DNA of 64,000 nucleotides. Origin: Methylomarinovum tepidoasis. GTDB lineage: Bacteria; Pseudomonadota; Gammaproteobacteria; Methylococcales; Methylothermaceae. The notes below the pieces were generated by a model that worked only from the letters and a program-made list of their open reading frames with translations, was not told where the DNA came from and did not search any database. Below are positions 1 to 64,000 of this stretch, piece by piece (the stretch's first letter is position 1; every line of letters starts with the position of its first letter). A program made the translations under genes and the position numbers. The stretch covers positions 806,001 to 870,000 of the forward strand of contig NZ_AP024718.1 of the NCBI RefSeq assembly GCF_030294985.1, given 5' to 3'.

Positions 1-2
1 AA

Positions 3-356
3 GCCTTCGCCCAGGCGGCCCTGGCTTTGACCGCAGTCACCACCGACCCGGCCCGGGTCGAACCCAGACAGGCGGTCACCATCGAGCTGGAACGCGACGA
101 CGACGGCGACCTGGAACTGCTGCTGGTGGACTTTCTCGATGCCGTCATCTACGAGATGGCGGTGCGCAAAATGCTGTTCAGCCGCTTCGATGTCGAGATC
201 GACGACCGCCGCCTGCGGGCGACTCTGTGGGGCGAACCGGTCGACCGCGCCAGACACCAGCCGGCGGTGGAAGTGAAAGGGGCGACCTTCACAGAGCTGA
301 AGGTGACCCGGAGCGACGACGGCCGCTGGATCGCCCAGTGCGTGCTGGACGTATGA
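3..356 (+). CDS. Archease, C-terminal part (cut by window edge)
   Basis: Archease is a small calcium-binding activator that speeds guanylylation and turnover of the RNA ligase RtcB. The frame is open from the left edge. The TTG at 27 is not a credible start, because the codons before it (AFAQAALAL) already match the conserved archease segment that leads into LTAVxTDP. The acidic stretch DDDGDLELLLVDFLDAVIYE and the closing DxGRWIAQCVLDV also fit the family. Only 12 bases separate its stop from rtcB, and an SD-like GAGGTGAAG lies in that gap, so the two are an RNA-repair operon. The family is about 140 residues long; about 117 codons are visible here. Confidence 0.9.
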   Translation, partial: AFAQAALALTAVTTDPARVEPRQAVTIELERDDDGDLELLLVDFLDAVIYEMAVRKMLFSRFDVEIDDRRLRATLWGEPVDRARHQPAVEVKGATFTELKVTRSDDGRWIAQCVLDV

Positions 357-368
357 CGAGGTGAAGCG

Positions 369-1799
369 ATGGACATCAGCAAGCTCGAGCGTATCGACGA
401 AACCTGCTGGCGCATTCCGGCCACCGGCAAGATGCGGGTGCCGGTGCTGATCTATGCCGATGAGGCGCTGATCCGCGACATGGACGACAAGGTGGCCGAG
501 CAGGCCGGCAACGTCGCTTCCCTGCCCGGCATCGTCGGGGCCTGTTACGTGATGCCCGACGCCCACTGGGGCTACGGCTTCCCCATCGGCGGGGTGGCGG
601 CTTTCGATCCCGACGAGGGGGGGGTGATTTCCGCCGGCGGAGTCGGTTTCGACATTTCCTGCGGGGTGCGCACCCTCACCACCGGCCTCAAGCGCGAAGA
701 GCTGGAACCGCTGAAAAAATCCCTGGCCGAGGCGCTGTTCATCCACATCCCCGCCGGGGTCGGGAGCAAGGGTTCGATCTCCCTGAACGATGCGGAAATG
801 AACGCCATGCTCAAAGGCGGAGCGGCCTGGGCGGTGGAACGGGGTTACGGCCGCGAGGCGGATCTGGAACGGATCGAGGAACACGGCTGCATGGCTGGCG
901 CCGACCCGGCCCAGGTGTCGAAAAAGGCCCGCGAGCGCCAGCGCCGGGAGATGGGCACCCTCGGCTCCGGCAATCACTATCTGGAAGTCCAGGTGGTGGA
1001 GCAGATCTTCAACCCGGATGTGGCCAGGGTCTTCGGCCTGGAGGCGGAGGAAGTGGTGGTCACCATCCACTGTGGCTCCCGCGGCCTCGGCCACCAGATC
1101 GGCAGCGAATACCTCAAGCTGATGCAGAAGGCGGCCAAGGAGGCGGGGATCGAGCTTCCGGACCGGGAGCTGGCCTGCGCCCCGATCCGCTCCCCGGTGG
1201 GGCAGCGTTATCTGGGCGCCATGCGCGCCGGAATCAACTGCGCACTGGCCAACCGCCAGATCATCACCCACCTGGTGCGCCAGGTGTTCGCCGAATTCTT
1301 CCCCGACCACGATCTCAAGCTCATCTACGACGTCTCCCACAACACCTGCAAGGAAGAGGAACACGAGGTCGGCGGCAGGCGGCGGCGGGTCTTCGTCCAC
1401 CGCAAGGGAGCGACGCGGGCCTTCGGCCCCGGCCATCCGGCCCTGCCGGAAGTGTTCAGGCCGGTGGGGCAGCCGGTCATCATCGGCGGCTCCATGGGAA
1501 CCGGCTCCTACATCCTGGTGGGCACCACCGAGAGCGAACGCCACTCCCTGTCCTCGGCCTGCCACGGCGCCGGGCGCTGCCTGAGCCGGCGTCAGGCCAC
1601 CAAAACCTGGAAAGGGCAGCAGGTCATCGCGGAGCTGGAGCGCCAGGGCATCATCGTCCGCAGTCCGTCGATGCGCGGGGTCGCCGAGGAGGCACCGCAA
1701 GCTTACAAGCCGGTGGACGCCGTGGTGAGAGCCGCGGATAAGGCGGGACTGGCCAGGCTGGTGGCGCGGCTGCGGCCCCTGGTCTGCATCAAGGGCTAG
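369..1799 (+). CDS. rtcB: RNA-splicing ligase RtcB
   Basis: GTP- and Mn-dependent ligase that joins RNA 2',3'-cyclic phosphate (or 3'-phosphate) ends to 5'-OH ends, used in tRNA splicing or RNA repair in the cytoplasm. The 476 residues are full length. Visible signatures are MPDAHWGYGFPIGG (about 62-75), GGVGFDISCGVR with the metal-binding Cys98, GSGNHYLEVQ, and a C-terminal CHGAGR that carries the guanylylated histidine. It follows the archease gene, its known activator. No RtcR-type regulator is visible; it could lie beyond the left edge. Identification is by motif and is secure. Confidence 0.97.
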   Translation: MDISKLERIDETCWRIPATGKMRVPVLIYADEALIRDMDDKVAEQAGNVASLPGIVGACYVMPDAHWGYGFPIGGVAAFDPDEGGVISAGGVGFDISCGVRTLTTGLKREELEPLKKSLAEALFIHIPAGVGSKGSISLNDAEMNAMLKGGAAWAVERGYGREADLERIEEHGCMAGADPAQVSKKARERQRREMGTLGSGNHYLEVQVVEQIFNPDVARVFGLEAEEVVVTIHCGSRGLGHQIGSEYLKLMQKAAKEAGIELPDRELACAPIRSPVGQRYLGAMRAGINCALANRQIITHLVRQVFAEFFPDHDLKLIYDVSHNTCKEEEHEVGGRRRRVFVHRKGATRAFGPGHPALPEVFRPVGQPVIIGGSMGTGSYILVGTTESERHSLSSACHGAGRCLSRRQATKTWKGQQVIAELERQGIIVRSPSMRGVAEEAPQAYKPVDAVVRAADKAGLARLVARLRPLVCIKG

Positions 1800-1822
1800 C
1801 GCCGGAGCGGAAACGTTCTGGT

Positions 1823-2488
1823 TCAGGCCAGCAGAACCGCCAGCACCCCGGTCATGAAAATGCCGTCGAAGGTGCCGGCCCCACCGATGGAGGCGATGGG
1901 CGCCCCGAGCCGGGGGATGTCCCTAAGATGCAACACGTCGGCCCCGATCAGCACGCCCAGGGTGCCGCAGATGTAGGCGAAAGGCGCCCGGTATTCCTCC
2001 CCTCCTAGCACCACGGCCACGGTGGCGGCGATCAGCGGCGGCAACAGCATCGGCATGCCGATCCCCATTCCCGGAATCGGGCGGCTGAAGATGTAGCTGA
2101 GCAGAGCGACGAGGGCGATGCCCAAAAGGAGCGGCGGCAGGGGTAGGTCCAGCCTGCTGACCAAGTACAGCGAAAACAGCAGCGGGATCAGGCAGCCGCC
2201 CACGTTGACGGCGATCACCGTCCGCCCGGTGAAGGGTAGGGGCGGAGGCCGCAGCAGGCCGAAGGGGGTTTCGATCACCTCCGGCGGCGGCTCGGCGCGG
2301 ATGCTGAACAGGGGAATGTTGATGCCGCTGCCGAGCAAGGAACCCAGCAGCATCAGCAGGGTGGCGGTGGGGGACAGCCCCAGGCGCTCGAAGGACAGGG
2401 TGATGAGCTGGAGCTGGATGAAGGTCAGCAGAAAGACCAGCAGGAAGAAAAACAGCAGAAAGTGCAGCAGCGAAAACGGCGAACGCAT
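1823..2488 (-). CDS. DUF1614 family membrane protein
   Basis: A 221-residue, very hydrophobic protein with an N-terminal membrane helix (LLHFLLFFFLLVFLLTF) and about six more predicted segments. The conserved blocks GSGINIPLF, NVGGCLIPLLFSLYL and the C-terminal GADVLHLRDIPRLGAPIASIGGAGTFDGIF are hallmarks of DUF1614 proteins, found in archaea and assorted bacteria. The biochemical role is unknown. Its start lies one base past the stop of the SAH hydrolase gene, so it is probably the second gene of that operon. A link to methyl-cycle metabolism is only inferred from this position. Confidence 0.85.
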   Translation of the reverse strand: MRSPFSLLHFLLFFFLLVFLLTFIQLQLITLSFERLGLSPTATLLMLLGSLLGSGINIPLFSIRAEPPPEVIETPFGLLRPPPLPFTGRTVIAVNVGGCLIPLLFSLYLVSRLDLPLPPLLLGIALVALLSYIFSRPIPGMGIGMPMLLPPLIAATVAVVLGGEEYRAPFAYICGTLGVLIGADVLHLRDIPRLGAPIASIGGAGTFDGIFMTGVLAVLLA

Positions 2489-2489
2489 C

Positions 2490-3746
2490 TCAGGTGCCCT
2501 CCTGCCAGGAAGCCAGATAGGCCTGCTGTTCCGGTGTCAGGGCGTCGATGGCGATGTTCAGGGCATCGAGCTTGTGCCTTGCCACTTTCTGGTCGATTTC
2601 CGCCGGCACCGCATGAACCGCCACCGGCAGCTGCCCTTGCCTGCGCCACAGGTATTCCACCACCAGAGCCTGGTTGGCGAAGCTCATGTCCATCACCGCC
2701 GCCGGATGTCCCTCGGCGGCGGCCAGATTCACCAGCCGGCCCTCGGCCAGAAGACGCAGGCGGCGGCCGTCGGCGAGGCGGTACTCGGTCACGTGGGGAC
2801 GGGGATGGTGCTGGCTTTCGGCCAGCCGTTCCAGAGCGGAAATGTTGATTTCCACGTTGAAATGGCCGGCGTTGGCGAGAATGCAGCCGTCCTTCATCAC
2901 CGCCAGGTGCCCGGCATCCACCACGTGCTTGTCACCGGTGGCGGTGACGATGAAATCGGCGATTTTTGCCGCTTCCCGCAAAGGCATCACTTGGTAGCCG
3001 TCCATCGCCGCCTCCAGGGCCCGCAGGGGATCGACCTCGGTGACGATCACGTGGGCCCCGTGACCGCGGGCACGCATGGCGATGCCGCGGCCGCACCAAC
3101 CATAACCGCAGACCACGAAATTGCGTCCCGCCAGCAGGATGTTGGTGGCCCGGATGACGCCGTCCAGGGCGCTCTGGCCGGTGCCGTAGCGGTTGTCGAA
3201 CAGGTGTTTGGTCAGGGCGTCGTTGACGGCGACGATGGGGTATTTCAGCACACCGTCCTTAGCCATGGCCCGCAGACGGATGACGCCGGTGGTGGTTTCC
3301 TCGGTGCCGCCGGCGATCTCGGCCAGCTGTTCGGGGCGCTCCCGGTGCAGCGTGGTAACGAGATCGGCACCGTCGTCCAGGGTGATCCGGGGGTGGGTGT
3401 CGAGGACGCTGCGGATGTGGCCGTAGTAGGTGGCCTCGTCCTCCCCGCGGCGGGCGAATACGGCGATGCCCTTTTCCACCAGGGCGGCGGCGACGTCGTC
3501 CTGGGTGCTGAGGGGATTGCTGGCGCACAGGGCCACTTCGGCCCCGGCGGCCTGCAGGGTCAGCACCAGATTGGCGGTCTCGGTGGTCACGTGCAGGCAG
3601 GCGCCGATGCGTACGCCGGCCAGGGGTTTCGTCTCCGTGAACGTTTTGCGGATCCGGGCCAGCACCGGCATCTCCGCTCCGGCCCATTCGATCCGGTTCC
3701 AACCCTGAGGGGCCAGGGCAGGATCGTTGATGTCACACGCAGTCAT
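2490..3746 (-). CDS. ahcY: S-adenosylhomocysteine hydrolase, archaeal/thermophile-type short form
   Basis: NAD-dependent hydrolase that splits S-adenosylhomocysteine into adenosine and homocysteine, relieving product inhibition of methyltransferases. Visible are [13 protein letters not shown] (substrate domain), the central [24 protein letters not shown], and the Rossmann motif GYGWCGRG, where bacterial enzymes usually have GYGDVGKG. At 418 residues it lacks the roughly 40-residue insertion of common bacterial/eukaryotic enzymes and the C-terminal KxDHYRY lid, ending instead in YLASWQEGT. These are traits of archaeal and Thermotoga-like enzymes, some of which prefer S-inosylhomocysteine. An SD-like GGAGG precedes the ATG. 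I saw no SAH riboswitch in the short leader. Confidence 0.93.
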
Positions 3747-3786
3747 CGCCGACCTCCGAGCATGAAAGAAACGCTCAGCTTATCAC

Positions 3787-4416
3787 TCAAGACGAAGGGA
3801 TGCCCATCTCTCGCAACCGGCGGCGCAGGTCCGCCTCACCTTGGAACAGAAGCGCCCGCCAGCCCTGTCGGCGGGCTTGCGCCACATTGCCGGGGCTGTC
3901 GTCGATGAAGAGGATTTCCTGGGGCGCCAGATTCAGATCTCGGGCGATGTCGTCGAACAGGGAAGGGTCGCGTTTTCCCTTGCCGAGGCGGTAGCTGACG
4001 TAGAGGCGGTCGAAGTGATCGTAGATGCGGTAGCGGCGGTCCAGTTCGTCGAGCCACTCGGTCTGATCGCTCAGCAGGCCGACCACGTATCCTGCACGGC
4101 GCAACGCGTCCACCAGAGCCAGCATCGACGGCCGGAGCCGGAACCGTTCCAGAATGACCGCCCGCAGGGAATCAGGATCGCCCTTCAGGGCGGTCCGCTC
4201 GGCCATCAGACGCCAGAAATCGGCCTCGGTGCCCCACCCTACCACCCAGCCGCTGTCGTAGACCGCATCCATACCGGCCTCGAAGATGGACTGTTCGTCC
4301 AACCCCTGTTGTCGGGCCAAGGTCCTGAGTCCTTCGCGGAAGCCTTCCTCGGCGATCACGCCGCCGAAATCGAATAAAACCGCCTTGATTCCGTCTAAGT
4401 TGTCGTTCTGACTCAC
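3787..4416 (-). CDS. HAD-superfamily hydrolase (YihX/epoxide-hydrolase-like phosphatase)
   Basis: Haloacid-dehalogenase-type phosphohydrolase of unknown substrate. Motif I is KAVLFDFGGVIAEEG (nucleophile Asp in FDF), motif II is VGLLSDQTEWL, motif III is the lysine in YRLGKGKRDPSLF, and motif IV is ILFIDDSPGNVAQARRQGW. The frame is open back to an ATG at 4488, but I prefer the GTG at 4416: it has an SD-like GGAGAA at about 9 bases, gives the usual short lead into motif I, and avoids overlap with the divergent small gene that starts at 4432. The gene precedes ahcY on the same strand by about 40 bases, so co-transcription is possible. Confidence 0.82.
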   Translation of the reverse strand: MSQNDNLDGIKAVLFDFGGVIAEEGFREGLRTLARQQGLDEQSIFEAGMDAVYDSGWVVGWGTEADFWRLMAERTALKGDPDSLRAVILERFRLRPSMLALVDALRRAGYVVGLLSDQTEWLDELDRRYRIYDHFDRLYVSYRLGKGKRDPSLFDDIARDLNLAPQEILFIDDSPGNVAQARRQGWRALLFQGEADLRRRLREMGIPSS

Positions 4417-4431
4417 AAGGCGCGATTCTCC

Positions 4432-4707
4432 ATGCTGGGTGTCATCGTTCTGTTTCTCCTGGCCCTGACAGGCCTGCGTTTCCGTCATCCTTTCCTCCTT
4501 GCCGGCGGCTATGGCCTGCTGACCGGCTTTTACAGTTTAACCTTCGACGATTTCCAGGGGGCAGGTCTGCGGGCCATGATGGCGACCGCTTTCGGTCTGT
4601 TTTTCTTTCTCACCCTCTACCGCACCCGTCATCACTGGGGCTACTGGCTGGCGACCTTGGTCATCGGTCTTACAGCCTGGTATTTCTGGCCCTGGCTGGT
4701 GATGTGA
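4432..4707 (+). CDS. Small three-helix membrane protein, unknown function
   Basis: A 91-residue hydrophobic protein with three predicted membrane helices: residues about 2-14 plus 20-33, about 47-62, and WGYWLATLVIGLTAWYFWPWLVM at the end. It has no recognised catalytic motif. The start is 15 bases from the proposed divergent GTG start of the HAD gene, and its stop lies about 30 bases before the first DnaA-box-like 9-mer. Codon use resembles the neighbours. I do not recognise the family; it may be a conserved small inner-membrane protein of the origin region. Confidence 0.6.
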   Translation: MLGVIVLFLLALTGLRFRHPFLLAGGYGLLTGFYSLTFDDFQGAGLRAMMATAFGLFFFLTLYRTRHHWGYWLATLVIGLTAWYFWPWLVM

Positions 4708-4719
4708 AAACGGGCGGGA

Positions 4720-4998
4720 CGACCTGTGCCCAAGCATGTGGATAACCGGGGGACACAGATGGGAGAAAATTTTATCCCCGATTCCTCCACAGGCTCCCCC
4801 ATCTTGTCCACACCCTTGTGGACAACTTGGGAATAACACATCCCTTTGATCTGGAAAGAAAAAACCGGTTATCCCAGAAAAACGTGCCGGCTTACAATAA
4901 CCAAATCTTTCTTCAAAAAAGAAGATAAAGACTTAAGAGTTGTCAGATGGAGGAACCGAAGACTGTATAATGTTTAGCCAATTTTCCCTACCGGATAC
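4720..4998. other. oriC: Candidate chromosomal replication origin (oriC) with DnaA boxes
   Basis: A non-coding block directly upstream of mnmG. DnaA-box-like 9-mers (consensus TTATCCACA) occur at 4737-4745 (perfect, minus orientation), 4772-4780 (TTATCCCCG), 4804-4812 (TTGTCCACA), 4817-4825 (its inverse, TGTGGACAA) and 4869-4877 (TTATCCCAG). The 10-mer GGATAACCGG at 4740-4749 is perfectly inverted at 4865-4874, framing the cluster. An AT-rich stretch with poly-A tracts at about 4890-4945 could be the unwinding element. Proximity to mnmG, rsmG and parAB fits gammaproteobacterial origins. dnaA itself is not in the window. Confidence 0.8.
4966..4971 (+). promoter_or_regulatory. Candidate -10 element for mnmG
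   Basis: A perfect TATAAT lies 30 bases before the mnmG start. A TTGTCA (5/6 match to the -35 consensus) lies at 4940-4945, but the spacer would be 20 bases, longer than usual, so the -35 assignment is weak. The mnmG ATG has no strong SD sequence. Transcription from here would leave the origin block, as mioC/gidA transcription does near E. coli oriC. Confidence 0.5.
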
Positions 4999-5000
4999 CT

Positions 5001-6875
5001 ATGGAGTTCCCCAAAGTCTTTGACGTCATCGTGGTCGGCGGCGGTCATGCCGGCACGGAGGCAGCGCTGGCGGCCGCCCGCACCGGCGCCAGGACACTGC
5101 TGCTGACCCAAAACATCGAAACCCTGGGCCAGATGAGCTGTAATCCTGCTGTCGGCGGTATCGGCAAGGGCCATCTGGTCAAGGAGATCGACGCCCTAGG
5201 AGGGGTGATGGCGCGGGCTATCGACCGGGCCGGCATCCAGTTCCGCATTCTCAATGCTTCCAAGGGACCGGCGGTGCGCGCCACCCGGGCCCAGGCCGAC
5301 CGGACTCTGTACAAGCAGGCAATTCGGCAGATGCTGGAGAACCAGCCCAACCTGTGGCTGTTTCAACAGACGGTGGCGGATCTGATCGTCGAACGGGAAC
5401 AGGCCGCTGGCGTCGTCACCCAGATGGGGCTGAGATTCCAAGGCCGCTGCGTGGTCCTGACCGTGGGCACGTTCCTCGGCGGAGTGATCCACGTCGGCGA
5501 GGCCAGCTATCAGGGGGGACGTGCCGGTGACAGTCCCAGCAACGCTTTGGCCAGACGCCTGCGGGAGCTGGATTTCCAGGTGGGACGGCTCAAGACCGGT
5601 ACCCCCCCGCGGCTGGACGGCCGCACCCTCGACTATGGTGCGATGACCCCGCAGCCGGGGGACGAGCCGACGCCGGTGTTTTCCTTCCTCGGCACGCCGG
5701 AGGAGCATCCTCCCCAGGTGGCGTGTCACATCACCCGCACCAACGAACGCACCCACGCCATCATCCGCGCCGGCTTGGAGCGTTCTCCCCTGTTCAGCGG
5801 CGCCATCGAAGGCGTCGGCCCCCGCTACTGTCCCTCCATCGAGGACAAGGTGGTGCGTTTCGCCGAGCGCGATTCCCACCAGATTTTCGTGGAGCCGGAG
5901 GGACTCGACACCCACGAGGTCTATCCCAACGGGGTGTCCACCAGTCTGCCTTTCGATGTCCAGCTGGACTTCATCCGCTCGATCCGCGGCTTCGAGAACG
6001 CCCACATCACCCGGCCCGGTTACGCCATCGAATACGACTTTTTCGATCCCCGTGGGTTGAAGCCGAGCCTGGAAACCAGAGCCATGGCGAATCTGTTCTT
6101 CGCCGGCCAGATCAACGGCACCACCGGTTACGAGGAAGCCGCCGCCCAGGGTCTGATCGCCGGGCTCAACGCCGCCCGCAAAGCCAAAGGCCTGGAACCC
6201 TGGTGGCCGCGGCGCGACGAGGCCTACATCGGTGTACTGATCGACGATCTCATCACCCGCGGCACCAGCGAGCCTTACCGCATGTTCACTAGTCGGGCCG
6301 AATACCGCCTGTTGCTGCGCGAGGACAACGCCGACCTGCGTCTCACCCCCAAGGGCCGGGAACTGGGGCTGGTGGACGAGGTGCGCTGGCGGGCCTTCGA
6401 GCGCAAGGTGGAAAATATCGAAACTTTACGCGGCGAACTGGAGCGCTGCCGGATCCGGCCCGACAGTGAAACCGCAAAGCGGCTCGCGGCGGTGCTGAAA
6501 AATCCCCTGCAGCGGGAAGCCAACCTGCTGGAACTGCTGCGCCGTCCGGAAGTGGACATCACCCGTCTGCTCGAGCTGGCGGAGGTGGATGCTACCGCTT
6601 ACACGCCGGCAGAGGTGGAGCAGGTGATGATCCAGGCCAGGTACGCCGGTTACATCGAACGCCAGCGGGCCGAGATCGAGCGCACCCGCCGCTACGAGGA
6701 TCTGCGGCTGCCCGAAAGCCTCGACTACCACAACGTGGTCGGCCTGTCGCGGGAGGTGCAGGAAAAACTGGCGGCCCGGAAACCGGCCACTTTGGGGCAA
6801 GCGGCCCGGATTCCCGGCGTGACCCCGGCGGCGATTTCCCTGTTGCTGGTCCACCTCAGGAAGAAAAGCGCCTGA
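5001..6875 (+). CDS. mnmG: tRNA U34 carboxymethylaminomethyl-modifying enzyme MnmG (GidA)
   Basis: FAD-dependent partner of MnmE that builds the (carboxymethyl)aminomethyl group on uridine 34 of tRNAs. At 624 residues it is full length. Visible are the dinucleotide-binding [17 protein letters not shown] near the N-terminus, the family signatures [24 protein letters not shown] and [17 protein letters not shown], the segment [20 protein letters not shown], and a C-terminal helical domain. It is the first gene of an mnmG-rsmG-parA-parB run with overlapping or nearly overlapping junctions. Confidence 0.98.
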
Positions 6876-7492
6876 TGGCCGCAGGCATCCTGACCGCCGG
6901 CATCGAGGCTCTGGGACTGGCGCCGACGCCCGACCGCATCGGCCGCATCCAGCAGCTTTACCGCGGGCTGGTGCGCTGGAACCGGGTGGTCAATCTCACC
7001 GCCATCGAGGACGAGGCGCGGTTCGCCACCCACCACGTCCTCGACAGCCTGGCGATCCATCCGTACCTGCACGGCGGGCGGATTCTCGACGTGGGCACCG
7101 GCGCCGGTTTCCCTGGTCTGCCGCTGGCGATCTTCTTTCCCGAGCGCCGTTTCGTGCTGCTGGACGCGGTGGCCAAGAAGATCCGTTTCGTGCGCCAGAT
7201 GGCTCTGGAGCTGGGATTGAACAACGTAGAGGCGGTCCACGCCCGGGTGGAGGACTATACAGACCCGGCGGGATTTTCTACCATCGTCACCCGGGCCGTC
7301 ACCGAAGCCGGCCGCAGCCTGACCCAGAGCCGTCACCTGCTGGCCCCGGGCGGCAGGCTGCTGGTGATGAAGGGCCGCCATCCAACGGAGGAACTGGCGG
7401 CGCTCCAGGCCCCCCACCGGGTGGTCCCCCTGAAGGTGCCCGGTCTGGAGGCCCGGCGTCACTTGATCGAAATTACACCGGAAACCGAATGA
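6875..7492 (+). CDS. rsmG: 16S rRNA (guanine-N7)-methyltransferase RsmG (GidB)
   Basis: Uses S-adenosylmethionine to methylate N7 of G527 in 16S rRNA. The 205 residues include the N-terminal WNRVVNLTAI segment, the SAM-binding motif ILDVGTGAGFPGLPLAI at about residues 69-85, and VLLDAVAKKIRFVRQ. Its ATG shares one base with the mnmG stop (TGATG), and its own stop overlaps the parA start. Length and context match the gammaproteobacterial gene. Confidence 0.97.
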   Translation: MAAGILTAGIEALGLAPTPDRIGRIQQLYRGLVRWNRVVNLTAIEDEARFATHHVLDSLAIHPYLHGGRILDVGTGAGFPGLPLAIFFPERRFVLLDAVAKKIRFVRQMALELGLNNVEAVHARVEDYTDPAGFSTIVTRAVTEAGRSLTQSRHLLAPGGRLLVMKGRHPTEELAALQAPHRVVPLKVPGLEARRHLIEITPETE

Positions 7493-8274
7493 CCAGAATC
7501 ATCGCCGTCACCAACCAGAAGGGCGGAGTGGGCAAGACCACCACCAGCGTCAATCTGGCCGCCTCCCTGGGCGCGACTCAGCGCCGGGTGCTGCTGGTGG
7601 ACATCGATCCCCAAGGCAACGCCACCATGGGCTGCGGGGTGGACAAGAACGAGGCCGAGCCCAACTGTTGCGATCTGTTGCTGGGGGAGGCCGGCGCCGA
7701 AACGGTGGTGGTGCCGCGGCCGCCGCTGGGATTCGACCTGATTCCCGCCAACGCCGACCTGACCGCCGCCGAAGTCCGGCTGATGCAGGCCGACCGCCGT
7801 GAACGCCGTCTCGCCGAAGCCCTGGAGCCGGTTCGGTCCCGTTACGACTACATCCTCATCGACTGTCCCCCGTCCCTCAACATGTTGACTTTGAACGCCC
7901 TGGTGGCTGCCGACGGTGTCTTGATCCCGATGCAATGCGAATACTACGCCCTGGAAGGGCTGTCGGCCCTGCTGGAAACCATCGCCGACATCCGCCGCAG
8001 CGTCAATCCGCGGCTGCAGATCGAAGGGGTGCTGCGCACTATGTTCGACCCCCGCAGCCGGTTGACCAAGGACGTCTCCGAACAGCTGCAGGAACACTTC
8101 GGCGAACGCCTGCTGCGTACCTGCATCCCCCGCAACATCCGCTTGGCCGAAGCCCCCAGCCACGGTCTGCCGGCGCTGCATTACGACAAATCCTCCCGCG
8201 GCGCTCTGGCTTACCTGGCCCTGGCCGGAGAACTGGTCGGCCGCCATCAGAGAGAAACCGCCCATGGCGATTAA
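7489..8274 (+). CDS. parA: Chromosome-partitioning ATPase ParA (Soj)
   Basis: Deviant-Walker-A ATPase that moves ParB-bound origins over the nucleoid. The 261 residues start with the P-loop NQKGGVGKTTTSVNLAASL, followed by LLVDIDPQGNATMGCGV (switch region) and YDYILIDCPPSLNMLTLNALVAAD. It overlaps rsmG by four bases (ATGA) and parB by about ten, so translation is probably coupled. I found no parS-like 16-mer in the window. Confidence 0.97.
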   Translation: MTRIIAVTNQKGGVGKTTTSVNLAASLGATQRRVLLVDIDPQGNATMGCGVDKNEAEPNCCDLLLGEAGAETVVVPRPPLGFDLIPANADLTAAEVRLMQADRRERRLAEALEPVRSRYDYILIDCPPSLNMLTLNALVAADGVLIPMQCEYYALEGLSALLETIADIRRSVNPRLQIEGVLRTMFDPRSRLTKDVSEQLQEHFGERLLRTCIPRNIRLAEAPSHGLPALHYDKSSRGALAYLALAGELVGRHQRETAHGD

Positions 8275-9109
8275 GAAAAAACGCGGCCTGGGACGCGGTC
8301 TCGACGCGCTGTTGGGAGAGGCGGCCCTGCCCCGGGCCGAGTCGCCCCAGACGCTGCCCCTGGATCGGATCGAACCGGGCCGCTTCCAACCCCGCCGCGA
8401 CATCGACCCCGATAGGCTGGCGGAACTGGCCGACTCCATCCGCACCCACGGTGTGGTCCAGCCTGTCGTCGTCCGTCCCCTCGAAAACGACCGCTACGAA
8501 CTGATCGCCGGCGAACGGCGCTGGCGGGCCTCGCGCCTGGCGGGGCTGGCGGAAATTCCGGTGGTGGTGCGCCGGCTCGACGATCGCACCGCCTTGGCCC
8601 TGGCTTTGATCGAGAACGTCCAGCGCGAGGATCTCAATCCGCTGGAACAGGCCGAGGCCCTGTGGCGGCTGCTGGAGGAATTCGACATGACCCACCAGCA
8701 ACTGGCCGAAGCGGTGGGCAAGTCGCGCACCACCATCACCAACCTGCTGCGCCTGCTTGATCTCGAACCGGAAGTCAAACGGCTGCTGGCCGAAGGCCGG
8801 ATCGAAATGGGCCACGCCCGCGCCCTGCTGGGGCTGGCTGGCGAGCAACAATTGCAAATCGCCCGCCAGGTGGCCGACGGCAAACTGACGGTGCGTGCCA
8901 CAGAAGCCTTGGTGAGAAAACTGCAACAATCCCGGGAAAAATCCCGGCAGGATCGGCCCGATCCCGACATCCTGCGGCTGCAGGAGGAGCTGTCCTCCCT
9001 GCTCGGCGCACCGGTCACCATCCGCCATGGCCGTGGCGGCAAGGGTAGCCTGGTGATCCGCTACAGCGATCTGGAACAGCTGGAAGGATTGTTGACCCGG
9101 ATGAGATAA
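8264..9109 (+). CDS. parB: Chromosome-partitioning protein ParB (Spo0J)
   Basis: CTP-dependent DNA clamp that loads at parS and spreads. The 281 residues open with the basic KKKRGLGRGLDALLGE typical of chromosomal ParB. These are followed by the nucleotide-binding GERRWRASRLAGL and ENVQREDLNPLEQAEA, and a helix-turn-helix (MTHQQLAEAVGKSRTTITNLLRL). The C-terminal dimerisation domain ends in GSLVIRYSDLEQLEGLL. Last gene of the mnmG run; the ATP synthase promoter follows. Confidence 0.97.
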   Translation: MAIKKKRGLGRGLDALLGEAALPRAESPQTLPLDRIEPGRFQPRRDIDPDRLAELADSIRTHGVVQPVVVRPLENDRYELIAGERRWRASRLAGLAEIPVVVRRLDDRTALALALIENVQREDLNPLEQAEALWRLLEEFDMTHQQLAEAVGKSRTTITNLLRLLDLEPEVKRLLAEGRIEMGHARALLGLAGEQQLQIARQVADGKLTVRATEALVRKLQQSREKSRQDRPDPDILRLQEELSSLLGAPVTIRHGRGGKGSLVIRYSDLEQLEGLLTRMR

Positions 9110-9123
9110 AGTCGTCGTTCTCC

Positions 9124-9152
9124 TTGATTTCGATCAGGGGCACCGATAGAAT
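9124..9152 (+). promoter_or_regulatory. Candidate sigma-70 promoter of the ATP synthase operon
   Basis: TTGATT at 9124-9129 (4/6 to -35) and TAGAAT at 9147-9152 (5/6 to -10) are separated by exactly 17 bases. They lie in the gap between the parB stop and atpI, about 27 bases before the atpI ATG. This is the only good match seen in that gap. Confidence 0.6.
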
Positions 9153-9178
9153 CCGGGTCTTGTGTGTGCGGGGAAGCG

Positions 9179-9550
9179 ATGGCGATCAATGTCGCAGCCG
9201 CCGTCGGTCGGGTTCTGACCCTGCAGCTGGCGGTCGCAAGCTTGGTTTCGCTGGGAATCGGTCTGGTTTGGGGCTGGCCGGCGGCAAAATCGAGTGCGCT
9301 GGGGGCTTTGATCGCATTTCTTCCCAACGCTTATTTCGCCCTCAGGATCGCCCGTAGCCGCGGGCAGACGCCGAAGCAGATCGTGCGCGGCTTCTACCTG
9401 GGGGAAGTGGTCAAGCTGGTGTTGACCGCGACCCTGTTTTTTTTGGTACTGAGGATGCCCGGGCTGCGGTTCGGGCCGTTGTTTGCAGGATTCGTGGCAG
9501 TATTGGGCGCGTTCTGGCTCGCCCTGCTGCTGGACAAGAAGACCAAGTGA
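9179..9550 (+). CDS. atpI: ATP synthase subunit I (AtpI)
   Basis: Small integral membrane protein encoded first in many bacterial atp operons and proposed to help assemble the c-ring. About four hydrophobic segments are visible, including LTLQLAVASLVSLGIGLVWG, GALIAFLPNAYFALRIA and LVLTATLFFLVL. I choose the ATG at 9179 over an in-frame GTG at 9164 because an SD-like GGGGA lies just upstream. The length is then about 123 residues, normal for the family. It is separated from atpB by a six-base gap. Confidence 0.88.
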   Translation: MAINVAAAVGRVLTLQLAVASLVSLGIGLVWGWPAAKSSALGALIAFLPNAYFALRIARSRGQTPKQIVRGFYLGEVVKLVLTATLFFLVLRMPGLRFGPLFAGFVAVLGAFWLALLLDKKTK

Positions 9551-10631
<1,081 letters not shown>

Positions 10632-10692
10632 GGGCATCCGCCGGTGGCGGACTGACCGTCCCTTAAATCAAGACTGAACGAGGCAAAGGGTC

Positions 10693-11175
10693 GTGAGTAT
10701 CAACATTACCCTTCTGGGGCAGATGATCACTTTCGCGCTTCTGGTGTGGTTCACCATGAAGTACGTCTGGCCGCCCCTGATGGAAGCGCTCGAGGAGCGC
10801 AAGCGCAAAATCGCTGAGGGTCTGGAAGCGGCCGAGCGCGGCAAGCACGAAATGGAACTGGCCGAGAAACGGGCCAAGGAATTGCTGCGCGAAACCCGCG
10901 AGGAAGCCAACGAGATCCTCAACAAGGCCCAGAAACGGGCGAACGAGATCATCGACGACGCCAAGGAAACCGCCCGCCAGGAAGGCGAGCGCCTGATCGC
11001 GGCGGCCAAGGCCGAGATCGAACAGGAAATGCAGCGGGCCAAGGAAAGCCTTAGGGAGCAGGTTTCCCAACTGGTGGTGACCGCGGCCGGGCAGATCCTC
11101 CAGGAAGAGATCGACGCCGGCAAACATCGCCGCATCCTTGAAGAGGTCACCCAGCAACTGGAACGAGTGCCATGA
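10693..11175 (+). CDS. atpF: ATP synthase subunit b
   Basis: Peripheral-stalk subunit with one N-terminal membrane helix ([23 protein letters not shown]) and a long charged helix from about residue 35 to 125. The helix is rich in [15 protein letters not shown] and KAQKRANE repeats. The 160 residues begin with a GTG codon at 10693; no upstream ATG in frame gives a better fit. The stop overlaps the start of atpH. Confidence 0.95.
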
Positions 11176-11708
11176 GCGAACCGATCACCCTGGCAAGGCC
11201 TTACGCCGAGGCCGCTTTCAAGCACGCCCTGGAGAGCGGCAGGCTCGAGCAATGGTCGAAGATGCTCGCTTTCCTCGCTGCCGCCCTGTCCGATCCCGAG
11301 CTGGTAGCGCTGGCCCAAAATCCCAAGATCGGCAAGGAGCGGTTTCTCCAGATCCTGCTCGACATCGGCAAGGGCTATCTGGACGCAGAAGGGCAGAACT
11401 TCGTCAAGTTGCTGGTTCACAACGACCGCATCACGCTGGCCCCGCAAATCCATGAGCTGTTCGAGCGCTACCGTGCCGAGCACGAAGGCATCGTGGACGT
11501 GGAAGTCAGGACCGCCTATCCCCTGGAAGCGGAAGATCAGGCCAAACTGACCCGGGCGCTGGAAAAGGCCCTGGGCCGGAAAATACGTCTGCAGCTTGCC
11601 GAGGACCGTGATCTGATCGGCGGGGTGGTCATCCGCGCGGGTGACAAGGTGATCGACGGCTCGGTGCGCGGGCGGCTCGAGCGTTTGGCAAAAAGACTCT
11701 ACAGCTAG
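11172..11708 (+). CDS. atpH: ATP synthase subunit delta
   Basis: Caps the F1 crown and ties it to the b stalk. The 178 residues start with the conserved [18 protein letters not shown] and end with [30 protein letters not shown], the family's C-terminal signature. It overlaps atpF by four bases. Confidence 0.96.
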
Positions 11709-11723
11709 AGCGAGAACAGAATT

Positions 11724-13265
11724 ATGCAATTGAATCCTGCGGAAATCAGCGATCTCATCAAAGAGAAGATCAAGGAATTCGAGGGTGCGGTGGAAGCCCG
11801 CACCCAGGGCACCATCGTCGGCATCACCGACGGCATCGTCCGCATCTACGGTCTTCAGGACGTCATGCACGGAGAGATGCTGGAGTTCCCCGGCGACACC
11901 TTCGGCATGGCCCTGAACCTGGAGCGCGATTCGGTCGGCGCCGTGGTCATGGGTTCCTATGAACACCTGAGCGAGGGCGACTGGGTCAAGTGCACCGGCA
12001 AGATCTTCCAGGTACCGGTGGGCGAGGCGCTGCTGGGGCGGGTGGTCGATGCGCTCGGCCGTCCTGTCGACGGTAAGGGGCCGGTCGAAACCGAACATTT
12101 TTCGGAGATCGAGAAGATCGCCCCCGGGGTGATCGCCCGGCAGTCGGTGGACCAGCCGCTGCAGACCGGCCTCAAGGCCATCGACTCGATGATTCCCATC
12201 GGCCGTGGCCAGCGTGAGCTCATCATCGGCGACCGCCAGACCGGTAAGACCGCCATCGCCATCGATACCATCATCAACCAGAAAGGCACCGGGGTGAAGT
12301 GTATCTACGTGGCGGTGGGACAGAAGCAGTCCACCGTCGCCAACATCGTCCGCAAGCTCGAAGAGCACGGCGCGATGGAATACACCACCGTGGTGGCGGC
12401 CACCGCGGCCGAATCGGCGGCATTGCAGTTCATCGCCCCCTATGCCGGCTGCGCCATGGGCGAATATTACCGCGACCGCGGTGAGGACGCCCTCATCATC
12501 TACGACGACCTCACCAAGCAGGCCTGGGCCTATCGTCAGGTATCCCTGCTGCTGCGGCGTCCGCCGGGCCGCGAGGCGTATCCCGGCGACATCTTCTACC
12601 TCCACTCGCGGCTGCTGGAGCGTGCCGCGCGCATCAGCGCTGCCGAGGTGGAAAAACGCACCAACGGTCAGGTGAAAGGCAAAACCGGTTCCCTGACCGC
12701 GCTGCCGATCATCGAAACCCAGGCCGGCGACGTGTCCGCCTTCGTGCCGACCAACGTGATCTCGATCACCGACGGTCAGATCTACCTGGAAACCGACCTC
12801 TTCAACGCCGGCATCCGCCCGGCGGTGAATCCGGGGATCTCGGTTTCCCGTGTCGGTGGTGCGGCCCAGACCAAGATCATCAAGAAACTCGGCGGCGGGA
12901 TCCGTCTCGATCTGGCCCAGTACCGGGAACTGGCGGCCTTCGCCCAGTTCGCCTCCGATCTGGACGAGGCCACTCGCAAGCAGATCGAGCGTGGCCAGCG
13001 CATCACCGAACTGCTCAAACAGCCCCAGTATCAGCCGATGAGCATCGCCGAGCAAGCGGTGTCGCTGTTCGCCGCCACCCAGGGTTATCTGGACGACGTC
13101 CCGGTCGACAAGATTCAGGATTTCGAGGCCGCGCTGCAGGATTTCGTCAAATCCGAATACGCCGATCTCCTCGAGGAGATCGACCGCACCGGCGATTACA
13201 ACGACGAAATCGCCGCGCGGTTGAAGGAAGCGGTCGAAAAGTTCAAATCCACTCACGCTTGGTAA
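11724..13265 (+). CDS. atpA: ATP synthase subunit alpha
   Basis: Non-catalytic nucleotide-binding F1 subunit of 513 residues, the E. coli length. Visible are [19 protein letters not shown], the P-loop [15 protein letters not shown], and the signature [17 protein letters not shown]. It is preceded by atpH and followed six bases later by atpG. A 932-codon open frame on the opposite strand (10668-13466) is a compositional shadow. Confidence 0.98.
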
Positions 13266-13271
13266 CGGGCC

Positions 13272-15559
<2,288 letters not shown>

Positions 15560-15570
15560 GGTAAAGGAAC

Positions 15571-16005
15571 ATGGCCATGACCATTCATGTGGATATCGTC
15601 AGCGCCGAAGCGGAGATCTATTCCGGGACTGCGGAAATGGTCTTCGCGCCGGCGGAGCTGGGCGAGGTGGGCATCGCCCCCCGCCACGCCCCGTTCCTGT
15701 CGCGTCTGATTCCGGGGGAGGTCCGGGTCAAGGTGTCGGCTTCCGAGGAACTGCCCTTCTACGTCTCCGGTGGGATCATCGAGGTCCAGCCCCACGTGGT
15801 GACGGTCCTGGCCGACACCGCCATCCGGGCCAAGGACATCGACGAGGCCGCCGCCCTGGAGGCCAAGCGCCGGGCCGAGGAGGCCCTCAAGGACCGTTCC
15901 GGCAAGATCGACTACGCCAAGGCCCAGGCGGAGCTGGCGGAAGCGGTGCGGCAGCTGCAGATTCTCGAGCGTTACAAGAAGCACAAGGGGCGCTTCGAAA
16001 AATAG
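15571..16005 (+). CDS. atpC: ATP synthase subunit epsilon
   Basis: Regulatory rotor subunit of 144 residues. The N-terminal beta-sandwich is [31 protein letters not shown] and the C-terminal helical hairpin is rich in [33 protein letters not shown]. Two in-frame ATGs (15571 and 15577) are possible. Last atp gene; a terminator follows at 16042-16077. Confidence 0.95.
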
Positions 16006-16041
16006 CGATCGTCGGCCGTTACAGGTTTGTGATTCTCGATG

Positions 16042-16077
16042 GCTCGTCAGGAAAGATCTTGGCGGGCTTTTTCTTTT
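16042..16077 (+). terminator. Rho-independent terminator after atpC
   Basis: A stem of GCTCGTC with GGCGGGC (seven pairs, two of them G-U) around a loop containing AAGATCTT, followed by a T-rich tail (TTTTTCTTTT). It separates the atp operon from glmU, whose SD begins about 25 bases further on. Confidence 0.75.
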
Positions 16078-16114
16078 GGACTACCTTTCTAGTTGTTCCC
16101 ATTCAGGAAAGGCG

Positions 16115-17479
16115 ATGCCCATGTTGAACGTGGTGATACTGGCCGCCGGCCAGGGGACGCGGATGCGTTCCGATCTTCCCAAAGTCCTGCACACCGTCGG
16201 CGGCAAGCCGCTGTTGCAGCATGTCTACGAGCTGGCGGCAAGCCTGCGGCCGGATTCGCTCACCGTCGTCTACGGCCACGGTGGGGAGCGGGTGAGACGA
16301 CGGTTCTCCGCTTGGCCGGTGCATTGGGTCGAACAAGTCCGCCAGTTAGGTACCGGCCACGCGGTGCAGCAGGCCCTGCCCCACCTGGAGCGGGGGCAGG
16401 TGCTGATTCTCTACGGCGACGTTCCCTTGCTCCGCAAACCCACGGTGTTGCGTCTGCTCGAAGCCGGCGCCGGCGGCAGGCTGGCATTGCTGACCGTCGA
16501 ACTCGAAGATCCCACCGGTTACGGCCGCATCGTCCGCGATCCTGACACAGGCCAGGTGCTGCGGATCGTGGAGGAAAAGGACGCCACTCCGGAGGAGAAG
16601 CCTATCCGAGAGGTCAACACCGGCATTCTGGCCGTACCGGTCGAGGCGTTGAAGATCTGGCTCGGGCGCTTGAACAACGACAACGCCCAGGGGGAATACT
16701 ATCTGACCGATATCATTGCCATGGCCGTGGCCGACGGGGTACCCATCGAGACGGTTGGCGCCGACCCCGATGAGGTCGAGGGGGTCAACAACAAGCGTCA
16801 ATTGGCGGAACTGGAGCGGGTCTGGCAGCGTCGTCAGGCCGGCGCGTTGATGGATCAGGGCGTGACTCTGCGCGATCCGGAGCGCTTCGACGTCCGCGGG
16901 GAGGTCGAGGCCGGCCGTGACGTGGAGATCGACCCCAACGTGATGCTGGAAGGCCGGGTCCGTCTCGGCGACCGGGTCAGGATCGGGATGGGTGCGGTCA
17001 TCCGCGACGCCGAGATCGGCAGTGATGTGGAAATCCTGCCTTACAGCGTCATCGACGGCGTCCGCATCGGGCCCGGGTGCCGCATCGGTCCCTTCGCCCG
17101 CCTGCGTCCGGAGACGGTGCTGGCCGACCACGTCCACATCGGCAACTTCGTCGAGATCAAGAAATCCTGCGTCGGTTCAGGTTCCAAGATCAATCATCTG
17201 AGCTATGTCGGTGACAGCGAGGTGGGGGCCGGGGTCAACATCGGCGCCGGCACCATCACCTGCAACTACGACGGCGTCAACAAGCACCGCACGGTGATCG
17301 GGGACGGTGCCTTCATCGGCTCCGACACCCAGCTGGTGGCGCCGGTGCGGGTCGGCGAGGGGGCCACCATCGGCGCCGGTTCCACCATCACCCGCGACGC
17401 CCCCGCCGGCAAGCTGACCCTCAGCCGCAGCAAACAGGTCACCGTCGAACACTGGCAACGTCCCCAGAAGAAATCTTGA
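16115..17479 (+). CDS. glmU: Bifunctional GlmU: N-acetylglucosamine-1-phosphate uridyltransferase / glucosamine-1-phosphate acetyltransferase
   Basis: Makes UDP-GlcNAc for peptidoglycan and LPS. The N-terminal pyrophosphorylase domain shows [21 protein letters not shown]. The C-terminal left-handed beta-helix shows hexapeptide repeats and [29 protein letters not shown] place the start at the ATG at 16115 (SD GGAAAGG upstream), giving 454 residues against 456 in E. coli, rather than at the upstream TTG at 16076, which lies in the atp terminator. Confidence 0.96.
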
Positions 17480-17494
17480 AGCGAGGTAAGTGAT

Positions 17495-19324
17495 ATGTGT
17501 GGCATCGTCGGCGCCATCGCGCAGCGCAACGTGGTTCCCATCCTGATCGAAGGCCTGCGGCGGTTGGAATACCGCGGCTACGATTCGGCCGGGGTGGCGG
17601 TGATTCAGGACGGCGAGATCCGCCGCCGCCGCAAACAGGGCAAGGTGGCCGAGCTGGCCGCCGCCATCGAAGCCGATCCCATCGAGGGCCGGATCGGCAT
17701 CGCCCACACCCGCTGGGCCACCCACGGGGTGCCGAGCGAACGCAACGCCCATCCCCACGTGTGCCGGAACACCGTCGCCCTGGTCCACAACGGCATCATC
17801 GAGAACCACGAAACCCTACGCGAGGAACAGACAGCCGCCGGCTATGAATTCACCTCCGAAACCGACACCGAGGTGGTGGTCCACGCGGTCCACGACCAGC
17901 TCCAGCGCACCGGTTCCCTGTTGGAGGCGGTCCAGGCCACGGTCGCCAAGCTGGAAGGGGCCTATGCTCTCGGAGTGGTCAGCGTCACCGAACCGGACGT
18001 GCTGGTGGCCTGCCGCAAAGGCAGCCCGCTGGTGATCGGCCTCGGCATCGGCGAATACTTCATCGCCTCCGACATCGCCGCCCTGCTGCCGGTGACCCGG
18101 CGCTTCGTCTTCCTCGAGGACGGCGACATCGCCGAGCTGACCCCGGAGGGCGTGCGGATCTTCGACGCGGCCGGCAATCCGGTGGAGCGGCCGGTCAAGG
18201 ACAGCGAGGTTCAGCTCGATGCGGTGGAACGGGGGGAATACCGCCATTACATGCAGAAGGAGATCTTCGAACAGCCCCGCGCCATCGCCGAGACCCTGGA
18301 AGGCCGCTTCAACGGCCTGAAGCTGATCGAGGAAGCCTTCGGCAACGACGCGCCGGCGGTATTCGATCGGGTCAAGGCGGTGCAGATTCTCGCCTGTGGC
18401 ACCAGTTATCATGCCGGCCTGGTGGCGCGCTACTGGATGGAATCCCTGGCCGGCATCCCCTGCAACGTCGAGGTGGCGAGCGAATACCGCTACCGCGATC
18501 CGGTGCTGCTGCCCGACACCTTGGTGGTCACCATCTCCCAATCCGGGGAAACCGCCGACACCCTGGCGGCGTTGGAGGAGGCCAAGCACCGCGGCGCGCT
18601 CCATTCCCTGGCCATCTGCAACGTGCAGGAAAGCTCGCTGGTGCGCGAATCCGACCTGGTACTGCTGACCCGTGCCGGCCCCGAGATCGGCGTCGCCTCC
18701 ACCAAGGCTTTCACCACCCAGCTGGTGGCTTTGATGATGCTGACCATCGCCCTGGGACGGCGTCACCGCCTCGACCGGGTGACGGAAAAGCGCATCGCCT
18801 CCCAGCTCTTCGCCCTGCCGGCCCGGGTCGAGGACGTGCTGGAACTGGACGACCGGATCCGCGCCCTGTCGGAACGCTTCGCCGACAAACAGCACGCCCT
18901 GTTTCTGGGACGGGGCAGTCACTATCCCGTCGCCATGGAAGGTGCCCTCAAGCTCAAGGAAATCTCCTACATCCACGCCGAAGCCTATCCCGCCGGTGAG
19001 CTCAAACACGGCCCCCTGGCGCTGGTGGACGCCGACATGCCGGTGATCGCCGTGGCGCCCAACAACTCCCTGCTGGAAAAGCTCAAATCCAACCTGCAGG
19101 AGGTCAGGGCCCGCGGTGGCGAGCTGTACGTGTTCGCCGACGAGACCCTTGACGTGCAGCCCGATGACCATACCCACGTGCTGACCGTGACCCCCACCGA
19201 AAACGAGCTGTCGCCGGTGATCTTCACCGTGCCGCTGCAGCTTCTGGCCTATCACGTGGCGGTGATCCGCGGCACCGATGTGGATCAGCCGCGCAATCTG
19301 GCCAAGTCGGTGACGGTGGAGTAA
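17495..19324 (+). CDS. glmS: Glutamine-fructose-6-phosphate aminotransferase
   Basis: First step of hexosamine synthesis: glutamine plus fructose-6-phosphate to glucosamine-6-phosphate. At 609 residues it has the E. coli length. Cys2 in MCGIVGA is the glutaminase nucleophile. Two SIS domains follow, with [48 protein letters not shown] and the C-terminal LAKSVTVE. It starts 15 bases after glmU, so the two form a UDP-GlcNAc operon. No glmS ribozyme could fit in that gap. Confidence 0.98.
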
Positions 19325-19361
19325 ATTCATCGTTTTCGAACCGAACCTTGAGGAGGAAACG

Positions 19362-19775
19362 ATGAGACGACGTCACTTCATGACCGGTGCCGCCGTCCTC
19401 GCCGCCGCCGGGGCGGTGCGTCCCGCACTGGCCGCTCCGCCGTCGCCGGCCGGCGGCGTCTATTACACTCAAGACCTGCCGGGACGCTGGAAGGGCAAGG
19501 AGGCCGGTCATGTGCCGCGGATGGAGGTGCTGGGGCGGGTCGGTGGCCTCCATATCCGGGTGACCACCGCTCATCCGATGGATGGCTGCCGTCATTACAT
19601 CGTCAAGCACGTGATCCTCGACGGCAAATACCGCTTCTTGGACGAGCATCTCTTCGACCCGGAAAAAGACAAGGTGCCGGTATCCGAATTCAACCTGGGT
19701 ACCTATCGCGGGCAGATCTACCTGCTCAGCATGTGCAACCTGCACGACGTCTGGCTGGCGACCTACCGGGTCTGA
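19362..19775 (+). CDS. Tat-exported superoxide-reductase-like (desulfoferrodoxin centre II) protein
   Basis: A 137-residue protein with a twin-arginine signal (RRRHFM, then AVLAAAGAVRPALA) and a single SOR/neelaredoxin-type domain. The Fe ligands of the family are all visible: His50 (in GHVP), His71 (HPM), His78 (HYI), and Cys125 with His128 in MCNLHDVW. The catalytic Glu-Lys pair that normally precedes the first histidine (EKHVP) is replaced by Glu47-Ala-Gly-His, so the lysine is missing and one residue is inserted. A strong SD (GAGGAGGAAACG) is present. It is periplasmic by prediction, whereas classical SORs are mostly cytoplasmic. It could reduce superoxide or act as an iron-sulfide carrier; the family match is firm, the activity is not. 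Confidence 0.8.
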   Translation: MRRRHFMTGAAVLAAAGAVRPALAAPPSPAGGVYYTQDLPGRWKGKEAGHVPRMEVLGRVGGLHIRVTTAHPMDGCRHYIVKHVILDGKYRFLDEHLFDPEKDKVPVSEFNLGTYRGQIYLLSMCNLHDVWLATYRV

Positions 19776-19805
19776 CGCGCTCATCAATTTGCTTTTTGCT
19801 TTTCC

Positions 19806-19901
19806 GGAGGGCTGGGAAGGGTCTGCCGGGCCGAAATCCGTCCGTGAATTTAGGCCCGGTGCAGCCTTCCCTGGCCGCTGACAAACCCTTCCCAGCCCTC
19901 C
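19806..19901. repeat. Dispersed palindromic element, copy 1
   Basis: An intergenic, 96-base nested palindrome. The outer arms at 19806-19822 and 19885-19901 are 17-base perfect inverted repeats (GGAGGGCTGGGAAGGGT and its complement). Inside lie CCGGGCC and GGCCCGG, flanking a loop with GAATTTA. A second copy is at 55681-55766. It sits between the SOR-like and FliL-like genes and contains no ORF; it might also act as a terminator. Confidence 0.85.
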
Positions 19902-19964
19902 TCCCGCAGGGAGGGGCGTGGCAGTCTATACTTGCTCCTGAAGCAATTTTTTCAGGAGCGAGAA

Positions 19965-20381
19965 ATGAGACACGTCTATCGACTGAGCGGATGGTGGCTG
20001 CTGGCGCTGCTGATTCTGGCTGTACCGGCCTGGGCCGGGGATGACGAAGAGGAGGAGAAGGCGACCCCGGAGATCGAATATCTGGCCCTGCAGCCGAAGC
20101 TGATCGTCAACCTGGCCGGCCGCCGCCATTATCTGCGCGCCGACGTGCAGCTGATGATCAAGGGCAAGGACAACAAGGAGCGGATCCAGAAGCACATGCC
20201 GCTGATCCGCCATGCCCTGATCATGTTGTTCAGCGGTCTGCCGCCGGAGCAGGTCGCCGACATTTCCCAGCGCGAGCAGCTGCGGGAGAAAGCGCTGATG
20301 GAGATCCGCAAACTGCTCGACCGTTATTCCGACAGCGACGGCCTCAAGGATGTGTTTTTCACCGAATTCCTGGTGCAATGA
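19965..20381 (+). CDS. FliL-family protein outside any flagellar operon
   Basis: A 138-residue exported protein. A hydrophobic segment (WWLLALLILAVPAWA) ends in a likely signal-peptidase site, then an acidic linker DDEEEEK. A FliL-like domain follows: YLALQPKLIVNLAGRRHYLRADVQLMIKG, HMPLIRHALIMLFSGLPPEQVADISQREQLREKALMEIRKLL, and VFFTEFLVQ at the end. FliL normally stiffens the flagellar motor-stator interface. The frame extends up to 19932, but the ATG at 19965 has the SD GAGCGAG and gives a clean signal peptide. No motility gene is in the window. Confidence 0.75.
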   Translation: MRHVYRLSGWWLLALLILAVPAWAGDDEEEEKATPEIEYLALQPKLIVNLAGRRHYLRADVQLMIKGKDNKERIQKHMPLIRHALIMLFSGLPPEQVADISQREQLREKALMEIRKLLDRYSDSDGLKDVFFTEFLVQ

Positions 20382-20424
20382 CGCTATAATCGCCCTGGGC
20401 AGTCAGGCCTGAAGGGAGGAAACC

Positions 20425-20769
20425 ATGCCGTATCTGCGTATCGAAACCAACGTTGAGCTGGATGACGCCAAGATCGACCATTTACTGTCCGCCGCCTCCA
20501 AGGCGATCGCGGCGGAGCTGGGCAAACCGGAACGTTACGTGATGGTGCAGGTGACCGGCGGGGCGGCGCTGATGTTCGATGCCAGTCGGGAACCGGCCGC
20601 CTATGTGGAGCTGAAGAGCATCGGTCTGCCCGAAGGCCAGACCCAGCCGCTGTCGCGCTTTTTGTGTGCCTTTCTGGAGAAGGAGCTGGGAATCGCGCCG
20701 GACCGGATCTATATCGAGTTCATCGACATTCCCCGAAAATTCTGGGGCTGGAACGGCGGGACGTTCTAA
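20425..20769 (+). CDS. MIF/phenylpyruvate tautomerase family protein
   Basis: A 114-residue member of the tautomerase superfamily, MIF branch. The N-terminal Pro2 (MPYLRIETNV) becomes the catalytic base after Met removal. The lysine in LGKPERYVMVQV corresponds to the active-site Lys of MIF, and the C-terminal RIYIEFIDIPRKFWGWNGGTF matches the family. These proteins form trimers and catalyse keto-enol tautomerisation; the physiological substrate in bacteria is unclear. An SD of GGGAGGAAACC precedes the ATG. Confidence 0.88.
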   Translation: MPYLRIETNVELDDAKIDHLLSAASKAIAAELGKPERYVMVQVTGGAALMFDASREPAAYVELKSIGLPEGQTQPLSRFLCAFLEKELGIAPDRIYIEFIDIPRKFWGWNGGTF

Positions 20770-20782
20770 TAGCGAATGAAGG

Positions 20783-20807
20783 AAGGGCCGGTCGCGACCG
20801 GCCCTTT
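20783..20807. terminator. Bidirectional terminator between MIF gene and lipoprotein gene
   Basis: A perfect 24-base palindrome (arms AAGGGCCGGTCG and its complement) at 20783-20806, between two convergent genes, with A- and T-rich ends on either side. It can serve transcripts from both directions. Confidence 0.85.
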
Positions 20808-20812
20808 CAGAC

Positions 20813-21310
20813 TCAGTGCCAGCCGCCGTACTGCTTGGTCAGGTCCCCCTTGAAGCCGGTCGAGGAGCGCTTGCCTCCCTGGCTGGGGCGCATGTTGATC
20901 GCCGCTCCGGCCGCCTTGGCGATGTTCTCCGGGGTCAGGCCGCCTAGCTGACGGGCGGATTTCACCACCAGATCGGTATAGGGGCTGATGTCTTGTTCCA
21001 CCACCTGATTGCTGGTGACCACCGCCAGCAGCTGTTTGTTGTCGGGCAGCCTGGCCACCAGCAACAGGGGATAGGGGGCAGTGGCCGGAATGGTGATTTC
21101 GAAATGGCCGCTGGCGTCGGCGTCCGTGGTCGCCAGCAGACGGCCTTGTTCATCGGTTGCCTCGATCACCGCCAGCGGCACCGGGCCGTTGTCGTCGCTG
21201 ACCAGCCCCTTGATGGTCGTGGGTCCCCGGCCGGTAGCGCTGCCGTTGTCTTCGCTGCAGCCACCGAGCGCCAGTCCCAGGATGAAAATCAGCCAGAAAA
21301 ACGGTTTCAT
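20813..21310 (-). CDS. Lipoprotein with a carboxypeptidase-regulatory-like (CarboxypepD_reg) fold
   Basis: The signal MKPFFWLIFILGLALGGCS is a lipobox, so the mature protein should be membrane-anchored. The central region (about 35-110) reads TTIKGLVSDDNGPVPLAVIEATDEQGRLLATTDADASGHFEI, a one-domain beta-sandwich of the carboxypeptidase-regulatory/transthyretin-like kind. The C-terminal 50 residues hold no recognised domain. The ATG at 21310 has GAGGTG at a good distance; an in-frame GTG at 21319 is less likely. It follows the DUF1244 gene by about 20 bases, so the two may be co-transcribed. Function unknown. Confidence 0.75.
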   Translation of the reverse strand: MKPFFWLIFILGLALGGCSEDNGSATGRGPTTIKGLVSDDNGPVPLAVIEATDEQGRLLATTDADASGHFEITIPATAPYPLLLVARLPDNKQLLAVVTSNQVVEQDISPYTDLVVKSARQLGGLTPENIAKAAGAAINMRPSQGGKRSSTGFKGDLTKQYGGWH

Positions 21311-21331
21311 GGTCGTCACCTCTTCAGGAAG

Positions 21332-21649
21332 TCATTGGGATGCCTGTTCTTGTTTGCGTTTCTGCCTCTCTTCGTAGGCTTTGAGCTGTTCCGGGGTCGC
21401 TTCGGTCTGGTATTTGGCTTTCCATTCCGCATACGGCATGCCGTAGATCTGCTCCCTTGCGGTTTCGTAATCCAGTTCGACGCCCCGGGCTTCGGCTTCG
21501 GCCTTGAGCCATTTGGCCAGACAGTTGCGGCAGAAGTCGGCGGTGATCATCAGTTCGATGTTCTGCACCTCCGGATGATTGCGCAAATGTTCGACCAGGC
21601 GGCGGAAAGCGGCCGCTTCGATTTCGTTTTGGAGTCGTTCGTCCATCAT
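21332..21649 (-). CDS. DUF1244 family protein
   Basis: A compact protein of 105 residues. The DUF1244 signature is clear: EIEAAAFRRLVEHLRNHPEVQNIELMITADFCRNCLAKWLKAEAEARG, then YGMPYAEWKAKYQ. The short C-x2-C (CRNC) is conserved in the family. The frame stays open far upstream, but the family begins at MMDERLQNEIEAAAF, so I place the start at 21649 (or 21646). Function unknown. Confidence 0.88.
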   Translation of the reverse strand: MMDERLQNEIEAAAFRRLVEHLRNHPEVQNIELMITADFCRNCLAKWLKAEAEARGVELDYETAREQIYGMPYAEWKAKYQTEATPEQLKAYEERQKRKQEQASQ

Positions 21650-21742
21650 GGTTTTCCGGGAAGGTTGATTCGAAGATCCGTTGTTGCACAGGGGAAGGGG
21701 ACAGGATAGCATAGCCAGATCGGATCGATTCGGATCGCTCTC

Positions 21743-22009
21743 ATGCGGATAGACCGGTTCTTTCACGCACCCGTGCCGCACAGCGCAGGCCGGAACCCGG
21801 TTCCCGTCAGGGCGGTCGAAGCGGTGCGGCCGGTTCCTCGGGAGGATATGCGCCGTCCACTGAGCGAATTCGTTCAGCGGTCCGGCGGTGCCGCGGCGGC
21901 CGATTTGCCCACCGACCGGCGGATACGTCAGGCGCTCGAGGCTTATCTGAGCCATAGCGCACCGGAAACCGCAGCGGCAACCTTGTTCGGCGTGGACGTT
22001 TACGTATGA
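21743..22009 (+). CDS. Small hypothetical protein ending in LFGVDVYV
   Basis: An 88-residue soluble protein with a proline/arginine-rich N-terminal half and a short helical C-terminal part ([31 protein letters not shown]). The last six residues resemble those of small uncharacterised gammaproteobacterial proteins ending in (L/I)GVD(L/V)YA-like tails. Its stop overlaps the yciB start by four bases (ATGA), which supports translation. The start codon is uncertain; no strong SD is visible. Confidence 0.6.
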
Positions 22010-22551
22010 AGTTATTGTTCGATTTTTTTCCCATCATTCTGTTCTTCGTCGCCTACAAGCTCGAAGGCATCTATACCGCCACCGTGGTGGCCATCGCCGC
22101 CACCTTCGTCCAGGTGGGCTGGATGTGGCTGCGCCACCGTCGGGTCGAAACCATGCACCTGGTCACCCTGGCGCTGATCGTGATCTTCGGCGGGGCGACC
22201 CTGTATCTCCACGACGAGCAGTTCATCAAGTGGAAACCCACGGTAATCAACTGGCTCTTCGGCATCGCGTTTCTCACCAGCCAGTTCTTCGGTGACAAGC
22301 CCTTCATCCAGCGGATGATGGCCGGCAACATCGAGCTGCCGCGGCCGGTCTGGTACCGGCTCAATCTCAGCTGGGCGCTGTTCTTCCTGTTTCTGGGAGC
22401 GCTCAATCTGGTCGTGGTCTATACCTTCGACACCGATACCTGGGTCAATTTCAAGCTGTTCGGGATGCTGGGCCTGACCTTGGCCTTCGTCATACTGCAG
22501 GCGGCTTTCCTGTCCCGTTATCTGCCCGAACCGGAATCGGAACAGGAATGA
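22006..22551 (+). CDS. yciB: Inner-membrane protein YciB (intracellular septation protein A family)
   Basis: A 181-residue protein with five predicted helices, linked in E. coli and Shigella to septation, cell-envelope elongation and membrane-potential maintenance. Visible blocks are [68 protein letters not shown] and [26 protein letters not shown]. It is followed by yciI and bolA through ATGA overlaps, a common gammaproteobacterial arrangement. Confidence 0.95.
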
Positions 22552-22856
22552 CCATGCTGTATGCCATTCTCGCCGAGGACGCCCCCGGCACCCTGACGTT
22601 GCGCCGCGAGAACCGCCCCGCCCATCTGCAGCGCCTGGAAGCGTTGCAGGCGGAAGGTCGTTTGCTGCTGGCCGGACCCCATCCCGCCATCGACAGTCCC
22701 GATCCGGGGGAGGCGGGTTTCAGCGGCAGCCTGATAGTGGCGGAATTTCCCAGTCTGGAAGCGGCCCGGGCATGGGCCGAAGCCGATCCCTACCACAAAG
22801 CGGGCGTCTATGCCCGCGTCACCGTCAAACCCTTCCTGCAGGTATTTCCAAGATGA
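22548..22856 (+). CDS. yciI: YciI family protein
   Basis: A 102-residue member of the YCII family, a ferredoxin-like fold with a conserved His-Asp pair of unknown catalytic role. Typical segments are [29 protein letters not shown] and [34 protein letters not shown]. It overlaps yciB and bolA by four bases on each side. Confidence 0.92.
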
Positions 22857-23131
22857 GCGATCGCGTCTCACGGATCAAGGACCGTTTGCGACAGACCCTG
22901 TCCCCGCAACATCTGGAGCTGGTGGACGCCAGCGCCGCCCACGCCGGCCACGCCCAGGCGGGGGGCGCCGGGCATTTCTATCTCACCATCGTCTCCGCGG
23001 CTTTTGCCGGCAAGGGGCCGGTCCAGCGCCATCAGCTGGTCTATCAGGCGCTTGGGGACATGATGCAGAGCGAAATCCACGCCCTCAGCATCCAGGCCTA
23101 CACCCCTGAAGAATTTGCAACCAAAGGATGA
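22853..23131 (+). CDS. bolA: BolA family protein
   Basis: A 92-residue BolA-type protein with the invariant HxxG...HF pattern [25 protein letters not shown] and the C-terminal segment [29 protein letters not shown]. BolA proteins bind [2Fe-2S] clusters with monothiol glutaredoxins and influence cell shape. The start at 22853 overlaps the yciI stop; the upstream extension of the frame lies inside yciI. Confidence 0.92.
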
Positions 23132-24021
23132 AATCCATGAAGAAAACGCTACTTTTCACCGCCCTTTCTCTCGCCGTTCTGAGCGGCTGCAATGCCGGCG
23201 GCAACAAAGCTTCCGAGGCCCTGTCCCTGGCACCGGTGGACGAAAAGGACATCGTCGCCACCGTCAATGGCCGTCCGATTTCACGTCAGGAGCTCGACTA
23301 CATCAAATCGGAAATCACCCGAGGCAATCCCCAGGCGAAGATCAACATCCCGGAAGACAAGCTGGTCGAGGAACTGGTCAACCGCGAGCTGCTGCGCCAG
23401 GAGGCCGTTCAGAAACAGCTGACCCGGCAACCGGAGGTGGCCACCCGGATCCGCTATACCGAGCGGGCGGTGCTGTCCCAGGCCGACGCCCAGGAATATC
23501 TGAAACAGCATCCTGTCACCGAAGAACAGATCAAGGCCGAATACGACCGCTTGGTGGGGGCGATGAAACAGCAGGAATTCAAGGCCCGCCACATCCTGGT
23601 CAAAAGCAAGGAAGAAGCCGAGGAAATCATCAAGCAGCTGGACCAGGGCAAGGATTTCGCCGAGCTGGCCAAGCAGTACTCCATCGGTCCTTCGGCCAAG
23701 AGCGGCGGCGACCTGGGCTGGTTCACGCCGCAGCGCATGGTCAAACCTTTCGCCGATGCGGTGGTCGCGCTCAAGGACGGGGAATACACCAAGGAGCCGG
23801 TGCAGACCCGCTTCGGCTGGCACGTGATCCTGCGGGAACAGTCCCGGGCCAAGACTCCGCCCCCTTACGAACAGGTCAAGCCGCAGATCGAGCAGATGCT
23901 CAAGCGCAAGCTGATCCAGCAGCACATTCAGGAACTCAAACAGAAGGCGGACATCAAGCTGAAAACCGCCGAGCAGAAGGCTGCCCCGGCGCCCCAGCCG
24001 GCCGAAACCGCAACGCCCTGA
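23128..24021 (+). CDS. Parvulin-type peptidyl-prolyl isomerase, lipoprotein
   Basis: A foldase for exported proteins. A lipoprotein signal (TLLFTALSLAVLSGCN) is followed by a SurA/PrsA-like N-terminal helical domain (TVNGRPISRQELDYIKSEI) and one parvulin domain at about 150-245 (KARHILVKSKEEAEEIIKQL, SGGDLGWFTPQRMVKPFADAV, TRFGWHVILRE). The C-terminal region is helical and basic. Its ATG overlaps the bolA stop; a second ATG at 23137 is possible. Last gene of the yciB-yciI-bolA operon. Confidence 0.92.
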   Translation: MKSMKKTLLFTALSLAVLSGCNAGGNKASEALSLAPVDEKDIVATVNGRPISRQELDYIKSEITRGNPQAKINIPEDKLVEELVNRELLRQEAVQKQLTRQPEVATRIRYTERAVLSQADAQEYLKQHPVTEEQIKAEYDRLVGAMKQQEFKARHILVKSKEEAEEIIKQLDQGKDFAELAKQYSIGPSAKSGGDLGWFTPQRMVKPFADAVVALKDGEYTKEPVQTRFGWHVILREQSRAKTPPPYEQVKPQIEQMLKRKLIQQHIQELKQKADIKLKTAEQKAAPAPQPAETATP

Positions 24022-24042
24022 AACCTGGCTTCCAAGCGCTTG

Positions 24043-24066
24043 GAAAGGCGCCGTCCGGCGCCTTTC
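24043..24066 (+). terminator. Rho-independent terminator after the parvulin gene
   Basis: A perfect ten-pair stem (GAAAGGCGCC with GGCGCCTTTC) around a GTCC loop, with a short T-rich tail. A separate 14-base palindrome TCCAAGCGCTTGGA lies directly before it at 24031-24044, and the two hairpins share one or two bases. It lies between convergent genes and probably acts in both directions. Confidence 0.8.
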
Positions 24067-24068
24067 TT

Positions 24069-25210
24069 CTATCCGGCCGCCTTGCGTTCGAGGCGGGTCA
24101 GAACCCCACCGCTTTCCACCCGGTTACGGCCTTCGCGCTTGGCGACGTAGAGGGCCTGGTCGGCAAGTTCCAACAGGCGCATGAGATCTTCCTTGCCCAC
24201 CGGAGAAACCCGTTCGGGATCGTATTCCGCCACCCCGATGGAAAGGGTGAGGGAAATCGCATTCTGATTGTGGTCGACGATCTCCAGTTTCTCGATGCGC
24301 TGGCGGATGCGCTCGGCCACCTCGGCGCCCCGTTCGAGATTCGCGCCTGACAGCAGGGCGACGAACTCTTCCCCGCCATAGCGGGCCAGAACGTCGTTGC
24401 TGCGCAGCTGGGTGCGGATCTGCTGGGCCACCTCCGCCAGCACCAGATCGCCGGTCTGGTGGCCGTAGGTGTCGTTGATCTTCTTGAAATGGTCGATGTC
24501 GAGGAACAGGCAGGTCAGCGGTTCGCGGGTACGCTGGGCGCGATCGATTTCCTCGCTCAGGCGTTGTTCGAAGAAGCGGCGGTTGTTGACGCCGGTGAGG
24601 GTGTCGATCAGGCTGGTGCGGCGCAGCAGCTCGAAATTGAGGGTGTTTTCCAGGCACACCGACAGCACCGAGCGCAGCCGGTCGAGGAAATCGGTCGCCA
24701 TACCGTAGCTGAAACGGTCCGCCTCGTCGCTGCCCAGGTTGAGGCTGCCGAGCAGCTGGCCGCGCCGCGCCAGCGGCAGCAGCGCGATGCTGGCGGGGCA
24801 TTCGCCGGAAAACAGAGGGCGGTGGCGGGCTTTGCAATCCCCCAGATAAGGACGGAAGGCCCGTCCGAACCACTCCTTGAGCGGGTTTTCCTCCGCCACC
24901 AGGATCAGCCCCGGCAGTTTTTCCGGTTGCAGGCCGTCTTCCACCAGGAACTGGCGCAATTCCCCCTTGCGATCGATCAGGGTCAGGCTGACGTGGGCCA
25001 GCTCGAACACCGCCCGGGTGTCGGCCAGGACGTGCTCGACCAGTTCGCGTAGGGAGTTGAGGGCGAGCAGCTGGGTTTCCAGGGCGTAAAAGCGGTGGAG
25101 CTTGTCGTCGTTCTGGCGGATGCGTTCGATCATCCGGTCGAGATGGCTCTGCAGGATGCAGAGTTCGGTCTGCAGGGCTTCGATCTCCGTCACCGGGTCC
25201 ACCTGGGCCA

Positions 25211-25211
<1 letters not shown>
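24069..25211 (-). CDS. GAF(DUF484)-GGDEF diguanylate cyclase
   Basis: Makes cyclic di-GMP from two GTP. The 380 residues have a coiled segment at about 10-45, a DUF484/GAF-like sensory domain at about 50-205 and a GGDEF domain from about 210. The active site is GGEEF. RSND lies exactly five residues upstream, the RxxD product-inhibition site. No transmembrane helix is visible, so it is cytoplasmic. It overlaps the ligA stop, ending the smc-zipA-ligA operon. Confidence 0.92.
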
Positions 25212-27229
<2,018 letters not shown>

Positions 27230-27919
27230 TCAGGCTTCCCCCTTGAGCTGGCGGCGCCACTGGGCCAGACGTACGGCGGTGAGCGGCTGGCGGCGATCGT
27301 CCCATTCGCTGCCGCCGAGGCGCTGGGCGAGGGCATGGCAGGTTTTCACCATGATCTCGAAGCTTTCCAGGGGGCGCTTGAGCAGGGGAGGCTGCATGAA
27401 CAGGGTCACGCCGGGAGTGTGGAATTCCTCCATCCGCTCGATGGGGAAGGTGCCGGGTTTGACCAGGCTGGCGAGGCTGAACAGGGTTTCGCCACCGCGG
27501 CGGTAGTGGAAGATTTCCATCTCGCCGTATTCGAGGCCGAGATCGGTCAGCGCCTGCAGCAGTTCCGGACCTCGAAACGGCTGATTTTTGGGGGCGGCGA
27601 TGCTGAGCTGAATCACTTCCGGCAGCTTGGCTGGCGGCGTTTCGTCCGTCGGTTCCGCGGCGGTTTCCGCCTTGGCCTGCTCGGCGTCGGCCACGTCCAC
27701 GTCGGGGGTGAGATTTTCCTCCGCCGGATTGAGGGAGACGGCGTCGATCTCGTCCAGTTCGAAATCGTTCTCAGGCAAAGCCCGGTCCAGGGTTTCGAAG
27801 GTATCCTTCAGCTGGCGGCGGCGTTTCTTCCAGTAGTCCCACAGGAAGACGCCCACCAGCAGCAGCACGCCGGCGACGGCGAGCACGATGCGCAAGGTGG
27901 TCTTGTCCAGCGATTCCAT
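27230..27919 (-). CDS. zipA: Cell division protein ZipA
   Basis: Tethers FtsZ to the membrane during division. An N-terminal membrane helix (TTLRIVLAVAGVLLLVGVFLWDYW) is followed by an acidic, Pro/Ala-rich linker. The C-terminal FtsZ-binding domain runs from about residue 100 (PEVIQLSIAAPKNQPFRGPELLQALTDLGLEYGEMEIFHY). ATG at 27919 is preferred over GTG at 27925, since it has the better SD (GGGGAG). Linkage to ligA and smc is common in gammaproteobacteria. Confidence 0.95.
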   Translation of the reverse strand: MESLDKTTLRIVLAVAGVLLLVGVFLWDYWKKRRRQLKDTFETLDRALPENDFELDEIDAVSLNPAEENLTPDVDVADAEQAKAETAAEPTDETPPAKLPEVIQLSIAAPKNQPFRGPELLQALTDLGLEYGEMEIFHYRRGGETLFSLASLVKPGTFPIERMEEFHTPGVTLFMQPPLLKRPLESFEIMVKTCHALAQRLGGSEWDDRRQPLTAVRLAQWRRQLKGEA

Positions 27920-27931
27920 CTCCACTCCCCT

Positions 27932-30900
27932 CTAGGCCGCCATTTCGGCCGCGCGTTTAAGATCCACGGAGACGATGCGCGACACCCCGGGCTCGCGCAT
28001 GGTGACGCCGATGAGCTGGTCGGCGATCTCCATGGTGATTTTGTTATGGGTGATGAATAGGAATTGTACCCGCTCCGCCATGGATTGCAGAAGCTGACAG
28101 AAGCGGCCGACGTTGGCGTCGTCCAGCGGAGCGTCCACCTCGTCGAGAATGCAGAAGGGGGCGGGGTTGAGCTCGAAGAAGGAAAACACCAGGGCGACGG
28201 CGGTCAGGGCCTTCTCGCCGCCGGAAAGAAGATGGATGGAGCTGTTGCGCTTGCCAGGCGGTCGGGCGACGATACGCACCCCGGCTTCGAGAGGATCGTC
28301 TCCGGTCAGCTCCAGCCGCGCCTCTCCGCCGCCGAACAGGGCGGGAAAACGCTGGCGGAAATGACCGTCCACGGCGGTGAAGGTCTCCCGGAAGCGGGTC
28401 CGGGTTTCGCGGTCGATGGTGCGGATCGCCTTCTCCAGCAGGGCCAGGGCGGCTTCCAGATCCCGATACTGGCTGTCGATGAAGTCCAGCCGTTCCCGCA
28501 GGATTTTGTGTTCCTCGATGGCGGCCAGGTTGACGTCCCCGAGGCGGGCCTGATCCCGTTCCAGGTGCTTGAGGCGCTGCTGCCACACGGCCGGATCGGC
28601 TTCGGGCGGCAGGGTTTCGAGCAGGGGCGCCAGTTCGACATCCGCTTCGGCCACCTGCGCGCGGGCGGCGTCGAAGCGCACCCGCGCCGCCTCGGCCGCC
28701 AGGCGGGCCTGCTCCACCTGCTGACGGGCTTGGTCGCGGGCCTGTTCCTGCCGGCGGCGCCGGCCTTCCAGGGTCCGCAAGGTTTCCACGGCCTGTTCCA
28801 GTTCCCGCCGGCAGGCGGCCAGCGCCGCTTCCAGTTCCGGGCGGCGGGCGCGCAACGCTTCCAGCTGCTCGCGGGCGCGGGCGAGGGGCTCGGCCTCCGC
28901 GTCCTGGCGCGCCTCGGCCTCTGCCAGGCGGTGGGACAGTTCGCGGCATTGCAGCTCGCCGCGCTGCAGTTGCCCGGCCAGCAGGTCGGCGGTGCGCTTT
29001 GCGTGTTCCAGCGCGGTTTCCAGCCGGGTGACCTGTTCGCGGCTGTGGCGGGCCTTGGCGGCGGCGGTTTCGTGTTGCTGGCGGCAGCGGTCGAGCCGGG
29101 CCTCGTGGCCTTGGATCTGATCGGTCAGTTCGCCGCTCTGCTGCCGCAGGGCGGCGATCCGGCGGTCCAGGGAGGCCAGTTTGGCGTCGGTCCGGGCGCT
29201 TTCCTGTTCGATTTCCCGGGATTCACGCGCCAGTTGTTCCAGACGCCGGCCGGTTTCCCGGTGCCGGCGGCAGGCGGCCTGATGTTCGGCCTGCAGCCGG
29301 GCCAGGGCGGCGTGTTGGTCGCGTTCCCGGGCCTGCAGGGTTTCCTGCCGCAGGGTGTGGGTTTGCAGGGTCTCCTGCAGCCGGGCCAGTTCGGCCTGAA
29401 CGCTTCGGTGTTGACGCTGCAGCCGGTCGAGGCGGTCGCGCAGCTCGCGCAGGGTCTTCTGCCGCGTCAGCACCCCGGCCTCCTCGTCGGCGGGGCGGGG
29501 GAGGTGGCAGTGATCGGGACCGACCTGTTCACCGGCCGGGGTGATCCAGCATTCGTGGGGGGCGAGGCGGTCGCGTCGGGCCAGGGCGGTGGCGAGGTCT
29601 TGGCAGCAGCGGAAGCGGTTCAGGAAAGCGGGCGCCGGACCCTTGAGGATTTTGGCCGCCAGGGTGTCTGGATGCGGAGTGGTGGCGGTCGCGGTGGCCA
29701 GCAGGGAAAGACTGGCCGGTGGTGTCTCCGGCGGCTGCGGCAGGCTTTCATGGCACAGGGCCTCGAGCCAGTGGCCGAGCGCGGCTTCCAGCGCCCGTTC
29801 CCAGCCTGGTTCCGCTTCCAGGGTTTCCCCCAGCCGGGGCAATTTCTGCCAGCCCTGGCGGGTCAGCCAGTCCTGCAGCGCTTTTTGGTCCTTGCCCAGG
29901 GCGTGGTGCTGCAGGGTTTCCAGGGCGCTGATGCGGCCCTGAAGGCGGTGGATTTCGCTTTCCAGCTGGGCCAGTTCCCGGCGCTGCTGTTCCCGCTGCC
30001 GCTCGAGGGACTGGGTTTCGGCCGCCAGCTGCGCCAGTTGCTGGCGGCACTGGCGGTGGGTGCTTTGGGCTTGGTCGAGGCGCTGCTGCCAGGCGGCGGC
30101 ATCGAAGCGGCCCTGGGCTCGTTCCAGTTCTTCACGCTGGGCGCCGAGCCGCGCCAGGCGCTGTTGCAACTGGGCCTGCTGGTGCTGCAGGTGCTTGGTT
30201 TCGGATTCCGCCAGCTGCAATTCGTGCTGGTGCTGGCGTTGCCGGTCACGCAACTGAGCGAAGCGGCGGCGGGCTTCCTGCCATTCGGCTTCGGTCCGAC
30301 GCTGACGCTCGCTATCGGCGTGGGCCTGCTGGCGGGCTGCTGCCAGTTCGGTTTCCAACTGGTGGCGCTGGCGTGTCAGTTCTTCCTGTTGCTGACGATC
30401 CTGCGCCAGGGCGGTACGGGTGCGCTCCAGTTCCCGGCGCCATTCGGCCAGGGTCTGGCGGCGCTGGGCCTGGTTTTCCTCCAGATGCCTGACCGTCTGC
30501 TCGCTGCGGCCGATGTCGGCGTCCAGCTGATACCGTTTGGCCTGCCAGTGCTGCAATTGCTTTTCCAGCTGATCGACCCGCTCCCGGGCGGCGCCGGCCT
30601 CGGTTTCGGCCTGCCGCCAGGCGGCCTCGTGCTGCTTCAGTTCGCGCTCCCTTTCGGCCAGCCGAGCCTGGGCGCGGCGGTATTCGTCGTCGGCTGCGCG
30701 CCACTGCAGGGCCAGCAGCTGGTGCTGGCAGATGCGGATCTGGCGCGCCAGGTCGCGGAACTTCTCCGCCTTTTTGGCCTGACGGGCGAGGCGGTTGACC
30801 TGGGTCTGCAGTTCGGCGCGGACGTCGGCGACCCGTTCCAGATTGGCGCGGGTGTGTTCCATCTTCAATTCGGTCTCGCGGCGCCTTTCCTTGTACTTGG

Positions 30901-31411
30901 ACAGTCCTGCGGCCTCCTCGATGAACAGGCGCAGGTCGTCGGGCTTGGACTCGATGAAGCGCGACACCATGCCCTGTTCGATGATGGCGTAGCTGCGCAG
31001 TCCCAGGCCGGTGCCCAGGAACAGGTCCATGATGTCGCGGCGGCGGCAGCGGCTGCCGTTGAGAAAATACTGGGACTGGCCCTCGCGGGACACCTGGCGT
31101 TTGACCGAGATCTGGGCGTAGTTGGCGAACTCACCCCCGGCGCGGCCGTCATTGTTGTCGAAGATCAGCTCCACCGTCGCCAGCGAGGCCGGCGCCCGCC
31201 CGGCGGCGCCGTTGAAGATCACGTCGCTCATGGCGCTGCCCCTGAGATGTTTGGCCGAGCTTTCGCCGATGACAAAACGCACCGCGTCGATGAGGTTGGA
31301 TTTGCCGCAGCCGTTGGGTCCGACGATGCCGATCAGCCGCCCCGGCAGGACGAGGGTGGTGGGATCGACGAAGGATTTGAAGCCGGCCAGTTTGATCTTT
31401 TCCAGGCGCAT
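27932..31411 (-). CDS. smc: Chromosome partition protein SMC
   Basis: ATPase that shapes the chromosome. The 1159 residues have the N-terminal Walker [17 protein letters not shown], long coiled coils rich in Gln/Arg/Glu, a hinge at about 500-640, and the C-terminal ABC signature [15 protein letters not shown] with Walker [14 protein letters not shown]. This is SMC rather than MukB. It heads the smc-zipA-ligA-diguanylate cyclase operon. An open frame of more than 1100 codons on the opposite strand is a compositional shadow. Confidence 0.97.
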
Positions 31412-31491
31412 GGAATGGTGCCGCCCGCAGGGCGTCTAAGCGAAGAATCGCGTATTATATCGACCTTTTCCCATTCCTTTCAGAAAACGCC

Positions 31492-31848
31492 ATGACCGCC
31501 AAACCGAGCAAGCAGCTGGAAACCTTCCCCAACCCCAACCCGCAGCGCGACTACACCATCCGCATCGAGTCGCCGGAATTCACCTGCCTGTGCCCCAAGA
31601 CCTGCCAGCCGGATTTCGCCACCATTCTGATCGAGTACGTTCCCGACCAGCTCTGCATCGAGCTCAAGTCCTACAAGCTGTATCTGTGGTCCTACCGCGA
31701 CGAGGGCGCCTTCCACGAGGCTGTCACCAACCGGATTCTCGACGACCTGGTGGCCGCCTGCCGGCCGCGCTGGATGCGGATCGAAGCCAGGTTCAACGTC
31801 CGCGGCGGCATCTACACCACGGTGACGGCGGAATACCGCAAGGACTGA
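31492..31848 (+). CDS. queF: preQ0 reductase QueF (short form)
   Basis: NADPH-dependent reduction of 7-cyano-7-deazaguanine to preQ1, a step to queuosine. The 118-residue short form has the nucleophile Cys34 in [10 protein letters not shown] and the conserved Glu57 in [22 protein letters not shown]. The usual glycine of CPKTGQPDF is a cysteine here (Cys38), giving three cysteines in seven residues. It is divergent from smc and shares an 80-base gap with it. queE, queC and queD lie elsewhere in the window. Confidence 0.94.
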
Positions 31849-31851
31849 ATC

Positions 31852-32502
31852 TCAGGCGCCGGTGGAGCCTTCGGGCCGTTTTCGGAGACAGAAGCGGCAG
31901 TCTCCATCACCGCGGACCATGCAGCTCCGCTGGGCCACCGTCCCTTCCAGGAGGCCGTCCAGCAGCCCCAGGTCCAAGGCGCAGACTTCTCGGTGGGCCT
32001 TGGCCAGATCATGATAGATGCAGTTTTTAGCGCTGATTTCCGGCAGTCTCTCCTTCCCTTCCACGACCTGGGCCTGATAGCCGAAGTCGCGCATGATGCG
32101 GACCACCTCACGGATTTTCTCCGTCCCTTCCTTGTCCCGCAGCCGCTCCCGTAGCGGGACGGCAGCTTCGCGGCCCAGCTGATAGAGCAGTTTTTCCACC
32201 GCCTCGCTGCCCATACGTTCCAGCAGTTGCTGCAACAGCAGTTCCGAGAACCAGGCGTAGTGCTTGGGGAACAAGTGGACACCTCGGTCGCTGAGCACGT
32301 AGATCTGACTGGGGCGGCCCCCGGTTTTGACCAGGGCGTGGCGAGCCACATAACCGTCCCGCTCCAGGGTGGTCAGGTGCTGGTGGACGGCCGGTTTGGA
32401 CACCCCCAGGGCCCGTGCCAGTTCGTCCATGGTCATGCCAGACTTGTTCTCCAGCAACAGGTTCAGCAACTGCTGTTGCCGTTCGCCAAGGCTGTTGATC
32501 AC
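31852..32502 (-). CDS. SufR-like winged-helix regulator with cysteine-rich C-terminus
   Basis: A 216-residue DeoR/ArsR-type regulator. The N-terminal winged helix is MTMDELARALGVSKPAVHQHLTTLERDGYV. The C-terminal domain holds Cys161, Cys174, Cys194, Cys202 and Cys205 in the SufR-like arrangement (NCIYH, VCALDLG, RSCMVRGDGDCRFC), so an Fe-S cluster is likely. I choose the GTG at 32502 because a near-perfect SD (CAGGAGGAA) sits six bases upstream; the longer frame to 32529 would include that SD. It is divergent from the multicopper oxidase operon, which it probably controls. SufR homologs repress suf genes, but no suf genes are here. Confidence 0.8.
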   Translation of the reverse strand: MINSLGERQQQLLNLLLENKSGMTMDELARALGVSKPAVHQHLTTLERDGYVARHALVKTGGRPSQIYVLSDRGVHLFPKHYAWFSELLLQQLLERMGSEAVEKLLYQLGREAAVPLRERLRDKEGTEKIREVVRIMRDFGYQAQVVEGKERLPEISAKNCIYHDLAKAHREVCALDLGLLDGLLEGTVAQRSCMVRGDGDCRFCLRKRPEGSTGA

Positions 32503-32554
32503 GTCTTCCTCCTGAATCGTGGGAATCATCAGTTTACTCGTTTTGGACGAACCG

Positions 32555-32610
32555 ACTAATTTTAGTTTTTAAATAAAAATATTGACAAAGTTTATTTGCG
32601 GCGATTTACT
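32555..32610 (+). promoter_or_regulatory. Promoter and possible operator of the multicopper oxidase operon
   Basis: TTGACA at 32582-32587 is a perfect -35, 17 bases before TTTACT at 32605-32610 (a 3/6 -10, so activation or another -10 is possible). Just upstream, ACTAA-TT-TTAGT (32555-32566) is a short inverted repeat in an unusually AT-rich stretch. It is a candidate site for the divergent regulator. The -35 and -10 match is seen; the operator is inference. Confidence 0.5.
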
Positions 32611-32648
32611 AGACGGTGCAAGTCTCATACTCACTCGAGGAGAAGGTT

Positions 32649-33587
32649 ATGCGCTTACACAGTCTGTTGTTGCTGTTGCTTTGCGGTATCGCCCTGCCGC
32701 TGCAGGCGGCTGTCCACCGTATCACCCTGCGTGCGGTGTCCCTGCCCTCCGGACAGCTGGCCTACCAGATGGTGCGCCACCAGGTGGAGGATCGGGGCAG
32801 AACCGAGGACGTCACCGGCCGCTACGCCGCCGGGCCCACCATTCCCGGTCCGACCATCATCCTGACCGAAGGGGATACGGCCTACGTGACCCTGGAGCAC
32901 GGCATCCGGGGTTCGGATCTGCCGGTAAGCCTGCACGTCCACGGGGTGCATTATCCCTTCGACAGCGACGGGACCACCAAGGTACTCAATCAGGTGGCCG
33001 ACCACGTCGCCCGTCCGGGGAAACCCTACACCTACAAGTGGATCGCGGCACCGGGCACGGCCGGTACCTGGATGTACCACGACCACGCCTTCGGTGACCC
33101 CAAGGTGGGGGCCGAAGACAAGGGTCTGTTTGGCACCCTGATCGTCAATCCCGCCAGCGGCAAAGTCGATGCTTTGATCGACGGCAGGATCCAGAAGGTG
33201 AACCTCAGGGACATCAAGCGGGAATTCGTCCTGTGGATGCACGAAACCACCTTCTGGGGTCAGGAAATCAACCATATCGTCAACCGCCAGATCCCTCTGT
33301 GGACCAATCCCACCGTCGGCGCCCGTGAAGGGGATCTGGTGCGTTTCCACGTTATCGGCATCGGCACCGCCTTCCACACCTTCCATCTGCACGGCCACCG
33401 CTGGATCGAACCGGGCACCACCCACGTGGTGGACACCGTCAACATCGGTCCCATCAGCCGGACCAGCTTCGTGGTCAAGGCCGGCGAGGGCGTGGGGCCC
33501 GGTGACTGGCACTATCACTGCCACGTCATCCAGCACATGCAGAGCGGCATGATGGGCAAATTCCGGGTGATTCCGAGCAACCGTTGA
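32649..33587 (+). CDS. Two-domain laccase-like multicopper oxidase, exported
   Basis: Oxidises a substrate with four coppers and reduces O2 to water. A Sec signal (SLLLLLLCGIALPLQA) precedes two cupredoxin domains in 312 residues. All eight trinuclear-centre histidines fall in four HxH pairs: 96/98, 144/146, 246/248 and 290/292. The type-1 site is His243, Cys291, His296 and axial Met301 in domain 2 only. That is the two-domain type-B arrangement rather than copper nitrite reductase. The substrate is unknown. The ATG at 32649 has a strong GAGGAGAAGG. Next gene: the cupredoxin-propeller, 13 bases on. Confidence 0.9.
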   Translation: MRLHSLLLLLLCGIALPLQAAVHRITLRAVSLPSGQLAYQMVRHQVEDRGRTEDVTGRYAAGPTIPGPTIILTEGDTAYVTLEHGIRGSDLPVSLHVHGVHYPFDSDGTTKVLNQVADHVARPGKPYTYKWIAAPGTAGTWMYHDHAFGDPKVGAEDKGLFGTLIVNPASGKVDALIDGRIQKVNLRDIKREFVLWMHETTFWGQEINHIVNRQIPLWTNPTVGAREGDLVRFHVIGIGTAFHTFHLHGHRWIEPGTTHVVDTVNIGPISRTSFVVKAGEGVGPGDWHYHCHVIQHMQSGMMGKFRVIPSNR

Positions 33588-33600
33588 GGAGGAAATCGGT

Positions 33601-35451
33601 ATGAAATTGAAAGCATTGAGCAGTGCTCTGATTCTGACCACCAGCCTGGGCGTGACGAATCCCGCCGGGGCGGTGAAACTGAAGACCCAGGCGTTACCGA
33701 CCCAGGAAGAAAGCGAGGAAAGCGCCATCATCAGTGTCGCCGGAGTGATGCCTTCCGCCATCCTGGAGATGACCGACGAACCCGGTACCTGGTTCAAAGA
33801 TCCGGTGGACGGGGATGCCCTGGTGGTGGTCAAACCCGGCGATGCGGTGCTGATCAAGATGACCGACGTCAACGCCGAGCACACCATCACCAGTCTGATC
33901 TGGCAGCCGGGGGCCAGGGAATTTCCGGTGGATCAGGACAAGCCGTCCTCGGCCAGCGTCACGGTGAAGTTCGACAAGCCCGGCCTGTACGTGTTCACCT
34001 GTAAGGTCCATCCCTACATGTTCGGTGCGGTGATCGTCGACGATCCCGCCACCCCGGGTCTGGACCTGGGCAAGGAAATCCAGCTGATCACCGGCGCCCG
34101 AGTGCCCACCACCAGCGACATCGCCAAGAAGCTGCTGCGCACCTTCTTCGTGGTGACGACCCCCGCCCTGTGGCGCGACTACAGCAAGCCCACCTGGGAG
34201 GTGAAGCTGCCGGACATTCCCCTCAATCTGGGCGGCACCCAGATCTCCCTCAGCGCCCTGAGCATCTCGGTGCCCAACAAGGTGTTTAAGCCCAAAGTGC
34301 CGGGGGTTGGCGAGGTCTGGGTCAACACCCAGTTCGAGAAGATCGCCGGCAAGACCAAACCCGGCTCTGCCACCCAGATCGACGTTGCCACCTGGACCAT
34401 CAAAAAGAAGGTCAAGGGCATCGAGACCAACATGAACCACCCCCACAACATGTGGACGGACCGAACCTATCGCTACATCTACCAGACCGAATGGTTCGAC
34501 AAGCGCCTGACCACCTTCGACCGCGAAACGGGTGACACTTACAGCGTGGTCAACGTAGGCCAGGATCCTTCCCACGTCATCACCCGGCCCGGCAGCGACG
34601 TCCTTTACGTGGCCATCAACGGCGAGGACCGGGTCACCAAGCTGTCGCCGGGACGCAACCATAACCTGCTGGGGTCGATCAACGTGGGTGAGCATTCCGG
34701 TCCCCACGGCCACTGGATCACGGACGACGGCAAGCTCATGGTCACCCCCAATGCCCTGGCGGCAAGCGTCTCGGTTGTGGACCTGGACACGGAAAAGGTC
34801 ACAGAAATTCCCACCGGTGGGGTGATCCCCATCGCTGTCGGCATCCGGCCCCAGGGGGATTACGCCTACGTGGCCAACCTGCTGGGAACGCCGCCCAAGC
34901 TGGCCACCATGTCGGTGATCGACCTCAAAACCAAAAAGAAGGTCCAGGACATCGACTTGGCGGCCGATTACGACCCGATCTCCGGAAAGACCGAGGGACC
35001 GGCCTACGGGCTGCTGCCGATTCAGACTCCGGTCAGCCCCGACGGCAAATACGTGGTCACCGCCAACACCCTGAGCGCTTCCATCTCCATCATCGACACC
35101 GCCACCAACAAGGTGATCAAACAGCTGCCCTGCGATCCCGGCGCCCACGGGGTCGAATTCGGCTTCAAGAAGGGGGGCGGCTACTACGCCTACGTGGCCA
35201 GCAAGTTCTCCAACGTGCTGACGGTGGTGGACATGGACACCCTGGAAATCGTCGGCCGCATCCTGCTGGCCGATCCTTCCGATCCCGAAGTCACCGGGCT
35301 CAACGGTTTCGGTGGCCAGGGGGTGCTGCCGCTGCCGCTGGTGTTCCACGGCTGGCTCAAGGATACTCTGAAGCTTACCGGCACCGGCCAGCTCGACCCG
35401 GAAGTCGAGGGGTGGCTCAAGCAGCTGACCCCGGAGCAGAAGGGGATCTGA
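33601..35451 (+). CDS. Exported cupredoxin-beta-propeller fusion protein
   Basis: A 616-residue protein. After a signal peptide (LSSALILTTSLGVTNPAGA), residues about 45-150 form a type-1-copper cupredoxin with His94 (AEHTI), Cys134, His137 and Met140 (FTCKVHPYM). From about 270 to 560 it is a YVTN-type beta-propeller (VLYVAINGEDRVTKLSPG, VSVVDLDTEKVTEIPTGG, SPDGKYVVTANTLSASISIIDT). The linker in between (about 155-265) matches nothing I recognise. It shares an operon with the multicopper oxidase (GAGGAGGAAATC SD), suggesting it passes electrons to it or presents its substrate. Which, if either, is inference. Confidence 0.85.
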   Translation: MKLKALSSALILTTSLGVTNPAGAVKLKTQALPTQEESEESAIISVAGVMPSAILEMTDEPGTWFKDPVDGDALVVVKPGDAVLIKMTDVNAEHTITSLIWQPGAREFPVDQDKPSSASVTVKFDKPGLYVFTCKVHPYMFGAVIVDDPATPGLDLGKEIQLITGARVPTTSDIAKKLLRTFFVVTTPALWRDYSKPTWEVKLPDIPLNLGGTQISLSALSISVPNKVFKPKVPGVGEVWVNTQFEKIAGKTKPGSATQIDVATWTIKKKVKGIETNMNHPHNMWTDRTYRYIYQTEWFDKRLTTFDRETGDTYSVVNVGQDPSHVITRPGSDVLYVAINGEDRVTKLSPGRNHNLLGSINVGEHSGPHGHWITDDGKLMVTPNALAASVSVVDLDTEKVTEIPTGGVIPIAVGIRPQGDYAYVANLLGTPPKLATMSVIDLKTKKKVQDIDLAADYDPISGKTEGPAYGLLPIQTPVSPDGKYVVTANTLSASISIIDTATNKVIKQLPCDPGAHGVEFGFKKGGGYYAYVASKFSNVLTVVDMDTLEIVGRILLADPSDPEVTGLNGFGGQGVLPLPLVFHGWLKDTLKLTGTGQLDPEVEGWLKQLTPEQKGI

Positions 35452-35476
35452 CCTGCCTCGGTTTGCCTGTGACCGT

Positions 35477-35498
35477 ACCGCCGCCTTCGGGCGGCGGT
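35477..35498 (+). terminator. GC-rich hairpin after the propeller gene
   Basis: ACCGCCGCC and GGCGGCGGT form a perfect nine-pair stem capped by a C(TTCG)G tetraloop. No T-run follows, so it may be a 3'-end-stabilising hairpin or a weak terminator. Confidence 0.5.
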
Positions 35499-35571
35499 GT
35501 GCTTTCCGGCCGCCACCCTTGATGCAGGATGGCGGTGGGACGATAATCGCCGTAAACCGAGGAGGTGCGTC

Positions 35572-37086
35572 ATGGCCGAATTCAAAGTCGCCCGGGAAAC
35601 GGATCTGGCCGTCGGCCGGATGAAACAGGTCCAGGCCGGAACCACCGCCGTGCTGTTGCTGCGGCTGGAGGACGGTTTCCATGCCCTGGGGGCGCTGTGT
35701 CCCCACTACGAGGCGCCGCTGGCGGCCGGGGCCCTGTGCGACGGCCGTATCGTCTGCCCCTGGCACCATGCCTGCTTCGATGCCCGCAGCGGGGCGCTGC
35801 TGGAACCGCCGGGTCTGGATGGCCTGCCGGTCTATCCGGTGCGGGTCGATGACGGCGAGGTCTGGGTCACGATCCCCGAGCAGAGCCAGCCACCGCCACC
35901 GCCGCGGCGTGATCCCGCCGATTCCCGCCTGTGCGTGGTGATCGGCGGTGGCTGTGCCGGGGCCTATGCGGTGGAAGCGCTGCGTGACCACGGTTTCGGC
36001 GGCCGGATCGTGTGGGTCACCGGCCCCGAGTTTCCCCCCATCGACCGTCCCCTGCTGAGCAAGGGGTATCTGAGCGGCGAGGCGCCGGAGAGCTGGCTGC
36101 CGCTGCGGGCACCGGATTTCTATACCGCCCGTGACATCGAGGTGGTCGAGGCGGCGGCAACCGCCCTGGCGGCCGATGCTCGGCAGGTGACGCTCAGCGA
36201 CGGCACGGCGCTCGCTTACGATGCCGCCATTCTGGCAAGTGGCGCGGTCAACCGCCGGCCGCCGATTCCGGGCGTCGATTTGGACGGGGTCTTTTTCCTG
36301 CGCTCCCGGGATGACGGCGAACACCTGCGCCAGGCCGCCGAGTCGGCCCGCCGCGCGGTGGTGGTCGGGGCTGGCTTCATCGGCATGGAGGTGGCCCAGA
36401 GCCTGCGCCGGCGGGACATCGAGGTGACGGTGGTGGCGCCAGAGACGGTGCCCTTCGAACGGGTGCTGGGGCCGGAAATCGGCGCCGCCTTGCACCGGCT
36501 GCACGAAGATCACGGGGTGGCGTTCCGCCTCGGACGCACGGTAAAGGCTTTCCAGGGCGCCGGCCGGGTCGAGCGGGTTTCGTTGGACGACGGCAGTGAA
36601 CTGCCGGCCGATCTGGTGGTGGTGGGCGTGGGGGTGCGTCCGGCGACGGATTTCGTCACCGGCGTCAGCAAGGCCGACGACGGCGCGATCCTGGTGGATG
36701 CGGGCCTGCGGGCGGCGGAAGGACTGTACGCGGCCGGCGATCTGGCCTGCTTCCCCGACTGGCGCAGCGGCGCGCCGATCCGGGTCGAGCACTGGCGCAT
36801 GGCCGCCCAGCACGGCCGCCTCGCCGGTGCCAACGTGGCCGGCGCCGGCCTGGAATACCGTGGTGTGCCGTATTTCTGGACCCGCCAGTACAACCGCACT
36901 CTGCAGTATTTCGGCCACGCGGCGGACTGGGACGAGATCCGCTACGACGGCGATCCGGCCGGATACGATTTCATCGCCTATTTCGTCAGGGACGGTCAGG
37001 TTCACGCCGTCGCCGGCATGGAGCGCGAACGCGAACTGGCCGAGCTGGAGGAGCGCATGCGCCGGGAAGGACTGTGGCGGCTTTGA
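35572..37086 (+). CDS. Rieske-FAD oxidoreductase (AIFM3-like)
   Basis: A 504-residue cytoplasmic oxidoreductase. The N-terminal Rieske [2Fe-2S] domain has Cys43/His45 (CPHYEAPL) and Cys62/His65 (CPWHHACFD). The rest is a pyridine-nucleotide-disulfide-like FAD/NAD(P)H reductase with LCVVIGGGCAGAYAVEAL, the second Rossmann RAVVVGAGFIGMEVAQSLRR, and AAEGLYAAGDLACFPDW. This is the apoptosis-inducing-factor-3 architecture, also used as ferredoxin reductase for oxygenases. ATG at 35572 has a GGAGG SD. It overlaps nrdJ by 13 bases, so the two are co-expressed; whether it supplies electrons to NrdJ is inference. Confidence 0.9.
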   Translation: MAEFKVARETDLAVGRMKQVQAGTTAVLLLRLEDGFHALGALCPHYEAPLAAGALCDGRIVCPWHHACFDARSGALLEPPGLDGLPVYPVRVDDGEVWVTIPEQSQPPPPPRRDPADSRLCVVIGGGCAGAYAVEALRDHGFGGRIVWVTGPEFPPIDRPLLSKGYLSGEAPESWLPLRAPDFYTARDIEVVEAAATALAADARQVTLSDGTALAYDAAILASGAVNRRPPIPGVDLDGVFFLRSRDDGEHLRQAAESARRAVVVGAGFIGMEVAQSLRRRDIEVTVVAPETVPFERVLGPEIGAALHRLHEDHGVAFRLGRTVKAFQGAGRVERVSLDDGSELPADLVVVGVGVRPATDFVTGVSKADDGAILVDAGLRAAEGLYAAGDLACFPDWRSGAPIRVEHWRMAAQHGRLAGANVAGAGLEYRGVPYFWTRQYNRTLQYFGHAADWDEIRYDGDPAGYDFIAYFVRDGQVHAVAGMERERELAELEERMRREGLWRL

Positions 37087-38873
37087 CCGGGACGCCATTT
37101 CCCCAGGAAATTTCCCGCATCGTCTGGGAAAGCAAGTACCGCGCTCCGGGCGAGGCCGACATCTGGGAAACCTGGCGGCGGGTGGCGCAGGCAGTGGCCA
37201 GTGTGGAAGCGGAGCCGGAGGTGTGGCAGGCCCGGTTCCTGGATTTGCTGGCGGATTTCAAATTCCTCCCCGGCGGCCGCATTCTCGCCGGCGCCGGCAC
37301 CCGCCGCCAGGTGACCCTGTTCAACTGCTTCGCCATGGGGCCGATGGAGGACAGCCTCGACGGCATCTTCGAGGCCCTCAAGGAAGGCGCCCTGACCATG
37401 CAGCAGGGTGGCGGTGTCGGCTACGACTTTTCCACCCTGCGTCCCCGCGGCACCCGGGCCGAAAGCGCCGGCACCGTGGCTTCCGGGCCGGTGTCGTTCA
37501 TGCACATCTTCGATGTCGGATGCGCGGTGCTGCTCTCCACCGCCAGCCGCCGCGGGGCAATGATGGCGACCTTGCGCTGCGACCATCCCGACGTGGAGGA
37601 ATTCGTCGAGGCCAAGCGCGATCCCCAGGTTCTGCGCAATTTCAACTTGTCGGTGACCGTGTCCGATGCCTTCATGGCGGCGGTGGAACGGGACGGCGAC
37701 TGGCCCTTGGTGTTTCCCGCCGAGCAGCTCACCCCCGGCAGCGGCGAGGGCAGTGTGCTGCGGGATTGGCCCGGTTACGACAAGCCGGTGCCGTGCCGGA
37801 TTCTGAAGACCGTCAGGGCCCGCCGGCTGTGGGACCGGATCATGCGCGCCACCTACGAAGTGGCCGAGCCGGGCGTGCTGTTTCTCGACCGCATCAACCG
37901 GCTCAACAATCTCCATTACTGCGAGCGCATCCACACCACCAATCCCTGCTCCGAACTGCCGCTGCCGCCCTACGGCGCCTGCGACCTGGGCTCGATCAAC
38001 TTGGTGCGGTTCGTGCGCGAACCCTTCAGCAACCGGGCCCGGCTGGATCTGGACGCCATCGCCGCCTTGGTGCCGGTGGTGGTGCGTTTTCTCGACGACG
38101 TCATCGACCTGTCCGGCTTTCCTCTGGAGAGGCAGCGCCGCCGCGCCCGCGCCACCCGCCGTATCGGCCTGGGACTGACCGGCCTGGCCGACGCCCTCAT
38201 CCTCCTGGGGCTGCGTTACGACAGCGACGCCGCCCGCCGGTTGGCCGGGAAGGTGATGGCGACGATCTGTCACGCCGCCTATCGGGCTTCCATCGCCCTG
38301 GCCCGGGAAAAGGGCGCCTTTCCGTTGTTCGAACCCCGGGTCTATCCGCAGGGACCCTTCGTCACCCGATTGCCGCAGGACATCCGCGACGGCATCGCCG
38401 CCCACGGTCTGCGCAACAGCCATCTGCTCGCCATCGCCCCCACCGGCTCCATCAGCCTGCTGGCCGGCAACGTCTCCAGTGGCCTGGAGCCGGTGTTCGC
38501 CTGGCGCTACCAGCGCCGCCTGCAGCTGGAGGGCAGGGAATGCCGGCTGGTGGAGGTGACCGACCCCGCCTGGTCCCTGTGGCGACGGCGCCACGGCGAC
38601 GGCGCCTTGCCGGATTTCTTCGTCACCGCCACGGACCTGTCTCCCGAGGCCCATCTGGCGATGCAGGCGGTGCTGCAGCGCCACGTGGACAGCGCCATCT
38701 CCAAGACCATCCATATCCCTGAGGATTATCCCTTCGAAGCCTTCCGCGACGTCTATCACCGCGCCTACGAGCTGGGCCTGAAGGGCTGCACCACGTATCG
38801 CCCCAATCCGGTCCGGGGCAGCGTCCTGGTGACCGAACGCCACTGCTGTGACATCGACCGGGAAGGGGATTGA
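37074..38873 (+). CDS. nrdJ: Adenosylcobalamin-dependent ribonucleotide reductase (class II), short form
   Basis: Makes deoxyribonucleotides with adenosylcobalamin, independent of oxygen. The 599 residues lack the N-terminal ATP-cone and begin with the core (FNCFAMGPMEDSLDGIFEAL, MQQGGGVGYDFS). The catalytic Asn290-Pro-Cys292-x-Glu294 (NPCSE) is followed by GACDLGSINL, and APTGSISLLAGNVSSGLEPVFAWRYQR marks the C-terminal part. A vicinal Cys pair (ERHCCDID) near the end could serve as the reductant site in place of the usual C-terminal CxxC. A GTG starts the gene inside the preceding ORF. The organism needs B12; see the riboswitch and receptor at 56-58 kb. Confidence 0.94.
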   Translation: MAALTGTPFPQEISRIVWESKYRAPGEADIWETWRRVAQAVASVEAEPEVWQARFLDLLADFKFLPGGRILAGAGTRRQVTLFNCFAMGPMEDSLDGIFEALKEGALTMQQGGGVGYDFSTLRPRGTRAESAGTVASGPVSFMHIFDVGCAVLLSTASRRGAMMATLRCDHPDVEEFVEAKRDPQVLRNFNLSVTVSDAFMAAVERDGDWPLVFPAEQLTPGSGEGSVLRDWPGYDKPVPCRILKTVRARRLWDRIMRATYEVAEPGVLFLDRINRLNNLHYCERIHTTNPCSELPLPPYGACDLGSINLVRFVREPFSNRARLDLDAIAALVPVVVRFLDDVIDLSGFPLERQRRRARATRRIGLGLTGLADALILLGLRYDSDAARRLAGKVMATICHAAYRASIALAREKGAFPLFEPRVYPQGPFVTRLPQDIRDGIAAHGLRNSHLLAIAPTGSISLLAGNVSSGLEPVFAWRYQRRLQLEGRECRLVEVTDPAWSLWRRRHGDGALPDFFVTATDLSPEAHLAMQAVLQRHVDSAISKTIHIPEDYPFEAFRDVYHRAYELGLKGCTTYRPNPVRGSVLVTERHCCDIDREGD

Positions 38874-39931
38874 AAGACAGCGCCTGCCGCCAGTGGGTCA
38901 CCCGCCCCTACCCCCGTTGGGGGGAGAGCCGTTTCGTTGCGGTTCCACACCGTCGGGAACCGCTGCACCTGCTGTGGCAGGAAGCCGAAAGGCCTCGGGG
39001 CGGCCTGCTGCTGGTGCACGGCATGAACGAATACAGCGGCCGTTACCGCCACGTTGCCGCCCATTTCGCCGCTGCTTGGCATCTTGTGGGGGTCGATCTC
39101 CATGCCCACGGACTGACCAATCCGGTGCTCCGTGCGGCGGACGAGGTTGTCCGTCGGGGGACGGCACGGGTCGATGCAAGCGCCGCCTTTCTGGCCCAGG
39201 CGGATCTGCGCACGCTGGCGCCGATGAGGGAAGATTTCCGCAGTGCCTTGGCGTTCCTGCGCCGCCGCTGTGACGGGCCGCTGTTCGTCCTGGCCCATAG
39301 CCTGGGGGGACTGATTGCCGCGCAGGCGTTGCTGGAGGAGCCGCACGGGGTCGCCGGTCTCGTTCTGTTCGGCCCGGCCTTCGCCGTCAGCCGGTTGCCC
39401 GGATGGCGCGGCCGGTTGGCCAACCCGCTGATCGACGTTTCGTTCCGGGCCTACGAGGGATGTTTGATTCGGCGGTATGTGCCGGCCTGTCTGGCCACGT
39501 TGCCGATGGAGGCGGTGATGGAACTGGCTTCTCTGCCGGGATTGCGCCGGCTGCTGACGCCCTGCCGCCCATCCTGGGTGCTGGACTGTCTCACCGACTG
39601 GGAGGCGGAAAAGACCCGTCTGCGTGAGGACGGCTACATCGTCACCCGGACTTTGTTGCGCTGGGTGGTGGCGATCGAGAAGGCCATCGTCTGCTTCCGG
39701 GCGCACATGGCGGCCTTGCGGGTGCCGTATTTTCTCGTTTACGCCCGGGAAGATCCCATCACCGCCGCTTGGGGCAACGAGGATTTCTGGCATGCGACCC
39801 GGCATAACCATCCGGCCAACCGGATGCTGGCCCTGCCGGTTCCTTATCACGAGCAGTTGTTCATGAAACCGCCCGTTCCCCAGCGGCTTTTGACCGAAGT
39901 GACGGTCTGGCTGGCGGAACGGGCGGGTTGA
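38870..39931 (+). CDS. Alpha/beta hydrolase (serine aminopeptidase / monoacylglycerol lipase-like)
   Basis: A 353-residue Hydrolase_4-type enzyme. The oxyanion region is GLLLVHGMNEYSGRYRHVA, the nucleophile elbow FVLAHSLGGLIAAQ and the acid site YAREDPITAAWGNEDFW; a late histidine (PYHEQLF) completes the triad. The start is TTG at 38870, overlapping the nrdJ stop (ATTGA), so it is translationally coupled. Substrate unknown; lysophospholipid or monoglyceride are typical for the family. Confidence 0.83.
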   Translation: MKDSACRQWVTRPYPRWGESRFVAVPHRREPLHLLWQEAERPRGGLLLVHGMNEYSGRYRHVAAHFAAAWHLVGVDLHAHGLTNPVLRAADEVVRRGTARVDASAAFLAQADLRTLAPMREDFRSALAFLRRRCDGPLFVLAHSLGGLIAAQALLEEPHGVAGLVLFGPAFAVSRLPGWRGRLANPLIDVSFRAYEGCLIRRYVPACLATLPMEAVMELASLPGLRRLLTPCRPSWVLDCLTDWEAEKTRLREDGYIVTRTLLRWVVAIEKAIVCFRAHMAALRVPYFLVYAREDPITAAWGNEDFWHATRHNHPANRMLALPVPYHEQLFMKPPVPQRLLTEVTVWLAERAG

Positions 39932-39958
39932 GGCGGGGCCGTTTCGTCCCCCTTGTGA

Positions 39959-40324
39959 TCACTCCAGGGCGGCTTTGTGGCTGCCCCGGCCCTTGACTTC
40001 GCCGCGCTGGATGCGGGCGTATTCCTCCAGCTGACGGGCGGCGGCCTGGAAGGCGTCGCGGATGGCGACGTAGGCGTCCTCGTAGGCGTGGTTGTCGTGG
40101 TGTTCGCGGCTGATGACGATTTCCTTTCCCGGTACGGTCAGGTCGATGCGGACGTGATACAGATCGCCCTTTTGATGCTTGTGGTGGGTGCGCTCCACCA
40201 TGACGCGGCAGCTGGTGATCTTGTCGTAGTAGCGTTCCAGCTTTTGCGCTTTTTCCTGAATCTTGGCTTCCATGGCGTCGGAATGCGGCAATCCGCGGAA
40301 GGTGACCTGCAATGGTATCTGCAT
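39959..40324 (-). CDS. Ribosome hibernation factor HPF/RaiA family
   Basis: Small protein that binds 30S subunits and blocks translation in stationary phase. The 121 residues contain the S30AE fold: IPLQVTFRGLPHSDAMEAKIQEKAQKLERYYDKITSCRVMVE, then YHVRIDLTVPGKEIVISREHHDNHAYEDAYVAIRDAFQAAARQLEEY. The frame extends upstream, but ATG at 40324 has an AAGGAG SD and starts at the family boundary. It lies convergent to the hydrolase gene. HPF and RaiA are not separated by sequence here. Confidence 0.86.
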   Translation of the reverse strand: MQIPLQVTFRGLPHSDAMEAKIQEKAQKLERYYDKITSCRVMVERTHHKHQKGDLYHVRIDLTVPGKEIVISREHHDNHAYEDAYVAIRDAFQAAARQLEEYARIQRGEVKGRGSHKAALE

Positions 40325-40446
40325 GATGACTCCTTGTTGATCGTGAATCGGATAGGATCTGATGATCTCTCCCGGCAAGCGTGTGGCTTGCCCGGTCTCA
40401 GCGCGGCCGCTATGCTGTCGGCACCGGATGGAAACGGACACGCGCC

Positions 40447-41037
40447 ATGACCTTCATTGTAGAGATTTTTCCCGGTTTGCGGGAGATGATGAACTTGCAC
40501 CCCGTCTGGGTGCATTTTCCCATCGCCTTTCTCAGCGTCTTTTTTCTCGTCGATCTGCTCGCGGCGGTTTTTCGCAGCCGCGCCCTGTTCGTGGTGGCCA
40601 ACTGGCTGTTGGGGTTGGGAGCGCTGGGGGCCGTCGTCGCGGCCGCTTTCGGGCTGCAGGCGGCGTTGACCGTTCCCCACCCGCCGCAGGTCCACGAGAT
40701 CCTGGAAACCCACCGTTACTTCGCCCTCAACGCCACCGCCCTGGCCTGGCTGCTGTTGATCTGGCGTTTGCTCAACCGCGGCCGCTTCTGGCTGGTCGGC
40801 AGGCTGTTCCATTCGCTGCTGGCGCTGTTCATGGTACTCAATCTGATGCTGGCGGCCGATTACGGCGGGCTGATGGTGTACAAGCATGGCGTCGGGGTGA
40901 AGGCGGTGCCGGCCTGGCCGCCCGGCGCCTCAGGCCATCGTCACGGTAGCGCTTGGGATGAGCTCCGGGAATGGATGCACGAAATCATTCCCCACAGCCA
41001 CGCGCCCGGGCATGAGCACCATCACCACGCTCACTGA
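40447..41037 (+). CDS. DUF2231 membrane protein with histidine-rich tail
   Basis: A DUF2231-type membrane protein with four predicted helices. The family signature LHPVWVHFPIAFLSVFFLVDLL is visible and the later ETHRYFALNATALAWLLLIW holds conserved residues. The 44-residue C-terminal tail is very rich in histidine (HRHGSAW, IPHSHAPGHEHHHHAH), a likely metal-binding segment. The ATG at 40447 is at the family start; the frame's earlier codons are upstream DNA. Its last bases overlap the convergent UreH-like gene. It probably belongs to the copper-handling island, though DUF2231 function is unproved. Confidence 0.8.
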   Translation: MTFIVEIFPGLREMMNLHPVWVHFPIAFLSVFFLVDLLAAVFRSRALFVVANWLLGLGALGAVVAAAFGLQAALTVPHPPQVHEILETHRYFALNATALAWLLLIWRLLNRGRFWLVGRLFHSLLALFMVLNLMLAADYGGLMVYKHGVGVKAVPAWPPGASGHRHGSAWDELREWMHEIIPHSHAPGHEHHHHAH

Positions 41038-42116
41038 ACCGTGAACGCCCCCCAGCGTTGGGGTTCGGTGCAGCGCCACAGGATCAGCCCGGTGCGGGGC
41101 GGGGCGAATTCCACCGCATGCAGGCCCGGCGTCAGCGCGATCTTCAGCCCGAAGCTGGGCACTTCCAGTTCACTGCGGCAGAAGGCGTTTTCCGCCACCT
41201 GGATTTCCCAGCGCACCGGTACGCCGACCTGAAGCACGAAGTGGTCCGGTTCGAAATCCTCGGCGGTGACCTGCATGCGGACGATCCGCAGCGGTTTTAC
41301 CGGGGAGCGCATCCGGCTCACCCAGGTTTCGGCGCGGGCGATCAGGCTGGCAATATCGTAATCGCTGCGGGTCAGGATCAGGCCGCGGTTGAGCATCACC
41401 GCCCCCATCAGGATCACCACCACGCTGGAGAATTTCACCAGCACCGGCCCGACGCTCTTGGACAGGGTGCTGGCGAAGACCCCGAAACCCAGCATCACCG
41501 GCAGGGTGCCGATGCCGAAACAGAACAGCAGCGCCGCCCCTTGGCGCGGATCGCTGGTGCCGGCGGCGAGGATGTACATGGCCTGCAGCGGCCCGCAGAC
41601 GATCATCAAGCCGTTGAGCAGGCCGATGACGAAAGGGTGGCTGCGCTTCTTGTACTGGCGGCCGATAAAACGCATCAGCGCCGGGGGGGTGCGCAGCTGT
41701 ACCCGCAGGCGGACGATGCCCAGCAGGTTGAGGCCGAACAGGACCAGAAAGATCCCGGCGGCGATGGCGATCGCCCCCCTCAAGCCCGGGGTGAAGGCGA
41801 CGATGCCGCCGAGTGCGGCAAATGCCGCACCGATGGCGGTGTAGGACAGGGTCTTTCCCAGACCGTACCAGAAGTGGGAGAGATAGCGGGGCCGTCCCAG
41901 GGCGGCATCCTGGGTGGTGTAGCTCAGCACCAGGGCGCCACACATGCCCACGCAGTGGAAACTGGTCATGAAGCCGATCATGAGCGCCAAGGCGTAATTG
42001 ACCTGGGACAGGGGGTGGTGGCTGTGAAAGCCCGACCGGGCGTCGAGCCAGACGATGAACAGGATGCCCAGCAGGCCGAAGGCCAGGCCGAGCCAGCGTT
42101 TTAACCTTGCAGGCAT
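41031..42116 (-). CDS. UreH/TauE-SafE-type membrane protein fused to a cupredoxin-like domain
   Basis: A 361-residue protein. Residues 1-260 have about six membrane helices of the TauE/SafE (UreH-like) family, including the family motif FHCVGMCGALVLSYTT and GLLNGLMIVCGPLQAMYILAAGT. The C-terminal 90 residues (VRMQVTAEDFEPDHFVLQVGVPVRWEIQVAENAFCRSELEVPSFGL...) look like a cupredoxin-like domain that could bind copper at Cys and His/Met. UreH-like proteins carry divalent metals in other systems. I place the start at ATG 42116 with GGAG upstream; an ATG at 42200 is possible. It is divergent from the copper-island genes; an export or delivery role is inferred. Confidence 0.75.
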   Translation of the reverse strand: MPARLKRWLGLAFGLLGILFIVWLDARSGFHSHHPLSQVNYALALMIGFMTSFHCVGMCGALVLSYTTQDAALGRPRYLSHFWYGLGKTLSYTAIGAAFAALGGIVAFTPGLRGAIAIAAGIFLVLFGLNLLGIVRLRVQLRTPPALMRFIGRQYKKRSHPFVIGLLNGLMIVCGPLQAMYILAAGTSDPRQGAALLFCFGIGTLPVMLGFGVFASTLSKSVGPVLVKFSSVVVILMGAVMLNRGLILTRSDYDIASLIARAETWVSRMRSPVKPLRIVRMQVTAEDFEPDHFVLQVGVPVRWEIQVAENAFCRSELEVPSFGLKIALTPGLHAVEFAPPRTGLILWRCTEPQRWGAFTVQ

Positions 42117-42251
42117 GGGACGGAAATCTCCGCGATTGATCGGCGTTGAACCTTTGAATAAAGCAAAAATCATGCAATTGTGGAATCCAGACCCCTGCAC
42201 CGTTTGCCTGCTGCCGGTTTTACTGTGAAGTCAGGAGGGGATACAGCACTC

Positions 42252-42294
42252 AGACTGTGGCATATCCCGCAAAGTGTGGGATATGCCACAGTCT
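42252..42294. repeat. Long inverted repeat in the UreH/small-protein divergent region
   Basis: The 17-base arms 42252-42268 (AGACTGTGGCATATCCC) and 42278-42294 are perfect complements around a nine-base spacer. Two more pairs (one G-U) extend the stem toward an AAAGT loop. TCTTTTCC follows the right arm, resembling a plus-strand terminator, but no gene ends just upstream: both flanking genes start here. It may be an operator, an attenuator, or a mobile-element footprint. The rest of the 302-base gap (42117-42417) contains only the promoter at 42347-42375. Confidence 0.85.
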
Positions 42295-42346
42295 TTTCCG
42301 GAATCGTTTCAGGGGATTTTGGATGGGGTTAAGCGGAAACAATGGG

Positions 42347-42375
42347 TTGAAAAACGTGGCACATTGAATGCTAAT
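42347..42375 (+). promoter_or_regulatory. Candidate promoter of the copper-island small-protein gene
   Basis: TTGAAA at 42347-42352 (4/6), a 17-base spacer, and GCTAAT at 42370-42375 (4/6), about 42 bases before the start at 42418. It is the best match in the 302-base gap. Confidence 0.45.
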
Positions 42376-42417
42376 TACGGTCATAGTGTTATCGACCGCA
42401 TTCACGAGGTGACTGCC

Positions 42418-42663
42418 ATGAGCGAAAAAGCCATTGCCACGGTTTCCCAGGCATCCCAATACGATACCGGATCGCTGCTGCTGGGGACGACCCTGACGGT
42501 CGCCGCCCTGATCCTGGTGCCCGCCATGGCCTCCCGGCTGGGATTGGGTTCGGCCCTGACCGGGGCGATGCGCATGGCGCTGATGCGCGCCTCGAGCCGA
42601 GCGGTCAGTGGCGGCAAGGCCGAGGAATGTGGCGATGCGGGCGGGGGGTTCAGCTGTCATTGA
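42418..42663 (+). CDS. Small membrane protein with Cys/His tail
   Basis: An 81-residue protein with one or two predicted membrane helices (TGSLLLGTTLTVAALILVPAMA) and a C-terminal EECGDAGGGFSCH with two cysteines and a histidine. The frame continues upstream to 42274, but the ATG at 42418 has GAGGT and lies after the promoter at 42347-42375. A strong terminator follows at 42697-42722. I do not recognise the family; the metal-binding role is inferred from the tail and the neighbouring copper genes. Confidence 0.6.
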   Translation: MSEKAIATVSQASQYDTGSLLLGTTLTVAALILVPAMASRLGLGSALTGAMRMALMRASSRAVSGGKAEECGDAGGGFSCH

Positions 42664-42696
42664 GTTTCCGAATCTTCCAACCTGTCGGCTGGAGAA

Positions 42697-42722
42697 GGGC
42701 GCCAGGGAAGGCGCCCGTTTTT
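42697..42722 (+). terminator. Rho-independent terminator after the small membrane protein
   Basis: A perfect seven-pair stem (GGGCGCC with GGCGCCC), six-base loop and a T5 run. It makes the gene at 42418-42663 its own transcript. The next gene (42781) probably has its own promoter; TAGAAT near 42738 is a possible -10. Confidence 0.85.
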
Positions 42723-42780
42723 ATCCCCCAAGGCCGGTGTTAGAATCGCAGGGTCGGTATTGCAACCCCAAGTGGATTGA

Positions 42781-42963
42781 ATGAGCGAAGAAAAACCCAG
42801 CTGCGATCTCTGTTCCCTGCCGGTGGAAATCCCCGATTTCGAATTGAAGACCAAAGACGGCGTCAAGCGCTTCTGCTGCGAGGGCTGTCTGGGGATCTAC
42901 CGCATGCTGCACGAGGACGAGATCGTCGAAGATCCGCAAACCGCGGAAGAAAAAACCAAGTAG
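42781..42963 (+). CDS. Stand-alone copper-ATPase metal-binding domain (CcoI N-terminal type)
   Basis: A 60-residue protein with Cys8-x2-Cys11 (CDLCSLPVE) and Cys32-Cys33-x2-Cys36 (RFCCEGCLGIYRML). This is the pattern of the N-terminal domain of CcoI/FixI-type P-type ATPases (PF12156, putative metal-binding domain of cation-transport ATPase), here without the rest of the ATPase. It is a likely soluble cytoplasmic copper chaperone. It heads a run with 42973-43395, 43395-43991 and copA. Confidence 0.8.
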   Translation: MSEEKPSCDLCSLPVEIPDFELKTKDGVKRFCCEGCLGIYRMLHEDEIVEDPQTAEEKTK

Positions 42964-42972
42964 GAGGCGATC

Positions 42973-43395
42973 ATGGCCCACGTACACGGTGACAACAAAA
43001 AAATGGCCGAGGCGGCCGCCAAGGCGGCAATGCCGGGACCGATGGCGCCCCACGGTCCCATGCCGATGGGGCCCGGACCCCACGGCCCGATGATGGAAAT
43101 GCACAACATGATGCACGGTGCCGCCGGCAATCCCGGCGCCCATGTGGTCAAAGCCGCGGCCCAGGGGGCCGCCGTCACTGCCGGAGGAGGTCTGATGCGT
43201 CGTCTGTCCCGTCACCCGTTGTTGATGTTCGGTCTCGGCGTGGTCGCCGGGGTCGTGGTGTACAAGTACCGTAAGGAAATCATCGCCACGGTCGCCAGCG
43301 TCGGCGAGAAAGGCAAGGACTTCGTGCTGAGCACCAAGGAAAACCTGGAAGACATCGTCGCCGAAACCCAGGAAGAAGGCGAAAGCAAGTCCTGA
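42973..43395 (+). CDS. Met/His-rich one-helix membrane protein
   Basis: A 140-residue protein. Residues about 18-55 are a Met/His/Pro/Gly-rich repeat region (PMAPHGPMPMGPGPHGPMMEMHNMMHG), resembling soft-metal-binding tails. One predicted helix (HPLLMFGLGVVAGVVVYKY) follows, then a charged C-terminal segment (about 106-140). It has no signal peptide. Its last codon overlaps the next ORF. A copper-binding partner of CopA is a reasonable inference; family not recognised. Confidence 0.7.
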   Translation: MAHVHGDNKKMAEAAAKAAMPGPMAPHGPMPMGPGPHGPMMEMHNMMHGAAGNPGAHVVKAAAQGAAVTAGGGLMRRLSRHPLLMFGLGVVAGVVVYKYRKEIIATVASVGEKGKDFVLSTKENLEDIVAETQEEGESKS

Positions 43396-43991
43396 TGCTC
43401 ACCCGCAAGATCGTCCTGCGCTACCGTGCCCCCGGGCACGTGCGCTTCCAGCTGCCGCCGCAGTTGTGCCAGCCGCCGGCAGCTCAGGAACTGGTGGCGG
43501 CGCTGCGGCAGGTGGACGGGGTGTACCGGGTGCGTCTCGGCGGCAACAAGCTGTCGATCCGCTATCACGAGCCTTTCGTATCCTTCCGGGAGCTGGCCCA
43601 TCGCCTGCACCGCATCGTCACCGAACTGGAACGCAGCGGCAAGCTGAAAGCCCGCCCGCCGGCGCTCCGCCGCCCGCTGCTGACGCGGGTGAAGGAAAGC
43701 CGGCCGGTGGCGTGGCTGCGGCATCAGCTTCAGGCCCTCAGGGAAACCGCCACCGCCTTCGGCATTCTCGCCCGCCGCGGGGTGCTGGGGAAAGGCGGCG
43801 CCATCATCGAGGATCCGCGGAAGTTCGCCTTCGAGTTCGCCAACGACGTGCTGGTGCTGTATCTCATCAGGATCCACTGGCACCGCATCGTCCACGACTG
43901 GATCCCCCATCCGGTCAAGAACCGCTACAACTGGGCGGCGGTGTTCTACCTGACCTATCTGCTGGTGAAGTCGCGGCTGCCGAAGCATTAG
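43395..43991 (+). CDS. HMA-like domain protein with C-terminal membrane-proximal region
   Basis: A 198-residue protein whose first 80 residues resemble the degenerate HMA_2-type domain of heavy-metal ATPases (IVLRYRAPGHVRFQLPP, QVDGVYRVRLGGNKLSIRYHE) but lack the CxxC. The rest is basic and hydrophobic (HRIVHDWIPHPVKNRYNWAAVFYLTYLL) and may attach to the membrane. It overlaps the previous ORF by one base, so it is translationally coupled. A related non-CxxC domain lies at the N-terminus of the CopA that follows, so the two may share a partner or site. Confidence 0.65.
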   Translation: MLTRKIVLRYRAPGHVRFQLPPQLCQPPAAQELVAALRQVDGVYRVRLGGNKLSIRYHEPFVSFRELAHRLHRIVTELERSGKLKARPPALRRPLLTRVKESRPVAWLRHQLQALRETATAFGILARRGVLGKGGAIIEDPRKFAFEFANDVLVLYLIRIHWHRIVHDWIPHPVKNRYNWAAVFYLTYLLVKSRLPKH

Positions 43992-44011
43992 CCATATTCA
44001 CGCTGTGGTGG

Positions 44012-44113
44012 GGCCGCAGGGAACGGGTTCCGGAGACGCCGTGAACCCTTCCCTGGGGGCTCGATACTCGGCCATCCAGGCCGAGTACGCTCCTCCACCC
44101 GTTCCCTGCGGCC
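44012..44113. repeat. Nested palindrome upstream of copA
   Basis: Outer 17-base perfect arms at 44012-44028 (GGCCGCAGGGAACGGGT) and 44097-44113. Within, TACTCGGCC and GGCCGAGTA (44065-44073 and 44079-44087) are nine-base perfect arms around ATCCA. It lies in the 141-base gap before copA. Its architecture resembles the palindromes at 19.8 and 55.7 kb but its sequence is different. It could be a dispersed element or a structured leader. Confidence 0.85.
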
Positions 44114-44132
44114 TCAGAATTGGGGAAATACG

Positions 44133-46571
44133 ATGCCGAAACATTTCCAGATCGCCCACCGGTTGAGAAGAAGGATCCGTATCGTCTCGCCCGTGCTCAA
44201 GGGCGATCCGGAAAAGACCTACCTGTTCGAGATCCTCCTCACCAAGCGGCCGGAGGTCAAGCAGGTCAAGGCGGTGCCGGAGATCGGCTCGGTCACCATC
44301 TGGTTCGATCCCAAGGCCCTGCCGGCCGAGAACCTGCTCAGGATCTGCGACGCCATTTTGGAAAACCTGGCCACCGCCAGACCGCGGATCGTCGAGAAAA
44401 AGCCCGTCGATCCCAACGCCCCGGTGGTGGAGACCCAGCTCGCCGTCGAGGGCATGACCTGCGCCTCCTGCGCTTTGCTGATCGAAATGCTTTTGCAGCG
44501 CGATCCGCGCATCCGCGAGGTGCAGGTCAACTTCGCCAGCGAGACCGCCACCGTCTGCGGGGCCTTACCCAAGGAGGACATCTACCGCCTGATCGAGAAG
44601 CTCGGCTACCGCGCCCATCCCCTCGATACCCTGAGTCAGCGCAAACTGCTGATGGAACGCGAGCGCCGGCGCATCGAAGAGGCCCGGAGGCGCTTTGCCC
44701 GTGCCGCCCTGCTCAGCGCTCCCGCCATCGTCATCGCCATGGTCATGCCCAAAGCGCGGATCTGGCACTGGGTCCAGTTCTTCCTCACCACCCCGGTGGT
44801 TTTCGGCAGCGGCCGGCCTTTCTTCGACAAGGCCCTCGCCCTGGCCAAGCAGCGCCGCGCCAACATGGACACCCTGGTGGCCCTGGGCACCGGCGCCGCC
44901 TACGGCTACAGTGTGCCGGCCCTGCTGTTGGGGCGCCACCGCGAGCTCTACTTCGAGGCCGCCGCCGGCATCATCACCTTCGTGCTTCTGGGGCGCTGGC
45001 TGGAGGAGAAGGCCAAGGGCCAGGCCCACGAGGCCATCTTCAAACTGCTCGACCTGCAGCCGGAGACCGCCACCCGGATCCGCGACGGCAGGGAGGAGAC
45101 CGTCCCCATCGACCAGATCCAGGTGGGCGACATCCTCCTGGTCCGGCCCGGCGAGCGTATTCCCACCGACGGCGAGGTGATCGAGGGCACCACCACCGTC
45201 GACGAATCCATGCTCACCGGTGAGCCCATGCCGGTGGTGAAAAATCCTGGCGATAAGGTGTATGGCGGCTGCATCAATGGCCCTGGGGCCTTCAAGATGA
45301 AGGCGACCGCGGTGGGGCCGGACACGGTGCTGGCGGGCATCGTCCAAATGGTGGACCAGGCCCAGGCCAGCAAGCTGCCGATCCAGAAGACCGTGGACAG
45401 GATCTCCGCCGTGTTCGTGCCCACGGTGATGGGGATCTCGGCCCTGACCTTCGGCGGCTGGCTGGCGGCCGGGGCCCGTTTCACCACCGCCCTCGGCAAC
45501 GCCATCTCGGTGCTGCTGATCGCCTGTCCCTGTGCCCTGGGGCTGGCGACCCCGGCGGCGATCATGGTGGGCACCGGCCAGGCGGCCCGCCGCGGCATCT
45601 ACATCAAGAACGGCGAGAGCCTGGAACTGGCGGCCCATCTGACCGCCGTCGTCTTCGACAAGACCGGCACCATCACCGAGGGCCGGCCCCAGGTGACCGA
45701 CTTCGTGCCCTTGAGCGACCGGGTCGAGGACACCACCCTGCTGGCCTGGATCGCCGGGGCCGAGGTGCGCTCGGAACACTTCCTCGCCCGTGCCATCGTC
45801 GAGTACGCCCAGGACCAGGGCGTGGAACCGGCCCCGGCGGAAGACTTCGAAACCCGGCCCGGAGAGGGCATCGCCGCCGAAGTGGACGGCCACCGGCTGC
45901 TGATCGGCAATCAGGCTTGGCTGGCGCGTCACGAGGTACCGCTGGAAGGGCTGGAAACCGCGGTGGAACGGCTGGCCGAAGCGGGCAAGACCCCGGTATT
46001 CGTGGCCCTCGACGGCTGGCCGGCGGCGCTGATCGGCATCGCCGACCGGCCCCGGCCCAACGCCCGCACCGCCATCGAGCGCCTCCACCGGATGGGCATC
46101 CGCACCCTGATGGTGACCGGCGACGTGGAAACCGCGGCCCGCTGCATCGCCCGGCAGGTCGGAATCGACGAGGTCGTGGCCCACGCCAGGCCCGACGACA
46201 AGCTCAGGATCATCCGCCGGCTCCAGGCCGAAGGCGAAAAGGTGGGGATGATCGGTGACGGCATCAACGACGCCCCGGCCCTGGCGGCCGCCGACGTCAG
46301 CTTCGCCGTCGGCAGCGGTACCGACATCGCCATCCACGCCGCCGACATCACCCTGGTCCAGGGCGACATCGAAAAGGTCGCCGAGGCCATCGACATCTCC
46401 GCCTTCACCCTGCGGGTCATCCGCCAGAACCTGGCCTGGGCCTTCGGCTACAACACCGTGGCGATTCCGGTGGCGGCCCTGGGCCGGCTCAATCCCATGA
46501 TCGCCTCCGGCGCCATGGCCCTCAGTTCGGTGTCGGTGGTGCTCAATTCCCTGCGGCTGCAGCGGCGCTGA
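44133..46571 (+). CDS. copA: Copper-translocating P-type ATPase (CopA-like)
   Basis: Pumps Cu(I) across the inner membrane. The 812 residues begin with an HMA_2-type domain lacking CxxC (about 1-85), then a canonical HMA with GMTCASC (Cys110, Cys113). The P-type core follows: CPC at Cys465-Pro-Cys467, phosphorylation site DKTGT at Asp509, TGEP, GDGINDAPALAAADVSFAVGSGTDIA. The HxxTGEP-type actuator and C-terminal NAVAIPVAALGRLNP-like helix are as in CopA. No CueR-type operator was seen upstream. Expected direction is export to the periplasm, which could also load periplasmic cuproenzymes. Confidence 0.96.
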   Translation: MPKHFQIAHRLRRRIRIVSPVLKGDPEKTYLFEILLTKRPEVKQVKAVPEIGSVTIWFDPKALPAENLLRICDAILENLATARPRIVEKKPVDPNAPVVETQLAVEGMTCASCALLIEMLLQRDPRIREVQVNFASETATVCGALPKEDIYRLIEKLGYRAHPLDTLSQRKLLMERERRRIEEARRRFARAALLSAPAIVIAMVMPKARIWHWVQFFLTTPVVFGSGRPFFDKALALAKQRRANMDTLVALGTGAAYGYSVPALLLGRHRELYFEAAAGIITFVLLGRWLEEKAKGQAHEAIFKLLDLQPETATRIRDGREETVPIDQIQVGDILLVRPGERIPTDGEVIEGTTTVDESMLTGEPMPVVKNPGDKVYGGCINGPGAFKMKATAVGPDTVLAGIVQMVDQAQASKLPIQKTVDRISAVFVPTVMGISALTFGGWLAAGARFTTALGNAISVLLIACPCALGLATPAAIMVGTGQAARRGIYIKNGESLELAAHLTAVVFDKTGTITEGRPQVTDFVPLSDRVEDTTLLAWIAGAEVRSEHFLARAIVEYAQDQGVEPAPAEDFETRPGEGIAAEVDGHRLLIGNQAWLARHEVPLEGLETAVERLAEAGKTPVFVALDGWPAALIGIADRPRPNARTAIERLHRMGIRTLMVTGDVETAARCIARQVGIDEVVAHARPDDKLRIIRRLQAEGEKVGMIGDGINDAPALAAADVSFAVGSGTDIAIHAADITLVQGDIEKVAEAIDISAFTLRVIRQNLAWAFGYNTVAIPVAALGRLNPMIASGAMALSSVSVVLNSLRLQRR

Positions 46572-46573
46572 CG

Positions 46574-46672
46574 ATGACGCGAAGCATCCTGCTGGTAGGA
46601 TGGCTGGTACCGGCTCTGGTTTGGGCCGATCCGGTCGGCCTCGCCGTCGATCTTCAGGTGCAGACTCAGAAA
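46574..46672 (+). pseudogene. Truncated signal-peptide-bearing gene cut by the IS
   Basis: Begins three bases after the copA stop. The first 33 codons (TRSILLVGWLVPALVWADPVG plus a short mature part) are a Sec signal peptide, then the frame runs into the IS end. No continuation is evident on the far side of the element, so the rest of the gene is probably deleted. It was most likely the next member of the copper operon. Its identity cannot be told from what remains. Confidence 0.7.
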
Positions 46673-47301
46673 GTGTCAAGCCCCGTGAGATTATATACAC
46701 GTTTTTTGAAGAGTTCCGGCCGCTTCTTCTGCCAGTCTTTGAGAGCCTGTACTGGTGAGATGTATCCCAGGGCCTTCTGGGGGATCTGATGGTTGTAGAC
46801 GCTGGCATACTGCATCAGGGCCCGTTCCAGATCCTGGCTGCTGCGGAAGCGGGTGGTTTTGAGGATTTCGGCGATCCGACCGTTGAAGCGTTCTACGGAG
46901 GGGGCGTTTTCTCCTTCCTTGGCGGCGATCAGTTCCTTGAGATTGGAGAGGCCATGGCGACGCAGCAGCCGGTCCAGGGCCGAGCGGGACATCTCGGGAT
47001 GGATGAAGCGGTGAACGACCGCCAGCAGGTCGTCCAGGGGCAACAGCAGGGTTTCGCGCAGACAGACGACGATCGCTTCCTGCTGCGGGGTCAGGGGGGC
47101 ATGGATGCGATGGGGCCGGTGCGAGGCGTCCTCGACCGAATCGCGCTGGCGCCACTTGCGGATGGTATGACGATGAACCTCGTATTTCCTGGCCAGGACC
47201 GTGGCCGGCAGCTTGGAGTTCTGGATCTCCCGGCGGATCTCGGGCGTGGTGCGGGCTTTCTTGTGGAGACGAGAGACCCAGGCTTCCTCCTCGTCCGTCA
47301 A
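46666..47301 (-). pseudogene. IS481-family transposase, catalytic core deleted
   Basis: The N-terminal helix-turn-helix (LPATVLARKYEVHRHTIRKWRQRDS) and the first integrase part run to about residue 130 (NLKELIAAKEGE). The sequence then jumps in frame to the last motif VERFNGRIAEILKTTRF...YNHQIPQKALGYISPVQALKDW. About 100 residues, including the first two DDE aspartates, are missing against relatives of about 315 residues. The junction lies near 46890-46915. The protein cannot be an active transposase. Its frame ends just outside the left IS end. Confidence 0.85.
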
Positions 47302-47412
47302 GCTTGAGTCGTCTTTCCGGCCTGGGACTCTGCCATCAGCTCGCTCAGAACATCCCAGGCTCGGAACAAAGGATAGCTCCTCTTGGGGATATGATCACAC
47401 GGGACCCAACAC
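46673..47412. mobile_element. IS481-family insertion element, internally deleted
   Basis: Imperfect terminal inverted repeats GTGTcaaGcCCCGTGaGAT (46673) and GTGTtggGtCCCGTGtGAT (from 47412 inward) share 14 or more positions over about 28 bases. The element is 740 bases; full relatives are about 1.0-1.1 kb. No target-site duplication is clear, so the right flank may have been rearranged. The only ORF is the broken transposase on the minus strand. Confidence 0.8.
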
Positions 47413-47497
47413 CTATGATCTTTGAGTGAGCGCTCATTCATGCGATTGCCCTGGAATGGTTGGTTTCTTGAATCGGCATGATGGTAAGATTCGCCCC

Positions 47498-48229
47498 ATG
47501 GATCTTGGCCCGGAAAGCGGTTTTTTGTCTCAGATCGAAATCCTCCCCTCCCTGATCTGCGCCGATCCCAACCGCCGCCTCGAGGCGGTTCGGGAACTGG
47601 AATCTCTCGGGGTGGACGGTCTGCACGTGGACATTCTCGATGGTCACTTCAGCCCTTCGCTGCCGCTGGGGATCGAGGCGGTCAGACAGCTGCGGCGGGA
47701 GACCGGACTGCCGTTCGACGCCCACCTGATGGTGGCCGACCATGCCTATTTCATCGACGCCCTGCTCGACTGCGGGGTGCAGCGCCTCTGTTTCCATGCG
47801 GAAGCCGAACCCCACATCGACCGTTGGTTGCAGACGATTCAGGCGGCTGGGGTCGCGCCCGGGGTGGCCTTGAAGCCGGCTACTCCGTTGAGCGTGCTGG
47901 AATACTGCCTCGAGCGCATCGATTTCGCCCTGCTGATGCTCATCAATCCCGGCTTTGCCGGTCACAAGGGGGAGGCTCAGGTGCCTTACGCCCGGCGCAA
48001 GGTGGCCGCTTGCCGCCGTTTCCTCGACGAACGCGGGGCAGGCCATGTCGCCATCGAGATCGACGGCCGGGTCGGCTTCGACAATCTGGCCGATCTGGTG
48101 GCGGCCGGGGCTGACCGGCTGGTGGCCGGCACCCGCAGCCTGTTCCACCCCAAGGGCAGCCTGGCGGACAATCTGGCCCGGATGCGGCGTCTGGCCGCCG
48201 AGGGACTGAAAAGGAGGAAGGATGGCTGA
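47498..48229 (+). CDS. rpe: Ribulose-phosphate 3-epimerase family protein
   Basis: A 243-residue TIM-barrel epimerase. Conserved blocks are ILPSLICAD (N-terminal strand), LHVDILDGHFSPSLPLG (metal His-Asp), FDAHLMVAD, MLINPGFAGHKG and IEIDGRVGFDNL. Canonical Rpe has VDGGI/V at the last block; GR replaces GG here, so D-allulose-6-phosphate epimerase or another sugar-phosphate substrate is possible. I place the start at ATG 47498; the longer frame to 47426 is not supported by an SD. Its upstream neighbour is the IS. The stop overlaps ybgC. Confidence 0.78.
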   Translation: MDLGPESGFLSQIEILPSLICADPNRRLEAVRELESLGVDGLHVDILDGHFSPSLPLGIEAVRQLRRETGLPFDAHLMVADHAYFIDALLDCGVQRLCFHAEAEPHIDRWLQTIQAAGVAPGVALKPATPLSVLEYCLERIDFALLMLINPGFAGHKGEAQVPYARRKVAACRRFLDERGAGHVAIEIDGRVGFDNLADLVAAGADRLVAGTRSLFHPKGSLADNLARMRRLAAEGLKRRKDG

Positions 48230-48623
48230 ATTTACCTGGCCGGTGCGGGTCTATTACGAGGACACCGACGCCGGCGGCGTGGTCTATTACGCCAATTACC
48301 TGAGATTCTTCGAGCGGACGCGGACGGAATTTTTGCGCGCCCTGGGGTTCGAACAGGATGAACTGAGCGCGCGGGAGGGAATTTTGTTCGTGGTGCGCTC
48401 GGTACAGGCCGATTACCGCCGTCCGGCCCGTTTCAACGATCTGCTGACGGTAAGCTGTGAGGTCGCCGAGGTCAAACGTGCCAGCCTGGTGTTCTTCCAG
48501 CAGGTGCGGCGCGGCGATGCGGTGCTGTGCGAGGCGGCGGTGCGAATCGCCTGTCTCGACGCCCGCAGTTTCCGTCCCAGACCGATTCCCCCCGCGCTGA
48601 TACAAAGGATTAAGGATTATTGA
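48222..48623 (+). CDS. ybgC: Tol-Pal-associated acyl-CoA thioesterase
   Basis: Hotdog-fold thioesterase of 133 residues, first gene of the tol operon. The family signature VYYEDTDAGGVVYYANYLRFFERTRTEFLRALG contains the catalytic Asp. It overlaps the epimerase gene and ends in a TGATG overlap with tolQ. Confidence 0.95.
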   Translation: MAEFTWPVRVYYEDTDAGGVVYYANYLRFFERTRTEFLRALGFEQDELSAREGILFVVRSVQADYRRPARFNDLLTVSCEVAEVKRASLVFFQQVRRGDAVLCEAAVRIACLDARSFRPRPIPPALIQRIKDY

Positions 48624-49294
48624 TGGGCAGCATTTCGATCCTGGATCTGATCGCCGGCGCCAGCCCGGTGGTGCAGGCGGTGATGGCGCTGCTTTTGACC
48701 GCCTCGCTGGCTTCGTGGGCGCTGATCTTCCGCAAGTCGCGTCAGCTGGGCGAGGCGGGACGGGCGGCGGAGGCGTTCGAGGCCCGCTTCTGGTCCGGCA
48801 TCGATCTGGCGGATCTTTACCGCCAGCTGGCCAAACGTGAGGCGGTGGCCGGAATGGAGGCGGTGTTTTTCGCTGGCTACCGGGAATTCGCCCGCCTGTT
48901 CCGCCAGAACGCCCCGGCAGGATTGCTGGCGGAGAACGTCGAACGCGCCATGGGGGTGGCCATCGGCCGCGAGCTGGACCGCCTCGACCAGCACCTGCCC
49001 CTGCTGGCCACGGTCGGTTCCACCAGCCCCTACGTGGGCCTGTTCGGCACCGTATGGGGGATCATGAACGCCTTCCGCGCCCTGGGCCACGTGCAGCAAG
49101 CCACCCTGGCGCTGGTGGCGCCGGGCATCGCCGAGGCCCTGGTGGCCACTGCCATGGGGCTGTTCGCCGCCATTCCGGCGGTGATCGCCTACAACCGCTA
49201 CACCAGCCGCATCGACCGCCTCGGACGCCGCTACGAACGTTTCGCCGACGAGTTCCTCTGCCTGTTGCAGCGCAAGGCCCTGGAAAAAGCATGA
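48623..49294 (+). CDS. tolQ: Tol-Pal protein TolQ
   Basis: Inner-membrane proton-channel subunit that powers TolA. The 223 residues have three helices, including the MotA/ExbB-type domain GSTSPYVGLFGTVWGIMNAFRALG and GIAEALVATAMGLFAAIPAVIAYN. ATG 48623 shares its base with the ybgC stop. Partner of TolR. Confidence 0.96.
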   Translation: MGSISILDLIAGASPVVQAVMALLLTASLASWALIFRKSRQLGEAGRAAEAFEARFWSGIDLADLYRQLAKREAVAGMEAVFFAGYREFARLFRQNAPAGLLAENVERAMGVAIGRELDRLDQHLPLLATVGSTSPYVGLFGTVWGIMNAFRALGHVQQATLALVAPGIAEALVATAMGLFAAIPAVIAYNRYTSRIDRLGRRYERFADEFLCLLQRKALEKA

Positions 49295-49710
49295 AATCCC
49301 GCACGCCGCGCCGCCGTCCGCTGGCGGACATCAACGTGGTTCCCTACATCGATGTCACTCTGGTGCTGCTGATCATCTTCATGGTCACCGCCCCGCTGCT
49401 GCAGAACGGCGTGGACGTGAATCTGCCCCAGGCGGCCGCCAAGCCGGTTCCGCCCACGGACACCCCGCCGCTGATCGTCACCGTCGGGGCCGATGGCGGC
49501 TTCCGGGTCGATCTGGGCGGCGAGCGGGAAACCGTGGACGTCAAGACCCTGCTGGCCAAGGTGCAGGCGGTGCTGAAATACAAGCCCGGCACCAAGATCC
49601 TGGTGGCCGGCGACGACAAGGTGGCCTACGGGCGGGTGGTCCAGGTGATGGCGGCGCTGCAGCGGGCCGGCGTGGAACAGGTGGGGTTGCTGACCCGGCC
49701 GCCGTCATGA
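49291..49710 (+). CDS. tolR: Tol-Pal protein TolR
   Basis: 139 residues with one membrane helix and the functional Asp in INVVPYIDVTLVLLIIFMVTAP. The periplasmic domain ends in VQVMAALQRAGVEQVGLLT. ATG 49291 overlaps the tolQ stop (ATGA). The longer frame from 49054 is inside tolQ. Confidence 0.95.
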   Translation: MKSRTPRRRPLADINVVPYIDVTLVLLIIFMVTAPLLQNGVDVNLPQAAAKPVPPTDTPPLIVTVGADGGFRVDLGGERETVDVKTLLAKVQAVLKYKPGTKILVAGDDKVAYGRVVQVMAALQRAGVEQVGLLTRPPS

Positions 49711-50564
49711 GGGACTGGCTGATTCCCTGGCTCAAGTCCCTGGGACTTCACGGCGTGTTGCTGGCGGCGCTGCTGCTGGGCTGGCGGTCGGCGCCGACAC
49801 CGCCCCCGGCCCCGCCACCGCCGCCGGAAATCATCGAGGCGGTGGCGGTGGACGAGGCCGCGGTCCAGGAGCAGCTCCAGCGTCTCAAAGCCAGGGAACA
49901 GGCCGAAGTCCGGCGCCGTGAGCGGCTCAAGCGCCAGCGTCTGGCCGAGGAGCGGCGGCTGCGCCGATTGCGCCGCCGTCAGCAGGAGGAGCGCAAGCGT
50001 CTTCAGGCCCTGGCCGAAGCCAAACGCCGCAAGGCGGCCGAGGAAGCCCGGCGCCTGGCGGAACTGAAGCGGCGCCAGCGCGAGGAGGCCGAGCGCCTCA
50101 AGCGCCTGGAGGAAGCGCGCAAGGCGGCGGAACGCAGGCGTCTGGAGGAACAGAAACGCCGGGAGGCGGAAAGGAAGCGCAAGGCCGAGGAAGCCCGCCG
50201 CCGGGCCGAGGCGGAGAAAAAACGCAAGGCCCTCGAGGCCAAGCGCCGGGCGGAGCAGGAAAAGCGCCGCCGGGAAGTGGCCCGGCAGGTCAGCCAGACC
50301 GTGGCCCGGATCGCCCGGGCGGTGGAACGGGTGTGGCTGCGGCCGCCGGGTTTCCGTACCGGGCTTTCCTGTACAATTCGGGTTCAGGTGGCCCCGGGTG
50401 GCCGGGTGATCGGGGCGCGGGTGGTCAAATCCAGCGGCGACCCCCGTTTCGACCGCAGCGCCGAGGTGGCGGTGCGCAAGGCCTCGCCGCTGCCGATTCC
50501 GGACGACCCCGAGGTGGCCGGACAATTCCGGGAATTCAATTTCGTGTTCAAGCCGACAGGATAA
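49707..50564 (+). CDS. tolA: Tol-Pal protein TolA
   Basis: Inner-membrane protein that spans the periplasm. An N-terminal helix (HGVLLAALLLGW) is followed by a long, very basic and acidic coiled/helical region (about 40-200; KRQRLAEERRLRRLRRRQ, EEARRRAEAEKKRK). The C-terminal D3-like domain runs from about 205 (VWLRPPGFRTGLSCTIRVQVAPGGRVIGARVVKSSGDPRFDRSAEVAVRKASPLP). 285 residues; overlaps tolR by four bases. Confidence 0.93.
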   Translation: MRDWLIPWLKSLGLHGVLLAALLLGWRSAPTPPPAPPPPPEIIEAVAVDEAAVQEQLQRLKAREQAEVRRRERLKRQRLAEERRLRRLRRRQQEERKRLQALAEAKRRKAAEEARRLAELKRRQREEAERLKRLEEARKAAERRRLEEQKRREAERKRKAEEARRRAEAEKKRKALEAKRRAEQEKRRREVARQVSQTVARIARAVERVWLRPPGFRTGLSCTIRVQVAPGGRVIGARVVKSSGDPRFDRSAEVAVRKASPLPIPDDPEVAGQFREFNFVFKPTG

Positions 50565-50570
50565 TCTTCC

Positions 50571-51860
50571 ATGCGACGCAGATTCTTGGCTTCGTGGCTG
50601 GGCCTGGCGCTGTTGCTGTGCAGCGCTGCCCGTGCCGAACTGACCATCGAGATCACCCGCGGGATCGAGGGGGCCATTCCCATCGCCGTGGCGCCTTTCG
50701 CCTGGACGGGGCCCACGCCCCCGCCGGTGGACGTGGCGGCGGTGATCCGGGCCGATCTGGCCCGCAGCGGCCAGTTCCGGCCCCTCCCGCCCCAGGACAT
50801 GCTCACCCGCCCTGCCGCCGTCCCCGAAGCGGTCAACTGGCGGGTATGGCAGACCCTGGGGCAGGATTACCTGGTCATCGGCCAGGTGGAATCCCCCAGC
50901 CCGGAACGTTACGAGGTCCAGTTCCACCTGCTCGACGTTTATCGCAAGGAAGCGCTCGCCGGCTACCGTCTGCCGGCCAGGCCCGCCGGCCTGCGCAAGA
51001 CCGCCCACCGCATCGCCGACATCCTCTACGAGAAGATCACCGGCAGGCCGGGGGCCTTCGCCACCCGCATCGCCTACGTCATCGTCACCGAGGCCGACGG
51101 CCGCCGCATCTACCGGTTGCAGATCGCCGATGCCGACGGTTACAACCCGCGCACGGTGGTGATTTCCCCGGAACCTTTGATGTCGCCGGCGTGGTCGCCG
51201 GACGGGCAGCAGATCGCCTACGTCTCCTTCGAGCGCCGCCGTCCGGCCATCTACGTGCAGACCCTGGCCACCGGGGCGCGGGAGAAAATCGCCGCCTTCC
51301 CCGGCATCAACGGCGCGCCGGCGTGGTCGCCGGACGGCGGCAGGCTGGCGCTGACCCTTTCCAAGGACGGCAGTCCCGACATCTACGTGCTCGATCTGGC
51401 CAGCCGCCGCCTGCGGCGCCTGACCCACAGCTTCGCCATCGACACCGAGCCGGCGTGGTCGCCGGACGGCAAGCGGCTGGTGTTCACCTCCGACCGGGGC
51501 GGCAGTCCGCAGATCTATACCATCCCCGCCGGGGGTGGGGCGGTGCGGCGCCTGACCTTCCAGGGCAACTACAACGCCCGCGCCACCTTCTCCCCGGATG
51601 GCGGCAAACTGGCCCTCGTCCACGGGGGACAGGGCTATCGCATCGCCGTGCTCGATCTGGCCAGCGGCCGGCTGCAGGTCCTCACCGACGGCCCCCTGGA
51701 CGAATCTCCCAGTTTCGCCCCCAATGGCAGTATGATTCTCTATGCCACCCAGGCGGGTGGCCGCGGCCAGTTGGCGGCGGTGTCGGTGGACGGCCGGGTC
51801 CGGCAGCGGCTCGGGACCGAGCAAGGGGACGTGCGCGAGCCGGCGTGGTCGCCGTTTTGA
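50571..51860 (+). CDS. tolB: Tol-Pal protein TolB
   Basis: Periplasmic beta-propeller that links TolA and Pal. The signal is LASWLGLALLLCSAARA. The N-terminal domain is followed by six propeller repeats with PAWSPDG motifs. Three of these repeats use an identical stretch of about 20 bases for PAWSPDG, and a fourth shares most of it. 429 residues. Confidence 0.96.
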   Translation: MRRRFLASWLGLALLLCSAARAELTIEITRGIEGAIPIAVAPFAWTGPTPPPVDVAAVIRADLARSGQFRPLPPQDMLTRPAAVPEAVNWRVWQTLGQDYLVIGQVESPSPERYEVQFHLLDVYRKEALAGYRLPARPAGLRKTAHRIADILYEKITGRPGAFATRIAYVIVTEADGRRIYRLQIADADGYNPRTVVISPEPLMSPAWSPDGQQIAYVSFERRRPAIYVQTLATGAREKIAAFPGINGAPAWSPDGGRLALTLSKDGSPDIYVLDLASRRLRRLTHSFAIDTEPAWSPDGKRLVFTSDRGGSPQIYTIPAGGGAVRRLTFQGNYNARATFSPDGGKLALVHGGQGYRIAVLDLASGRLQVLTDGPLDESPSFAPNGSMILYATQAGGRGQLAAVSVDGRVRQRLGTEQGDVREPAWSPF

Positions 51861-51876
51861 AGCGGAGGATGAAACG

Positions 51877-52428
51877 ATGAAACGATGGTTAGGACTCGGA
51901 CTGGTGTTGGCCCTGGCAGGTTGCAAGACCCTGACCGGGAACGATCAGGAATCCCAGGCGGGCGCCCGCGCGGCGGGGGCGCAGGCCGAGGCGGCGCATA
52001 CCCAGGGGTTGGCCGGTGAGGAAGGGGCGACTCTGTACGAAGTGCAGAGCGGAGTTTCCGAAGGTGCGGGGCCCGGCGCCGACGCCGGCGCTCTGCTGCA
52101 GCGCCGCACTCTGTACTTCGACTTCGACAGCGCCCAGGTGCGGCCGGAGGACGTGCCGGTGGTGCAGGCCCACGCCCGCTATCTGGTCGATCACCCGCAG
52201 TTGCAGGTCACCCTGGAAGGGCATACCGACGAACGCGGCTCGCGCGAATACAACGTCGCCCTGGGCGAGGCCCGGGCCAAGGCGGTGGCGCGGCTGCTGG
52301 AGCTGAACGGAGTGCCGGCCCAGCGCATCCATGTCGTTTCCTACGGTGAGGAAAAACCGGTGGCCCTGGGGCACGACGAGACGGCCTGGGCCAAGAACCG
52401 GCGGGTGGAGATCGTCTATGGCCGTTAA
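51877..52428 (+). CDS. pal: Peptidoglycan-associated lipoprotein Pal
   Basis: Outer-membrane lipoprotein (LGLGLVLALAGCK) with an OmpA-like peptidoglycan-binding domain (LYFDFDSAQVRPED, LEGHTDERGSREYNVALGEARAKAV). 183 residues. The ATG at 51877 has a GCGGAGGA SD; the frame's earlier codons lie in the end of tolB. Its stop overlaps cpoB. Confidence 0.96.
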   Translation: MKRWLGLGLVLALAGCKTLTGNDQESQAGARAAGAQAEAAHTQGLAGEEGATLYEVQSGVSEGAGPGADAGALLQRRTLYFDFDSAQVRPEDVPVVQAHARYLVDHPQLQVTLEGHTDERGSREYNVALGEARAKAVARLLELNGVPAQRIHVVSYGEEKPVALGHDETAWAKNRRVEIVYGR

Positions 52429-53149
52429 GCGCGTGGTTCTGGCGTTGGGGCTGGCGGCGGCGTTTCCGGCCCTGGCCGGGGACGAGGACCTGGAGCGCCG
52501 GGTCCGGCTGCTGGAGCAGCGGTTGTCCAGCCAGGCGCTGATGGACATGCTGCAGCGGGTCGATGCCCTGCAGCGGGAGGTCCAGGCTCTGCGCGGCCAG
52601 GTGGAAGCGCTGCAGCACGAGGTGGACCGGCTGCGTCAGTCCGCCCCTTCCGGCACAGCCCCGGCGGCCGTGACGTCCGCGCCGGAGGCCCCGCCGGTGC
52701 CTCCGGCTGCTGAGGCGGCATCGCCCCTGGCCGTCGAGGACCAGGCCCAGCCGGCCGATCCCGAGGCGATCCGGCAGGCTTACCGCCAAGCCTTCGATCT
52801 GCTTCAGGCCGGGCATTACGATGCCGCCATCGACGCCTTTTCCACCTTCCTGCAGCGTCATCCCGATTCTCCCCTGGCCCCCAACGCCTATTACTGGCTC
52901 GGCGAGGCCTATTACGTCAAGCGGGATTTCCGCGCCGCCGCCGACGCCTTCGGCCAGGTGGTGGCGCATTTCCCGGGCAGCGCCAAGGTGCCGGATGCCT
53001 TGCTCAAGCTCGGTTACATCGCCGAAGCCCGGGGGGACCGGCAGGCGGCCAGGCGCTATCTGGAGAAGGTGCGTGACACCTGGCCCACCGCCCATGCCGC
53101 CAAACTGGCTGCCGAACGCCTGGCGCGCATGGAACAGGCGCGTCCTTGA
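52418..53149 (+). CDS. cpoB: Tol-Pal system protein CpoB (YbgF)
   Basis: Periplasmic coordinator of peptidoglycan synthesis and outer-membrane constriction. The signal is VVLALGLAAAFPALAG. A coiled-coil segment (RRVRLLEQRLSSQ, LQRVDALQREVQALRGQVEALQHEVDRL) is followed by three TPR-like repeats (AFDLLQAGHYDAAIDAFSTFLQRHPDSPLAPNAYYWLGEAYY). 243 residues. The start overlaps the pal stop. Confidence 0.93.
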   Translation: MAVKRVVLALGLAAAFPALAGDEDLERRVRLLEQRLSSQALMDMLQRVDALQREVQALRGQVEALQHEVDRLRQSAPSGTAPAAVTSAPEAPPVPPAAEAASPLAVEDQAQPADPEAIRQAYRQAFDLLQAGHYDAAIDAFSTFLQRHPDSPLAPNAYYWLGEAYYVKRDFRAAADAFGQVVAHFPGSAKVPDALLKLGYIAEARGDRQAARRYLEKVRDTWPTAHAAKLAAERLARMEQARP

Positions 53150-53153
53150 ACCC

Positions 53154-53798
53154 GTGAGCGAAACCCTGAAGATCAAGGAAATATTCCTCTCGATTCAGGG
53201 GGAGGCGGACACCGTCGGCTGGCCGACGGTATTCGTGCGCCTGAGCGGTTGTCCATTGCGCTGCCGCTGGTGCGATACCGCTTATGCCTTCCAGGGCGGC
53301 GAGCGGCTGACGCTGGATGCCGTCGTCGCCCGCGTGCGGGAATACGGGGTTCGTCACGTGACCGTCACCGGTGGCGAGCCGCTGGCCCAGCCTGCGTGTC
53401 TGGCGCTGTTGACCCGGCTGGCCGATGCCGGCTTTGCCGTGTCCCTGGAAACCAGCGGGGCGCTGGACGTTTCCGGGGTGGACCCGCGGGTGGTGAAGGT
53501 CATGGATCTGAAGCCGCCCACCTCCGGCGAGGCGGCGCGCAATCGCTGGGAGAATCTGGCTTTCCTGCAGCCGGCCGATCAGGTCAAGTTCGTCATCGCC
53601 GACCGCGGCGACTACGAGTGGTCCAGGGAACAGCTGGAAGCCCACCGTCTGGCCGGGCGCTGTCAGGTCCTGTTCTCGCCGGTGGCCGGGGAACTGGCGC
53701 CGCGGCAATTGGCCGAATGGATTCTGGAAGACCGCCTGCCGGTGCGGTTCCAGTTGCAGCTTCACAAACTGTTATGGGGCGATCAGCCCGGACGGTGA
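53154..53798 (+). CDS. queE: 7-carboxy-7-deazaguanine synthase QueE
   Basis: Radical-SAM enzyme that makes CDG in queuosine synthesis. The cluster motif is Cys33-x3-Cys37-x2-Cys40 (SGCPLRCRWCDTAYAF). 214 residues from a GTG start at 53154, five bases after the cpoB stop, so it may be co-transcribed with the tol operon. VTVTGGEPLAQ is the SAM-binding GGE motif. Confidence 0.95.
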   Translation: MSETLKIKEIFLSIQGEADTVGWPTVFVRLSGCPLRCRWCDTAYAFQGGERLTLDAVVARVREYGVRHVTVTGGEPLAQPACLALLTRLADAGFAVSLETSGALDVSGVDPRVVKVMDLKPPTSGEAARNRWENLAFLQPADQVKFVIADRGDYEWSREQLEAHRLAGRCQVLFSPVAGELAPRQLAEWILEDRLPVRFQLQLHKLLWGDQPGR

Positions 53799-53806
53799 GG
53801 GAAGAT

Positions 53807-54352
53807 TCAGGGCCAGAGCCGCTGCAGGTCGATCTTCACGGTACAGGGGGCGAGATCGAGGGTCAGTGCGGCGTTGGCGGGAGGGTGTTCCTGGTAATCC
53901 TGGCCTGTCAGTTCGAGCACCCTGAGGCGGCGTTCGGCGGGATCGACGATGAGGTAGAAACGCACGCCCTGCTCGGCGTAGAGCCGGCGCTTGAGTCGTT
54001 CATCCTTGCTGCGGGTCGCGGGGGACAGAACCTCGACGATCAGTCGGGGAGGGCGGGTCAGGTAATCCTCGCTGACCGGTTCACAGGTCACCAGGATGTC
54101 CGGCCTGACCACGGTGTCATCGCTTACGATCCAATCGGTTTCGTAAACCGCAATGCAGTCGGGGCAGGTTTCCAGCGCGGTTTCGATCTGCACGAACAGG
54201 CGTCCGGCGATGCGTTGGTGGAGGAAAGAGGGACTGGGTACCATGGCGTAGGGGATGCCCGCGATCAGCTCCCAATCGCCTTCCCACTTTTGATAATCAG
54301 TGACGGTGTAATGAGGAAGATATTTTTGCTTCAGCATCGGTTTCGTCGGCAA
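53807..54352 (-). CDS. Uma2-family (DUF820) restriction-endonuclease-like protein
   Basis: A 181-residue Uma2 protein. The PD-(D/E)xK-like core shows [11 protein letters not shown] and [38 protein letters not shown] (Asp, then Glu-Val). These proteins are abundant in cyanobacteria and some other groups, often with no proven target. It is convergent to queE. A second family member is at 55061-55630, on the same strand. The start could be 54352 or the ATG at 54337. Confidence 0.85.
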
Positions 54353-54372
54353 ACGGCAGCAGGACGGAATTT

Positions 54373-55095
54373 ATGGTAGCACGCAAAAAAGCCGTCGTCC
54401 TCCTCTCCGGAGGGCTCGATTCCATGACCACCCTGCTCATCGCCAGGGACCAGGGTTATACGTGCCACGCCCTCAGCTTCGATTACGGCCAGCGCCAGCG
54501 GGCCGAGCTGGAGGCGGCCCGGCGCATCGCCCAAAGGTACGGCGCGGCGGCCCACAAGGTCGTCCGCATCGGCCTCGACGATATCGGCGGTTCGGCGCTG
54601 ACGGACGCTGCCATCGCCGTGCCGGAAACCCCAACCGAAGGGATTCCGGTGACCTACGTGCCGGCCCGCAACACCGTGTTTCTCGCCTTCGCCCTGGGCT
54701 ATGCGGAAGTGTTGGGGGCGTTCGACATTTTCATCGGCGTCAACGCGGTGGACTACTCCGGTTATCCCGACTGCCGGCCCGAGTACATCGATGCCTTCGA
54801 GCGGCTGGCGAATCTGGCCACCAGGGCCGGGGTGGAAGGGGGGCGCTTTGCCATCCATGCGCCGCTGATCCGGCTCAGCAAGGCCGAGATCATCCGCAAA
54901 GGCATCGAACTGGGGGCCGACTACAGCCTGGCGGTATCGTGCTATGCCGCCGATGCCGAGGGCCGGGCCTGCGGCAAGTGCGATGCCTGCCGCTTCCGCG
55001 CCGAGGGTTTCCGCGCCGCCGGGGTGCCGGATCCGACCCGTTATCAGGCCGGAAAGCGGGTCAGATCTCGGTCTGGAAGACGGCTTCCAGAGTGA
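54373..55095 (+). CDS. queC: 7-cyano-7-deazaguanine synthase QueC
   Basis: ATP-dependent conversion of CDG to preQ0. The PP-loop is SGGLDS (residues 12-17), and a zinc site is formed by Cys190, Cys200, Cys203 and Cys206 ([11 protein letters not shown]). 240 residues. Its last 35 bases overlap the convergent Uma2 gene, so its C-terminal tail past the zinc site is longer and more basic than usual. Confidence 0.94.
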
Positions 55096-55630
55096 CGGCC
55101 AGGCCGTCCAGCACGTTCGAGGTCACGGCGCCCTCGCCGCTGGCGAAGCTGACCGAAGCGTAGGCGTCGCCGTCCAGCCCCAGCACGTCCACCGTCCGGT
55201 TGCCCGGGTCCACCAGCCAGTATTCCCGCCCCCCGAAGCGTTCGTACAAGCGCTGCTTGAGGGCGTAGTCGCGGTGGACCGAAGACGGGGATACGATCTC
55301 CACCACCAGATCGGGCGGGCCGAAGATGCCCCGCTCCTGGATGATGTCGCGGCGCTCCCGGGCGACGAACAGGATGTCCGGGTGGACGACGTTTTCGGGA
55401 CTGAGGATGACGTCGATGGGGGCGTGGAAGACGTGTCCCAGCTTGCGCTCCCGCACGAACTCGAACAGCAGCACTTCCAGATTGCGAGAATACCGTTGGT
55501 GAAACGAGGAAGGGGCGGGAACCGTCAGCAGTTCTCCGTTGATGATTTCGTAACGGCGCTCATCGTCCAGCGCCAGGTAATCCTCGTAGGTCCAGCGGCG
55601 GGTCTCCCGGGGCAGGGCGGCGGTGGGCAT
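55061..55630 (-). CDS. Uma2-family (DUF820) protein, second copy
   Basis: A 189-residue Uma2 protein with [14 protein letters not shown] and [38 protein letters not shown]. It is clearly related to the copy at 53807-54352 but with low identity, so not a recent duplication. Its 3' end overlaps queC by 35 bases. Start at ATG 55630. Confidence 0.85.
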
Positions 55631-55680
55631 GGCGAATCCTCGTAAGGGGGCTTCATCGACATTTTACCTTTCGGGAGGAG

Positions 55681-55766
55681 GCAGGGAAGGGTCTGCCGGA
55701 CCGAAATTCGTCCGTAAATTTAGGTCCGGGGCGGCCTTCCTTGGCCGCCAGCAGACCCTTCCCTGC
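55681..55766. repeat. Dispersed palindromic element, copy 2
   Basis: Second copy of the 19806-19901 element. Outer arms 55681-55696 and 55751-55766 (GCAGGGAAGGGTCTGC) are perfect. Inner CCGGACC (55696-55702) pairs with GGTCCGG (55723-55729), and a third hairpin GGCGGCC-TTCCTT-GGCCGCC follows. Where copy 1 has GCTGGG and CCGGGCC, this copy has GCAGGG and CCGGACC, with matching changes in the opposite arms. It sits in the gap between two minus-strand genes. Confidence 0.85.
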
Positions 55767-55806
55767 CCCCCCGACGCAAGTTGAATAATAACTGCCGAGG
55801 CGCGCC

Positions 55807-57675
55807 TCAGAAGGTCAGCCGGAATCCGCCGTATCCCGCCACCCGGCTGGTGCCGTAGCCGGGCACTTCCTCGTATTCCTGATCGAAGGCGTTGTCGATG
55901 CGGCCGTACAGGGTCAGCCAGCGGTTGATCCGGTAGTCGCCGGCCAGGTTGACCACCACGTAGCCCGGCAGTTTGCGCTTGATGCTGAAGGCGCTGAAGC
56001 GGCGGCTGCCCAGCGTCAGGACGTTGACGTGGAGGTGGGCCGCCTCGGTCAGGGCCAGATCGGCGTCGAAGCTGCCCTTGTGGCGGGGCCGGCGCAGCAA
56101 CTGCTGCTCCTGGTCGTCCTCGGTGTTGGTGTAGGTGTAGGTGCCGCGCAGGGTCAGGAAAGCCAGCGGCCGGATTTCCGCATAGGTTTCCAGCCCGGCG
56201 CTGCGGGCGCTGGCGACGTTGACGTAGCCGGTGCCGAACTGGAAGTCGATCAGGTTGCTGAACTGGTTGTGGAACCAGGTCGCCCCCAGCAGGATGCGTT
56301 CGTCCCAGAAGCTCTGGTCCACCCCCACGTCCCAGCCGCGGCTGCGCTCCGGTTCCAAGTCACGGTTGCCGATGGGGCCGAAGAATCCGGCCGGGGCGAA
56401 CAGCTGGTACAGGCTCGGGGCCTTGAAGCCCTTGCCGTAGCTGCCGTGCAGCTTGGTGCCGGTTTCCGGGAGCAGGACCGCCTGGGTGACGCGCCAAGTG
56501 ACCTTGTCTCCGGCGTGTTCGTGATCGTCGAAACGGACTCCGGCGCTGGTGATGAAGCGCTCCAGCCACTTGATCCGGTTCTCGCCGTAATAGCCGTTGA
56601 TGGTGGCCGAGTGGGTGGGGAGGGTGTCGGCGTTCATCCATTCGGTTTCGCTGGTGATGCCGAACACCAAGGTATCCCAGTCGGTGGGGGTGACGGTGTT
56701 CTGCCAGTCGAGCTTGAACTTCTCGCCGCGGAAGGCGCTGTTGTCGACGAAGGTGTCGGCCGGATCGGGGCGGTCGCGGGTGTGGCGTTCGGTGCGGCTG
56801 TAGGACAGGCGCAGCTGCTGGCGCCAGCGGTGGTCCAGCAGATCCAGGGTGCCCTGGGTGCGGGCGAAGATCTGATCGCTGTCCTGACGGTAGTTGGGAT
56901 CGTCGCAGCCGGGGCCGCCGCAGTTGTCGAGATCGGCCTCGCTGTGATGGAAACGCACCACCGCATCCAGGCCCAGATTGTCCAGCGCCTGCCAGTCGGC
57001 GCGGGCCGAGACGGTGGTGTTCTTGTAGCCGTCGTCCTCGTGGTTGCCCAGACGGCTGTCGGCGGCGGAGAAACCGTCGCTGTGCAGTTGGCTGGCGGCG
57101 ATGCTGTAAGCCAGCCGGTCGTGCTTGCCGCTGGCGGCGCCGCCCAGCTTCCAGGTGCCGTAGCTGCCGCCTTCGGCGTTGAATCCGAAACGGGGCTCGC
57201 CGTGCCCCTGTCTGGTGAAGATCTGGATCACCCCGCCGATGGCGTCACCGCCGTACAGGGTGCTCTGGGGGCCGCGGAGAATTTCGATGCGTTCGATGTT
57301 GTCCACGGTCAGATGGGCGAAATCGAAGCCGGCGCCGGGGCTGGCCGGATCGTTGACCTCGATGCCGTCGATCAGCACCAGGGTGTGCTGGGAATTGGCG
57401 CCGCGCAGGAACACCGAGGTGGTCCTGCCCAGGCCGCCGTTTTGGACCACGTCGAGGCCGGGCACCGAGCGCAGCACGTCGGCGACGGTGAAGACCTTGC
57501 GTGCGGCGATGTCCTCGGCGGTGATGACGGTGATGCTGCTGCCGCTCTCGCGCACCGGGACCGGAATCCGGCTGGCGGTGACGGTCAGGGTGTCGAGGCG
57601 GCTGGGGGAGAGATCTGCGGCCAGGGCCGCGGTCGCCGGCAGGGCCAGCAGAAGTACGCGAAGTTTGCAAGTCAT
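55807..57675 (-). CDS. btuB: TonB-dependent cobalamin receptor (BtuB-like)
   Basis: Outer-membrane receptor of 622 residues. Signal LRVLLLALPATAALAA, then the TonB box DTLTVTA. A plug domain follows (ITAEDIAARKVFTVADVLRSVPGLDVVQNGGLGRTTSVFLRGANSQHTLVLIDGIEVNDPA), then a beta-barrel ending in RVAGYGGFRLTF with the C-terminal aromatic residue. The ATG at 57675 has GGGAG; the frame's upstream part lies in the riboswitch. Its control by a cobalamin riboswitch identifies the substrate. Confidence 0.93.
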   Translation of the reverse strand: MTCKLRVLLLALPATAALAADLSPSRLDTLTVTASRIPVPVRESGSSITVITAEDIAARKVFTVADVLRSVPGLDVVQNGGLGRTTSVFLRGANSQHTLVLIDGIEVNDPASPGAGFDFAHLTVDNIERIEILRGPQSTLYGGDAIGGVIQIFTRQGHGEPRFGFNAEGGSYGTWKLGGAASGKHDRLAYSIAASQLHSDGFSAADSRLGNHEDDGYKNTTVSARADWQALDNLGLDAVVRFHHSEADLDNCGGPGCDDPNYRQDSDQIFARTQGTLDLLDHRWRQQLRLSYSRTERHTRDRPDPADTFVDNSAFRGEKFKLDWQNTVTPTDWDTLVFGITSETEWMNADTLPTHSATINGYYGENRIKWLERFITSAGVRFDDHEHAGDKVTWRVTQAVLLPETGTKLHGSYGKGFKAPSLYQLFAPAGFFGPIGNRDLEPERSRGWDVGVDQSFWDERILLGATWFHNQFSNLIDFQFGTGYVNVASARSAGLETYAEIRPLAFLTLRGTYTYTNTEDDQEQQLLRRPRHKGSFDADLALTEAAHLHVNVLTLGSRRFSAFSIKRKLPGYVVVNLAGDYRINRWLTLYGRIDNAFDQEYEEVPGYGTSRVAGYGGFRLTF

Positions 57676-57690
57676 GGCATATCTCCCAGT

Positions 57691-57711
57691 GGGCGTGCCC
57701 ACCGCACGCCC
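57691..57711 (-). promoter_or_regulatory. Hairpin next to the btuB SD (possible riboswitch expression platform)
   Basis: GGGCGTGC and GCACGCCC form a perfect eight-pair stem around CCACC, directly before the SD (GGGAG) and ATG of btuB. A separate 14-base palindrome GGCGCCATGGCGCC is at 57727-57740. No T-run follows, so control of translation is more likely than termination. Confidence 0.5.
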
Positions 57712-57744
57712 AAGGTGGATCGACACGGCGCCATGGCGCCGCAC

Positions 57745-57922
57745 CCGCCTGCCAGGCCGGTCTCCGGGCTCGTGAGCGCCGCTCGGGCCGGCGGACCGCC
57801 TTCCCAGATCTCCCTGACCCGGTGGCGTTTTGGCCGCCTTGACTCACCTACCGTTGCGGGGGCAGCGCCGGACTCCGACCGGCTTCCCGTTTCACCCTTC
57901 GCAGGGCACCTGGCAGGGGCGC
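57745..57922 (-). ncRNA. Cobalamin (B12) riboswitch
   Basis: On the minus strand the B12 box GCCGGTCGGAGTCCGGCGCTGCCCCCGCAACGGTA-type sequence (57849-57885) and the peripheral GCCACCGG/AGACCGGC segments match the adenosylcobalamin riboswitch core. The closing P1 helix is formed by CCTGGCAGG-like arms at about 57747-57756 and 57911-57920. It controls the TonB receptor gene that follows. Confidence 0.9.
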
Positions 57923-57953
57923 CTATTGTAGGGGGCAGGGGGAGAAATGCAAC

Positions 57954-58523
57954 TCAGGGCGTGGTTGGTGCGGTCGCGGCGCTACGCCACTGACGCACAG
58001 CCCAGCGCCCGGCGAGCGCCAGGCCGGTATAGGCGAGGGTGACACCCAGGTAGGACGGCAGGTAGCGGGCGACCCGGAGGGCGTATTCCGTCAGTCTCAT
58101 CTCCCCGAACCGCCCCGAGAACCCGTAGAAGCCGACATTGGAGATCACGAAGGCGAGGGTGGTGGCAGCTGCCGCCGCCAGCAGGGTCGCTGCGATAGCG
58201 GCGGCATTGTTCGGGGACAGGTGCCGGCACCCGTATCCGGCCAGCCACGAGACGCCGTAAGCGGGAATCAGGAACAGGTAGGCGGGGGTGACGCACCAGC
58301 CGCTGACGCCGCCGTAGCGGATGGCGATAAAGTCGATGAGGCCGGCTTCCAGCAGCAGCACGGCGAAGAAAGCCGGGCGGGCGATAAGCAGCCCGGCGAG
58401 GAAGAACGCTGCCAAAGAAGCGTCGGGCAGGGTCTTGAAGTCACCGAAGTGGTGGAAACGGGTCGCGGCCATCAGCCCCATGAGGGCGATGGCGGAGAGG
58501 GAAAACGTTCTGCTTGCGGTCAT
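57954..58523 (-). CDS. btuM: Candidate cobalamin ECF-type S-component (BtuM-like)
   Basis: A 189-residue protein with about six predicted helices. The segment ARPAFFAVLLLEAGLIDFIAIRYGGVSGWCVTPAYLFLIPAYGVSWLAG holds Cys77, close to the cobalt-coordinating Cys80 of Thiobacillus denitrificans BtuM. Its position beside a B12 riboswitch and B12 receptor supports this. It is not downstream of that riboswitch. No EcfA/EcfT gene is nearby, as for solitary BtuM proteins. I chose ATG 58523 (GGAG upstream) over ATG 58535. Identification rests on topology, one Cys and context. Confidence 0.6.
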   Translation of the reverse strand: MTASRTFSLSAIALMGLMAATRFHHFGDFKTLPDASLAAFFLAGLLIARPAFFAVLLLEAGLIDFIAIRYGGVSGWCVTPAYLFLIPAYGVSWLAGYGCRHLSPNNAAAIAATLLAAAAATTLAFVISNVGFYGFSGRFGEMRLTEYALRVARYLPSYLGVTLAYTGLALAGRWAVRQWRSAATAPTTP

Positions 58524-58587
58524 GGTGAACTCCATCGGCGCTGAATTTGGGATAAGGTTAAAGGAAAACCCCGCACGAGGTCGAGCG

Positions 58588-59370
58588 ATGACGAAAATTT
58601 GGATGCTGGCGCTGTTGCTGTGGTTCCCGCCGCTGCAGGCGGCGACGGTGACGATACCGGTCTCCCACCGCCCGCCCGCCGAGCTGGCGCACATCCTGGC
58701 GCCGCTGCTGGAACGGGACGAGGCGGTGGTGCCGGTTCCCGACGCCCTGGTGGTCAAGGCGCCGGAAGGGCGGATCGGGGAGATCCGCCGGCTGGTGAAA
58801 CAGCTGGACCGCCCGCTCAGAACCCTGACCATCCGGGTGATCCAGAGCGACCGCCTGACCCTGGACGAACTGGAGGCCGGCGGCGGGTTTTCGGCCACCC
58901 TTCCCGAGGGACCGATCCGCGCCCGCGGCCACGTTTACCGCACCGAGTCCGACCGCGGCGTGGCCGAGGCCCAACATCTCAAGGTGCTCGAAGGCCAGCC
59001 GGCGTTCATCGCCGTGGGCGAGGAGCGGCCGGTTCCCAGGATCTGGGTCGGGGGCTGGCCGCCGGCGGTGACGGGCGGTATCGACTACAAGCCGGTCACC
59101 AGCGGCTTCAGGGTCGTGCCCCGGGTGGTCGGTTGCCGGGTGCGGCTGGAGATCGCGCCCTGGTCCCAGCGGGCGGGAGATCTGGGGGACGGTCGCATCG
59201 AGGTGCGGTCGGCGGCCACCGTGGTGGAAGTGCCTGCGGGACGCTGGGTCGAGCTGGGCGGCAGCGACCGGGCGGGGACGGCGGCCGGGGGCGGGATCGG
59301 CTTGCGCCAGACCACCGAGCGCCGGCACCGGCGGATCTTTCTCAGGGTCGATCCCCCGGCGGGTTGCTGA
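58588..59370 (+). CDS. Exported protein with a NolW/secretin-N-like domain
   Basis: A 260-residue exported protein (signal WMLALLLWFPPLQAA). Residues about 25-130 match the short secretin N-domain (NolW-like): VTIPVSHRPPAELAHILAPLLERDEAVVPVPDALVVKAPEGRIGEIRRLVKQLDRP, then TIRVIQSDRL. A C-terminal beta-rich part follows (RVVPRVVGCRVRLEIAPWS). No pore-forming secretin domain is present, and no secretion-system gene is near. It is divergent from the BtuM-like gene and overlaps the convergent Nudix gene by 29 bases. Confidence 0.7.
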   Translation: MTKIWMLALLLWFPPLQAATVTIPVSHRPPAELAHILAPLLERDEAVVPVPDALVVKAPEGRIGEIRRLVKQLDRPLRTLTIRVIQSDRLTLDELEAGGGFSATLPEGPIRARGHVYRTESDRGVAEAQHLKVLEGQPAFIAVGEERPVPRIWVGGWPPAVTGGIDYKPVTSGFRVVPRVVGCRVRLEIAPWSQRAGDLGDGRIEVRSAATVVEVPAGRWVELGGSDRAGTAAGGGIGLRQTTERRHRRIFLRVDPPAGC

Positions 59371-59956
59371 GGGGGCGCAGCTGCTCCCGGTGCAGGGCCA
59401 GCCACTGGAGGGCGAGGATGGGAATGGCCGAGTCGATCTCGCCGCCTTCCACCTTGGCGCAGGCGGCAGCGAACGGCAGCACGTGGACGCGGATGTCCTC
59501 GTCCTCACAGCGCAGGCCGTGAATGCCGCCCGCCCCTTCGGTTTCGACGTCGGCCCAGAACAGGGTGATCTTCTCCGAGGAGCCGCCGGGGCTGGTGTAG
59601 AACTCGGTGACGGGGGTCATGGCGCGCGCCCGGCAGCCGCATTCTTCCTGCAGCTCGCGCCAGGCCACTTCTTCCGGGGTTTCCCCGGGTTCGATGGCGC
59701 CGGCGACGATCTCCAGCATCCAGGCGGGATCGCCGTTTTTCAGCGGCCCGACCCGGAACTGTTCGATCAGGAGCACTTCGTCGCGGCGGGGGTCGTAGGG
59801 CAACACGGCGACGCAATTGCCGCGCTGGAACAGTTCCCGCACCAGCACCCGGCTCCAGCCGCCGCGGAACAGCCGGTGGCGCAGTTTCAGCCGCAGCAGG
59901 TTGAAAAAACCGCGGTAGGCCACTTCCTCTTCCAGGATCTCGTATTCGTAACGCAT
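59342..59956 (-). CDS. nudF: ADP-ribose pyrophosphatase, Nudix family
   Basis: Hydrolyses ADP-ribose to AMP and ribose-5-phosphate. The Nudix box is GAIEPGETPEEVAWRELQEECGC, in the expected G-x5-E-x7-R-E-U-x-E-E-x-G form. The N-terminal YEILEEEVAYRGFFNLLRLKLRHRLFRGG is typical of NudF/TrgB-like enzymes. 204 residues. It follows the phoQ-like gene. Confidence 0.92.
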   Translation of the reverse strand: MRYEYEILEEEVAYRGFFNLLRLKLRHRLFRGGWSRVLVRELFQRGNCVAVLPYDPRRDEVLLIEQFRVGPLKNGDPAWMLEIVAGAIEPGETPEEVAWRELQEECGCRARAMTPVTEFYTSPGGSSEKITLFWADVETEGAGGIHGLRCEDEDIRVHVLPFAAACAKVEGGEIDSAIPILALQWLALHREQLRPLSNPPGDRP

Positions 59957-59968
59957 TCGCTTTTGCCT

Positions 59969-61303
59969 TCAGCTTGAAACCGGCAACCGGATTTCCCAGC
60001 CGGCCCCGCCCCAGGGGCTGTCATGGTAGCGCAGGGTGCCGCCGTGGAGGCGCACCAGTTCGTTGACCACCGCCAGGCCAATGCCGTGGCCGTGGGTGGA
60101 TTGGTCGGCGCGCACGCCCCGTTCGAGCACCGTCTGACGTAGATCTTCAGGAATGCCGGGGCCGTCGTCCTGGATGCGCAGACGGATCTCCCCGCCGGTG
60201 GCTTCCGCCCCGACCCGCACTCGGCGGCGGCACCATTTGTAGGCGTTGTCGAGCAGGTTGCCCAGCAGCTCGTACAGATCGCCCTCGTCCAGCGGGAGGC
60301 GGAGTTCGGTGTCACAGTCCAGCGCCAGGGTCACGCCCTTGTCGCGATAGACCTTGTCCAGACTGGCGCCGATCCGTTCCAGCACGGGACGCAGCCGCAC
60401 CGATCGCAGCGGAGAGGCGGCGCCCTGGGCGGCCGCTTTCTGCAGCTGATAGTCCACCAAGTGCTGCATCCGCGCCACCTGGTCGGTGAGGGTGCGGCGG
60501 ACGTCCGCCGGCAGCACCTCGCGCTCCAGGCCGCGGAGGACGGCCAGCGGGGTTTTGAGGCTGTGGGCGAGGTCGGCGAGGGTGTTGCGGTAGCGGGTCA
60601 GATGGGCGCGTTCGCTGTGGAGCAGGGCGTTGAGGTTGGTGGCCAGGCGTTGCAGCTCCCGGGGGTAGTGGCCTTCCAGACGTTGCTTGCGGCCGGCCTC
60701 GATGGCGCTCAGGTCACCGGCGATGGTGCGCAGGGGTTTCAGGCTCCAGCGCAGGATGGCGATCTGCGTTCCCAGCAGCAGCCCGCCCAGCCCGCCCAGC
60801 CAGACCCAGAGGGTGCGGCGGAAATCGTTGACCTCGGCGACCAGGGTGGCGGCATCGGTGGCCACGGCGATCACCAGGGGAACCGGATGGCCGCGCTCGG
60901 TTTCCCAGGTGATGCCGTGATACAGCACCCACAGGGACGGATTGCCATCCAGACGGGTGAAGAAACGCCGCCCGCTGTCGAGGCGGACGGAAGGCACGGA
61001 GATCCCCAGGGCGGAGGGGGACTGCCACAGCACCTCGTCGTACAGGAAGATGAAGCCGTAGAGTCCGGAGCCGGGAGTGGAAAAACGCCGGTCGAGGCGG
61101 CGGGTTTCCATGGTCACCCGGCCGCCTGGGTCGATCTCGAAGGTGGCCAGCAGGGTGTAGATGTAGGCCTGCAGGCGTTCTTCGGTGGCCTTCGCGGCGG
61201 CTTCCCGGAAGGCGCGCTCCAGGGCGACGCCGGCCAGCCCCAGGAACGCGATCAGGATTGCCCCGGCGGCGATGCCGAGGCGGGCGTGCAGCGACAGGGT
61301 CAT
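59969..61303 (-). CDS. PhoQ-like sensor histidine kinase
   Basis: A 444-residue kinase. First helix about 10-28, periplasmic loop about 30-160, second helix about 165-185, HAMP-like linker, then the dimerisation/phospho-acceptor helix with His247 (LADLAHSLKTPLAVLRG) and the ATPase domain (LLGNLLDNAYKW, QDDGPGIPEDLRQTVLERGVRADQSTHGHGIGLAVVNELVRLHGG). The HSLKTPL variant, NAxK and the short C-terminus resemble PhoQ. The ATG overlaps the response-regulator stop. Confidence 0.88.
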   Translation of the reverse strand: MTLSLHARLGIAAGAILIAFLGLAGVALERAFREAAAKATEERLQAYIYTLLATFEIDPGGRVTMETRRLDRRFSTPGSGLYGFIFLYDEVLWQSPSALGISVPSVRLDSGRRFFTRLDGNPSLWVLYHGITWETERGHPVPLVIAVATDAATLVAEVNDFRRTLWVWLGGLGGLLLGTQIAILRWSLKPLRTIAGDLSAIEAGRKQRLEGHYPRELQRLATNLNALLHSERAHLTRYRNTLADLAHSLKTPLAVLRGLEREVLPADVRRTLTDQVARMQHLVDYQLQKAAAQGAASPLRSVRLRPVLERIGASLDKVYRDKGVTLALDCDTELRLPLDEGDLYELLGNLLDNAYKWCRRRVRVGAEATGGEIRLRIQDDGPGIPEDLRQTVLERGVRADQSTHGHGIGLAVVNELVRLHGGTLRYHDSPWGGAGWEIRLPVSS

Positions 61304-61980
61304 CGGCGTTCGGCGAGCGTCCAGCGGTAGCCGCGGCCGCGCAAGGTTTCGATGGGCTGGAGGGCGCCGTCGGGATCGAGCTTGCGCCGCAGCCGGCCGA
61401 TGAAGACCTCCAGCACGTTGCTGTCGCGTTCGAAGTCCTGGTCGTAGAGATGCTCGGTCAGCTCCGTCTTGGAGATCACCTTGCCCGGATGCAGCATCAG
61501 ATATTCCAGCACCTTGTATTCGAAGGCGGTCAGGGCGACCGGCTCGCCGTCGCGGGCGACGGTCTGGGCGGCGGTGTCGAGGGTGATGGGGCCGTGCTTT
61601 ACCTGCGGCCGGGCCTGGCCTGCGGCGCGGCGGATGAGAGCGTTGATGCGGGCCCACAGCTCCTCGAAGTGAAACGGTTTGACCAGGTAATCGTCGGCCC
61701 CCGCCTCCAGTCCCTCCACCTTCTCCTGCCAGCGTCCCCGGGCGGTGAGGATCAGGATGGGGAAATCGCACCCGGAGGCACGCCACCTGCGGATCAGCTC
61801 GAGGCCGGAAAAGTCCGGCAGCCCCAGGTCGACGATGGCGACGTCGATGGGATACTCCTCCCCCAGATACTGGCCTTCCCGGGCGTTGGCGGCGGCATCG
61901 ACCGCATAGCCCTTGGCGGCGAAAAAGTCCCGCAGCTGCGCCAGCAGCGGCGCTTCGTCTTCGACGATGAGAATGCGCAT
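61300..61980 (-). CDS. PhoP-like OmpR-family response regulator
   Basis: A 226-residue regulator: receiver with phospho-acceptor Asp51 (VAIVDLGLPDFSG), LVKPFHFEELWARI, and a C-terminal winged helix (LTAFEYKVLEYLMLHPGKVISKTELTEHLYDQDFERDSNVLEVFIGRLRRKLD). ATG 61980 has AAGGAG; the longer frame to 62010 is not needed. Overlaps the kinase gene by four bases. Confidence 0.92.
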   Translation of the reverse strand: MRILIVEDEAPLLAQLRDFFAAKGYAVDAAANAREGQYLGEEYPIDVAIVDLGLPDFSGLELIRRWRASGCDFPILILTARGRWQEKVEGLEAGADDYLVKPFHFEELWARINALIRRAAGQARPQVKHGPITLDTAAQTVARDGEPVALTAFEYKVLEYLMLHPGKVISKTELTEHLYDQDFERDSNVLEVFIGRLRRKLDPDGALQPIETLRGRGYRWTLAERR

Positions 61981-62092
61981 GACCGTTCTCCTTGACCGGA
62001 GCGTCAACATAGCAGATTTGACAGCTGTTGGGCAGTCGCCGTTGGGCTATGATGAAAGCTGCACTGTAGCAACTTCCCCACGAGGTTTCGCC

Positions 62093-62386
62093 ATGCTCGA
62101 CCACGGAGAAAGACGCCGGTTTATCCGCATGGAAGCCCGGTGTAAAATGCGTTGCCGGATTCCTCAAAGCGACGAGGAATTCACCGCCACCTGCCACAAT
62201 CTCAGCGGCGCGGGGGTGATGTTCACCACCGACCGTCCCGTCGAAGTCGGCAAAGCGCTGGAAATCCGCATCGAACCGGAAAGTGCGGTGACGCCGCCGC
62301 TGGAGGCGTTCGTGGAGGTGCTGCGGGTGGAGAAGCGCGACGGCGAATACGCGGTGGCGGCGGAAATCAAAGGCATCAAGGGCTGA
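62093..62386 (+). CDS. PilZ-domain protein
   Basis: A 97-residue single-PilZ protein. The c-di-GMP-binding RxxxR is R8-R12 (in ERRRFIRME) and the NxSxxG is Asn36-Ser38-Gly41 (CHNLSGAGVMF). It is likely cytoplasmic and could receive signals from cyclases such as the one at 24-25 kb. Its stop lies ten bases before queD. Confidence 0.88.
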   Translation: MLDHGERRRFIRMEARCKMRCRIPQSDEEFTATCHNLSGAGVMFTTDRPVEVGKALEIRIEPESAVTPPLEAFVEVLRVEKRDGEYAVAAEIKGIKG

Positions 62387-62396
62387 CAGAGCGAAC

Positions 62397-62801
62397 GTGG
62401 GTTATTCGGTCACCAAGGAAATCCGGTTCTGTTACGGACACCGGCTCATGAACCATCCGGGCAGGTGCCGCCATCTGCACGGCCACAGCGTGCGGGCGGC
62501 GGTGACGGTGTCCGCCGCCGCGCTGGACGCGCAGGGGATGGTGTGCGATTTCGCCGATCTGAAACGGGCGGTCGCCGGGTACGTCAAGGAAACCCTGGAT
62601 CACAACCTGCTGCTCCATGAGGCCGATCCGCTGGTGCCGCTGCTGCGGGACGCCGGCGAGCGCTTTCTGACGCTGGCCGAACATCCGACCGCGGAGGTGC
62701 TGGCGCGCCTGATCTTCGAACACGTCGAGGCGCAGGGCTATCCGGTCACGGAAGTCGCACTGTGGGAAACCGACACCAGCTGCGCGCGTTACCGGCGCTG
62801 A
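62397..62801 (+). CDS. queD: 6-carboxy-5,6,7,8-tetrahydropterin synthase QueD
   Basis: Makes CPH4 from dihydroneopterin triphosphate, the first committed step to queuosine. Zinc ligands His15, His28 and His30 (FCYGHRL, CRHLHGHS), Cys24 (catalytic), and later His69 and Glu124 are all visible. A GTG at 62397 starts the 134 residues. The next step enzymes QueE and QueC are at 53-55 kb and QueF at 31 kb. Confidence 0.92.
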   Translation: MGYSVTKEIRFCYGHRLMNHPGRCRHLHGHSVRAAVTVSAAALDAQGMVCDFADLKRAVAGYVKETLDHNLLLHEADPLVPLLRDAGERFLTLAEHPTAEVLARLIFEHVEAQGYPVTEVALWETDTSCARYRR

Positions 62802-62806
62802 AACCG

Positions 62807-63259
62807 ATGCCCAACCTGAAGCCCATCCATCCGCTCCGCACCCTGCAGGAGCTGTGCGAGTCGAACTACCGCAAGCTGCGCCGCCTCATTCCCGGCCTGC
62901 GGCAGTTGGAAAGCGGGGCGGTCGCCTTCCCGAACGGTCAGCCGGCGTTGCACGTCAGGCTGTTGGAGAAGGCGCCTTTCACCCTGACCCTGGAGCTGAG
63001 CTACTGTTTCGATCACGGGCCGCAGCCGCTGTTCGAGCCGGCCCTCAGGCTGCGGGTCTATCTCGATGCCGGCATGGTGGAGGTGCTGGAAGATGCCGAA
63101 CGCCCGCCGCTGCGGATCCGGGGGCCGGTGGACCGGCAGGTGCTCGAGCACAAGTGGCAGATGAACTATTTCCTCGACAAGTGGCTGGACCATTGCCTCC
63201 AGCGCGGGTATCGTTTTAGCGCCGACGACCGCCCCGAAGCGGCCACCGCCAATCTTTAG
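62807..63259 (+). CDS. DUF1249 family protein (YqiB-like)
   Basis: A 150-residue protein with the DUF1249 pattern: LRTLQELCESNYRKLRRLIPGL at the start, LHVRLLEKAPFTLTLELSYCF, LRLRVYLDAGMVEVLED, and HKWQMNYFLDKWLDHCLQRGYRF. Function unknown. It starts a few bases after queD, so co-transcription is likely. Confidence 0.88.
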   Translation: MPNLKPIHPLRTLQELCESNYRKLRRLIPGLRQLESGAVAFPNGQPALHVRLLEKAPFTLTLELSYCFDHGPQPLFEPALRLRVYLDAGMVEVLEDAERPPLRIRGPVDRQVLEHKWQMNYFLDKWLDHCLQRGYRFSADDRPEAATANL

Positions 63260-63276
63260 ACACCAAGGAGACCGTT

Positions 63277-64000
63277 ATGCAGCGACGTCGTTTTCTGCAC
63301 CGACTGGGAACCGGCGCCCTGGCCGCCGGAGCGACCCTGGCCACCCCCTCGGTGGCGCTGGCGAAAAAGACCTTCCGCTGGAAGATGGTCACCGCCTGGC
63401 CCAAGAATTTCCCCGGTTTGGGGACCGGCGCCAATCGCCTGGCGGAACGCATCACCGCCATGAGCGGCGGCCGCATCCGGGTCAAGGTCTACGGCGCCGG
63501 CGAGCTGGTGCCGGCTTTCGAGGTCTTCGACGCGGTTTCCCGCGGCACCGCCCAGATGGGCCACGCCGGCGCCTATTACTGGAAGGGCAAGGGGGAGGTG
63601 TTCCAGTTCTTCTCCGCGGTGCCGTTCGGCTTCACCCCCCAGGAGGTCAACGCCTGGCTCTATTACGGCGGCGGCATGGAACTGTGGCGCGAGCTGTACG
63701 CCAACTTCGGCCTGGTGCCCACCGCCGCCGGCAACACCGGCACTCAGATGGCAGGCTGGTTCCGCAAGGAAATCAAATCCCTCGACGACCTCAAGGGACT
63801 GAAGATGCGGATTCCGGGCCTGGGGGGCGAGGTGCTCAAGCGTGCCGGCGGCACGCCGGTCAACATTCCCGGCGGCGAGCTGTTCACCGCCTTGCAGTCG
63901 GGCACCATCGACGCCACCGAATGGGTCGGCCCCTACAACGATTTGGCCTTCGGGCTCTACAAGGCGGCCAAGTACTACTACTATCCCGGCTGGCACGAGC
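63277..64000 (+). CDS. TRAP-transporter solute-binding protein (DctP family), cut by window end
   Basis: The first 241 codons of a periplasmic TRAP-type binding protein. A Tat-type signal (RRRFLHRLGTGALAAGATLATPSVALA) starts the mature FRWKMVTAWPKNFPGLGTGANRLAERI. Matching blocks are GGRIRVKVYGAGELVPAFEVFDAVSRGTAQMGHAGAYYWKGK, MRIPGLGGEVLKRAGGTPVNIPGGELFTALQSGTIDATEWVGPYNDLAFGLYKAAKYYYYPGW. The mature N-terminus resembles keto-acid/mannitol-type TRAP proteins. Membrane subunits would lie past the edge. AAGGAG precedes ATG 63277. Confidence 0.93.
   Translation, partial: MQRRRFLHRLGTGALAAGATLATPSVALAKKTFRWKMVTAWPKNFPGLGTGANRLAERITAMSGGRIRVKVYGAGELVPAFEVFDAVSRGTAQMGHAGAYYWKGKGEVFQFFSAVPFGFTPQEVNAWLYYGGGMELWRELYANFGLVPTAAGNTGTQMAGWFRKEIKSLDDLKGLKMRIPGLGGEVLKRAGGTPVNIPGGELFTALQSGTIDATEWVGPYNDLAFGLYKAAKYYYYPGWHE

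Follow-up and report, generated by a model that had tools for sequence, protein, structure and literature searches.

A candidate periplasmic copper oxidase in methane- and ammonia-oxidising microbes, encoded by a multicopper oxidase gene and a cupredoxin-propeller gene

What is the role of a small copper oxidase encoded beside a protein that joins a cupredoxin to a beta-propeller, and do the two belong together? The question is raised by a stretch of 64,000 nucleotides from Methylomarinovum tepidoasis, a methanotroph of Methylothermaceae type (contig NZ_AP024718.1, positions 806,001 to 870,000 of the forward strand), hereafter the window, which contains the following features.

31852..32529, minus strand: divergent winged-helix regulator with a Cys-rich C-terminus, SufR-like, under the SufR cut-off and lineage-specific
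32530..32648, no strand: divergent promoter region, from an alignment of four Methylothermaceae stretches
32616..33587, plus strand: two-domain multicopper oxidase (MCO), 323 aa from the GTG start as listed, assigned by Pfam and ligand positions
33601..35451, plus strand: cupredoxin with seven-bladed beta-propeller, 616 aa, starting 13 bases past the MCO stop
35572..37086, plus strand: Rieske and FAD reductase, a separate downstream gene

Two copper proteins and a divergent regulator

The MCO scores above the Pfam cut-off for both Cu-oxidase_3 and Cu-oxidase_2. In the 323-aa numbering its trinuclear ligands are H107, H109, H155 and H157 in domain 1 and H257, H259, H301 and H303 in domain 2, and a single type-1 site lies in domain 2 (H254, C302, H307 and M312). 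With four of four ligands present in each domain and in the type-1 site, the trinuclear site is complete, and the protein has the two cupredoxin domains, eight trinuclear histidines and domain-2 type-1 copper of a two-domain MCO; its nearest solved sequences are two-domain laccases. The ATG at 32649, which has GGAG upstream and would give a 312-aa protein with a signal-peptide-like N-terminus, is the likelier true start. It is in this numbering, lower by 11, that an earlier note on this DNA placed the type-1 set at His243, Cys291, His296 and Met301, and the full trinuclear histidines and single type-1 site that it described are both present. A plain copper-resistance MCO was ruled out (copper_res_A, 71 bits against a cut-off of 479).

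The cupredoxin-propeller protein likewise has the spacing and the type-1 ligands first described for it (H94, C134, H137 and M140). Its propeller is weak in Pfam, where YNCE matches with partial coverage at 32.4 bits, above the cut-off of 27.1, and YNCE matches at E<=0.1 recur in 49 of 51 members. The propeller is clear in an AlphaFold2 model (pLDDT 89.1, pTM 0.88) and in structure matches such as 1l0q (Z 38.2, 295 aligned, 2.0 A). Among 80 aligned rows the type-1 ligands are kept in 78-80, with C134 in all of them; at the propeller mouth H282, H325, H369, H371 and H516 are each kept in 79-80 rows and C511 in 78, whereas H280, H354, H365 and H583 drift. Position 515 is Ala in the window and Cys in 76 of the 80 rows.

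The regulator resembles SufR in having a winged helix followed by a Cys-rich C-terminal domain, but it differs in scoring 67.5 bits on the SufR model (TIGR02702), below the cut-off of 178.8, and in its cysteine spacing; its homologue in G057 scores 75.2 bits on the same model. A passage of a published study gives the cyanobacterial SufR cluster motif as C-X12-C-X13-C-X14-C (PMC8593673), and the window spacing, C170-X12-C183-X19-C203-X7-C211, agrees with it only in the first interval. The cysteines stand at 170, 183, 203, 211 and 214, and four of the five are conserved in all seven aligned regulators, that is, the window and six others. The sole motif found in the promoter region, ATTGACAA, is kept in all four Methylothermaceae stretches.

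An ORF search found the regulator in six loci (one MAG twice), and also in G002, G006 and G057, and the lineages where it was found next to the copper genes are confined to Methylothermaceae and part of the remaining Methylococcales. Many loci of ammonia-oxidising bacteria (AOB) have a LuxR-type response regulator instead, Methylocystis loci a sigma-70-family (ECF-like) factor, and in other methanotrophs an NsrR-like or NorR regulator stands divergently at the position of the window regulator. Thus the divergent SufR-like gene and its five C-terminal cysteines were correctly noted, but SufR control as a general trait of the system is rejected. What survives of the proposed gating by an Fe-S sensor is that the window regulator is plausibly an Fe-S-type NO sensor, in keeping with its conserved cysteines and with the divergent NsrR-like or NorR genes that accompany related operons. 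The downstream Rieske and FAD reductase, found also at L021 and G004, lies outside the widely conserved unit.

Pairing, fusion and divided copper ligands

Methanotrophs of the Gamma- and Alphaproteobacteria share the MCO-propeller pair, with gaps of -23 to 36 nt between the genes at 13 measured loci, and because the adjacency is found in many genomes of several phyla it is not due to chance. In AOB and some ammonia-oxidising archaea (AOA) one protein carries both the propeller and an MCO domain, and in 40 loci with a fused ORF of more than 780 aa a second MCO gene lies directly upstream (-23 to 47 nt, with one at 363). Five AOA genomes (L107, L109-L112) have an intact single-chain MCO-propeller fusion, and Nitrospira has a different MCO, an intact protein of 660-711 aa upstream in 11 of 12 loci. 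The earlier note's unit of two proteins is borne out, as the usual arrangement, by this recurrence of adjacency and fusion. Evidence against obligatory pairing comes from four propellers: L040 (AOA), with no MCO in 17.7 kb; L070 (AOA), with no adjacent MCO and only an unlinked one on the other strand; a second G162 copy (L124), with no MCO in 20 kb; and L095 (Methylomirabilis), with no MCO upstream and a contig that ends within the gene.

AOB and one soil AOA genome distribute the copper ligands over their two MCO chains. The domain-1 trinuclear histidines are retained in 42 of 42 upstream stand-alone MCOs, and the domain-2 ligands and type-1 site in 42 of 43 fused MCOs, a count that leaves out three cut or short rows. 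Ligands are conserved among relatives, and a set missing from one chain is present in the chain beside it. Because the loss is reciprocal, an obligate MCO heteromer is predicted in these organisms. Solved two-domain relatives are homotrimers with the trinuclear site between subunits, and the window MCO may be one as well. We know of no described enzyme built as an obligate heteromeric multicopper oxidase. The Streptomyces two-domain small laccases (SLAC/Ssl1; 4n8u, 3tas, 3cg8) share the two cupredoxin domains, domain-2 type-1 site and full trinuclear ligands; here, by contrast, the organisms are different, a cupredoxin-propeller is the usual neighbour or fusion partner, and in AOB and the soil AOA genome the ligand set is spread over two chains.

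Distribution and nitric-oxide gene neighbourhoods

The pair recurs mostly in methane or ammonia oxidisers, and relatives track copper monooxygenases. All seven archaeal genomes with matches have amoA (background, 31 of 200 archaeal genomes); a copper monooxygenase is present in 38 of 45 propeller-positive Nitrospira against 15 of 32 comparison genomes (p=9e-4); and among Pseudomonadota matches occur in 2 of 299, both with AmoA/PmoA. Within Methylococcales, where 50 of 61 have PmoA, there is no association between PmoA and the propeller (p=1.0). HAO is found there in 12 of 14 propeller-positive and 15 of 47 propeller-negative genomes, a comparison confounded by family (the f6 genomes all lack both). 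Strict exclusivity to copper-monooxygenase organisms is unproven, since none of the subunits searched turned up in 7 of the 45 Nitrospira or in 11 of the 43 genomes examined (two belong to both counts); the 43 comprise 42 chosen from 80 loci and G162, and the genome collection behind the loci leaves out contigs under 3 kb. The propeller is also patchy, being present in 7 of 31 amoA-positive archaea and 14 of 61 Methylococcales relatives, and is therefore not a universal third enzyme of nitrification.

Genes of NO metabolism lie beside the operon in 10 of 26 methanotroph genomes and occur in none of 60 control regions, a test that is partly circular because the queries were picked after looking at the same loci. 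Four arrangements were found: NorC-like/NorB with NnrS near the operon in Methylocystis; qNOR, NnrS and a SufR-like regulator in G057, whose NnrS/NorB matches alone were obtained with Methylocystis sequences as queries; NorR above its cut-off with cytochrome P460 in G019; and an NsrR-like regulator in Methylocaldum-type loci. In flanks of varying length, the other 16 methanotroph genomes, including the window, and the AOB, AOA and Nitrospira loci gave no counted match to the seven NO-gene queries. The earlier note held nothing of these neighbourhoods, of the concentration in methane and ammonia oxidisers, of the fusion and ligand splitting, or of the propeller histidines.

A candidate function and its alternatives

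The reading that we favour, tentatively and at somewhat less than even confidence, is a periplasmic copper oxidase dedicated to organisms that oxidise methane or ammonia, in which MCO and cupredoxin-propeller would form one complex, with NO or another N-oxide as the likeliest substrate. Sequence supplies the pairing, fusion, reciprocal ligand loss, ligand conservation, guild concentration and NO neighbourhoods of some methanotrophs; we infer the complex, the propeller metal, the electron path, the substrate and the regulator's response to NO. The five histidines and one cysteine of the propeller mouth would hold the substrate or a copper site, from which electrons would pass one by one to the type-1 copper of the cupredoxin, on to that of the MCO and finally to the trinuclear cluster, where O2 would be reduced to water. 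The substrate is most probably NO, oxidised to nitrite, or a closely related N-oxide arising from attack of the copper monooxygenase on ammonia. Cupredoxin-tethered copper nitrite reductases offer a parallel for a cupredoxin joined to a multicopper core; in them the cupredoxin feeds electrons to the core type-1 copper. The 409-aa enzyme 9cck aligns over profile positions 52-407, covering MCO and cupredoxin (6hbe and 2dv6 align in part), but the present system has a trinuclear oxidase of the O2 type as its core and a propeller besides.

A bolder proposal, possible though doubtful, is a copper NO oxidase (NO + H2O -> nitrite, with O2 as acceptor) common to methane oxidisers, AOB, AOA and comammox Nitrospira, whose trinuclear site in AOB and some AOA would come together only where two different degenerate MCO chains meet, and which would be an accessory form of the NO-oxidising step of nitrification. 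A passage of a 2018 paper calls the enzyme converting NO to nitrite in ammonia oxidation uncharacterised (PMC5960693). In the mostly open-access literature searched, covering titles, abstract starts and passages, the pair is nowhere described, and one annotated plasmid record names it only 'multicopper oxidase domain-containing protein' and 'hypothetical protein'.

The same concentration in copper-monooxygenase organisms would suit a role in copper homeostasis, with the propeller binding Cu(I) or a chaperone and the MCO oxidising Cu(I), as a cuprous oxidase or copper buffer for monooxygenase assembly. Passages of two studies are consistent with this: when copper is limiting, Nitrososphaera viennensis has MCO and copper-uptake genes among its most strongly induced (PMC7785015), and PmoD homologs of one class often have MCO genes close by (PMC6189053). 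We nevertheless consider it unlikely, if only tentatively, as on large contigs of six genomes (G000, G016, G019, G039, G057, G162) the operon is tens of kb or more from pmoA/amoA, and the functional neighbourhood, where found with the NO-gene queries used, is NO metabolism. A copper counterpart of HAO, oxidising NH2OH to NO or nitrite, would fit the guild, the P460 beside the operon in G019 and the co-occurrence with HAO in Methylococcales; yet that co-occurrence also means that HAO is already present in 12 of the 14, and the 7 of 31 amoA-positive archaea argue against the general, missing archaeal hydroxylamine enzyme, which is rejected. This makes hydroxylamine oxidation improbable.

We give still less credence to two further explanations. 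One has a multinuclear copper cluster in the propeller act on N2O or another small molecule, as in NosZ or thiocyanate dehydrogenase, with the MCO as electron sink. NosZ also carries a cupredoxin and a seven-bladed propeller on one chain, in reverse domain order, with seven His ligands at the propeller mouth; it matches the model (5i5j, Z 32.1, 304 aligned, 2.6 A), and weak L-NosZ profile matches reach E<=0.001 in 43 of 51 members. Thiocyanate dehydrogenase (8q9x, 8z75), a copper enzyme with a seven-bladed propeller that acts on a small anion as an oxidant and for which we know of no MCO or cupredoxin fusion, gives a long structural alignment with the fused model (8q9x, Z 29.9, 325 aligned, 2.8 A), a fold match only. 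However, the NosZ match is tied with unrelated propellers and other seven-bladed propellers do equally well or better, as 1l0q does; neither enzyme is among 25 PDB matches of the propeller profile; and an O2-reducing partner fits N2O reduction poorly. Membership of NosZ and of clade III L-NosZ (NF052460) is rejected, for the type-1 site has the single C134 with H137 and M140 in place of the two-Cys CuA motif, the mouth has five histidines, and the L-NosZ score is 61 bits against a cut-off of 700. The other explanation makes the propeller a scaffold, as propellers often are, or a substrate-binding lid, and the MCO a laccase-type enzyme that would oxidise organic or metal substrates. The two-domain laccases nearest to the MCO speak for it, but it leaves the near-invariant propeller histidines, the type-1 ligands and the guild pattern unexplained.

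If the copper NO oxidase proposal is true, the enzyme of AOB and some AOA would be a natural multicopper oxidase with a split active site, joined to a cupredoxin and a metallo-propeller. The reciprocal ligand loss makes the predicted obligate heteromer sharply and cheaply testable. Concentrated in methane- and ammonia-oxidising bacteria and archaea, the gene pair would give two major biogeochemical cycles a further oxidase.

Pairing of the oxidase and the propeller protein

The multicopper oxidase (MCO)-propeller system is real and conserved, and no description of it was found in the literature searched. The earlier note had placed its genes correctly in the Methylomarinovum tepidoasis window, and its numbering of the MCO ligands is right with the start taken as ATG 32649:

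31852-32529, - strand: SufR-like winged-helix regulator with a Cys-rich C-terminus, divergent from the MCO gene
32616-33587, + strand: two-domain MCO (likelier start ATG 32649)
33601-35451, + strand: propeller protein, 616 aa, cupredoxin plus seven-bladed beta-propeller

The earlier note had raised the question of whether this adjacency is kept in other genomes. MCO and propeller are usually one unit: adjacency recurs in methanotrophs, where they are separate genes with gaps of -23 to 36 nt (13 loci measured) or the MCO, missed by the ORF caller, was located upstream of the propeller by tblastn. In ammonia-oxidising bacteria (AOB), a soil genome of ammonia-oxidising archaea (AOA; L050, L086) and a Chromatiales MAG, an MCO domain forms the N-terminus of the propeller ORF, which directly follows another MCO gene; in the 40 loci of this kind the gap between the two genes is -23 to 47 nt, apart from one of 363 nt. 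L050 and L086 are two diverged split-pair copies within one Nitrososphaeraceae MAG, and one Nitrosomonas locus (L045, L054) holds two tandem pairs, each MCO plus MCO-propeller. Five AOA genomes (L107, L109-L112) encode a single chain of 1074-1121 aa with all MCO ligand motifs present; a further AOA fused gene (L108, genome G621) runs across one TGA and one TAG and is possibly decaying. An intact MCO of 660-711 aa lies upstream of the propeller in 11/12 Nitrospira loci (e.g. L060:5846-7828), where this longer enzyme takes the place of the two-domain MCO, so that the partner changes while the ligand inventory stays the same. No adjacent MCO was found at AOA loci L040 and L070, at Methylomirabilis L095 or beside G162's second copy (L124); the propeller protein can therefore also occur alone or with a partner elsewhere.

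Ligands were counted over 116 MCO rows. All 12 (four type-1, four domain-1 and four domain-2) are present in the window MCO, 15 methanotroph MCOs, the unlinked AOA MCO (L070), 11 Nitrospira MCOs and one AOA fusion (L096). The other 42 stand-alone MCOs have all four domain-1 histidines, at most one of four in domain 2 and one or two of the four type-1 positions; the other 45 fused MCOs have all four domain-2 histidines, three or four type-1 ligands and at most one of four in domain 1. Three fused rows are uninformative on domain 1, L075 because its ORF is short and L046 and L100 because the contig start truncates them; with these left out, the split pattern holds in 42/43 fused MCOs. The two chains of a split pair thus complement each other, each lacking part of the ligand set. 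Solved two-domain oxidases form the trinuclear site at the junction of domain 1 from one chain with domain 2 from its neighbour; by analogy, the split pair should therefore form a heteromer with a shared trinuclear site.

Distribution of the propeller protein

Scanning 84,980 species genomes by pattern gave 96 propeller relatives. Going by their labels, the best 80 of the 96 comprise 21 from methane oxidisers (three labelled only Gammaproteobacteria, one Methyloversatilis), 39 from Nitrosomonas, Nitrosospira or Nitrosovibrio, one from a Chromatiales MAG, seven from AOA and 12 from Nitrospira. The Chromatiales copy (L088, on a 118-kb contig) is an AOB-type pair that groups with Nitrosomonas marina/aestuarii; AmoA, AmoB and archaeal AmoA were searched in this MAG and none was found, so that it is either a binning error or a new AOB.

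Profile searches (E<=1e-40) found the propeller in 2/299 Pseudomonadota (the window's own genome and G162, which carries three amoA), 7/200 Thermoproteota (one, G662, weak and partial) and 45/77 genomes of the genus Nitrospira (three as fragments). All seven positive Thermoproteota fall among the 31 with archaeal amoA (hypergeometric p ~1e-6, kinship ignored). AmoA or AmoB is present in 38/45 propeller-positive versus 15/32 propeller-negative Nitrospira (p=9e-4, AmoB being searched in the 29 genomes without AmoA; AmoA alone, p=0.03). Of the 43 propeller genomes tested, 42 of them sources of loci and the other G162, 32 have at least one monooxygenase subunit (archaeal amoA searched in 10); no searched subunit was found in the remaining 11, among them MAGs and Nitrosomonas supralitoralis. 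The spread is patchy, with the propeller in 14/61 Methylococcales relatives.

The rows nearest to the window are labelled Methylothermaceae. The tree, in which several AOA branches are long and uncertain, requires four changes of the AOA label, two forced by well-supported branches; this pattern is consistent with transfer of the propeller gene between guild members. The sister pairing of AOA L040, a gene without MCO, with Methylomirabilis L095 (100/99) suggests cross-domain transfer. Some propeller match occurs in 85/72,556 plasmids; in two of these, both from Methylocystis rosea, one match has >=80% coverage. Plasmid pGW6_2 (L115), from that species and typed mobilizable, carries the operon, a sigma factor, NorB/NorC-like genes and NnrS.

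The propeller mouth

No full-length family for the propeller protein was found in Pfam or NCBIfam; its fold is YncE-like. Of its 13 Cys/His residues, 78-80 of 80 rows retain the three type-1 residues and H282, H325, H369, H371, C511 and H516; H280, H354, H365 and H583 are not conserved. In the model (pLDDT 89.1), the strand list would place the retained histidines at or next to the innermost-strand starts of blades 1, 2, 3 and 6, along a single channel rim. This is where NosZ, cd1 and thiocyanate dehydrogenase carry cofactors, and we propose that a metal may be bound at this conserved mouth. Fold searches matched the propeller model to NosZ (Z 32.1, 304 aligned, 2.6 A) and the fused model (pLDDT 86.2) to thiocyanate dehydrogenase (Z 29.9, 325 aligned, 2.8 A), with other seven-bladed propellers equal or better in both.

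Regulation and a possible nitric oxide connection

Regulation of the operon varies by lineage. A SufR-like regulator, to which the earlier note ascribed control of the operon, is present in the window and at other loci (L021, L022/L099, L027, L039, L033, G002, G006, G057); elsewhere there are NsrR-like or NorR proteins, in Methylocystis a sigma-70-family factor, and in many AOB a response regulator of LuxR type, which Pfam confirmed at four loci and tblastn indicated at the rest. Seven aligned SufR-like regulators keep C170, C183, C203 and C211, with C214 in Methylothermaceae only, which fits a putative Fe-S sensor of NO.

NO genes neighbour the operon in 10/26 methanotroph genomes (fragments L009 and L014 left out). 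Five Methylocystis loci (L028, L029, L030, L037 and plasmid L115), close kin counted as one arrangement, hold a sigma factor, MCO, propeller, folE, NorC-like/NorB, SirB2 and NnrS; L026 has sigma and folE only. Searching with the Methylocystis NorB and NnrS sequences led to G057 (43% and 38% identity), a Methylococcales genome with pmoA, where NnrS, propeller, MCO, SufR-like regulator and qNOR stand in an order and orientation unlike Methylocystis. In G019 the operon adjoins genes for cytochrome P460 and NorR (672.8 bits against a cut-off of 476). The Rrf2 protein encoded divergently at Methylocaldum-type loci (L024, L025, G039) is closest to NsrR, though its 148.7 bits fall short of the cut-off of 182 (RirA gives 135). 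No counted NO-gene match was found at AOB, AOA or Nitrospira loci, a sigma-54 cross-match at L052 (42.6%) being left uncounted. Sixty evenly spaced 20-kb control stretches from G057, G019 and G039 gave no NsrR-like, NorB/qNOR, NnrS or P460 match, a contrast inflated by a query list taken from the loci themselves; eight gave sigma-54 cross-matches to NorR, all <60% identity, of which one (L182, matching at 50.7% across residues 46-519) may be related to NorR.

The host genome (2.44 Mb) carries pmoA in two copies and a single HAO-type gene, all outside the window. At 37074-38873 the window also encodes a short (599 aa) B12-dependent ribonucleotide reductase adjoining a Rieske-FAD reductase, in the same order as in L021.

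By the features tested, the window MCO is of the same kind as two-domain laccase-type oxidases, and because of its ligand set O2 would be reduced at the trinuclear site. The best mechanical analogue of cupredoxin-to-core transfer is cupredoxin-tethered NirK (9cck), which aligns over profile positions 52-407. As electron source we favour NO, because the guild can share it as a product and because of the methanotroph NO-gene neighbourhoods. HAO points the same way, occurring in 12/14 propeller-positive versus 15/47 propeller-negative Methylococcales, an association confounded by family. The main rival, and the less tested of the two, is a role in copper. An NO function for the MCO-propeller system is plausible but unproven, and the split site predicted for the complementary MCO chains is sharply testable.
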